Made by a program: the position numbers and the translations under genes | Origin: Patescibacteria group bacterium | Lineage (GTDB): Bacteria > Patescibacteriota > Patescibacteriia > 2-12-FULL-60-25 | Reading direction: 5' to 3' | NCBI GenBank assembly: GCA_018063105.1 | Contig: JAGOQX010000010.1 | Span: 1-33,542, forward strand | DNA: 33,542 nt | Notes under the pieces: model-generated | What the model was told of the DNA's origin: nothing | The model's input: the letters and a program-made list of their open reading frames with translations, nothing else | Databases searched by the model: none | Shown here: one piece after another, positions 1 through 33,542 of the stretch | Numbering within the stretch: position 1 is the first letter of the stretch | Layout of the letters: each line of letters starts with the position of its first letter

Positions 1-1
1 G

Positions 2-298
2 TGTGGCTACTACCATCATGGAGCCTCTACACAGGCCCATAAGAAGATTCCAGCCTCATACCTGATCCAGTGGTACGCGATACAGGAGGCGAAACGCCGA
101 GGATGTCGTCTCTATAATTTTTACGGTGTTGTTCCAGAGTCTGAGGTGAATCATCCATGGGCCGGTTTATCCCTGTTTAAACGTGGGTTTGGAGGTTTTG
201 AAGAGGCCTACGTTCATGCGCAAGATTTCATCCTATCGCCGATGTATTGGGTCACCTGGGGCATCGAAACAATACGTAGATTGAAGCGTGGGCTATAA
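2..298 (+). CDS. FemAB-family peptidoglycan bridge aminoacyltransferase, C-terminal fragment
   Basis: The reading frame is open from the left edge and stops with TAA at 296-298, leaving about 98 residues. The fragment starts with CGYYHHGAS, continues with a Lys/Tyr/Trp-rich segment (IPASYLIQWYAI), and holds LYNFYGVVPE and GLSLFKRGFGG. These are typical of the second GNAT-like half of FemAB/FmhB (lipid II:glycine glycyltransferase) enzymes, which use aminoacyl-tRNA to add residues to the peptidoglycan stem peptide at the inner face of the membrane. The assignment is from family resemblance only and the N-terminal domain lies outside the window. The following ftsQ begins 8 bp after the stop and its -10 box overlaps the stop codon, so two cell-wall/division genes adjoin. 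Confidence 0.8.
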   Translation, partial: CGYYHHGASTQAHKKIPASYLIQWYAIQEAKRRGCRLYNFYGVVPESEVNHPWAGLSLFKRGFGGFEEAYVHAQDFILSPMYWVTWGIETIRRLKRGL

Positions 299-299
299 T
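294..299 (+). promoter_or_regulatory. -10 box of ftsQ overlapping the femAB stop codon
   Basis: A perfect TATAAT lies six bases before ATG 306. No convincing -35 is visible. The box contains the femAB stop codon (TAA 296-298). If used, the transcript would start at or next to the ATG, which makes the upstream GTG at 288 an unlikely start because it precedes the promoter. Confidence 0.55.
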
Positions 300-305
300 A
301 GAGGT

Positions 306-1148
306 ATGGAAGACCGTTGTGATCGCAGTGGGACGTATGCAGAGACACGCGCTGGCCTGTCTCGCAGTCATCTGTTCATCGCATATACGCTTGCGATCGG
401 CTGTGTTATTGCCTCCGGTGTGTGGTTTGTTTTTGTCTCACGATACTGGAGTGTCACTAAGCTAGAGATTGAGGGGATACGAGCTATCAGTAGGGAAGAG
501 GTGAGTGATACGACGTATAAGATCATCGATGAAGGGGAATGGAAGCCGTGGGATAAACGGAACATCTTCTTCATTCATCCGGACGCACTAGCGCAGGCGA
601 TTCGAGATCGTCTGTTTGCTGATCAGGTCACTGTGGATAAAATCTATCCCAATGTTTTACGACTCAAAGTCGTGGAACGTCAGCGCAGCATTATTTTAGT
701 TTCTAAAGATCAATTTCTTCACGTTGATTCAAATGGAATTGTTACAGAAGATTTTGCTTCATCAACAGAAGCTATTACGGTGCGTTCATTTTTAACTGGA
801 TCACGAATGTCAGATTCATCACAGGTACCGGTCATTGTGACGGATTTATCAGAACTGGCTACAACTGGATATCAAGCGGCAAAAACAAATACGGTCCATG
901 GGTGGTTGGACACCTCTAAAACGCTCCTAGCGAAGGGCTTGAGATTCAGGTATCTGAAACTGACCTCACCAGAGGTCTCTACGATGTCTGTAGTCATGGA
1001 ACCCGGGTATGAACTCATCCTAGATATAGGTGGACCATTGGAGCCTCAAATAACGACCTACGAGAAGTTCATGAAGGCACAGCCGAAGGGTTATAAACCA
1101 GATGAATATATAGACGTACGGATACCAGGGAAAATATTTACGAAATAA
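306..1148 (+). CDS. ftsQ: Cell-division protein FtsQ/DivIB-like (POTRA domain)
   Basis: The protein has about 280 residues if translation starts at ATG 306; the frame also allows GTG 288, but TATAAT at 294-299 favours 306. It has a short charged cytoplasmic N-terminus, one membrane segment at about residues 23-43, then an extracytoplasmic POTRA-like region containing LEIEGIRAISREEV and, after about 60 residues, IYPNVLRLKVVERQ. This is the usual FtsQ layout. FtsQ links early and late divisome proteins (FtsB/FtsL) at the septum. A beta-rich region follows, and the C-terminus ends in a DVRIPGKIF-type strand, as expected for FtsQ. Similarity across FtsQ proteins is low, so the call relies on architecture plus the POTRA motifs. 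It follows a peptidoglycan-bridge gene. The 666-bp gap downstream shows no clear terminator on this strand. Confidence 0.78.
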   Translation: MEDRCDRSGTYAETRAGLSRSHLFIAYTLAIGCVIASGVWFVFVSRYWSVTKLEIEGIRAISREEVSDTTYKIIDEGEWKPWDKRNIFFIHPDALAQAIRDRLFADQVTVDKIYPNVLRLKVVERQRSIILVSKDQFLHVDSNGIVTEDFASSTEAITVRSFLTGSRMSDSSQVPVIVTDLSELATTGYQAAKTNTVHGWLDTSKTLLAKGLRFRYLKLTSPEVSTMSVVMEPGYELILDIGGPLEPQITTYEKFMKAQPKGYKPDEYIDVRIPGKIFTK

Positions 1149-1689
1149 AGGGAAATATTGAAAATCATCAAAAAAGCCAATAAAAAGGGGATTTTTAACG
1201 TTATGATGTCGCATAAGATATATTGTACGACTCATATACTAGGTCAAAAAGTGTCTATTCCCGATCGTATTTTCATTCAAATTTGAGGTCTTTTTTATGT
1301 ACCATTTAATGCTCATTTAATATTTTCTATAAAAATTATTCATCACTTTTTCGTCATCTAGTTTTCCTTATTTAGGATTTCAATTTGTACGCTTATAGCG
1401 CCATCTATATACGCCGCATTTTTTGATAAAAAAGAAATAAATCATTTATTGAATGAAAAAGAAAAATATTTTCACAAAATCTCACATGTCCACGATGATT
1501 TCGTCCTTGTAGCATCGGATCAGACGCACTCTATCCCCTTCATTTTCCTCCTAGGGCATTTTAGAGCCTGACCTACCCTATTTTGGCTAATTTTAGCATA
1601 ATATCTGTGATATTCCCCCATTTTTACTCGGTTTTCTTGGTAGATAGCTTACCTTTTTGAATTTTGTAACTAAAGAAAAATTTAGAGAC

Positions 1690-1703
1690 CTTGCGTCGTA
1701 AAA
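1690..1703 (+). repeat. 14-bp dispersed repeat CTTGCGTCGTAAAA, copy 1
   Basis: The word CTTGCGTCGTAAAA occurs three times in this window, always in the same orientation. This copy is intergenic and is followed closely by TGTAGTGAT. Copies 1 and 2 flank the gene at 1815-2420. Confidence 0.7.
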
Positions 1704-1749
1704 CGTTGTAGTGATCTTCATACTATTCTATATCTCTTAAAAATAAATA

Positions 1750-1775
1750 CCCTGACCTCCTTTTGGAAATCAGGG
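1750..1775 (-). terminator. Intrinsic terminator of the PQ-loop-like gene
   Basis: Read on the minus strand, CCCTGA and TCAGGG pair around a partly paired TTTCC/GGAGG interior, and the hairpin is followed by TATTTATTTTT. It lies 39 bp after the stop of the gene at 1815-2420, the expected position for a Rho-independent terminator. Confidence 0.7.
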
Positions 1776-1814
1776 CTGGTGAGTACTCTCAAACAAAACG
1801 CTTCTACGAATTAA

Positions 1815-2420
1815 CTATGGAATCCTCTTTTTCCTGCGTGGCCATAAAACCAGGATGGCTATTGAGCCCCCTCCTAACATCATATATACCGGATAGACCA
1901 TGATTTCGAGGGTCCATCGGTCAATCGCGACGACATTGAGAATGTTTGCGAGGAAAAACATTGACCAAGCCAAACGATCCTCACTCTCTGGCTCTCGATA
2001 AGCCTTCCTGATCGTTGGAACTGCTCCTGCGAAGTCGATACAGAGACCGATGATGAGCGTAGGAAGTGCTGCTTCGCGTGAGTGAAAAAACAGAGACAGG
2101 ATCACCCATGGAATCGTACTCGCGCATGCGGCGAAGATGCACACACGATCAAACTTCGTCCATCCTCCTTCACCATACCGGATGGAGAGAATTGCTGTGA
2201 CCAATGGTCCAATAAAATAGCTCACCGGAACCCAGATAGTCCCATTTGCCCCCGATGAATAGTAGCTCAGTCCAAGGACAAGCCCCATCACAGTCCAAAT
2301 CCACCACGAAGCACGATTTGGTTTAATCTTACCTCGCAAGATCGCGATAATGTACGGCACGAACGCAACAAGCGACAGAATTCCAGCCAATATGCCAGCC
2401 CAAATCCGCAGCTGAACCAT
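1815..2420 (-). CDS. Multi-pass membrane protein with PQ-loop-like repeats
   Basis: This 201-residue protein has about six or seven hydrophobic segments. Two short conserved-looking pieces, one near residue 22 (PYIIAILRGKIKPNRASWW) and one near residue 134 (PTIRKAYREPESEDRLAW), have the proline-then-charged-loop pattern of PQ-loop/SWEET-type transporters, suggesting an internal duplication. The substrate cannot be read from the sequence. Translation should start at ATG 2420, preceded by a good Shine-Dalgarno sequence (GGAGGG four bases upstream), unlike most neighbours. A TTGACC -35-like box lies upstream with only a weak -10. Its own terminator follows at 1750-1775, so it is probably monocistronic. 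Two direct copies of a 14-bp repeat flank it, so it could be a mobile or acquired segment. Confidence 0.6.
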   Translation of the reverse strand: MVQLRIWAGILAGILSLVAFVPYIIAILRGKIKPNRASWWIWTVMGLVLGLSYYSSGANGTIWVPVSYFIGPLVTAILSIRYGEGGWTKFDRVCIFAACASTIPWVILSLFFHSREAALPTLIIGLCIDFAGAVPTIRKAYREPESEDRLAWSMFFLANILNVVAIDRWTLEIMVYPVYMMLGGGSIAILVLWPRRKKRIP

Positions 2421-2507
2421 CTAGCCCTCCAATCCATGTCAGTTCGTTAAAACACCCTAGTATAGAACTACAGTATGGTCAATTCATTGTATAAAACTTT
2501 GCACAAA

Positions 2508-2521
2508 CTTGCGTCGTAAAA
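2508..2521 (+). repeat. 14-bp dispersed repeat CTTGCGTCGTAAAA, copy 2
   Basis: Same word and orientation as copy 1, 818 bp away. Here the repeat runs into ATATCACTACTACA, which contains the reverse complement of GTAGTGAT found after copy 1. It lies between the sanA-like gene and the PQ-loop-like gene. Confidence 0.7.
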
Positions 2522-2529
2522 TATCACTA

Positions 2530-3144
2530 CTACACCGGAGATTTTGGAGACATCACTGTCACGTCCCACCATGCTTTTAAACTTGAAGCTAAGTCTCTTA
2601 TCCAAAACCACGCTATCTTTCGGTAAGCCTGAACATCAGATGTAATACCCTGTGCTTCAATCCCGAAGCTCGAACAAAGATATAGCGCTCTCGCCATATG
2701 GAACCGCTGCGTGACGATGTCTATTCGTTTTAGATTCAATGCCGCTGCATTCTTACAGCTTTCATAGGTGCGGTATCCATGACCATCAATCAAAATTGAG
2801 CTTTCTGGAACACCTCTGTCGAGCAAAAATTGATTCATCACCCGAATCTCGTCCGTTCGAAATCCTCCATCATCGCCCGTGATAAAAATCTTGTCCGCGC
2901 GCCCCTGTTGAAAGAGCCAAATACCGACCAAGAGACGATCGCGTAAGGCATCAGAGGGCACGCCATTGGGCAATATTCCCGCCCCTAAGACCATGATCGC
3001 GTCTGATTTTTCTAATTGCGACAAGTTCTGATTAAAGGATCGAATGTTCGGTTCGTACATAAACTGAACCTGAGCGATAATGGAAACGCCAACGAGCCCG
3101 ATCACCGAGCACCCGATAAACAGCTTTCGAAGCGTTAGGCTCAT
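2530..3144 (-). CDS. DUF218/SanA-like membrane-anchored protein
   Basis: The product has 204 residues: one N-terminal membrane segment (about 8-28), then a DUF218 (YdcF/SanA) domain. Visible signatures are AIMVLGAGILPNGVPSDALRDRL near residue 49 (first 20 given: AIMVLGAGILPNGVPSDALR), FITGDDGG, and ESCKNAAAL with IVTQRFHMARAL near the end. SanA-type proteins help keep the cell envelope a barrier, for example to vancomycin in enterobacteria, but their biochemical role is unclear. The start codon overlaps the rmuC stop by four bases (ATGA, 3141-3144), so the two are translationally coupled in one operon. No clear hairpin terminator follows; the region downstream holds repeat copy 2. Confidence 0.78.
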   Translation of the reverse strand: MSLTLRKLFIGCSVIGLVGVSIIAQVQFMYEPNIRSFNQNLSQLEKSDAIMVLGAGILPNGVPSDALRDRLLVGIWLFQQGRADKIFITGDDGGFRTDEIRVMNQFLLDRGVPESSILIDGHGYRTYESCKNAAALNLKRIDIVTQRFHMARALYLCSSFGIEAQGITSDVQAYRKIAWFWIRDLASSLKAWWDVTVMSPKSPV

Positions 3145-4223
3145 TCGTCAAGGGAAGGCCGATCAATCAACATCGGATCAAGTTGCGGTGATGTCCCGGC
3201 GATGCGCAACACATCCTTGTCGATCTTTCCAAGCTCTTTTGATGCGAGATTGTATTGATTCACGGTAACGCCCAAATTTTTTCCAAGGCTCTTGAAGAAT
3301 CCGTCATACGCGGAAAGATGACGACCCAAATCACCTACACGGAGACGAATCTCTTTTGCCTGCTCTTCGATCTGTAACGCCTTTAATCCCTGAAGCACCG
3401 TTTGGAGATATGCGAGGAACGATGTTGGAGACACGATAATAACGTGATATTTGCCCGCTGCGCGCTGAATCACGCTCTCTGTGTCTCCAGCGACCGCTCC
3501 GATCTTATTAACCAGCAGATCGTAATATATGGCCTCATGCGGAATAAACATGAACGCGAAGTCCATCGTTCCTTCTTGTGGACGGATATACTTTGCCGTT
3601 TCTTGCACACGCATCTTCAAATCATTGATAAACGTCTTCTCAAGCTTTTCTCGTTCTAGTGGATTCTCTGCATCAAGAATGCGGTTGTAGTTTTCCAAGC
3701 TAAACTTAGAGTCAACTGGAACGATCTGATTTTTGATAAAAACGGCTGCATCAACGATTTCACCGTCTGCAAATTTGTACTGCATCTGATAGCCGTCTGG
3801 CGGCAACACGTTTCGAAGCAATGTTTCAAGATAGTATTCACCCAATATTCCGCGTTGCTTTGGGTTTTTTAACATATCCTGCAATCGCTGGAGCTGAGAC
3901 GTCACATCCAGCACCTGCTTTGCCGTCTCCTCCATGCGCGTGATCTTCTCTGTAACATCACGAACGATCCCTGTGGAGGCCGCAAACTGCTGCCGGACAG
4001 ATTGATGCGTTTCATTCATGCGATCGCCCAGATCCTTTTGCAATTGCCCCATTTGGTTCTGGAGCATCGTAAATGACGACAGGTCTTGTCCCCCACCCTG
4101 CATTGACTGCATCTTCTTCAGCAGAAGCATCATCCAAAGAACAAGGCCAAGAAGAATCAAAATACCCAAAACTAAAAAGAGTGTGATAGAAAAATTCATA
4201 TCAATAGTTTGCCATGCGCTCAT
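3141..4223 (-). CDS. rmuC: DNA recombination protein RmuC homologue
   Basis: The 360-residue protein has an N-terminal membrane segment (about 10-33), a coiled-coil region rich in Q, E and K (about 40-125), then the RmuC domain. Family motifs include KNPKQRGILGEYYLETLL, DGEIVDAAVFI, VPVDSKFSLENY, DFAFMFIPHEAIYYDLL and IVSPTSFLAYLQTVL. RmuC is a nuclease-fold protein that limits inversions between short inverted repeats in E. coli. ATG 4223 was chosen because it is the first in frame after the upstream stops; ATG 4199 would delete only eight residues and is possible. No clear Shine-Dalgarno sequence precedes either. It is the first gene of the rmuC-sanA pair and is divergent from the acidic gene at 4288. 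Confidence 0.9.
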   Translation of the reverse strand: MSAWQTIDMNFSITLFLVLGILILLGLVLWMMLLLKKMQSMQGGGQDLSSFTMLQNQMGQLQKDLGDRMNETHQSVRQQFAASTGIVRDVTEKITRMEETAKQVLDVTSQLQRLQDMLKNPKQRGILGEYYLETLLRNVLPPDGYQMQYKFADGEIVDAAVFIKNQIVPVDSKFSLENYNRILDAENPLEREKLEKTFINDLKMRVQETAKYIRPQEGTMDFAFMFIPHEAIYYDLLVNKIGAVAGDTESVIQRAAGKYHVIIVSPTSFLAYLQTVLQGLKALQIEEQAKEIRLRVGDLGRHLSAYDGFFKSLGKNLGVTVNQYNLASKELGKIDKDVLRIAGTSPQLDPMLIDRPSLDE

Positions 4224-4287
4224 TTCACGTGCAACCCATCACTTTTCCCCTTCCCTTCTTTTGACGCATTTGATATGAATAATAGAT

Positions 4288-4542
4288 ATGACGATCCCAC
4301 TTAGCGACCTATTAGATTTTGAAGAAGAGCCAGTAGATGAATTAGCATCTGCCGGTATGCACGTTGTCGGTGAAGCAGATGAAGATGTTATCGCGGACGA
4401 AGAAGATGAGCTCAGCGCATCCGCCCCTATCATCCCATCAAACGAATCAGAAGAAGACGAAATTACGGATGGCTTAAAGCTTCTTGAGGAACTTGAAAAG
4501 ACAATGGATGAACCTCCTCTTGAAATGGGAATGGATGATTAA
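4288..4542 (+). CDS. Small highly acidic protein of unknown function
   Basis: This 84-residue ORF codes for a soluble protein very rich in Asp and Glu (for example EADEDVIADEEDEL near residue 29) with a possible amphipathic helix TDGLKLLEELEKTMDE near the end. No cysteine, signal peptide or known domain is visible. TGATATGAA, an extended -10-like box (4271-4279), lies eight bases before the ATG, matching the short-leader pattern of other genes here. It is the only plus-strand gene between 1149 and 22065 and is divergent from rmuC. The composition and the promoter-like box argue for a real gene, but an acidic ORF can arise by chance, so this is moderate. Confidence 0.55.
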   Translation: MTIPLSDLLDFEEEPVDELASAGMHVVGEADEDVIADEEDELSASAPIIPSNESEEDEITDGLKLLEELEKTMDEPPLEMGMDD

Positions 4543-4557
4543 ACTAGGTATTGAAAA

Positions 4558-5145
4558 CTATTCAACAGCCGTCAGAACATTCAAGCTGAGGGCATGTATT
4601 GCAATAGCGAGCACAAGCAACCAAATAAGACTCACCAACGCCCAAACGCGGCGGTGCGCAGCACAATAGACGAGACCCGCACCAAAACCAAATACCGGCA
4701 TCGCCAATGAGACGACCCAATCATTCCGATCCATCGCGGAAAATTTTGTATTTCTTGCAAGATGGATAACTGCAACAAAACGCAGAATCAACGGAAATAT
4801 CGCCAGCGTTGCCAAAAAGATGATAAAACTTGGACTTCCAAAGGATAGCAACAGCTCAGTAAGATTCGTTTCTACAGCACGCTTAAACATCGAACGAATC
4901 ACCAAGGGAAATGAAATAAACACTCCAAGGTACGGAGTAAATAGCGTCCAGAATGCCCATCTCTTCCAGGTGTACCAATACCAAACTGCCGTGCTGGGAT
5001 TAATGATCATCGCGATGATCCAATACGCCTTTTGCATACGCGTTGCGTGCGGTGTTGCCCAGGCGTGAATAATCCCCCAGCCCCAAAAGAAAATATACGC
5101 AAACGCTGAAAACCCAAAAATGACGTGATACAAGCTCAATGTCAT
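4558..5145 (-). CDS. Multi-pass membrane protein of unknown function
   Basis: The frame is open further upstream, but the start is placed at ATG 5145 (protein begins MTLSLYHVIFG), because that codon overlaps the dedA stop by four bases (ATGA) and the sequence upstream in this frame is hydrophilic and lies inside dedA. The product is 195 residues with about five or six hydrophobic segments and many Trp/Tyr/Phe residues, including AVWYWYTWKRWAFWTLF near residue 52. No family motif was recognised. It is the second gene of a dedA operon, and its stop lies 16 bp from the stop of the convergent acidic gene. Confidence 0.7.
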   Translation of the reverse strand: MTLSLYHVIFGFSAFAYIFFWGWGIIHAWATPHATRMQKAYWIIAMIINPSTAVWYWYTWKRWAFWTLFTPYLGVFISFPLVIRSMFKRAVETNLTELLLSFGSPSFIIFLATLAIFPLILRFVAVIHLARNTKFSAMDRNDWVVSLAMPVFGFGAGLVYCAAHRRVWALVSLIWLLVLAIAIHALSLNVLTAVE

Positions 5146-5744
5146 AGAATACTCTTTCGCTTCCGCTTCATCTGCGTCATAGACAGGAACGCGAAGACAC
5201 CGAGACCGGCCACACAAATACCGAGGATGAATGGGATGATGAGTGATGCGTATTCAGCAAATGCGATTCCAAAATAATACCCAAGAAGCATGAGGGTGAG
5301 ATTCCAAATCAATACCCCTGCAAGACTGAGTAACGTAAATGGGATAATCGGCACTTTCACGATTCCAAGCAAAATACTCAAAATAGAACGAAAACCTGGG
5401 ATAAAGCGGAAGACGATTGCGGCAACCGGTCCAAATGCCTTTACACGTTTTTCAGCCGACAATAAAAATGATTCTTGAATAAACAGAAATTTCCCGTATT
5501 TCTTAAAAAATGGATTCCCTAATTTATACCCCAGCGTATAGGATAATAAATGACCGGTCATGCTACTCAATACGGTCACAGCAAATGCAACATAAAAATT
5601 CAGATTCCCTGTTGCGGAAACATATCCAGCCAAAACAAGAAACAATTCAACAGGCGTAAATGGAATCGTTGCACCATCTAAAAATAAGCCAAGCGCAATT
5701 GCCGCATAGCTTAGATCTTCGATACGTGTCGGATCGAGGAACAT
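5142..5744 (-). CDS. DedA/SNARE-associated (VTT-domain) membrane protein
   Basis: The 200-residue length and hydrophobicity match DedA proteins. The hallmark F-x-R-x-x-P-x-x-R motif is present as FRFIPGFRS near residue 112, and there are re-entrant-type segments near GLFLDGATIPFTPVELFLVL and in the centre (LSYTLGYKLG). Many DedA proteins recycle lipid carriers (undecaprenyl phosphate) or phospholipids across the inner membrane and support pH and membrane-potential homeostasis; which substrate this one uses is unknown. Its promoter (-10 TATCAT at 5753-5758) lies eight bases before the ATG and its -35 sits inside the nrdA terminator. The next gene overlaps by four bases. Confidence 0.87.
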   Translation of the reverse strand: MFLDPTRIEDLSYAAIALGLFLDGATIPFTPVELFLVLAGYVSATGNLNFYVAFAVTVLSSMTGHLLSYTLGYKLGNPFFKKYGKFLFIQESFLLSAEKRVKAFGPVAAIVFRFIPGFRSILSILLGIVKVPIIPFTLLSLAGVLIWNLTLMLLGYYFGIAFAEYASLIIPFILGICVAGLGVFAFLSMTQMKRKRKSIL

Positions 5745-5752
5745 TTATTGGA

Positions 5753-5781
5753 ATGATAACGGAAAATGCCCGAGCGAGCAA
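5753..5781 (-). promoter_or_regulatory. dedA promoter nested in the nrdA terminator
   Basis: Minus-strand TTGCTC (5776-5781), 17-bp spacer, TATCAT (5753-5758), then eight bases to ATG 5744. The -35 coincides with the 3' arm of the nrd terminator hairpin. The predicted transcript is leaderless or nearly so. Confidence 0.5.
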
Positions 5782-5803
5782 CAGATCATTGCTCACCCGG
5801 GCA
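5767..5803 (-). terminator. Intrinsic terminator of the nrdB-nrdA operon
   Basis: Arms TGCCCGAGCGAGCAA and TTGCTCACCCGGGCA form a 15-bp stem with two imperfect pairs around a 7-base loop, followed on the minus strand by TTTTCC. It lies 22 bp after the nrdA stop. Confidence 0.75.
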
Positions 5804-5825
5804 TCTAAATACTACTAATCCATCC

Positions 5826-7733
5826 TTACTGACACACCGCGCACTCTTCCGTCGCCAAGTCTCTCTTCACGCTCTGCATATTCACGGAGTCTGCAGCGAT
5901 AGCTGATGATGAGCGGAGGTAATATAAACTCTTCACACCGAGCTTCCAGGCCAAGAAATGAACATCGTGGAGATACTTCCCGCTGATAGGTGTCGTGAAA
6001 AATAAATTCAATGATTGCGCTTGGCAGATATACGGCTGACGATCTGCTGCCTGTTGAACAACCTCTCGCATGTTTACCTCGTAGCCTGTTCGGAAGACCG
6101 CCTTTTCCTCGTCAGATAAACAGGAAAGATGCTGCACGCTTCCCTTAGCGGCGATGATGGACTTCCAGGTTTCATCCATATCAACATTCTTGCGTCGTAA
6201 AACAGGTTCCAGATACTTGTTTCGAACCAGGAAGCTCCCCGACAAAGTCTTCTGCAAATACGCATTTCCGGAAATCAATTCAACACATGGCGTTGTCTCC
6301 CCGCAAATAAACGCTGTGCTTGCCGTTGGCTGAACGGACATCACATAACTATTGCGTCTCGTTCCTCCGTCTAATGGCAACCCTCGTTCTCTCCCCAATC
6401 GCTCTGATGCTGCCAGTGCATGCTTATTGATGGTCGAGAACATCTCTTTGTTGATCGATCGTGCGCTCACACTCTCGAATGGAACGTTGTGCCCCATGAG
6501 ATACCCGTGGTAGCCCATCACCCCAAGTCCAATAGCGCGTTCATGCTTCACAGAGAACACAGCTTTCTTGAATTCCGGTGACGTTGCTTGCTCGCAAAAC
6601 GTTTCGAGATTGTTATCCAACGCCTTCACACACGCATACGCGACCGTCTCCATCTGATCCTTCAAATCATCCCATCGTTCAAGGTTGATATTCGCAAGAC
6701 AGCAGACAGCCGTTCGTTCCTCATTCGTTGGCAGCACAATCTCGGTGCACAGATTACTTTGCGAGACCTTCAATCCTAAATCCTTGTGATGTTGCGGCAT
6801 TGCGCGATTCACCGTGTCGATGAACAGGAGGTATGGTTCACCAGACTCTGCGCGCATGGTCAAAATCTTGCGCCAGACGGTCACTGCGTCCAATTCTTTT
6901 CCCGTAGGACCATAATGCGGATCCACGAGCTTATACGGCCGATTTTCCTCTACCGCCTTCATAAACTCATCCGTCACCACAACGCCGTGGTTGATATTCA
7001 TGCACTTGCGATCAATATCTCCCCCTGTTGGCTTTCGAATCTCCAAAAACTCTTCGATATCCGGATGATCAATCTGAAGATATGCCGCGGCTGCTCCCCG
7101 TCTCGTGCTGTTGCGAGAAATCGCCAATGTCTCCGCATCCATGATCTTCAAGAATGGAATCACGCCTGATGATCGCAACCCACTCGCCTTCAATGGCGCG
7201 TTCTGTCCGCGGAGTTGAGACCAGCACGTACCGATTCCTCCCCCGTACTTTGAGAGAAATGCGTTCTCTCGGTAGATATCAAAGATCCCCTCGAGCGTAT
7301 CTGGCACGGTATTCAAGAAACAGGAGATTGGAAGACCCTTGTTCGTCCCAATATTCATCAATACCGGCGTTCCTGGAATAAACCACTGTTTACTCATCAA
7401 CTCATACAACTCCTGCGCGAACTCTTTCTCTCCCCGTGCCATGCCTGTAGCCACGCGAGCAAAAAACGTTTGCGGATTCTCCACGATCTTCCCCTCCCCG
7501 TCCTTGAGGAAGTAGCGGTCGCGAAGATTCTCCAAACCGAAATAGGAGATAAGTTGATTTCGTTCTGGTGACAAGACGATACTTTCCTGAATCGCTCGAT
7601 CAGCCGCATACCACGGTGAATCCCAGCTATTTCGGGCTTTTGTGTCGTTCAATACTTCCTGCAAGAGCATGTCACGCGCTGTGACAAGATCATTGTTTGA
7701 TAGTGCGTCGATAACGGTTGCGTACGTTGGCAT
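5826..7733 (-). CDS. nrdA: Ribonucleoside-diphosphate reductase, class Ia alpha subunit, no ATP-cone
   Basis: This 635-residue protein reduces ribonucleotides to deoxyribonucleotides with the radical generated by NrdB. Catalytic features seen: Cys138 (SCFLN) and Cys344 (AVCCLANIN) as the likely redox pair, Asn327/Cys329/Glu331 in SNLCTEIVLPT, the phosphate-binding PTAST at 469-473, the radical-transfer tyrosines Tyr604/Tyr605 in SLYYLRS, and the C-terminal CAVC (631-634) that passes electrons from thioredoxin/glutaredoxin. It is shorter than E. coli NrdA (761 residues) and has no recognisable ATP-cone; the ATP-cone of this operon is on NrdB. The gene follows nrdB by 24 bp with no promoter visible between them. 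The codons for LRR (511-514 region) contain a copy of a 14-bp repeat found twice elsewhere. Confidence 0.95.
   Translation of the reverse strand: MPTYATVIDALSNNDLVTARDMLLQEVLNDTKARNSWDSPWYAADRAIQESIVLSPERNQLISYFGLENLRDRYFLKDGEGKIVENPQTFFARVATGMARGEKEFAQELYELMSKQWFIPGTPVLMNIGTNKGLPISCFLNTVPDTLEGIFDIYRENAFLSKYGGGIGTCWSQLRGQNAPLKASGLRSSGVIPFLKIMDAETLAISRNSTRRGAAAAYLQIDHPDIEEFLEIRKPTGGDIDRKCMNINHGVVVTDEFMKAVEENRPYKLVDPHYGPTGKELDAVTVWRKILTMRAESGEPYLLFIDTVNRAMPQHHKDLGLKVSQSNLCTEIVLPTNEERTAVCCLANINLERWDDLKDQMETVAYACVKALDNNLETFCEQATSPEFKKAVFSVKHERAIGLGVMGYHGYLMGHNVPFESVSARSINKEMFSTINKHALAASERLGRERGLPLDGGTRRNSYVMSVQPTASTAFICGETTPCVELISGNAYLQKTLSGSFLVRNKYLEPVLRRKNVDMDETWKSIIAAKGSVQHLSCLSDEEKAVFRTGYEVNMREVVQQAADRQPYICQAQSLNLFFTTPISGKYLHDVHFLAWKLGVKSLYYLRSSSAIAADSVNMQSVKRDLATEECAVCQ
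6189..6202 (+). repeat. 14-bp dispersed repeat CTTGCGTCGTAAAA, copy 3, inside nrdA
   Basis: Third copy, in the same orientation as the two intergenic copies but within the nrdA coding sequence, where its complement encodes part of VLRRKN. Confidence 0.65.
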
Positions 7734-7757
7734 AGAAAAGATCAGTTGATGTTTGTA

Positions 7758-9488
7758 TTAGGTCCAATCGCTGATAACCGCACCTTTTGCGTATTCTGTT
7801 GCGCGATTCTCAAAGAAGTTAGCGTGTTCTTTTGCGTTGATCATTGAATCAAGCCACTGCAATGGGTTTTGAGTAACTTTATAGAGATTATCTAATCCAA
7901 GATCATTTAAGCGACGATCGGCGATGTAGCGGATGTACTGCTTCACTTCATCCGCCTTTAACCCAGAGATATCACCTAGGCCGAAACAGGCATCGATAAA
8001 CGCATCTTCAAGCAGCACGATCTCTTTACACGCGTTATAGATCTTCTCCTGAAACCCAGCGGTCCAGATATGACGATTCTCTGAAACTAAATCGCGGAAC
8101 AACTGGCACACACCAAGACTATGGAGCGTTTCATCGCGAATACTCCAGGTCACGATCTGCCCAACGCCCTTCAGACGACCGAGACGCGGGAAGTTCATCA
8201 AAATCGCAAATGAGGAGAACAAGCTTACACCCTCCATAAATCCACCGAATACGGCCATGTTCAAAGCCAAGTCCTCGATTGAATTCACGTTGAAGTTCTG
8301 GAGATAGTCGTATTTCTCCTTCATCGCTTTGATCTTCAAAAACGCTGAATACTCTTCATCCGGAAGACCGAGCGAGTCATTGAGATAGGAGTAGGCCCAA
8401 ATATGGATCCCTTCCATCTGCGCGAATGACGTCAACATCATCTTGATCTCCGGCTTTGGGAAGAATGGGATGAGCTTGGTGTTGTAGTTGTTATTCACCT
8501 CAAGGTCGCCCTGCGTGAAGAATCGGAGAATGTTCGTAATCAAACTGATCTCTTCCGGCTTCAACTTGAACTTATAATCTGAGATATCTGCTTCCATCGG
8601 AACCTCTGTTGGAAGCCAATGCGCCTGGCTCTGTTTCACAAAGAGCTCAAAGTATTCCGGATATTCAAACGGCTTGTAGACCTTGCGCTCTGTAAGAATC
8701 GGTGAAGCTCCGATTAACGAGGTTACAGCTGCAACAGGTTCCGGCGAAGCAATCACACGCATTCCAGCCTCATCTTCCTGGACTTCTCGCTTTGTCATCA
8801 TTTCTGGGAACTTCATTGAGATCCAGCGGAAGATGTAGTCAACGACAGACTTCGCGAATCGAATGTTTGGATTTTCCGTAAAACCGGATGGATCAAACTG
8901 AACGTGGGAGAACTTCTCGACAAGTGTCCGCAATGGAACGCCGTACTGGAGACCGATGGAAACTGAAGTCGCCAACGCATCAAGAAGACCAGAGATTGTG
9001 CTTCCGTCTTTACTCATGGAGATAAAAATCTCTCCCGGTGAGCCATCTTCATACAATCCAACGGTCACATAGCCTTTGTGCGACCCAATTTGAAACTTAT
9101 GCGTCACGGACTGTCGTTCATCTGGTAAGCGGCGACGAACAGAGACTGGCGGACCAACCTTCTTTGCAGGTTCAGATTGAAGTGGTCGGGAAAGATCTTG
9201 CGTCATCGCTGCGTAGGAAGAAGCAACGAGCGGAAGATTGTTATCCAAGAGAACGGAATAGACCTCATCGCGAAGCTGTTGAACATCTGGGATCGTTTGC
9301 CCATCACAGGAAAGCGTTAAACGAACAACGGCTTCATCCGTGAGATGCAAAACGATCTGCTCGTTCTTTGCTCCCCCAATACCTGAGGTAATAAAAGCAC
9401 TGCGGATAGACTGCTCCAAACGCGCCGGGTCAAAGCTTTCAATGACTCCTTCGTGGTTTCGCAGTTGTTTGATGGATGTGAGATACAT
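7758..9488 (-). CDS. nrdB: Class I ribonucleotide reductase beta subunit with N-terminal ATP-cone and NrdJ-type (TSCPD-like) domain
   Basis: At 576 residues this is about 200 longer than usual NrdB. Three parts are visible. Residues about 1-100 resemble an ATP-cone (KQLRNHEGVIESFDPARLEQ, then RDEVYSVLLDNN). Residues about 128-222 closely resemble the C-terminal TSCPD-type region of B12-dependent NrdJ (GSHKGYVTVGLYEDGSPGEI, GSTISGLLDALATSVSIGLQ, FDPSGFTENPNIRFAKS). Residues about 270-576 are an R2 domain with the full di-metal set in E. coli spacing: Asp328, Glu359, His362, Glu419, Glu453, His456, plus radical Tyr366. R2 provides the tyrosyl radical to NrdA. ATG 9488 follows directly after an NrdR-box-like site and about 27 bp after the -10. 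No Shine-Dalgarno sequence is seen. First gene of the nrdB-nrdA operon. Confidence 0.93.
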   Translation of the reverse strand: MYLTSIKQLRNHEGVIESFDPARLEQSIRSAFITSGIGGAKNEQIVLHLTDEAVVRLTLSCDGQTIPDVQQLRDEVYSVLLDNNLPLVASSYAAMTQDLSRPLQSEPAKKVGPPVSVRRRLPDERQSVTHKFQIGSHKGYVTVGLYEDGSPGEIFISMSKDGSTISGLLDALATSVSIGLQYGVPLRTLVEKFSHVQFDPSGFTENPNIRFAKSVVDYIFRWISMKFPEMMTKREVQEDEAGMRVIASPEPVAAVTSLIGASPILTERKVYKPFEYPEYFELFVKQSQAHWLPTEVPMEADISDYKFKLKPEEISLITNILRFFTQGDLEVNNNYNTKLIPFFPKPEIKMMLTSFAQMEGIHIWAYSYLNDSLGLPDEEYSAFLKIKAMKEKYDYLQNFNVNSIEDLALNMAVFGGFMEGVSLFSSFAILMNFPRLGRLKGVGQIVTWSIRDETLHSLGVCQLFRDLVSENRHIWTAGFQEKIYNACKEIVLLEDAFIDACFGLGDISGLKADEVKQYIRYIADRRLNDLGLDNLYKVTQNPLQWLDSMINAKEHANFFENRATEYAKGAVISDWT

Positions 9489-9504
9489 AATCTATATATT
9501 GTGG
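9489..9504 (-). promoter_or_regulatory. NrdR-box-like site 2, adjoining the nrdB start codon
   Basis: Minus-strand CCACAATATATAGATT matches the core of the published NrdR box (roughly acaCwAtATaTwGtgt) at most positions; the right end is weaker. It lies directly before ATG 9488. Confidence 0.55.
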
Positions 9505-9515
9505 TTCGAGTGTCG

Positions 9516-9524
9516 AGTATACCA
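9516..9524 (-). promoter_or_regulatory. Extended -10 of the nrdB promoter, between two NrdR-like boxes
   Basis: TGGTATACT on the minus strand is an extended -10 (TGN-TATACT). No good -35 is seen. It sits between, and slightly overlaps, the two NrdR-like boxes, a position where repressor binding would block initiation. Predicted leader about 20 nt. Confidence 0.6.
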
Positions 9525-9537
9525 CAAGATATAGTGT
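9522..9537 (-). promoter_or_regulatory. NrdR-box-like site 1 upstream of nrdB
   Basis: Minus-strand ACACTATATCTTGTGG matches the NrdR-box consensus nearly throughout. Its centre is 33 bp from the centre of the second box, about three helical turns, which is the paired arrangement known for NrdR operators. Confidence 0.65.
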
Positions 9538-9586
9538 CGGATGGACCGTCACTGTGGATATCTTCTTCGCCTTTTTCTCTGAGGCT

Positions 9587-10168
9587 CTACAACCCTAATG
9601 AAAGGTTCATTGGAACCTTCTGATCTTCCTGCGGAGGCTGAATTGGCATGGCCACATTCATCTTTTGCCCCTGCCGGCTCGTATAAAAAACTTCTTGGTT
9701 TTGAAGTGCGTGTTCATACACATCTCGAGTGATGCGAACGTCTTGCAAACAATAGTCTGCCAACTTTTCAATCTCCCCATTTTTCCAAAACTCCACAGCC
9801 TGCAACCCATGCCCACTCTTCCCTACTCCCAACGTCGCATGTGCCACATCATCCAACTTTACCTTAAACCCAATACGCTTCTCAATTTCCAACATCAGAT
9901 CAACGGTCGGGATCTTTCGGAAATCACCGGAGTAATACGTTTGCATGCATGGATAATCAAAACCAAAGAGATTGTATCCAATGACGCGATCAGCGCGCTC
10001 TAATCGTGGCCAGAGCTTTGGGAAGTCAGCTTCAAGGAATGTTTCAAACGTATCTGTTTCGTAAAAATAGACGCCAATCAACGAAATCTTTAACAAAGCG
10101 GCGTTATAGCTTCCAACATCCTGAAAGGTGTTCTGGGTTTCAATATCTAAAACAATTTCTCGACGCAT
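9587..10168 (-). CDS. Predicted 3'-5' exonuclease, DEDDy type, RNase H-like fold
   Basis: Start is placed at ATG 10168 (MRREIVLDIETQN); the frame is open upstream but that part would lie in the terminator hairpins of the GC-rich gene. The 193-residue protein has exonuclease motif I (LDIET), motif II (VIGYNLFGFDYP with a conserved Asp) and motif III of the Y-x-x-x-D kind (YCLQDVRIT), the DEDDy metal-binding set. Related proteins (YprB-like/DnaQ-type RNase H-fold) trim DNA or RNA from the 3' end; the substrate is not evident. The C-terminal 40 residues are Gln/Pro-rich and look unstructured. Promoter-like sequence before the gene is poor. It is separated from nrdB by about 98 bp. Confidence 0.78.
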   Translation of the reverse strand: MRREIVLDIETQNTFQDVGSYNAALLKISLIGVYFYETDTFETFLEADFPKLWPRLERADRVIGYNLFGFDYPCMQTYYSGDFRKIPTVDLMLEIEKRIGFKVKLDDVAHATLGVGKSGHGLQAVEFWKNGEIEKLADYCLQDVRITRDVYEHALQNQEVFYTSRQGQKMNVAMPIQPPQEDQKVPMNLSLGL

Positions 10169-10209
10169 AGTGATGACGGAGAATGTATCACACGGATAAA
10201 ATAAAATCA

Positions 10210-10233
10210 CCCCACCTCTCGCGAGAGGTGGGG
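10210..10233 (-). terminator. Intrinsic terminator of the GC-rich one-TM gene
   Basis: A perfect 24-bp palindrome (CCCCACCTCTCG plus its complement) followed on the minus strand by TGATTTTATTTTAT. It lies 44 bp after the stop of the gene at 10278, after another hairpin. Confidence 0.75.
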
Positions 10234-10240
10234 TTCGATT

Positions 10241-10267
10241 TCCGGTCTGCAAGGTTGCAAGACCGGA
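10241..10267 (-). other. Additional stem-loop between the GC-rich gene and its terminator
   Basis: TCCGGTCT and AGACCGGA pair, with GCAA/TTGC extending the stem past a bulged base. It has no T-tract of its own, so it may act as an RNA-stabilising 3' hairpin in tandem with the terminator. Confidence 0.55.
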
Positions 10268-10277
10268 GAGTTGAGGT

Positions 10278-10703
10278 TTACCGTCCATGGCGAGGCCTGG
10301 ACGGGCGCTGCGAAGCCGCCTTACGAGGCGCGCTCTTCGCGGCTTCCTGGTGAGCCTCCTGCGCAGGGGCGACCGTGGTCCCCTCCTGCCGGGTGTTCTC
10401 ACGCCAGGTGTTCGCGGCGGCGCTCGTCACCTTCGCCATCGCGTACAACGCGAGGCCGGCGACGGAGAGCCCGACGAAAAGCACCACGAGCGCGAGGAAC
10501 GCGCCCATGACCAGCTTCATCGCCGCGTCGTCCGCCACGGAGGGCTTCTTCTCCTCCTTCGGCTTCTCCGCGCACGGAGGAGCCACTCGAGGCTGCAGCG
10601 GACACGGCGGGAGGAAGTACCCGCCGAGATCCCGGCCCTGCTGCGGGCCGAAGTGACCCTGGTAATACGGGGCCGGGGGGACGACGGGGGGGACGTTCGA
10701 CAT
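10278..10703 (-). CDS. GC-rich gene: proline-rich single-pass membrane protein, unknown function
   Basis: The start is set at ATG 10703 (MSNVPPVVPP) because GAAGGAG lies six bases upstream and the promoter at 10765-10793 excludes the longer frame. The 141-residue product has a Pro/Gly/Tyr-rich N-terminus with two cysteines, a charged stretch KPKEEKKPSVADD, one membrane segment at about 63-90 (Ala/Val/Leu-rich), and an Arg/Ala/Gln-rich tail ending PSRPRHGR. No family was recognised. GC content is much higher than in the core genes around it. It has its own TTGACA promoter, Shine-Dalgarno sequence, and terminator, all signs of a self-contained unit. The promoter nearly duplicates that of the next GC-rich gene. 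Confidence 0.7.
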   Translation of the reverse strand: MSNVPPVVPPAPYYQGHFGPQQGRDLGGYFLPPCPLQPRVAPPCAEKPKEEKKPSVADDAAMKLVMGAFLALVVLFVGLSVAGLALYAMAKVTSAAANTWRENTRQEGTTVAPAQEAHQEAAKSAPRKAASQRPSRPRHGR

Positions 10704-10764
10704 TCCAGTCTCCTTCGAAAGAACCATCTTTTTCAGCACGAGCGCATCTCGTACCGAACAACAT

Positions 10765-10793
10765 AAGATAGCACAAAAAGGGGGTTTTGTCAA
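10765..10793 (-). promoter_or_regulatory. Sigma-70-type promoter, copy A, GC-rich one-TM gene
   Basis: TTGACA (10788-10793), 17-bp spacer, TATCTT (10765-10770) preceded by TGC, an extended -10. Predicted leader about 55 nt. It shares TTGACAAAA and TTTTGTGCTATCTTAT with promoter B at 12558-12586. Confidence 0.85.
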
Positions 10794-10834
10794 TGGTAGC
10801 ACCTAATAATTGGCGTATTTTAGCAAAAAGAAAA

Positions 10835-10860
10835 CCGGTCAGCAGGAGGCTGCTGACCGG
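10835..10860 (-). terminator. Intrinsic terminator of the lipoprotein gene
   Basis: An 11-bp perfect stem CCGGTCAGCAG/CTGCTGACCGG with a 4-base loop, followed on the minus strand by TTTTCTTTTT. It lies 41 bp after the stop at 10902. Confidence 0.9.
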
Positions 10861-10901
10861 GCTCAACTCACCGAGAATGGTGAGGAGACAGTTGAAGGTG
10901 G

Positions 10902-12491
10902 CTACTGCGCCGAGGTGAGCGCGGTGTTGTAGGCGTTGCCGATGCCAGACATGCCGTAGTAGTCCGGCGACGTCTTCTCGTTGGTCTTGTGGTTCCCCTT
11001 CTCGGACTTGTCGGTCCAGAGGAACGCTGAGGTGTGGGGCGGACCAGCCTGCTGCGGGAAGTCGAAGCCTGTCCAGACCCCGGGATCATCGTAGCTGATG
11101 ATCTGAAGCCGACGCGGCACGACATCTCCGGTAAAGCCGTCATCCAGCTTGACCTGAACCCACGACTGCGGGGTCACGCCGGAGACGACGAGGTTGAGCG
11201 AGATCGTCAGGTGGTTCTGCCACACGTCGCTCACCGCGAGCTCGCCGTCGGTCTTGTTCATGTACACGGCTCGTCCCCACCCCGGGTAGAAGACCTGCGT
11301 ACCGGGCTCGATGACCATGGAGCCGCCGTTCACGTAGATCGGCGAGAATCCCTGGTTCTCGAGCACCGTCGCGTCGAGCGTGAGCTCGGGCGAGTGATCG
11401 ACCTTGAACACGAGCTGACGGATGTCGACCTCGCGCCCCGGGTTCGTGGCGATGTCGATCGCGATCAGCTGGTTCACGCCGTTGTGCAGCTTGGTGGGGT
11501 TGTTGTACCACTGGTGCTGCACCTGTGGGATGCTCGCGTGGATGATGACCTTCGTGGGGTTGTAGTCCCCGTTGATCGCGATCGGCTTCCAGTCGTCGCC
11601 GCTCCATGCCATCTTCGGCACGAACTTACCCGAGTCACCGCTGTGCGCAGCGCCACTCTCGTTGAGCGGCTTGGTTTCGGGGATGTACATCACGACCACC
11701 AGGCGCCGCGCCGAGTTGGCTGGCACCACGATGTCGTAGAATGTGACTGAGCCGTCGAGAGCGAACTCTCCGGCATAGAACTCCGGGTTCGGCTCGTCGA
11801 GGAAGTACGCGACCGGATCGACGAAGTCCTCGACGACACCATTCCAGTCCTCGCGGAACTCCGTGAGCTGCCGGATCTGTTGGTCCGTGTCACATGGGTT
11901 CACCACGATGAAGCGATTCATCGCGACGTTCCACCCGCTCTCCACGAGGAACATGTTGTTCGGCGTGGTGTCGGGATCGATCTGGAACTGGACAGGCTTG
12001 TCGCAGCTGGGCTCGTTGCCCTGGCCACCTTGCCCGCCCTGCCCCGCATCGCCGCCGCCCGTGCCCGAGTTGGTCTCGGTCGTGGTCGACGTCGTCGTGG
12101 TGGTGTTGGTGCCGCCGCCCGCTCCTTGCTGGGTCGAGCAGACGCACTCCGAGAACTCCGCTCCACCACCGCCGTAGATACACGTCTTCTGGCCGACGTT
12201 CCCATCGTCGCAAAAACACGCGTAGAGCGCACCGTACGAGCAGTGGTTATCGTCGAGATTCGGCAAGTCGATCGGCTCGCATCCGCTGACGGTCATGCCG
12301 TCCTGCAGACAGCGCTGCTGACCCACAGTCACCCTGTGGTAGCTGTCGACGTATTCGCACAGCCTGAATCCTCCAGTTGTGCAGAGACCGTCCTCACCGT
12401 TCGAGGCGTTGGCCGTCTCCGGCATACTCTTGCAGCCGAGGCTGAGGATCATCGCGAGAACGAACAAAATGGAAAGCGCGATTTGGCGCAT
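10902..12491 (-). CDS. Large GC-rich surface lipoprotein, myxobacterial-like, probable horizontal acquisition
   Basis: The 529-residue protein has a lipoprotein signal peptide with lipobox LSLGC (Cys20). After this comes a Cys-rich region (about 37-150) with repeated C-x-DG-x-x-GQ-x-C patterns (CFCDDGNVGQKTC), a Thr/Ser/Gly linker (TTTTTSTTTE, GGQGGQG), and a roughly 370-residue C-terminal region with beta-sandwich-like character and few Cys. The Cys-rich-plus-Thr/Gly layout is familiar from Myxococcota secreted proteins, but no specific family is claimed. Codon use is strongly G/C-ending, unlike neighbours. ATG 12491 is preceded by TAGGAG eight bases upstream. It is monocistronic: promoter B upstream and terminator at 10835-10860. 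The protein likely sits on the cell surface; its partner is unknown. Confidence 0.82.
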   Translation of the reverse strand: MRQIALSILFVLAMILSLGCKSMPETANASNGEDGLCTTGGFRLCEYVDSYHRVTVGQQRCLQDGMTVSGCEPIDLPNLDDNHCSYGALYACFCDDGNVGQKTCIYGGGGAEFSECVCSTQQGAGGGTNTTTTTSTTTETNSGTGGGDAGQGGQGGQGNEPSCDKPVQFQIDPDTTPNNMFLVESGWNVAMNRFIVVNPCDTDQQIRQLTEFREDWNGVVEDFVDPVAYFLDEPNPEFYAGEFALDGSVTFYDIVVPANSARRLVVVMYIPETKPLNESGAAHSGDSGKFVPKMAWSGDDWKPIAINGDYNPTKVIIHASIPQVQHQWYNNPTKLHNGVNQLIAIDIATNPGREVDIRQLVFKVDHSPELTLDATVLENQGFSPIYVNGGSMVIEPGTQVFYPGWGRAVYMNKTDGELAVSDVWQNHLTISLNLVVSGVTPQSWVQVKLDDGFTGDVVPRRLQIISYDDPGVWTGFDFPQQAGPPHTSAFLWTDKSEKGNHKTNEKTSPDYYGMSGIGNAYNTALTSAQ

Positions 12492-12557
12492 ATTTCATTC
12501 TCCTACCGTTGGTTGTCAACGTGCACCTCCGCACATTCCTGCGCAGAGTAACGAGAT

Positions 12558-12586
12558 AAGATAGCACAAAATGACGATTTTGTCAA
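12558..12586 (-). promoter_or_regulatory. Sigma-70-type promoter, copy B, lipoprotein gene
   Basis: TTGACA (12581-12586), 17-bp spacer, TATCTT (12558-12563) with upstream TGC. Nearly identical to promoter A at 10765-10793. Predicted leader about 60 nt, containing the Shine-Dalgarno sequence. Confidence 0.85.
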
Positions 12587-12652
12587 CCGTCTGGCTTACA
12601 CTTCTATTCCTTTTTGGCTAATTCTAGAGCACTTTTCGATTTTCCTTATATC

Positions 12653-12733
12653 CCTCTCCTTACGAAGGAGAGGCTAGGTGAGGTTCTGTCGCTGCGGGTT
12701 CACCTCCTCTAGCTCCTCCTTCGTAAGGAGGAG
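12653..12733. repeat. REP-like inverted pair (BIME-like element)
   Basis: Two small palindromes, CCTCTCCTTACGAAGGAGAGG and CTCCTCCTTCGTAAGGAGGAG (each shown in at most 21 bases; centres TACGA and TCGTA), face each other. Each is followed inwards by CTAGG-TGAGG or its imperfect complement, so the left and right halves form a larger inverted repeat around a spacer TCTGTCGCTGCGGG. This is the layout of paired REP sequences. It sits between typA and the lipoprotein promoter. No REP-associated transposase (RAYT) gene is in the window. Confidence 0.65.
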
Positions 12734-12750
12734 AACATGACAATACAAAA

Positions 12751-12778
12751 AAACGATGCCATATTTCAGGCATCGTTT
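12751..12778 (-). terminator. Intrinsic terminator of typA
   Basis: AAACGATGCC and GGCATCGTTT form a 10-bp stem around an 8-base loop; the minus strand continues as a run of T. It lies 12 bp after the typA stop. Confidence 0.9.
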
Positions 12779-12789
12779 CTCTCTATCAG

Positions 12790-14598
12790 TTACGCGCTAG
12801 CTGACTGCCCGGCGCGCTTTCGTTCGAATTCTTTGAGGTAGAGTTTGCGGATTCGGATGGACTTTGGTGTGACTTCCACGAGTTCATCGTCACCGATGTA
12901 TTCGAGAGCTTCTTCCAAACCCATGTGGCGAGGCGTGTCCAAACCTTCTGCGACGCCGTCTCCCTTGGAACGCATGTTGGAAAGTTTCTTTTCCTTACAG
13001 ATGTTCACACACAAGTCTTCTGGTTTTGCGTTCTGTCCAATAACCTGGCCTTCGTACACTTTCAAGCCTGGTTTAATGAAAAGCTGACCGCGTTCTTGAG
13101 CTGCTTGCATGCCGTATGAATTGGACTCCCCGCTCTCGAATGAGATCAATGAGCCGTGCTGTGCTGTTGTCATGGCGCCAGCAAATGAGCGGTATCCCAA
13201 TAACAAGGAGTTCATAATTCCCTGACCACGCGTATCCATCATGAATTCGTTGCGGAAACCGATCAACCCACGTGTTGGGATCACGAATTCCATGTAGGCC
13301 ATGCCGTTCTCAACGTTCATGTCCTTCAATTCACCCTTGCGCTTGCCAAGCTTTTCGATCACAACACCGCTCATTCCTTCTGGAACTTCGATGCTTACCT
13401 CTTCAAATGGTTCGGACTTCTCCCCGTCAATATCTTTGAAAATAACCTGTGGGCGGGAAACTTGGAGTTCGTATCCTTCACGGCGCATGTTTTCGATCAA
13501 AATCGACAAGTGCAACTCACCGCGACCGGAAACGATAAAGGTATCGGAACCCTCACCTGGATCAACCTTCAAGGCAACGTCGTTCTGCAACGCATGTTCC
13601 AAGCGTTCCTTGATGTTTCGCGTTGTCGTATATTGACCTTCCTCCCCCGCAAATGGCGAGGTGTTGATACCGAACGTCATTTTAACGGTTGGTTCCTCAA
13701 TATGCATGACAGGCAATGCTTCCGGATTTTCAACGCTGGTGATGGTTTCACCGATGTTGATATTTTCGATTCCGCAGAATGCAACGATTTCACCCGCAAC
13801 AGCCTCTTCAACTTCCACCTTTTTAAATCCATCAAACAACATGATGCTCGTGACCTTTGCCGGAGCAGCCTTCCCATCGCGATTCACCCAGATCACTTGG
13901 CCTGGCTTAAACGTTCCACGAACAACGCGTCCGAGGGCTGTTTTGCCCTTATACGCGTCGTAGCTCACGTTGGCGACGGAAACCTGCAATGAACCGTTTG
14001 GATCAAAATTTGAGGCTGGAATCTGTTCGACAACGGTTTGGAATAATGGCTGAACATTCTCCATCTTTGTGAGATCTGGTTCCAAGCCTGCCTTCCCCTG
14101 TTTCGCAGAAGCGTACACAACTGGAAAATCTGTTTGCATGTCGCTTGCACCGAGCATGACGAAAAGATCAAAGGTCTTGTCGAGCACCCAATCTGGTCGA
14201 GCATCTGGTTTGTCGATCTTGTTGATGACCACGATGATGCGATGACCTGCCTCAATCGCCTTCTTCAACACAAAGCGTGTTTGTGGCATTGGACCTTCCT
14301 TGGCGTCAACGAGCAACAAAGCGCCATCGACCAAGTTCATGATGCGTTCTACCTCCCCGCCGAAGTCTGCGTGGCCTGGGGTATCAACAATGTTAATTTT
14401 TGTCCCGTTATATTGGACCGCAACGTTCTTGGATAAAATCGTAATACCACGCTCACGTTCAAGCGGGTTTGAGTCCATGATGGTATCTCCTTCGAGGACT
14501 TTGTTCTTAAATGTGTCTGATTGTCGCAACAACGAATCAACCAACGTGGTTTTCCCGTGGTCGACGTGAGCGATGATAGCAATGTTGCGCAGGTCCAT
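12790..14598 (-). CDS. typA: Ribosome-associated GTPase TypA/BipA
   Basis: The protein has 602 residues from ATG 14598. G-domain motifs are clear: G1 AHVDHGKTTL at about residues 10-19, G3 DTPGHADFGGEVER, G4 NKIDKPDARP. They are followed by an EF-G-like domain II (SYDAYKGKTALGRVVRGTF), the EF-G-type domains III/V (PFEEVSIEVPEGMSGVVIEK) and the BipA C-terminal domain with GLIGFRNEFMMDTRGQG. BipA binds the 70S ribosome in its GTP state and aids 50S assembly and growth at low temperature or under stress. The start is chosen because -10 TATTAT (14611-14616) lies 12 bp upstream, which rules out the in-frame ATG at 14631 inside the promoter. The mRNA leader would be only about six bases, with no Shine-Dalgarno sequence. 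Confidence 0.95.
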   Translation of the reverse strand: MDLRNIAIIAHVDHGKTTLVDSLLRQSDTFKNKVLEGDTIMDSNPLERERGITILSKNVAVQYNGTKINIVDTPGHADFGGEVERIMNLVDGALLLVDAKEGPMPQTRFVLKKAIEAGHRIIVVINKIDKPDARPDWVLDKTFDLFVMLGASDMQTDFPVVYASAKQGKAGLEPDLTKMENVQPLFQTVVEQIPASNFDPNGSLQVSVANVSYDAYKGKTALGRVVRGTFKPGQVIWVNRDGKAAPAKVTSIMLFDGFKKVEVEEAVAGEIVAFCGIENINIGETITSVENPEALPVMHIEEPTVKMTFGINTSPFAGEEGQYTTTRNIKERLEHALQNDVALKVDPGEGSDTFIVSGRGELHLSILIENMRREGYELQVSRPQVIFKDIDGEKSEPFEEVSIEVPEGMSGVVIEKLGKRKGELKDMNVENGMAYMEFVIPTRGLIGFRNEFMMDTRGQGIMNSLLLGYRSFAGAMTTAQHGSLISFESGESNSYGMQAAQERGQLFIKPGLKVYEGQVIGQNAKPEDLCVNICKEKKLSNMRSKGDGVAEGLDTPRHMGLEEALEYIGDDELVEVTPKSIRIRKLYLKEFERKRAGQSASA

Positions 14599-14610
14599 AG
14601 ATGTGGACGG

Positions 14611-14639
14611 ATAATACAGAAAAAATTGCATTCGGTCAA
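14611..14639 (-). promoter_or_regulatory. typA promoter, near-leaderless
   Basis: TTGACC (14634-14639), 17-bp spacer, TATTAT (14611-14616) on the minus strand; 12 bases separate it from ATG 14598. Confidence 0.8.
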
Positions 14640-14674
14640 GAAATCGACCCCTGCCTACGTTTTGGGTATAAAAA

Positions 14675-14714
14675 GACCGCGTCCCGCAAGCCGAGAGGCT
14701 TGCAGGATGCGGTC
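14675..14714 (-). terminator. Intrinsic terminator of the orphan gene at 14738
   Basis: An 18-bp stem (GACCGCATCCTGCAAGCC with its partner, two G-U pairs) and a 4-base loop, followed by TTTTT on the minus strand. It lies 23 bp after the stop codon. Confidence 0.92.
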
Positions 14715-14737
14715 TCGGTTGAGGACGCGGTAGTAGG

Positions 14738-15079
14738 TCAGTTGTCGAGCGATCGAAGGGCGGCTCGAACCTTGTCTAGATCCCTGTTGAAGTTACGAAC
14801 CACGCGACTCTTCTCGCTGTTCAGTCTTGCACGCACTCCCTTGAAATGTTCTTTCACCTCCTTTTTGTCGCTCATTCTCATCTGCGCAAGCACGCTCCCG
14901 CCACCATCATGGACGCTTCTTTCGTAGCGAAGCTCGGTCTCGTCAGTCTCGTCGATGAACCGGACCCGAAACCCATCCTCGCCAACGTACGTGACGACAA
15001 ATGGGTTATTCGCTTTGGCCAATTCCGTCTCCCACGCCCACCAGCCGAACTTACCGACTTTCAGCTCTTCCTTCTTCAT
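14738..15079 (-). CDS. Orphan small protein, possible SH3/Tudor-like N-terminal fold
   Basis: The 113-residue product starts at ATG 15079, with AAAGGTGAG upstream as a Shine-Dalgarno sequence. The first 55 residues are beta-rich (GKFGWWAWETELA, then PFVVTYVGEDGFRVRFID), which could form a small barrel. The second half is basic and helical (EVKEHFKGVRARLNSEK, ending KVRAALRSLDN). No family was recognised, and no signal peptide or membrane segment is present. GC-rich codon use and its own TTGACA promoter and strong terminator mark it as an isolated cassette between typA and the glycoside-hydrolase operon. The coding frame seems genuine because start signal, composition and terminator all agree. 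Confidence 0.7.
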   Translation of the reverse strand: MKKEELKVGKFGWWAWETELAKANNPFVVTYVGEDGFRVRFIDETDETELRYERSVHDGGGSVLAQMRMSDKKEVKEHFKGVRARLNSEKSRVVRNFNRDLDKVRAALRSLDN

Positions 15080-15140
15080 GGCTCACCTTTCGTTGGAATG
15101 CCCGTCAACACGTCCAAGATCAGGACGTCTGATATTGGTA

Positions 15141-15169
15141 TACGTATCAAAAATCAGCTGAAATGTCAA
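15141..15169 (-). promoter_or_regulatory. Promoter of the orphan gene at 14738
   Basis: TTGACA (15164-15169) is clear; with a 17-bp spacer the -10 would be TACGTA (15141-15146), a weak match. Leader about 55 nt with a Shine-Dalgarno sequence. Confidence 0.5.
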
Positions 15170-15180
15170 GAAACGCCTAC

Positions 15181-16218
15181 TCAATCGGCAAGACTGCTTC
15201 CCGCCGGGTGCTTCCCAAATTCCTGTGTTGCCATTTCCAAAAACTCTGGGTGGCCGTGCTGTTTCATCCAGACCCACCACTCGATGCCCCAGAAATCGAT
15301 GTTTGGGATTTCCATGCGTTCGGCGAAGGAGAAGTTGGCCTGCATCTGCTTGAGGTTCATGCTGGAGAGCTGATCGTCGATGGAGGTTTCTAAAAGTGGC
15401 TTATTGCTCCATGGCTCCATCTGAAACTCGCTGACGTAGACATCCTTCACGCCAAACGGTCTGAGTAATTGTGCCTTTCGTTTGTAGAGATAGGGCGGGA
15501 CAAACCAATAGTGGACATTCATGGTTCCAAACATTGGATTCCGAACCGTCCGATACACACTAATACCAAGCTGATCGACAAATGGCGCGAGCGTGACCCA
15601 TGAAGAGAGCTCACCGGAGTCTGTGGTGAAGATTTGACGTGATGGATCTATACCTCGAACAAAATTTCCCTCGTACGGCATGAAGAAGTAATCCGGCGAC
15701 GGACAATCTCCATACGCAAAGTGCGGCTCGTTCTCGATCTGCCATGCACTGATCGTTGGATTATCTTTGTAACGCAGAACGACAGCTTCAATGTATTTCA
15801 ACGTCTCAACGCGCTGTTCGGCTCGCGACATACTCTTCCACCAATCCGGTCCCCAGCATTCTGGCCAGCGTGGAAGCTTCTCCCCGATCGCGAGGACAAC
15901 CTTGCCGTTGCGTTTTCCGATTTCTGAAATCTGATAATCCAAATCAGCAAAATCCCACTTATCACGTGATGGCTGAATCAACTTCCAATAGGCTGCCAAT
16001 CGAAAGCGACGAATCTTCACATCGTCTAAGGCGGTCTTCAGCACCGTATCTGGATCAAGGCCTAGTTCTTCTGCATATGGCCTGCTATACGTCATCCCAT
16101 AGCTCAAATTTGGCGTCACGCGAGGCCATCCGATAAAAAGGAAGGCACCGATAAACGCGCATACGGAAAGAAAGAGGGCGATGAGGAACGTAAATAACGG
16201 ATGTTCTCGGTTCCACAT
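15181..16218 (-). CDS. Membrane-anchored (beta/alpha)8 glycoside hydrolase, clan GH-A type
   Basis: Residues 1-35 have a membrane anchor (FLIALFLSVCAFIGAFLFIG). The catalytic domain shows SAWQIENEPHF with Glu164 in the acid/base position of N-E-P enzymes, and DVYVSEFQMEPW with Glu264 at the nucleophile position, about 100 residues later, which is the usual clan A spacing. The total length is 345 residues. Family (GH5-like or another clan A family) and substrate cannot be read. The Glu pair supports retaining hydrolysis of a polysaccharide outside the membrane, inferred from the anchor. ATG 16218 lies one base after the stop of the EamA gene, so it is the last gene of a tightly coupled operon. 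No terminator hairpin is evident. Confidence 0.77.
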   Translation of the reverse strand: MWNREHPLFTFLIALFLSVCAFIGAFLFIGWPRVTPNLSYGMTYSRPYAEELGLDPDTVLKTALDDVKIRRFRLAAYWKLIQPSRDKWDFADLDYQISEIGKRNGKVVLAIGEKLPRWPECWGPDWWKSMSRAEQRVETLKYIEAVVLRYKDNPTISAWQIENEPHFAYGDCPSPDYFFMPYEGNFVRGIDPSRQIFTTDSGELSSWVTLAPFVDQLGISVYRTVRNPMFGTMNVHYWFVPPYLYKRKAQLLRPFGVKDVYVSEFQMEPWSNKPLLETSIDDQLSSMNLKQMQANFSFAERMEIPNIDFWGIEWWVWMKQHGHPEFLEMATQEFGKHPAGSSLAD

Positions 16219-16219
16219 A

Positions 16220-17143
16220 TCAGACGATCAAATACATACCCGCTGCAGTCATCCAAAGCGCAATAATCTTTACGATCAATGATCGTGTGGTGAATTTTTC
16301 CCCAAGTAACCCTGGAGCTCGATGGCTAAAAATCAAGGCGACAATCACAAGTAGTGCATATTGAATAGCTTGCATCGCGTTGACCACGGATGCGCTCCCC
16401 TCAGAGGTTGCCCATTGCACAAACAAGAATCCAACCGCGCCCAAACTCTGACCAACTAATGCCAAGACGCCCGCCATTGCACCCGGCTGTTTGTGCTTTG
16501 TCTTTTTTACCTTCTTTGGCAACACAATGCTCATCACCTCTCCTCCAGCCACTCGATCAAACACACACAAGACGACGACGGACATCACGGCTGCGCCAAT
16601 TCGTGTGGCTACAAAGCCACCGAGGAAACCGGTTGTCTCATACACGATTTTTGCCGTGACAGATGCGATCGCAAATAAAAAGGCGGAGGTCACAGCAAGC
16701 CAGATCGTTTGAGAACTTGGCCGATCACCGCCGCTGCCAGATGACAACATGAACGTGGCAACGATGAGCAGGGCAAAACCGATAAACGTGGTATCGCTCA
16801 AGCGCTCCCCGAGGAAGAGGAACGAGCCAGCGAGCGTGATCATTGGGATCAGGGAGCCGACGATCGGAACCACGCGACTTGTATCCGCGCGAGACAGAGA
16901 GGCGAAAAAAGCCCAAAGGGCCAGGATGAACAATGCACCGCTCAAGAGCGCTATAATCCAGCTTACGGCATCAGGCCAGACTGTGACGAACGGACTTGCG
17001 AGGATCACGAACGCAGATAAACCGCCCACGATCCCTGCGTACGTCGCACTTCGCGTGAAGGCGGATCGTAAGAGGATCTTATCGATAACAAACGCTACAC
17101 CGTTTGCTAAATGTCCGATGATCGCAAAAATGAACCAGCTCAT
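16220..17143 (-). CDS. EamA/DMT-superfamily transporter
   Basis: The 307-residue protein has about ten hydrophobic segments in two halves. The second segment group contains ALWAFFASLSRADTSRVVPI and SLIPMITLAGSFLFLGERL, which fit the drug/metabolite transporter (EamA) repeat. The protein probably exports or imports a small metabolite; the substrate is unknown. It begins with ATG 17143, overlapping the nuclease stop by four bases (ATGA), and ends one base before the glycoside hydrolase, so all three are translated from one message. The central cytoplasmic loop is short and Lys-rich (KKVKKTKHK). Confidence 0.8.
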   Translation of the reverse strand: MSWFIFAIIGHLANGVAFVIDKILLRSAFTRSATYAGIVGGLSAFVILASPFVTVWPDAVSWIIALLSGALFILALWAFFASLSRADTSRVVPIVGSLIPMITLAGSFLFLGERLSDTTFIGFALLIVATFMLSSGSGGDRPSSQTIWLAVTSAFLFAIASVTAKIVYETTGFLGGFVATRIGAAVMSVVVLCVFDRVAGGEVMSIVLPKKVKKTKHKQPGAMAGVLALVGQSLGAVGFLFVQWATSEGSASVVNAMQAIQYALLVIVALIFSHRAPGLLGEKFTTRSLIVKIIALWMTAAGMYLIV

Positions 17144-18489
17144 ACGGTGAGAATCTGCTCAAAGCGCGGGACATCCGCCTTAATTCCTAATTCTTCCGTA
17201 ATGCGTGTCGCAAGTGCAGCCGAAGCATCCTCTTCGCCATGGGTACAGAGAATATGTGACGGCGCATGTTCAGCCGCCTTCACCCAATTCAAGAGCTGAC
17301 GTTGATCCGCATGGGCGCTATATGCACCAATCGAATGAATCTCTGCCTTCACATGAACACGCTCCCCTAACACATCCACCATCTTTTCTCCGGTATACAG
17401 TTTTCTCCCCAATGTTCCGTGTGCCTGATATCCAATAATCAACACCGTTGTAGCCGCTGAGCTGAGATATCTCACCAGATGATGCAGAATACGACCACCG
17501 TTCATCATTCCGGAACCTGCGATAATGATCTTTGGTCTCGGTGCTTCATTAATCGTCTTTGACTCATCTCGCGAGAGCGTCTTATGTAAACGTGGAAACT
17601 CAAATGGATCATCTCCCATGCGCATCAGGTGCAACGTGCTTTGATTGAAATATTCCGGATATCGATCCATCACGGCAGATGCCTTAATTGCCAACGGACT
17701 ATCCAGATAAATATCAACCGGTGGGATCGCTTTTTTCTCAACAAGCTGATTCAACTCAAACAACAGCTCCTGCGTTCGCTCTACGGCAAAAGCCGGGATC
17801 AGCAAAACGCCCTTCTTCTTGATCGTTGAAAGAATATATTTCTGTAAATCAGCACTTCTGTTGTCAACGTGCTCATGGAGTCGATTTCCATATGTAGACT
17901 CGATGATTAGCACATCCTGTTCTGCTAATTGTGCCGTTGGTTTCAAGATCGGATCAGGAACATTTCCTAGGTCTCCGCTAAATGCCAACCGCATTCCTCC
18001 TTTTTGTTCCAACTCAACAAAGCTACTTCCCAAGATATGACCAGCATCACGAAAACGGAATGCAACATCACCAATCTGATAGCGCTTTGAGTATTCAGAG
18101 GGAATAAAGAGATCCATCGCCCGTTCAACATCTTCAAATTCGTACAACTTTGGTCGCATCTCACGCTTCGCTGCGTCCTCCATCACCTGCTCAGCATCTT
18201 CAAGAACGAGCCTGGAGAGCTCGACCGTTGGAGCCGTTGCATAAATCTTTCCCTTAAACCCACCTTTGATCAGCTTTGGAATCCGCCCAACGTGGTCCAG
18301 ATGCGCATGCGTCACAATCAATGCATCAATCGTGGATGGGTCAAATCCAAAATCACGAAAATTCTTCGCATCTGCAAATACACTCCCCTGAAACATTCCA
18401 CAGTCTACCAGAATTCGTTGTTGATCCGTTTCTACCAGATAACAGGAACCCGTTACTTCTCGTGCTGCACCGTGGAATGAAATCTTCAT
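17140..18489 (-). CDS. Metallo-beta-lactamase/beta-CASP ribonuclease (Ysh1/CPSF-like)
   Basis: The 449-residue protein starts MKISFHGAAREVTGSCY. The zinc-binding motif is THAHLDHVGR (His61, His63, Asp65, His66); further motifs are DAGHILGSSFVELE, SGDLGNVPDP, IESTYGNRLH, and near the C-terminus GYQAHGTLGRKL, SAHADQRQLLNW and ILCTHGEEDAS. This pattern is typical of beta-CASP proteins (COG1236), which include RNA endo- and exonucleases that process mRNA ends. The specific cut site is not evident. It comes nine bases after the cupredoxin gene, and ATG 18489 has GGGGAG just upstream. It heads the nuclease-EamA-glycosidase series. Confidence 0.9.
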   Translation of the reverse strand: MKISFHGAAREVTGSCYLVETDQQRILVDCGMFQGSVFADAKNFRDFGFDPSTIDALIVTHAHLDHVGRIPKLIKGGFKGKIYATAPTVELSRLVLEDAEQVMEDAAKREMRPKLYEFEDVERAMDLFIPSEYSKRYQIGDVAFRFRDAGHILGSSFVELEQKGGMRLAFSGDLGNVPDPILKPTAQLAEQDVLIIESTYGNRLHEHVDNRSADLQKYILSTIKKKGVLLIPAFAVERTQELLFELNQLVEKKAIPPVDIYLDSPLAIKASAVMDRYPEYFNQSTLHLMRMGDDPFEFPRLHKTLSRDESKTINEAPRPKIIIAGSGMMNGGRILHHLVRYLSSAATTVLIIGYQAHGTLGRKLYTGEKMVDVLGERVHVKAEIHSIGAYSAHADQRQLLNWVKAAEHAPSHILCTHGEEDASAALATRITEELGIKADVPRFEQILTV

Positions 18490-18498
18490 AACTCCCCA

Positions 18499-19014
18499 TC
18501 AGTGTATCACGACCGTGCCCTTCATGGTTGAGTGAATTCCGCAGTGGTATGGATAGCTACCTGCAAATTTAAACTGTCGTTCATATGAAGCGCCGGGCTG
18601 AATCGTTCCAGAATCCCAAAGCAATGATCCGTCTGAAGTTACCGTGTGTGGAACCGTATCCGTATTCACCCATTGCACCGTGTCTCCAGCCTTCACAGCG
18701 ATGATCTGAGGAGAGAACGCCATCTTTTCAATGTTCACTCGAAGGATGTTGAGTTTTGGTGAGACAACGACTGGATTCTTCGCAGGAGGTGTCATAATCT
18801 TTGTCACCGGCTTTGCAGCAGACGCACCAGTCGAAGTTGGTACAGCTGAAGGCACTGACACAGTCTCATTCCCAGGAGTAACGGTGGCTGGAGACGTCGC
18901 GACTGGAATAACCGGTACCGGAGCTGCAATCTGCTTTGATGAACATCCTGCTGCCATAGTCACTAATCCAAATATCATCACACTCAGTATCGAGATGAAC
19001 TGTTGTCTTTTCAT
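18499..19014 (-). CDS. Cupredoxin (amicyanin-type copper site) lipoprotein
   Basis: The 171-residue precursor has a signal peptide ending at lipobox MAAGC (Cys24), a Pro/Val/Thr-rich linker (about 28-85), and a blue-copper domain. Copper ligands are His123 (VPHTVTSD), Cys158, His161 and Met164 in YHCGIHSTMKG; the C-x2-H-x2-M loop matches amicyanin or pseudoazurin-like short loops. Such proteins shuttle electrons outside the membrane; the partner is not evident. Start at ATG 19014, preceded by -10 TATACT eight bases upstream and TTAATA as a -35 that overlaps the gdhA stop. The mRNA is predicted leaderless. It may be transcribed with the nuclease gene downstream. Confidence 0.87.
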   Translation of the reverse strand: MKRQQFISILSVMIFGLVTMAAGCSSKQIAAPVPVIPVATSPATVTPGNETVSVPSAVPTSTGASAAKPVTKIMTPPAKNPVVVSPKLNILRVNIEKMAFSPQIIAVKAGDTVQWVNTDTVPHTVTSDGSLLWDSGTIQPGASYERQFKFAGSYPYHCGIHSTMKGTVVIH

Positions 19015-19022
19015 ATATTCGT

Positions 19023-19051
19023 AGTATACGCGTTTCTCGCATTTGTATTAA
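19023..19051 (-). promoter_or_regulatory. Cupredoxin-gene promoter overlapping the gdhA stop
   Basis: TTAATA (19046-19051), 17-bp spacer, TATACT (19023-19028), then eight bases to ATG 19014. The -35 contains the gdhA stop codon. Confidence 0.6.
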
Positions 19052-20301
19052 GCGACTCTCCCGCGTTCACGGATTGCATCAACGATCCGTCGGACAGCAA
19101 GGGCAAAAGCAGCAAGACGAAGGGGCGCCTTCTTCTCAACACTGAGACTCCAGACCTCCTGGAACGAATTCTGCATGATCGTGCGAAGCTTTCCCGCAAC
19201 CTCCTCCTTTGTCCAATAGAACCCCATTCGGTTTTGGACCCACTCAAAATACGAGACCGTCACCCCACCCGCGTTTGCCAAAACGTCCGGGATAACCACA
19301 ACGTCGTTCGTCGCAAGGATCCGATCTGCTTCAGCCGTTGTCGGGCCATTGGCTAATTCTAGTATACATTGAGTCTGAACTTTTCCAGCATTGTCTTCCC
19401 GGATCTGATTGTCGAGAGCAGCCGGAATCAGGACTTCACATGGGAGCAAGAGGAGCTCTTCATTGGAAACAGATCGAACGCCCTCCTTGGTGTAGGACGA
19501 AAAGCCACCCTTCTCTTCCTTCGTTGTAATGACCTCAGAAAGGACAAGACCGGTCTCTGCATATAATCCACTTTTGCTGTCAGAGATCCCAACAATCACA
19601 GCGCCCATCTCTTCCAATATTTTCGCAATATTCATCCCGGCATTTCCAAACCCTTGTACGATAATTTTTTGACCACTCATCGACTTGTTCTGTGTTTTCA
19701 AATACGCCTCTAACACAAACGCCGCACCCTGTGCCGTTGCGGTGTCACGACCTAAACTTCCTCCGATCGAAAGCGGCTTGCCCGTAATCAATCCAGGCTC
19801 ACTTCGGTCCATGATTTTTTCAAACTCATCCAAAATATATCCCATGATCCGCGGCGTTGTATAAACGTCTGGTGCCGGAATATCTTTATCAACGCCGATG
19901 TATGGCGCCATGGCTTTTGCCCAGGCTCGTGAGATACGCTCAATCTCTTTTTCCGAGTGCGTCTTTGGATCAAACTGTACGCCACCCTTTCCGCCACCCA
20001 TCGGAATCCCTACAACAGCGCACTTCAGTGCCATCGCTGCTGCGAGAGCCTTCACCTCGTCCAGGTCAGCTAATGGATGAAAACGAATACCTCCTTTGAA
20101 CGGACCACGTGCATTGTTAAACTGCACCCGGTACGCTTTCAAGGACTCCGTTGAACCGTCGTCTCGAAGTACGTCGATCGTTGTATCAATCACGCGCATG
20201 GGCTCCATGAGTGCTGCAATATCCGCATCCGTGTATCCAAGGAGTGCTTTCACTTCATTCAAACGCAAAAGATAATTCTGGTAGGGAGAATAGGTAGACA
20301 T
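19048..20301 (-). CDS. Glu/Leu/Phe/Val dehydrogenase (glutamate dehydrogenase)
   Basis: The 417-residue product carries the family signatures FNNARGPFKGGIRFHP, VGIPMGGGKGGVQFDP, DIPAPDVYT, a Rossmann motif VQGFGNAGMNIAKIL, and ELANGPTTAEAD. These give the catalytic lysines and Asp of the glutamate dehydrogenase superfamily, which interconverts glutamate and 2-oxoglutarate with NAD(P)H. Length fits the hexameric GdhA/GudB group, but substrate specificity cannot be fixed. The gene follows pgi by 11 bp and is probably co-transcribed with it. No Shine-Dalgarno sequence; a TATACA box near the start may provide an additional promoter. Confidence 0.9.
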   Translation of the reverse strand: MSTYSPYQNYLLRLNEVKALLGYTDADIAALMEPMRVIDTTIDVLRDDGSTESLKAYRVQFNNARGPFKGGIRFHPLADLDEVKALAAAMALKCAVVGIPMGGGKGGVQFDPKTHSEKEIERISRAWAKAMAPYIGVDKDIPAPDVYTTPRIMGYILDEFEKIMDRSEPGLITGKPLSIGGSLGRDTATAQGAAFVLEAYLKTQNKSMSGQKIIVQGFGNAGMNIAKILEEMGAVIVGISDSKSGLYAETGLVLSEVITTKEEKGGFSSYTKEGVRSVSNEELLLLPCEVLIPAALDNQIREDNAGKVQTQCILELANGPTTAEADRILATNDVVVIPDVLANAGGVTVSYFEWVQNRMGFYWTKEEVAGKLRTIMQNSFQEVWSLSVEKKAPLRLAAFALAVRRIVDAIRERGRVA

Positions 20302-20312
20302 GGGTGTATAAA

Positions 20313-21623
20313 TTATTTTGAACCAAGAATCCGGCGCGTTTCTGTTTTGTAGGCTTCTACATTTGGCTGATCAAACGCATTCACATTGAACAGCGAACCG
20401 AGGTACATGACCTCCATCATTTTGAATTGAAGGAACGATCCAAGTTCATACATACTGAGATCTTCTAAAGCGATACTCATACACGGCAAACCCTGCTTCG
20501 CATACGCAGCCATAGTCCCCTGGCGGATCGCCTGGAACACCTGGGAAACGCGAAGACCTTGAATACCATCAACCAGCGATCCAAAGAGTAGCTTCTTTGG
20601 AACCATCGGATCCTTCGCAACCCTCTCTGCCCAAACAAATGTTGTTACAGAATGACGCGGACCACCGAGATAGAGCTGACCCACAGAATGCAGGTCCGTT
20701 GAACCAACGGAAACGGTTGGGGTGATCCCAACATGAACAACCTTTCCATTCACGTCTGTTTCCTTGCCGATACTCTCCCCAAGAAGCTGGCGATACCACT
20801 TACCTAGAGACTCGAGGGACGGAGTAAATACAAAGGTGTCGTGAATGAATAGCTTTTGTTCGTATGACTCATGAAGGAAGAGCGCGGAAAGAGCTGCCGG
20901 ATTTTGCTTCAAGCTCTTTTCTAAACACATATCTCGCATGTCAGCAGCTCCGTCTCGCAAGGCTTTGATATCAAGCCCAAGCAACCCAAGCGGGAAGAGA
21001 CCGACGGCTGATAATGCGGAATATCTGCCACCAACCTGCTTCGGAATTTCGAGCACAGAAATGCCAAGTGCGAGCGCTGCATTCCAAAGCTTTGAATCCC
21101 TATCTGTGGTCACAACAATGCGCTGGATAATCTCAGGAAATTTCTTCATCAACTGCTGAATCAAGATCTCCGCATTCACCACACTCTCTGTTGTTCCTCC
21201 AGACTTACTAATCAAGTTTATGACGAGTTGTTCCGGTTTTGTGATCAATGACTTCAGCATGTCACCTATCCTGGTGATCAATGTTGGATCGCATGTATCC
21301 GCAAAGAGTAGCTTTGGTGTTCTTTCTTTTTCAAGAGCATCAAAGGCTCCACCACAAGCATCATAGACAGCTTTGGTCCCAAGATTGGATCCACCAATTC
21401 CAATCAGCAGGACGGCCTTCAACTCCGATCGCTTAAACCGCTTCATCATCCCCTGCACCGCATTCAGTGTCTCATCATCATCCGGCAAACAGAGCGAGCT
21501 TTCTGGTGACGTGAATTGATGAGATTGAGCGATCTTGGAACATGACGAAATATACGAAGAAAGACGTTTTGCCTGATCCGTATTTACGGGGATCGAGACT
21601 TTAGGTTGAAGTTCGAATTGCAT
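20313..21623 (-). CDS. pgi: Glucose-6-phosphate isomerase
   Basis: The protein has 436 residues from ATG 21623; the frame also permits GTG 21647 overlapping the mazG-like stop. Motifs: AVLLIGIGGSNLGTKAV, LISKSGGTTESV (sugar-phosphate binding SIS fold), IPKQVGGRYSALSAVGLFP, and the His-containing HSVTTFVW region. The PGI signature with catalytic Glu near QLLGESIGKE also appears. It converts glucose-6-phosphate to fructose-6-phosphate. It is somewhat shorter than the E. coli enzyme (about 550) but in the range of the bacterial short form. It lies eight bases after the mazG-like gene and ahead of the dehydrogenase, probably in one operon. Confidence 0.93.
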   Translation of the reverse strand: MQFELQPKVSIPVNTDQAKRLSSYISSCSKIAQSHQFTSPESSLCLPDDDETLNAVQGMMKRFKRSELKAVLLIGIGGSNLGTKAVYDACGGAFDALEKERTPKLLFADTCDPTLITRIGDMLKSLITKPEQLVINLISKSGGTTESVVNAEILIQQLMKKFPEIIQRIVVTTDRDSKLWNAALALGISVLEIPKQVGGRYSALSAVGLFPLGLLGLDIKALRDGAADMRDMCLEKSLKQNPAALSALFLHESYEQKLFIHDTFVFTPSLESLGKWYRQLLGESIGKETDVNGKVVHVGITPTVSVGSTDLHSVGQLYLGGPRHSVTTFVWAERVAKDPMVPKKLLFGSLVDGIQGLRVSQVFQAIRQGTMAAYAKQGLPCMSIALEDLSMYELGSFLQFKMMEVMYLGSLFNVNAFDQPNVEAYKTETRRILGSK

Positions 21624-21630
21624 ATAAAGA

Positions 21631-21966
21631 TTATCGATTATCTCCACTTCCGTGAGTAACTCCTCTTTCTAATCTAGACTGGAGCTTTTGAATGTTTCCG
21701 CTCGCGACGTCTTCTAAATCTAATCCAAGCTCCGTCGAGAGCTGCGCAATATACCAAAGGACGTCACCCAGCTCCTTTGATAGCTCCTGTATCTTTTCCG
21801 GCGTCATAACCTGCTGCTCATCACGAATAACCTTCTTTATTTTTTCAGCAACCTCTCCAGCTTCACCAACCAATCCAAGTGTTGGATAAATATAGTTACT
21901 CCCCTGATTTGGGTACACCGCTGTTTTGCGGGCGGCGAGTTGATATTCTTGAAAAGTCATAGACAT
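21631..21966 (-). CDS. MazG-like nucleoside triphosphate pyrophosphohydrolase
   Basis: The 111-residue protein has the all-alpha NTP-PPase motifs GEAGEVAEKIKK (E-x-x-E) and KELGDVLWYIAQLS (E-x-x-D) that bind magnesium. These enzymes hydrolyse (d)NTPs to monophosphates, and MazG-like ones remove damaged or excess nucleotides. Start chosen at ATG 21966 because a -10 TATTCT lies six bases upstream; ATG 21960 would also fit, and the longer frame is excluded by the promoter. The mRNA is predicted leaderless. First gene of the mazG-like, pgi, gdh run. It is divergent from the CBS-domain gene, and the two -35 boxes touch. Confidence 0.82.
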   Translation of the reverse strand: MSMTFQEYQLAARKTAVYPNQGSNYIYPTLGLVGEAGEVAEKIKKVIRDEQQVMTPEKIQELSKELGDVLWYIAQLSTELGLDLEDVASGNIQKLQSRLERGVTHGSGDNR

Positions 21967-21972
21967 TGAAAA

Positions 21973-22001
21973 AGAATACGCGCCGCGCAAAAAGAGTGCA
22001 A
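21973..22001 (-). promoter_or_regulatory. mazG-like promoter, leaderless
   Basis: TTGCAC (21996-22001), 17-bp spacer, TATTCT (21973-21978), then six bases to ATG 21966. Confidence 0.65.
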
Positions 22002-22029
22002 TTGATTTGAAACGCTGCTATGCTATATC
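22002..22029 (+). promoter_or_regulatory. Promoter of the CBS-domain gene and greA
   Basis: TTGATT (22002-22007), 16-bp spacer, TATATC (22024-22029), preceded by TGC (extended -10). Its -35 abuts the -35 of the divergent mazG-like promoter, so one regulator could affect both. Leader about 30 nt with no Shine-Dalgarno sequence. Confidence 0.6.
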
Positions 22030-22065
22030 TAGCTTTAAGTCCTTCACATCCTAACCCCCATCTCT

Positions 22066-22515
22066 ATGAAAGTCCGTGATCTCATGGAATCGCAGATTAT
22101 CTCGATTCCTGAAACCGCGACCTACGAAGAGGCCGCGCGTGTCTTGTCTCAGAATAAGATTAATGGCGTTCTCGTTCTTAATGAGTCTGGTAAGGTCATC
22201 GGCATCGTGTCTGATAAGGATCTGTTTCGTATTTTATACCCGTTCTCAACCAGTTTCTTTGAGAACCCCGAGCTCTACCTTGATTTAGAGTCTCGCGAAC
22301 ACAAGATTGAAGACGTGCGTCAGAAACCTGTTTCTGTTTTTATGACAAAAAACGTTCACTCCATTGAACCGGATGTGCCAATCATGCGCGCCGGAGCCAT
22401 CATGCTCGCAAAGCACGTACACAGACTTCCAGTTATTGAGAACGGAAACCTCATTGGCATCATCACCAGAAGCCAAATCTACGGCGCACTGCTGGATTCC
22501 TATATCCAGGAATGA
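22066..22515 (+). CDS. Tandem CBS-domain protein
   Basis: The 149-residue protein is two CBS domains and little else: MKVRDLMESQIISIPETATY and NKINGVLVLNESGKVIGIVS for the first, then VSVFMTKNVHSIEPDVPI and KHVHRLPVIENGNLIGIITR for the second. CBS pairs bind adenine nucleotides and usually regulate a partner; stand-alone pairs are thought to sense energy status. It is followed by greA after 12 bp, so the two are likely co-transcribed. The insertion between the first domain's strands (LYPFSTSFFENPELYLD) is somewhat longer than usual. Confidence 0.88.
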   Translation: MKVRDLMESQIISIPETATYEEAARVLSQNKINGVLVLNESGKVIGIVSDKDLFRILYPFSTSFFENPELYLDLESREHKIEDVRQKPVSVFMTKNVHSIEPDVPIMRAGAIMLAKHVHRLPVIENGNLIGIITRSQIYGALLDSYIQE

Positions 22516-22527
22516 TAAGGTCATAGA

Positions 22528-23058
22528 ATGCAACTCCCCAAACGAAGAGCGCAATTGCTCAAGATCCATAATGATCAGGACGAGATGATTCCGATGACGC
22601 AACACGGATATCAAAAACTCGTTGCTGATTTAGAAGACCTGGAAAAGCACCAACGTCCGCAAGCCATTTCGGACGTGAGCGTTGCGGTACAGAAAGGCGA
22701 TCTTTCGGAGAATGCGGAGTATACAGAAGCGAAATTCAGACTCGCCAATATCGACGGGAGGATTTTTTCTATCAAAGAGAGGCTCAAACGAGCCAGTATC
22801 ATCGAAGCTGGCAGCGCGTCTGGGGCCATCAGACTTGGTTCAAGCGTAACACTTCGTGGCGCATCAGGTGAAAAAACCTATCACATCGTCGGACCACATG
22901 AATCGAATCCATCACGCGGACGAATTTCACACGTTTCACCGCTTGGTGCGGCGTTGATGGGACATTCGGTTGGAGATACGGTAACGATAGAGACGCCTAG
23001 AGGGAAAGATGAATATATTATTCAAGAGCTGCATTCAAACCAGCAAGACGGCCGGTAG
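22528..23058 (+). CDS. greA: Transcription elongation factor GreA/GreB family
   Basis: The 176-residue protein contains MTQHGYQKLVADLEDLEKHQ (coiled coil start), GDLSENAEYTEAKFRLANID (the acidic loop that enters the RNA polymerase secondary channel), and a C-terminal domain with ESNPSRGRISHVSPLGAALM and VGDTVTIETPRGKDEY. It stimulates transcript cleavage by backtracked polymerase. ATG 22528 with AAGG upstream gives a basic 23-residue N-terminal extension (MQLPKRRAQLLK) that resembles GreA proteins from this group of bacteria as I recall them; ATG 22585, with AGGA upstream, would give a conventional GreA. The 3' end overlaps the convergent flavoprotein gene by 41 bp. Confidence 0.87.
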   Translation: MQLPKRRAQLLKIHNDQDEMIPMTQHGYQKLVADLEDLEKHQRPQAISDVSVAVQKGDLSENAEYTEAKFRLANIDGRIFSIKERLKRASIIEAGSASGAIRLGSSVTLRGASGEKTYHIVGPHESNPSRGRISHVSPLGAALMGHSVGDTVTIETPRGKDEYIIQELHSNQQDGR

Positions 23059-24256
23059 CCCACGATCCCTGCAAATTGAAACCGCCGGTAAAGGCGTCGA
23101 TATTTAAAATTTCTCCAGCAAAATATAATCCAGGACAAATCGTTGATTCCATCGTGGATGGATTCACCTCACTCAACTCCACGCCACCAGCCGTCACAAA
23201 CTCATCCCCTGCTCCCCGCGAAATGACGTGAAGTGGAATTCCTTTCAACCATTCAGCGCAGGCGATTAATTCCGTCTTTTTCATATCACCGCCTTTTTTA
23301 CTAATGTGATGACCGAGCTCACGACAGACAACTTCACTTAACGACTTCGAAATAATTGCAGTCAACGAGTTCTCAAAGCTCTTCTTAGCGTTTGTCGCGA
23401 TGCTTGCTTCGATTTCTTTGCGTAATTCATCAACCGTGAGGTTCGGGAAGAGATCAATAAAAATCTCAAGCGGATGCGCTGCGTCATATTCTTCGTGAGC
23501 GACAAGCGATGATAATGCGAAAACAGCCGGACCGCTGACACCTTTATGCGTAAACAGGAACGGACCGGTGATCGAATATCGCTTCTCCCCAACCGCCGTG
23601 ATCTTCGCTTTTTGAAATGAGACACCGGAAACATCAGCCGTCCATGTCTCCAACGTACCAAACGAGTTCAAGCTTGGCGCGAGTTTCGTGATCGTATGAC
23701 CCAAGGATTGTGCAAAAGCGTAGCCGTCGCCCGTAGAACCCGTTTGGCGGAACGCTTGGCCTCCAGTCGTCAAAATCACTGCATCAACGTGTAGCGGCTT
23801 GTTTTGATCTTTCAGCGTGACGATAAACCCATCATCACCCTTCTGAATGTTCGTCGCCTGTGCTTTTAACATCACATGAACCGTAGAACGCTCGAACATC
23901 TGTTCAAACACACCAACGATATCTTTTCCTGAATCTGACTGTGGAAATACGCGCAGATCATCTTCAACCTTCAACGGAACGCCGTGAGACTCGAACCAGG
24001 CGTAGACCTTTTCTGGAGAAAACTGATGCATCGCAGATGAAAGAAACTTGCCACCGCGGGGATATCGCATCAAAACTGTTGGAATATCCGTGATGCCCGT
24101 CGTGACATTACATCGTCCACCGCCAGAAATGATCACCTTCTTGCCGAGTCCGTCGTTCTTTTCAATCAAAAAAACCTCCGCTTCCGGATTCGTCTCAACA
24201 ATCGTCGCAGCAGCCATTAACCCAGCCGCGCCACCACCGATAATCGCGATCTTCAT
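23018..24256 (-). CDS. HI0933/BaiN-family FAD-dependent oxidoreductase
   Basis: The start is ATG 24256 (MKIAIIGGGAAGLMAA), a dinucleotide-binding GxGxxG fold at the N-terminus; 412 residues. Other family motifs are SGGGRCNVTTG, VILTTGGQAFRQTGSTGDGY, TAGGVELSEVNPSTMES and GLYFAGEILNIDAFTGGFN at the C-terminus. The reaction is unknown; BaiN-type members reduce steroid-like substrates in gut bacteria. A -10 TATAAC lies seven bases upstream of the ATG with a TTGAGA -35, so a leaderless transcript is predicted and the longer frame is ruled out. The 3' end overlaps greA by 41 bp. Confidence 0.9.
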   Translation of the reverse strand: MKIAIIGGGAAGLMAAATIVETNPEAEVFLIEKNDGLGKKVIISGGGRCNVTTGITDIPTVLMRYPRGGKFLSSAMHQFSPEKVYAWFESHGVPLKVEDDLRVFPQSDSGKDIVGVFEQMFERSTVHVMLKAQATNIQKGDDGFIVTLKDQNKPLHVDAVILTTGGQAFRQTGSTGDGYAFAQSLGHTITKLAPSLNSFGTLETWTADVSGVSFQKAKITAVGEKRYSITGPFLFTHKGVSGPAVFALSSLVAHEEYDAAHPLEIFIDLFPNLTVDELRKEIEASIATNAKKSFENSLTAIISKSLSEVVCRELGHHISKKGGDMKKTELIACAEWLKGIPLHVISRGAGDEFVTAGGVELSEVNPSTMESTICPGLYFAGEILNIDAFTGGFNLQGSWATGRLAGLNAALE

Positions 24257-24263
24257 ACGAGTG

Positions 24264-24292
24264 GTTATAGCACGGATCGCGCAAAATCTCAA
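24264..24292 (-). promoter_or_regulatory. BaiN-like gene promoter, leaderless
   Basis: TTGAGA (24287-24292), 17-bp spacer ending TGC, TATAAC (24264-24269), then seven bases to ATG 24256. Lies five bases after the ABC-F stop. Confidence 0.75.
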
Positions 24293-24297
24293 TCCAC

Positions 24298-26094
24298 CTA
24301 CTCCTTCGCCGTCTTCATCTCTTTCACCAACACCTCCAGCTGATCGTGACCCTTAAACCAATCCGCTTCCGCCTGCATGGACTCGTCTGCGATTTCTTTG
24401 AGGCGTTTTGCCTTTTGGACGTCTGGTTTGCCTGGATGTTCGTTGAAATATTGATGAATACCAAATTGCTCCTCTGTGAGCTTCTTCATTTTTTCCTCAA
24501 GTTTCGACAGCGCACCCTTCTGTTTCTGAATGTCTTGATACACGTCCGTCCTCGTTCTCACGTACGGCACATCGCCGTCATTCTTCTCGTCTTCATCCGG
24601 CATTGTGAATGTTTCATGTGTCTGGAGCTCGTAGACGTAAATCTCGTATGGGTACGGATAACGGCGGACTTTACCATCGCGGACATCTAAGATTGTCGTA
24701 GCGATTTGAGAGACGAACGTTCGATCGTGACTGACGAATAGGACGGTGCCGGTAAATTCCTGAAGTGCCTCCCCCAACGCTTCCACGGTATCAAAATCAA
24801 GATGGTTCGTCGGTTCATCCAAAATCAGCGCATCATATCGGCCCAAGAAGATACCGGCGAGACAGAGACGAGCTCGCTCCCCGCCTGATAGCAAGGTGAT
24901 CGGTTTTTCGAGATCTTCTTTCGTGAACAAGAAGTTGCCGGCCATTCGCAGAAGCTCTTCTTCGAGATTCAATCCAGAGACGGTACAGAGATATCCGGCC
25001 GCCGTGCCAGACTTTGGCAGCATCTGCGCGATATGTTGAGCATAATAGGCAACGCGAATGCCGTGGCCCCACTTGTAGGAACCCTCAAGGCTCGCGAGTT
25101 CACCTGCTACGGATTTCAGCAACGTCGTCTTTCCCTGACCATTTTCACCGAGAATCGCGACATGATCACCACGTTGAATCTCAAAATCAACATTTCGCAA
25201 GATCGGCTGCCCCTCGCGATATCCAACCGCAAGGTCTTTGCACGTCAATGCAACACCTTTCTTCAGAGGCGGATTCGGAATCACCATTCGTACCGTTCGC
25301 AGGGAATGCGCGATTTCAATCGATTTTAATCGCTCAATCTGCTTCAACTTATTTTGAGCCTGAGCCGCAAGAGCGGCCTTGTATCGAAATCGATCAACAA
25401 ACGTCTGTAGATGCGCTCGTTGCGCCTGAATCTTCTTGTTATATCGTTGTTGTTCGGCAAGACGCGCTTCTTTGAACGCGAGATATGATTCAACATCACC
25501 CGGATACAGATTCAATTTCCCATGTTCCAGTTCTAGCGTGTGGGTACAAACATTCTTCAGAAACTCACGATCATGAGAGATCAACAACAGACCGCCGCGA
25601 TATTTCTGCAATGCGGATTCAAGCAAGAGAACGGTTTGAAGATCGAGATAGTTCGTCGGTTCATCGAGTAACAGCAAATTCGGATCCTTTAAGAGAATTC
25701 CTGCAAGACGGACGCGCATTTGATACCCACCTGAAAGCGATAAAAACGGCGCCTCAAGGCGTTCATGGGTAATTTCGAATGTAGATGCCATCTTTCCACA
25801 TTCCCACGACTCACAGCCTGATACGCGCGCCAAGTACTGCATCACGGTCTCCCCCTCAGGAAATACCTCTTGCTGTTCCAAATAGCCTAATCGAGCTGTA
25901 GGATGAAACACCACCTGTCCGCCCGTAATCTCATCCTGGCCTAAAATCATTTTGAATAACGTCGTCTTCCCTGCTCCATTTGCCCCAATCAACCCAATTC
26001 GCTGCCCCTCTGCCACCGAAAGTGTCGCATCATCAAACAACAACCGTGGTCCAAACGATTTTGAGATGCCCTGAAGTTGAAGCACGATGGCCAT
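24298..26094 (-). CDS. ABC-F family ATPase (ribosome-associated), long form
   Basis: The 598-residue protein has two ABC domains and no membrane segments. First domain: Walker A GANGAGKT (37-44), signature LSGGYQMR (120-127), DEPTNYLD (144-151). A Lys/Arg/Gln-rich linker follows (about 210-260). Second domain: Walker A GENGQGKT, signature LSGGERARL, DEPTNHLD. A C-terminal charged coiled coil (QKGALSKLEEKMKKLTEE) is present. ABC-F proteins act on the ribosomal E site to ease stalled translation or give antibiotic protection. The pair of ABC domains with a C-terminal coiled coil resembles Uup/YdiF-type members. The start ATG 26094 has a -10-like box five to six bases upstream; no Shine-Dalgarno sequence. 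Confidence 0.92.
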   Translation of the reverse strand: MAIVLQLQGISKSFGPRLLFDDATLSVAEGQRIGLIGANGAGKTTLFKMILGQDEITGGQVVFHPTARLGYLEQQEVFPEGETVMQYLARVSGCESWECGKMASTFEITHERLEAPFLSLSGGYQMRVRLAGILLKDPNLLLLDEPTNYLDLQTVLLLESALQKYRGGLLLISHDREFLKNVCTHTLELEHGKLNLYPGDVESYLAFKEARLAEQQRYNKKIQAQRAHLQTFVDRFRYKAALAAQAQNKLKQIERLKSIEIAHSLRTVRMVIPNPPLKKGVALTCKDLAVGYREGQPILRNVDFEIQRGDHVAILGENGQGKTTLLKSVAGELASLEGSYKWGHGIRVAYYAQHIAQMLPKSGTAAGYLCTVSGLNLEEELLRMAGNFLFTKEDLEKPITLLSGGERARLCLAGIFLGRYDALILDEPTNHLDFDTVEALGEALQEFTGTVLFVSHDRTFVSQIATTILDVRDGKVRRYPYPYEIYVYELQTHETFTMPDEDEKNDGDVPYVRTRTDVYQDIQKQKGALSKLEEKMKKLTEEQFGIHQYFNEHPGKPDVQKAKRLKEIADESMQAEADWFKGHDQLEVLVKEMKTAKE

Positions 26095-26099
26095 GGCCG

Positions 26100-26128
26100 G
26101 ATTGTGCCAGAAAACGCGGTAAAATCAA
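26100..26128 (-). promoter_or_regulatory. Promoter of the long ABC-F gene
   Basis: TTGATT (26123-26128) and ACAATC (26100-26105) with a 17-bp spacer, five bases before ATG 26094. The -10 is a weak match. It is divergent from the cold-shock promoter at 26147. Confidence 0.45.
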
Positions 26129-26146
26129 AGTTTTACCTCAAACCCC

Positions 26147-26175
26147 TTGACTTTTTTCGAAATACGTGCTATTAT
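26147..26175 (+). promoter_or_regulatory. Cold-shock gene promoter with a long leader
   Basis: TTGACT (26147-26152), 17-bp spacer, TATTAT (26170-26175) preceded by TGC: a strong extended -10 promoter. The leader would run from about 26182 to 26264, about 83 nt, AT-rich with several T-rich segments. That is long for this window, where most leaders are under 30 nt, and long leaders are a known feature of cold-shock mRNAs. Confidence 0.85.
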
Positions 26176-26264
26176 CTCGTTAATAAAATTGCCATATTGT
26201 TGAAAGCAGTCTCTTTCATAAATATAATCTAATTCCGCAATTTTAGTGAAACGCAGATAAACCT

Positions 26265-26468
26265 ATGGTTGGTATTATCAAGAAACTCACAGATCGAGGC
26301 TTCGGCTTCATCGGTGCAGAAGGCCAAGCGAAGGATTTGTTCTTCCATGGCAAGTCATTGGTCGGTGTTCAGTTCGATGAACTCCGCGAAGGTGACAAGG
26401 TCTCATTCGACGTCGAAGACTCCCCAAAGGGTCCAGCCGCCGTCAACGTCCAACGCTTAGACGCGTAA
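26265..26468 (+). CDS. Cold-shock protein, CspA family
   Basis: The 67-residue protein is a single OB fold. RNP1 appears as DRGFGFIGAEGQ and RNP2 as KDLFFHGKSLVG, the aromatic RNA-binding faces; FDELREGDKVSFDVEDSPKG and AAVNVQRL complete the family pattern. It probably melts or protects single-stranded RNA in the cytoplasm. It has a strong promoter and an 83-nt leader, and a bidirectional terminator follows (26477-26514). It is a single-gene unit between two ABC-F genes. No clear Shine-Dalgarno sequence is present (the bases before ATG are GCAGATAAACCT). Confidence 0.95.
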   Translation: MVGIIKKLTDRGFGFIGAEGQAKDLFFHGKSLVGVQFDELREGDKVSFDVEDSPKGPAAVNVQRLDA

Positions 26469-26476
26469 GACGGATG

Positions 26477-26514
26477 AACAAAAAACCGCTCCAGCAATGG
26501 AGCGGTTTTTTGTT
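26477..26514. terminator. Bidirectional intrinsic terminator between csp and ABC-F
   Basis: A 17-bp perfect stem (AACAAAAAACCGCTCCA and its complement) with loop GCAA. A-rich and T-rich ends on both sides let it end transcripts from both directions, the cold-shock gene and the convergent ABC-F gene. Confidence 0.93.
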
Positions 26515-26542
26515 GCACGCTTTACACAACAGATTTTTAGAC

Positions 26543-28003
26543 CTAATCCGTCGGCAACGTATCCAAATCCAAATAATCCGTAAACGTGATCTGGCTGACA
26601 AATTCTGGAACGTGGCTCACAAGAATCAGCGCGCCCTTATATTCATTTAATGCTTGAGCAATCGCTGGAAGATGACGGAAGTTGATGTGATTCGTTGGCT
26701 CATCCATAATCAGCAACCCAGGCTTCTGTAAAACGAAGCGAGCAAAGCAGAGCAACCCCTTCTGACCTTCTGACAACACACCTACCTTCTTTTTTAGATG
26801 CTCGGACGTTAATAGGAACTGAGCTGCGACGGCACGTAATGTTTCGTTTGATGGCATTTCCATGACGCTCAGCAAGGCATCGTAAGCTGTTTGATCAAAA
26901 TCCAAGCCTGAAAAATCCTGGCGGTAATATCCAACACGGCACTCTTTGTGAATTGCTACACCCGAATCCTTTCCTTCGGCTAGCGTGCGAAGCAGCGTGC
27001 TCTTTCCGATACCGTTTGGTCCAGAAATCAGCAAACGATGATTTTTACGCAATGAGATGTCAACTTCTGCCATTCTAGGTTCATGATCCTTAATCACCTT
27101 CACAGATGTGATTTTTACGAGTGCCTCTGGAATATCCTGCGCTGGAATCGTAAATTCGCGAATCGTCTTATCATCGCTTCGGACATCAACCATCTCTTCT
27201 TCGGCTTCTTCAACCTGTTCACGAAGCTTGCTCGCCAATTTGCGCATCTTTCCCCCTTTATTCGCAAAGAAGTTCACCTTGTCCTTACGATCCTGAATGT
27301 CCTTCAACAATCGCGCGTTCTTCATGCGTTCGCGTTCTAATCGAGCTGCGATCTCTTCGACCACATTAAAGTAGTTTCCAACGTATTGCTCGACTTTATG
27401 CGAAAAGACATCAAGATGCAGAACGCCCTCGGTAAAGGCATTCAAAAAGTCTGCATCATGCGAAATGACGATCACGGTCTTTGGATACATCATCAAAAAG
27501 CCGGTGAGATGCTCGATTCCAGCTTTATCGAGGTTATTTGTTGGCTCATCTAAGAGCAAAATGTCTGGATTTTGAATCAACGCGTATGCCAACAACAAAC
27601 GAGCTTGCTGACCACCGGAAAAATCTTTTACCTTTTTATCAAGTGGAGCGGATAGGTTGACCGTCTCTAAAACATCCTTAATTCGACGATCAAGATCATA
27701 GATCTTTTCTGGAAATGCGTGGGCGAAAAATTCAGAAACCGTGTGATCCATTCGATCGCGAGGCATCACCTGCAACCCTGTAGCGATTGAGGCACCCTGA
27801 AGAATATGGATTCCACCGGCCTGAGGCTTTAGTTCACCCGTGATTAACTTCAAAATCGTGCTCTTTCCAGCGCCATTCTGTCCCATGATGGTGATTTTGG
27901 CATTATCGCGAACGGAAAAACTCGCCTCGTCTAAAACGTGGTGGTCCTCTCCGTAGCCGAACGAGACATCGCTAAAGCGAATGACGACATTTCCGTGATC
28001 CAT
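26543..28003 (-). CDS. ABC-F family ATPase, short divergent form
   Basis: The 486-residue protein from ATG 28003 (MDHGNVVIRFSDVSFGYG) has two ABC domains. The first has MGQNGAGKST, a signature region DFSGGQQARLL and DEPTNNLD. A linker with KGGKMRKLASKLREQVEEAEEE follows. The second has GPNGIGKST, a degenerate signature LSEGQKGLL and DEPTNHIN instead of the usual LD ending. The catalytic Glu of both Walker B motifs is present. It is shorter than its neighbour (598) and lacks the C-terminal coiled coil. The chosen start fits a promoter at 28016-28044; the longer frame to 28069 would include the promoter. It likely acts on the ribosome. Confidence 0.87.
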   Translation of the reverse strand: MDHGNVVIRFSDVSFGYGEDHHVLDEASFSVRDNAKITIMGQNGAGKSTILKLITGELKPQAGGIHILQGASIATGLQVMPRDRMDHTVSEFFAHAFPEKIYDLDRRIKDVLETVNLSAPLDKKVKDFSGGQQARLLLAYALIQNPDILLLDEPTNNLDKAGIEHLTGFLMMYPKTVIVISHDADFLNAFTEGVLHLDVFSHKVEQYVGNYFNVVEEIAARLERERMKNARLLKDIQDRKDKVNFFANKGGKMRKLASKLREQVEEAEEEMVDVRSDDKTIREFTIPAQDIPEALVKITSVKVIKDHEPRMAEVDISLRKNHRLLISGPNGIGKSTLLRTLAEGKDSGVAIHKECRVGYYRQDFSGLDFDQTAYDALLSVMEMPSNETLRAVAAQFLLTSEHLKKKVGVLSEGQKGLLCFARFVLQKPGLLIMDEPTNHINFRHLPAIAQALNEYKGALILVSHVPEFVSQITFTDYLDLDTLPTD

Positions 28004-28015
28004 AGTTGTTGGCCT

Positions 28016-28044
28016 AAGATACCCTAAATGAACCGGTTTGGCAA
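28016..28044 (-). promoter_or_regulatory. Promoter of the short ABC-F gene
   Basis: TTGCCA (28039-28044), 17-bp spacer, TATCTT (28016-28021), 12 bases before ATG 28003. Confidence 0.65.
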
Positions 28045-28091
28045 CGGCTGGACCCGTGGATTCTGTCAATCCTGATCTAACCTCCTACACG

Positions 28092-28487
28092 TTAGACGTT
28101 CGCTTCACCAAACGCTTCATCCTCTGTGTCTGCATCAGCATCCGCTTTTGTCTTATGGACACGTCCGTCGATGTGATTCGGTGGTGCGTACACCGTCGCA
28201 ACTTTCATGGGAATATCTCCCGTATTTTTGAAATTATGCTTCGTACTTGGCGTTACAACGACGACATCGCCAGGATGGATTGGAAATACCTCCCCATTTA
28301 AGATCGCCTCACCGTGTCCATCATAGAAATACAGCGTCTGTTCAACGTGTTCGTGCGTCTCCTCCCCTATTTCGCCACCCGGAGGGATATTCATCACAAC
28401 GTACTGTGATTTCTGACCAGTAAAAATAACCTGCCGAAAATGCGCATTGTCTGAAACGGCTTGAACAAGATTTCCATGGTATGACAT
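28092..28487 (-). CDS. Cupin-domain protein
   Basis: The 131-residue protein has the first cupin motif as GEETHEHVEQTLYFYDGHG (His45 and His47) and the second as PGDVVVVTPSTKHNFKNTG (His84). These usually hold a metal; the motif-1 Glu is not at the usual place, with only Glu49 nearby. The last 30 residues are acidic and low-complexity (KADADADTEDEAFGE). Related small cupins are sugar-phosphate isomerase-like or sensory; function is unknown. ATG 28487 lies eight bases after -10 TATACT, so the mRNA is predicted leaderless. The promoter overlaps the terminator of the preceding zinc-ribbon gene. Confidence 0.85.
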   Translation of the reverse strand: MSYHGNLVQAVSDNAHFRQVIFTGQKSQYVVMNIPPGGEIGEETHEHVEQTLYFYDGHGEAILNGEVFPIHPGDVVVVTPSTKHNFKNTGDIPMKVATVYAPPNHIDGRVHKTKADADADTEDEAFGEANV

Positions 28488-28495
28488 ATCAGAAC

Positions 28496-28524
28496 AGTAT
28501 AATCCTCGAGATGATACAAAACAA
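28496..28524 (-). promoter_or_regulatory. Cupin promoter nested in a terminator
   Basis: TTGTTT (28519-28524) serves as a -35 inside the T-tract of the upstream terminator; 17-bp spacer; TATACT (28496-28501), eight bases before ATG 28487. Confidence 0.6.
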
Positions 28525-28549
28525 CGCTCGAGTTGCTTCGAGCGTTGTT
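28520..28549 (-). terminator. Intrinsic terminator of the zinc-ribbon gene
   Basis: AACAACGCTCGA and TCGAGCGTTGTT form a 12-bp stem around a 6-base loop; TTGT follows on the minus strand. It lies 17 bp after the stop at 28566. Confidence 0.85.
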
Positions 28550-28565
28550 ATCGAACTATCAATGA

Positions 28566-29216
28566 TTACAAGATGATATCGAGTGAATCGAGATCGTCGT
28601 TCTTTTTCTTTGAAACCTTCTTTTCCTTCACCACCGGCTCAACGGCGCCGATCAACTGTTCCACCTCTTGTTCCAATGACGGCATGGCCGTTGAAGGTGA
28701 CAAGATACGCATGATTGCGTCTAACTTTGAGTTGATGATCTTGAATTGGCTTGCGTATTGATCAGAGTTCATGCGTGGGGCTGGAGCGCTGAAAGAAGAA
28801 CCACCGGCGTTCACACCACCAAAACAGGCGGAGCAATAGACTGGCTTGGAGCCGGTCGGTCGGAATGGGACGGTGCAGCTATTGCCACACTGTTCACAAA
28901 CGGCCTTAAATGATGGCTTATCAAAGCTATCAAACGATCGCTTTTCAAAAGCTGGTTTGCGATAGTCAGAATTTCCACCTCGCGTTGCTTCAACATTGTC
29001 ATCCTTGCGGAAACACAAGCTGCAAAACACATCACGGCGACCATCCGGTCGGAATGGGATTTCACATGATTTGCCACAATCTGCGCAAGTTGCCTTGTGC
29101 ATCTCCGGCTTATCAAAACCTCGGCTATCTGAGCCGCGATCCCATGAATTAGAGTCTCCGAACTTCTTTGGGCGCTTCCCATAGGAAGAACCTGAGCTGC
29201 GTGATGGTTTGAACAT
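28566..29216 (-). CDS. Double zinc-ribbon protein with a C-terminal acidic/coiled region
   Basis: The 216-residue protein has a basic Ser/Gly-rich N-terminus (KPSRSSGSSYGKRPKKFG), then two nearly identical four-Cys zinc modules. Module 1: ATCADCGKSCEIPFRPDGRR with VFCSLCF (Cys44, 47, 65, 68). Module 2: AVCEQCGNSCTVPFRPTGSK with VYCSACF (Cys107, 110, 128, 131). A central helix (about 148-195) and a Lys-rich tail end the protein. Similar C-x-x-C-G-x-x-C-x-x-PFRP modules are common in this group of bacteria; they probably bind nucleic acid or ribosomal components, which is inferred. ATG 29216 follows a promoter by 29 bp. It has its own terminator. Confidence 0.83.
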   Translation of the reverse strand: MFKPSRSSGSSYGKRPKKFGDSNSWDRGSDSRGFDKPEMHKATCADCGKSCEIPFRPDGRRDVFCSLCFRKDDNVEATRGGNSDYRKPAFEKRSFDSFDKPSFKAVCEQCGNSCTVPFRPTGSKPVYCSACFGGVNAGGSSFSAPAPRMNSDQYASQFKIINSKLDAIMRILSPSTAMPSLEQEVEQLIGAVEPVVKEKKVSKKKNDDLDSLDIIL

Positions 29217-29245
29217 AATAGGTGGTCTCTAAAGAGAATTTGCGA

Positions 29246-29274
29246 AGCATACACCAAAACGGGATATTTGGCAA
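29246..29274 (-). promoter_or_regulatory. Zinc-ribbon gene promoter
   Basis: TTGCCA (29269-29274), 17-bp spacer, TATGCT (29246-29251); leader about 22 nt. It lies within 60 bp of the stop of the ABC exporter gene. Confidence 0.6.
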
Positions 29275-29284
29275 TGGCTCAAGC

Positions 29285-31045
29285 CTAGCTTGCTCGTTTT
29301 CCGTGCATCAACATGTCCACCGCATGTTCCATCGACCCGGCCGGAATAACCTCACCACCATTCACAAAGAAGATTTCATCAGCGTTTTCAATGGTATTGA
29401 GGCGATGTGCGATCACAACCTTGGTCGTTTCCTTTGGCAAAGCCTTCAATGTCTCCTCTAAGAGCTGCTCTGTGACTGTATCAACGTTTGCAGTGGCTTC
29501 ATCCAAAATCAGAAGGTCCGGCTTTCGCAAAACCGCTCGCATAAAGGCGATGAGCTGACGCTGACCCAGGCTGATTGCATCCCCCGTCGCGGTCACCTGA
29601 GCATCTAAAATTCCTTCGAAATGCTTCAAAAGATCACCGAGACCCGAAGACTTAATGACTGAAGCTAGTTCGTCGTGTGTTTTTCCTGCATATTCCTCAT
29701 TTCCATAAAAGATATTTTCCATGACTGTTCCAGCGAACAAGAACGGATCCTGGAGGATGAAACCAATTTTCTTCGCTCGTTCCTGCGCGGTATATGAGCG
29801 CAAGTCTTTCCCATTCATCGAGATAACACCCTTTGTCGGATCATACAGTCGCGCCATGAGTGAGGCTGTCGTGGTCTTCCCTCCCCCAGTCGGACCAACC
29901 AGCGCATATGTTTTTCCACGTTCGAGATGCATCGTAATTCCATGCAAAACATCTTTGCCGTCTGGATATCCAAACGAGACATCATGAAAATCCATCAACG
30001 CATGCGATGGCACTGGCGAAGACTCAATAACCGGCAGATTTGATTCGAGCGCTAAGATTTCAGAAATTCGATCCCAACCTGCCATTGCCGTCTGAAAACT
30101 CGCCCAAAGCTGCGCAAGCTGACGAAGCGGTGTGTAGAATCCATTCACATACGCCAAGAAGCTGATGAGCAAGCCGACGGTTAACTGTCCGCCCAAAATG
30201 AGGGAGATTCCATATGTCAGAACGATAAGCTGTGCAAGTTGTGACGACAAACCGTATATCGGCGTATACAAGCTATTTGCTAATCCAGCGCCAATCGATG
30301 TCGTATAGCTCAGCTGATTCGCCTTCTGAAATTTCTCCCTAAAATAATCTCGACGATTGAACGCAACAATCACTTTAAAATTACTCAAACTTTCCTGAAC
30401 CTCTGAACTCATTCCACCAAGCGCTTGCATACTTTCTAAGTTCTTCCGCTTAATCCAGCTCGTTGTGACGCGGGTAAACAACATCAAAACAATTGCTGGC
30501 ATTAAAGCTGCCGCGCCCAAACTTGGATGCATGACAACCAAAAAAATACCTGCGCCGATCATCATGAACACGCTATTAATGAACTGCATCAATGACTGTG
30601 AAAAGAACTGGTTCAACTTGTCCGTGTCATTGTTAATGCGTGAAATCAAATCACCAGCCTTATTCTGATTGAAGAAAGCGACCGGCAATTCCTGAAGTTT
30701 GTTGAATACAGCATTTCGCAGACGGTACAACATCCGCTGACCAACACTTCCCATGAGCATCATCTGAAAATAGCTGGCGACGAACGAAATGAGAAACATC
30801 ACGAGCAATACTCCGGAAAAGATGAGCACGCCCCGAAATTGGCGTGTCACGATATAGGTATCAATGACGTGCGCCACAAGTAACGGCGCAAGCAACGACA
30901 TTACGGAGCTAATGACAATCATCAACGATGCAATTGCTATTGGCTTCTTTTCTTCAGCCAACAATGGCGCCAGCTTTTTCGCCACTGCAAACGCAGGAAC
31001 CTTTTGCCCCGATGACTCCTGCGATTTATTCAGCGTGTAGTTCAT
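29285..31045 (-). CDS. ABC exporter half-transporter, catalytic-Glu subunit
   Basis: The 586-residue protein from ATG 31045 (alternative ATG 31072 overlaps the upstream gene more) has six membrane segments (about 35-310), then an ABC domain: Walker A GPTGGGKT (384-391), a degenerate signature ISLGQ (491-495), Walker B LLILD with catalytic Glu516, and switch His547. It overlaps the partner gene (31026) by 20 bp, so the two are translationally coupled. Its degenerate signature complements the partner's degenerate Walker B, as in heterodimeric exporters of the TM287/288 or LmrCD type. Substrate unknown; probably lipid or drug export. Confidence 0.93.
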   Translation of the reverse strand: MNYTLNKSQESSGQKVPAFAVAKKLAPLLAEEKKPIAIASLMIVISSVMSLLAPLLVAHVIDTYIVTRQFRGVLIFSGVLLVMFLISFVASYFQMMLMGSVGQRMLYRLRNAVFNKLQELPVAFFNQNKAGDLISRINNDTDKLNQFFSQSLMQFINSVFMMIGAGIFLVVMHPSLGAAALMPAIVLMLFTRVTTSWIKRKNLESMQALGGMSSEVQESLSNFKVIVAFNRRDYFREKFQKANQLSYTTSIGAGLANSLYTPIYGLSSQLAQLIVLTYGISLILGGQLTVGLLISFLAYVNGFYTPLRQLAQLWASFQTAMAGWDRISEILALESNLPVIESSPVPSHALMDFHDVSFGYPDGKDVLHGITMHLERGKTYALVGPTGGGKTTTASLMARLYDPTKGVISMNGKDLRSYTAQERAKKIGFILQDPFLFAGTVMENIFYGNEEYAGKTHDELASVIKSSGLGDLLKHFEGILDAQVTATGDAISLGQRQLIAFMRAVLRKPDLLILDEATANVDTVTEQLLEETLKALPKETTKVVIAHRLNTIENADEIFFVNGGEVIPAGSMEHAVDMLMHGKRAS

Positions 31046-32786
31046 ATCGGCTGGTGCTTCGTTGCGATTCATAAATTTGAACGTATTCCGGACAGGTTGC
31101 AAGCAATGATTCATGCGTTCCGGTTCCCAGAACTTCACCTTCCATCAATACGACGATTTGATCATAATCTTCAACAGAAGAAATTTTCTGCGTAACGGAA
31201 ATCAGCGTGATCCCAGGATAATTCTTTCTTACATTCGCAAGGATGCTCTGTTCCGTTTTGCTATCAACGCGTGCCGTAAAATCATCTAACAGCAATACTT
31301 TCGGATTCAACGCCAACGCTCGCGCCAACATGATGCGCTGTTTCTGACCGCCAGACAGACTCGTCCCCCGCTCTGAAACGATGGTATTCAACTTCTCAGG
31401 TAATGCATCAACGAATTCATCTAATTCAGCTGTCTCAATTGCCTTCCGGAGAGATTCATCTGTCACCGCATCACTAAACGCGATATTTTCACGAATGCTC
31501 ATGTTGAAAATAATACTATCTTGGAATACGAAACCGATTTGCTTGTAGAGCATTTCACGGTCGTAGGATTGAATATCACGTCCATCATATTCCACAGCAC
31601 CTTGTTGTGGGGTAATAAGTCCAACCAGCAAATAGAGAAACTGCGTCTTGCCTGCGGCCGTCGGCCCAATCACTGCTGTTCGCGTTCCTGCTTTCACATG
31701 AAAAGAGACGTTCTTGAGCACTGAGCGCTCGTCATACATCACTTGGACGTTCTTCAACGCGATGTCGCCACGTAGCGGTTCTTTCACGTGACCGCCTTCT
31801 GGCAACTCAGGAGCCTTCAAAATCTCGTTCACGCGTTGATACGACGCTGAGGCTTGAGCAATCACCGTACTCATAAACCCGATGATAATGATCGGGAAGA
31901 TCAATATCATGAGATAGCTGTTAAATGCTGCAAACGCACCGAGCGTCATACTGCCTGTAATAACGAAGTGACCGCCGAGCATCAAGATGACTAATGTGGC
32001 GAGATTTGTCACAAATGAAACGATCGGCATCATGCTGGCAAATAACGCGAGAATCTTCATTCCAACATCTAATGCCTTCGTATTTGCATCCAAAAACTTT
32101 TGATACTCTGGCAGCTGGGAATTCAAGACGCGAATCAAACCTGCGCCGAGAATACTTTCATTGATCACTTTGTTGAGCCAATCAATTACCTCACTTCGCT
32201 TCTTGAAAAAAACACGAACCTTGCTAAAGACAACGGAAAACGTCCCGCCGATGATGGGGACGATCAGAAGAATCGCTAAGGCGAGCTTCCAGTTCAACAT
32301 CAGCAACAAGATACTTGCGCCGATAATAATGAAAACGGAAGAGACGATCGAAACAACGCCTTGATACATGAACATCTTCACGGCATCGATATCTGCCGTA
32401 AAATTGGTCAACAGTTTTGCGGGATTTGCGCCTTGAACATATCGATGACTTTGTCGAGAAATTTTTGCGGATAATTTTGCACGAAGATCAAAAGCCACGC
32501 GCTCAGCGGTATATACCTGAATAACACTTTGAAGCGCTGTGAGCACAAATACCGCACCAGCCGCCACAATAAACTCGGTAAATGTAGCACCCCAGATAAA
32601 ACGACCATCTGAAAAACTGTCGATTGCACGAGCGATAAGCTGTGGAATGAGCAAATTCAAAGCATTGCTCACGATAACAACAATGAGCAACCCAAAAACA
32701 AGGCCGCGGTACGGTTTCAAGAGCCCAAGCAGACCGGCATCCTGCTTGGGCACATCATTCTTTTTCAGAACAAGATTTGTCTTCAT
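31026..32786 (-). CDS. ABC exporter half-transporter, degenerate-site subunit
   Basis: Also 586 residues, from ATG 32786. Six membrane segments span about 28-310. ABC domain: Walker A GPTAAGKT (374-381), canonical signature LSGGQ (477-481), Walker B VLLLD followed by Asp502 in place of the catalytic Glu, and Gln533 in place of the switch His. With the partner, only one ATP site would be fully active: this protein gives the intact signature and the partner gives Glu516. Start is fixed by an extended -10 TGTTATCAT six bases upstream. The upstream open frame to 32942 reads through the nitroreductase remnant in another frame and is rejected. Confidence 0.93.
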   Translation of the reverse strand: MKTNLVLKKNDVPKQDAGLLGLLKPYRGLVFGLLIVVIVSNALNLLIPQLIARAIDSFSDGRFIWGATFTEFIVAAGAVFVLTALQSVIQVYTAERVAFDLRAKLSAKISRQSHRYVQGANPAKLLTNFTADIDAVKMFMYQGVVSIVSSVFIIIGASILLLMLNWKLALAILLIVPIIGGTFSVVFSKVRVFFKKRSEVIDWLNKVINESILGAGLIRVLNSQLPEYQKFLDANTKALDVGMKILALFASMMPIVSFVTNLATLVILMLGGHFVITGSMTLGAFAAFNSYLMILIFPIIIIGFMSTVIAQASASYQRVNEILKAPELPEGGHVKEPLRGDIALKNVQVMYDERSVLKNVSFHVKAGTRTAVIGPTAAGKTQFLYLLVGLITPQQGAVEYDGRDIQSYDREMLYKQIGFVFQDSIIFNMSIRENIAFSDAVTDESLRKAIETAELDEFVDALPEKLNTIVSERGTSLSGGQKQRIMLARALALNPKVLLLDDFTARVDSKTEQSILANVRKNYPGITLISVTQKISSVEDYDQIVVLMEGEVLGTGTHESLLATCPEYVQIYESQRSTSRYELHAE

Positions 32787-32968
32787 TGTGTGATGATAAC
32801 ATCCTCGGCAGCAAAGCGTGCCCTTCTCATAGGTTGTAAACCCATGGAAGATGGCGCGAGACAAAGTGCGTCTAGAACAGCCTGTCGTTGTTCGTCCGAC
32901 AGTTTCTTCGTCGAATCGTAGCTTTTTGTGGCATATCGCCAATTGAGATTTTCGGTGATGTTGAGCAT
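32783..32968 (-). pseudogene. N-terminal remnant of a nitroreductase-family protein
   Basis: The frame MLNITENLNWRYATKSYDST, then KKLSDEQRQAVLDALCLAP and SSMGLQP, matches the first 50 residues of nitroreductase-family (NfsB-like) FMN enzymes, which continue with W-K-F and about 150 more residues. Here GLQP is followed by MRRARFAAEDVIITQ and a stop, and no more nitroreductase sequence is seen in the window. The end of the frame overlaps the ABC exporter start (ATGA). It is most simply a gene cut short by a deletion. It could be a short expressed upstream ORF coupled to the exporter, since it ends in an ATGA overlap. The -10 of the exporter lies within it. Confidence 0.72.
32793..32801 (-). promoter_or_regulatory. 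Extended -10 of the ABC exporter operon
   Basis: TGTTATCAT on the minus strand, six bases before ATG 32786. No good -35 is seen, which is common for extended -10 promoters. Confidence 0.5.
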
Positions 32969-33072
32969 AAATAGTACAAACACCTTAGCAGAATTTTCCG
33001 TATATATAAACCCGGTAACAGACACGATACAAACATCAAAAATATATACAAACAATTTCACGCCAATACAAA

Positions 33073-33124
33073 AAGCCGTATCAGCGAGAAACATGATCTT
33101 TCGACCACGCTGCTGACACGGCTT
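33073..33124 (-). terminator. Intrinsic terminator of the orphan gene at 33155
   Basis: AAGCCGTGTCAGC and its partner GCTGATACGGCTT form a 13-bp stem with one G-U pair around a long loop, followed by TTT on the minus strand. It lies 31 bp after the stop. Confidence 0.8.
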
Positions 33125-33154
33125 GAGAAACGCTATGACGATAGAGGCCTCAAT

Positions 33155-33517
33155 TCAATACACCGTCGGATCGATCCCATTCGTTGCGTAGCACATGAGC
33201 CAGGGCGCCTCGGGCCACATCTTGTGGAGAGCCTGGAACAGCAGGTGCATCGGCTCATCGTGAAACGGATTGAACAGGACCGATATCCGTTCGGCGGGAA
33301 GCGCGGTGAACAACTCGTCGAACCGATCAAGATCATCTCGGAACGCCCCGTTTTTGACAACACGCTGCAAGCTTTCCAGCTCATCACGGAGCCGGATGAG
33401 ATGACGGAGAAGAACCTTGCACTCACGCTCATCCAAAGGTTTGGTCGAGTAACCAGCAAAGTGATAGAACAGATTCAGCAAACGATTTTCGACGCTCTCT
33501 TCGACCATCTTTCGCAC
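33155..33517 (-). CDS. Orphan protein of unknown function, possibly partial at the window edge
   Basis: The visible product is 120 residues from a GTG at 33517 (ATG 33508 also possible), but the frame has no stop up to the window edge and the added codons look protein-like, so the gene may extend further. It is largely helical with a charged middle (RLRDELESLQRVVKNGAF) and a Trp/Met/Pro-containing C-terminus (KMWPEAPWLMCYATNGIDP). No family, signal peptide or membrane segment was recognised. Like the orphan gene at 14738, it is monocistronic with a strong terminator and has richer GC and different codon use from neighbours. A promoter would lie outside the window. Confidence 0.65.
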   Translation of the reverse strand: MRKMVEESVENRLLNLFYHFAGYSTKPLDERECKVLLRHLIRLRDELESLQRVVKNGAFRDDLDRFDELFTALPAERISVLFNPFHDEPMHLLFQALHKMWPEAPWLMCYATNGIDPTVY

Positions 33518-33542
33518 CGACTCAGATTGAGTGCTGTACCAG

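Follow-up and report, generated by a model that had tools for sequence, protein, structure and literature searches.

Two GC-rich genes between the exonuclease and BipA genes of a Patescibacteria genome probably belong to an accessory gene class of the Uhrbacteria family

Cys-rich lipoproteins of Myxococcota carry Gly/Thr/Ser linkers, a layout like that of the 529-residue lipoprotein (P0001) described here. They are unlike it in that the C-terminal domain of P0001 is probably of a CPR-family type. A 696-residue lipoprotein of Patescibacteria RA.bin129, a member of the same family (locus L185), has a lipobox, Cys module, linker and high GC3 (0.84) in common with P0001, and probably also its C-terminal beta-sandwich domain with the WSDxSE motif. 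Pairwise identity is low, and such a promoter lies ~3 kb upstream of the L185 gene rather than directly ahead of it. A second lipoprotein of the P0001 genome, encoded on contig C38, has the lipobox, Thr/Ser/Gly linker, promoter and probably the C-terminal domain type of P0001; pairwise identity is again low and the exact Cys motif is missing. A surface-type protein of ~1300 residues from the Uhrbacteria family (G000 C36:50497-54465) also ends in the beta-sandwich domain, but is far longer and uses native codons. In Foldseek searches with a model of this C36 domain, not of P0001, the tandem beta-sandwich folds recovered included integrin-alpha leg pairs and the MSCRAMM adhesins FnBPA, ClfA and Cna; at TM-scores of 0.1-0.3 and ~10% identity, this is an architectural resemblance and not family membership.

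The window, that is, the whole 33,542-nt stretch analysed, is contig C28 of genome G000, a 962-kb MAG in 56 contigs whose family includes Candidatus Uhrbacteria; an earlier sequence-only reading that placed it in a CPR-like context was borne out. Genome GC is 47% and median GC3 is 0.46. Within a patch at 10278-12491 on the minus strand, GC rises to 62-70%. In 500-bp windows GC was 0.58-0.67 over 10251-12500, and the other genes of the window were mostly at 0.43-0.54. The patch contains the gene for P0001 (GC 0.62, GC3 0.86) and a small TM gene with a GC3 of 0.84 when counted from the in-frame start near promoter 2, or 0.78 for the longer mechanical ORF at 10278-10802. Both exceed the genome median by at least 0.20, the margin set for the promoter-linked GC-rich class described below. 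The earlier description of a GC-rich island with strongly G/C-ending codons agrees with this profile and with the GC3 of both genes. Its two genes were correctly placed; it overlooked the matching promoter ahead of each and the other such GC-rich genes across the genome. Neither gene was matched in Pfam, NCBIfam, PHROGs or PADLOC, and Rfam gave no match in the window. A phage or defence-island reading found no PHROG or PADLOC match at the locus. Features are listed in the table.

Table. Features of the GC-rich island and its borders (window coordinates)
Feature	Coordinates	Strand	Basis or remark
BipA/TypA GTPase, upstream border of slot	12790..14631	-	
Promoter 1, TTGACA-17-TATCTT, extended -10	12558..12586	-	Ahead of lipoprotein gene
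Shine-Dalgarno AGGAG, 8 nt ahead of lipoprotein ATG	12500..12504	-	
529-aa surface lipoprotein gene P0001 (probable)	10902..12491	-	Sequence, composition
Signal peptide and lipobox LSLG-C20	12432..12491	-	Sequence, lipobox scan
Cys-rich region, residues 37-118; its CxC...CxC module spans residues 84-118	12138..12383	-	Motif search
Thr/Ser/Gly/Gln-rich linker, residues 119-162	12006..12137	-	Sequence
C-terminal domain, residues 308-511, probably of Uhrbacteria-family beta-sandwich type	10959..11570	-	Profile match
Intrinsic terminator 3' of lipoprotein gene	10835..10860	-	
Promoter 2, near-identical to promoter 1	10765..10793	-	37-nt repeat, 84% identical
Shine-Dalgarno AAGGAG, 6 nt ahead of TM-gene ATG	10710..10715	-	
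141-aa protein, one predicted TM helix, Pro-rich N-terminal part, GC ~0.70	10278..10703	-	SD-preceded ATG
Intrinsic terminator 3' of TM gene	10209..10234	-	
RNase H-like 3'-5' exonuclease, downstream border of slot	9587..10168	-	

The flanks are ordinary core genes, as previously proposed, and were identified as the exonuclease and ribonucleotide reductase genes on one side and BipA on the other. Members of the family share one gene order (ribonucleotide reductase, exonuclease, slot, BipA, g15181, EamA, beta-CASP), which is kept among ~20 relatives while the content of the slot varies. In G019 the slot is empty, with a terminator alone in an 89 bp gap between exonuclease and BipA; in other relatives it is 0.5-7.5 kb long. 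In the largest (L250, G011 C2; 7.5 kb), a short-chain dehydrogenase-like gene is accompanied by several further GC-rich genes. The slot of several relatives is occupied by a small TM gene with the same kind of promoter and usually high GC3 (L235, L239, L241, L246, L249, L253), and the TM gene of the window has the same position and layout. It was rejected as a sequence-proven orthologue of these genes (E 0.06), which are related among themselves as L239/L241 and L246/L249/L253. No integrase or transposase gene lies within the slot of the window. An imperfect inverted repeat with 29-nt arms (CTCCTTACGAAGGAG...) was located at 12656-12730, between BipA and the lipoprotein gene. Similar copies are present in the same genome at C5:3096 and C5:6009, and the element is possibly a small mobile repeat.

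The promoter shared by the island genes is TTGACAAAA-N6-TTTTGTGCTATnTT. It was searched for with the signature TTGACAAAAN6TTTTGTGCTATNTT (22 positions, cut-off at least 17/22 matches). Both island promoters score 22/22, and all five full-score sites in G000 precede genes with a GC3 of 0.73-0.86. Outliers were defined as genes whose GC3 exceeded the genome median by more than 0.20, and genes up to 0.12 above it served for comparison. Almost all contigs of G000 were surveyed, six small contigs being left out, with genes from a home-made codon-score caller. The promoter preceded 14 of 29 outliers vs 5 of 710 other genes (Fisher p 6e-18); approximately half of the outliers are thus without it. As the promoter template was derived partly from sites in the window, the test was repeated on G020 (Candidatus Uhrbacteria SJ814, 41% GC, ~400 kb; contig C1, JADZEJ010000001.1), where the promoter was found at 5/9 outliers vs 2/320 comparison genes (p 8e-8). 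Several of the GC-rich genes of G020 again encode lipoproteins, some with Gly/Ser linkers. In G012, a relative of 55% GC, promoter-linked genes show no GC3 difference. The island genes belong to a few dozen GC-rich accessory genes of G000, several of which encode surface lipoproteins.

A promoter scan of genomes from 84,980 species returned 90 loci, mostly in Uhrbacteria, Magasanikbacteria and other Patescibacteria, and no Myxococcota-titled record was among them. CPR genes that follow the promoter have a GC of 0.58 vs 0.50 in their surroundings (p 3.5e-10), and their GC depends weakly on that of the genome (slope 0.37). The gene GC behind chance promoter matches outside CPR follows the genome (slope 1.04). 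For nine cassettes, the 120 bp upstream had a GC of 0.46, equal to that of native intergenic sequence (0.457), and the CDS mean was 0.636. The 80 bp downstream were intermediate between CDS and native sequence (0.535, hairpins or the next GC-rich gene included). In the island itself, upstream GC is 0.45 for the lipoprotein gene and 0.42 for the TM gene, against 0.62-0.70 in the coding sequences. Donor-like composition is not seen in the upstream flanks; only the coding sequences are GC-rich, and the excess begins at the start codon. No description of this promoter-linked GC-rich class was found in the open-access subset of the literature. Other GC-rich loci were also recorded. L057 (G000 C48, 1040-3188, minus strand) comprises two adjoining genes. 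One encodes a lipoprotein with a Thr/Ser/Gly linker; the product of the other is a secreted protein of 418 aa with the C-terminus ...GGQINF, which looks barrel-like and is odd in a CPR cell without an outer membrane. L082 (G000 C55, 1835-3505, minus strand) has a GC3 of 0.62 and encodes a serine/threonine protein kinase that includes a hydrophobic segment. Locus L202, on a contig assigned to the MAG of a Thermoplasmatota archaeon (STD1_48), combines the CPR promoter with a similarly styled Gly-rich lipoprotein; the contig is probably a misbinned one from CPR.

Shine-Dalgarno motifs (SD) also mark the class. In G000, 76% of GC3 outliers have an SD (control 14%) vs 8% of native genes (control 7%), and in G020 the figures are 56% vs 3-19%. 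In G012, 69% of promoter-linked genes have one vs 23%, the only contrast of the class that holds in that genome. Pooled across promoter-linked CPR genes the SD fraction is 0.43 vs 0.42 in 19 non-CPR chance matches, a comparison that is uninformative because chance matches in other phyla also carry SDs. In the native leading genes of G000, -10-like hexamers peak between positions -20 and -11 relative to the ATG, as expected of leaderless transcripts, and an SD is present in 1 of the 16 genes of its ribosomal-protein list. Judged by these signals, the native genes of G000 and G020 appear to be leaderless and SD-less. The 3' end of the 16S rRNA of G000 keeps its anti-SD, CCTCCTTT, which led to rejection of the idea that the ribosomes of the cell itself have no use for an SD.

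P0001 has the pattern of a type II signal peptide, with a hydrophobic signal and a lipobox ending in Cys, and is most likely exported and lipid-anchored. A surface role, as proposed earlier, is probable, and the layout described at that time (529 residues, Cys-rich module, Thr/Ser/Gly linker) was found again in the sequence. The Cys module recurs in six other strings, every one of them in same-family loci (L118/L105, L185, L194, L291), and its motif occurred 0 times in shuffled segments. After the linker there is a 367-residue C-terminal part. An hmmsearch with a model built without P0001 recovered residues 308-511 (E 1.1e-4), colinear to the WSDxSE motif. Alignment of this domain by hhalign gave an E-value of 8e-4 with a probability of only 24%, and the E-values of shuffles were 0.23-0.64. 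P0001 retains 4/4 invariant columns of a 31-sequence domain alignment at ~20% identity. On this modest match, homology to the Uhrbacteria-family beta-sandwich domain is probable, with moderate confidence, and not proven. None of the collections searched contained a close homologue of P0001, a PDB sequence search returned nothing, and tblastn against plasmids gave one non-significant match. An AlphaFold model of P0001 alone (pLDDT 31) was set aside.

The C-terminal domain of the C38 lipoprotein was placed in this domain family by hhalign (E 2e-53), and the L185 lipoprotein also carries the domain (E 2e-44). The C38 domain is present in 36/96 genomes searched, nearly all from the same bacterial family, and the beta-sandwich domain is often terminal in a ~1300-aa protein. 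The two copies in G000 have GC3 values of 0.74 (C38) and 0.49 (C36), so that a single domain family exists in two codon dialects inside one genome. AlphaFold with the 31-sequence alignment modelled the C36 domain as a tandem beta-sandwich (pLDDT 88). The modelled fold fits an adhesion role and is no proof of one. The attachment function suggested for the lipoprotein by the sequence-only reading is plausible on the grounds of this adhesin-like fold in a related domain, and a host as its target would be no more than a reasonable guess. MopE repeats (PF11617) were found in 52/96 relatives searched; such modules are therefore widespread in this CPR class.

Cassettes seem to move within the family, since a cassette gene on contig C6 has 86-88% nucleotide identity to genes in other genera, above the 68-75% of the core genes bipA and exonuclease between the genera compared. 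Homologous GC-rich gene arrays encoding proteins with HGLF/HGVF motifs were observed in G000 at L014 (C6, 4276-7270) and L036 (C26, 1383-4332). Several genera of Uhrbacteria have such arrays, with a nucleotide identity of 72-88%.

The island had been attributed to acquisition from a large-genome predator or host, and the origin of its composition has several candidate explanations. Horizontal transfer of the whole locus from Myxococcota or a similar high-GC host or predator would account for a codon choice unlike that of the ribosomal-protein genes of the genome (GAG 0.83 vs 0.27; CCC 0.28 vs 0.01), and Cys modules, MopE repeats and Gly/Thr/Ser linkers do resemble Myxococcota surface proteins. 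A GC-rich donor block should, however, bring GC-rich upstream spacers, and the native upstream sequences argue against block transfer. Promoters of this type turned up chiefly in CPR, related genera have both the slot and a small promoter-linked TM gene, and similar cassettes occur throughout the lineage. The C-terminal half of P0001 moderately matches a domain native to CPR that sister lipoproteins carry, a relative encodes a high-GC3 protein of the same architecture, and the MopE repeats are common among the relatives. These results largely amount to the outcome that the earlier proposal had named as counting against it, namely closest homologues from one and the same CPR lineage with matching composition. 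Acquisition of the locus from such a donor is thus improbable, and an old Myxococcota contribution to the Cys/linker style of the N-terminal half of the lipoprotein is possible. An assembly chimera is extremely unlikely: the genome is a MAG in many contigs, but promoters of the same type occur elsewhere in it, and independent genomes have the slot with other cassettes.

Two further explanations keep the genes within the lineage. If native genes had become GC-rich because their own cell selects in the ordinary way for high expression, the consensus promoter, SD and terminators would be expected features, and C-ending codons are indeed raised in ribosomal-protein and cassette genes alike. The ribosomal-protein genes nevertheless shift in the opposite direction for G-ending codons and are almost without SD, and the codon shifts of the two sets correlate at only 0.31. 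Because cassette codons differ from those of ribosomal-protein genes in this way, ordinary host translational selection was rejected as the sole cause of GC-richness, and this explanation is unlikely. Recent transfer from a high-GC Uhrbacteria relative, with composition not yet adjusted, is given an even chance; it overlaps with the preferred reading, two cassettes of a family-wide accessory class, and may be part of it. The GC of the locus ranges from 0.37 to 0.62 across the family, high-GC genomes carry cassette genes of equal composition, and the 86-88% identity of some cassettes across genera points the same way. Against recency, the promoter-linked TM genes recurring in the slot are also of high GC and the upstream flanks are native-like, which suggests that the composition is kept by something else.

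The island is best explained, with a probability of about 0.7, as two cassettes of an accessory class of the Uhrbacteria family, one of them encoding a strain-variable, strongly expressed surface lipoprotein. The class, with its expression signals, slot and shared modules, is directly seen in the genomes. Each of the two would be an independent unit of promoter, Shine-Dalgarno, GC-rich CDS and hairpin terminator within the variable slot. The cassette class would be lineage-wide, with a common promoter and a GC3 of ~0.7-0.9 kept even in low-GC genomes, and its members are apparently exchanged within the family. Strong expression of the cassettes is predicted from their signals. The lipoprotein may then consist of a Cys-rich collar and a flexible stalk bearing the C-terminal beta-sandwich region, probably of a type present in other surface proteins of the Uhrbacteria family, and could serve in contact or adhesion as a module that is strongly expressed and varies between strains.

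It is conceivable, if speculative, that reduced CPR genomes combine a leaderless, SD-less housekeeping set with a leadered, SD-led, GC-rich set of accessory and surface genes, which would be exchanged between lineages under one consensus promoter and perhaps switched on together for host contact. Expression of the cassettes inside the host cell, as the reason for their generic bacterial signals, is very unlikely. Genes for host contact in CPR are difficult to recognise, since almost every one of them is an orphan that matches no known family. The signature of promoter, Shine-Dalgarno and GC-rich codons flags a set of genes in one CPR lineage that vary and often encode exported products, and so yields a list of candidates. 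Two expression regimes within one reduced genome are the lasting surprise, and they raise the question of why a seemingly leaderless, SD-less genome would have a second, canonical bacterial mode of expression for its accessory surface genes.
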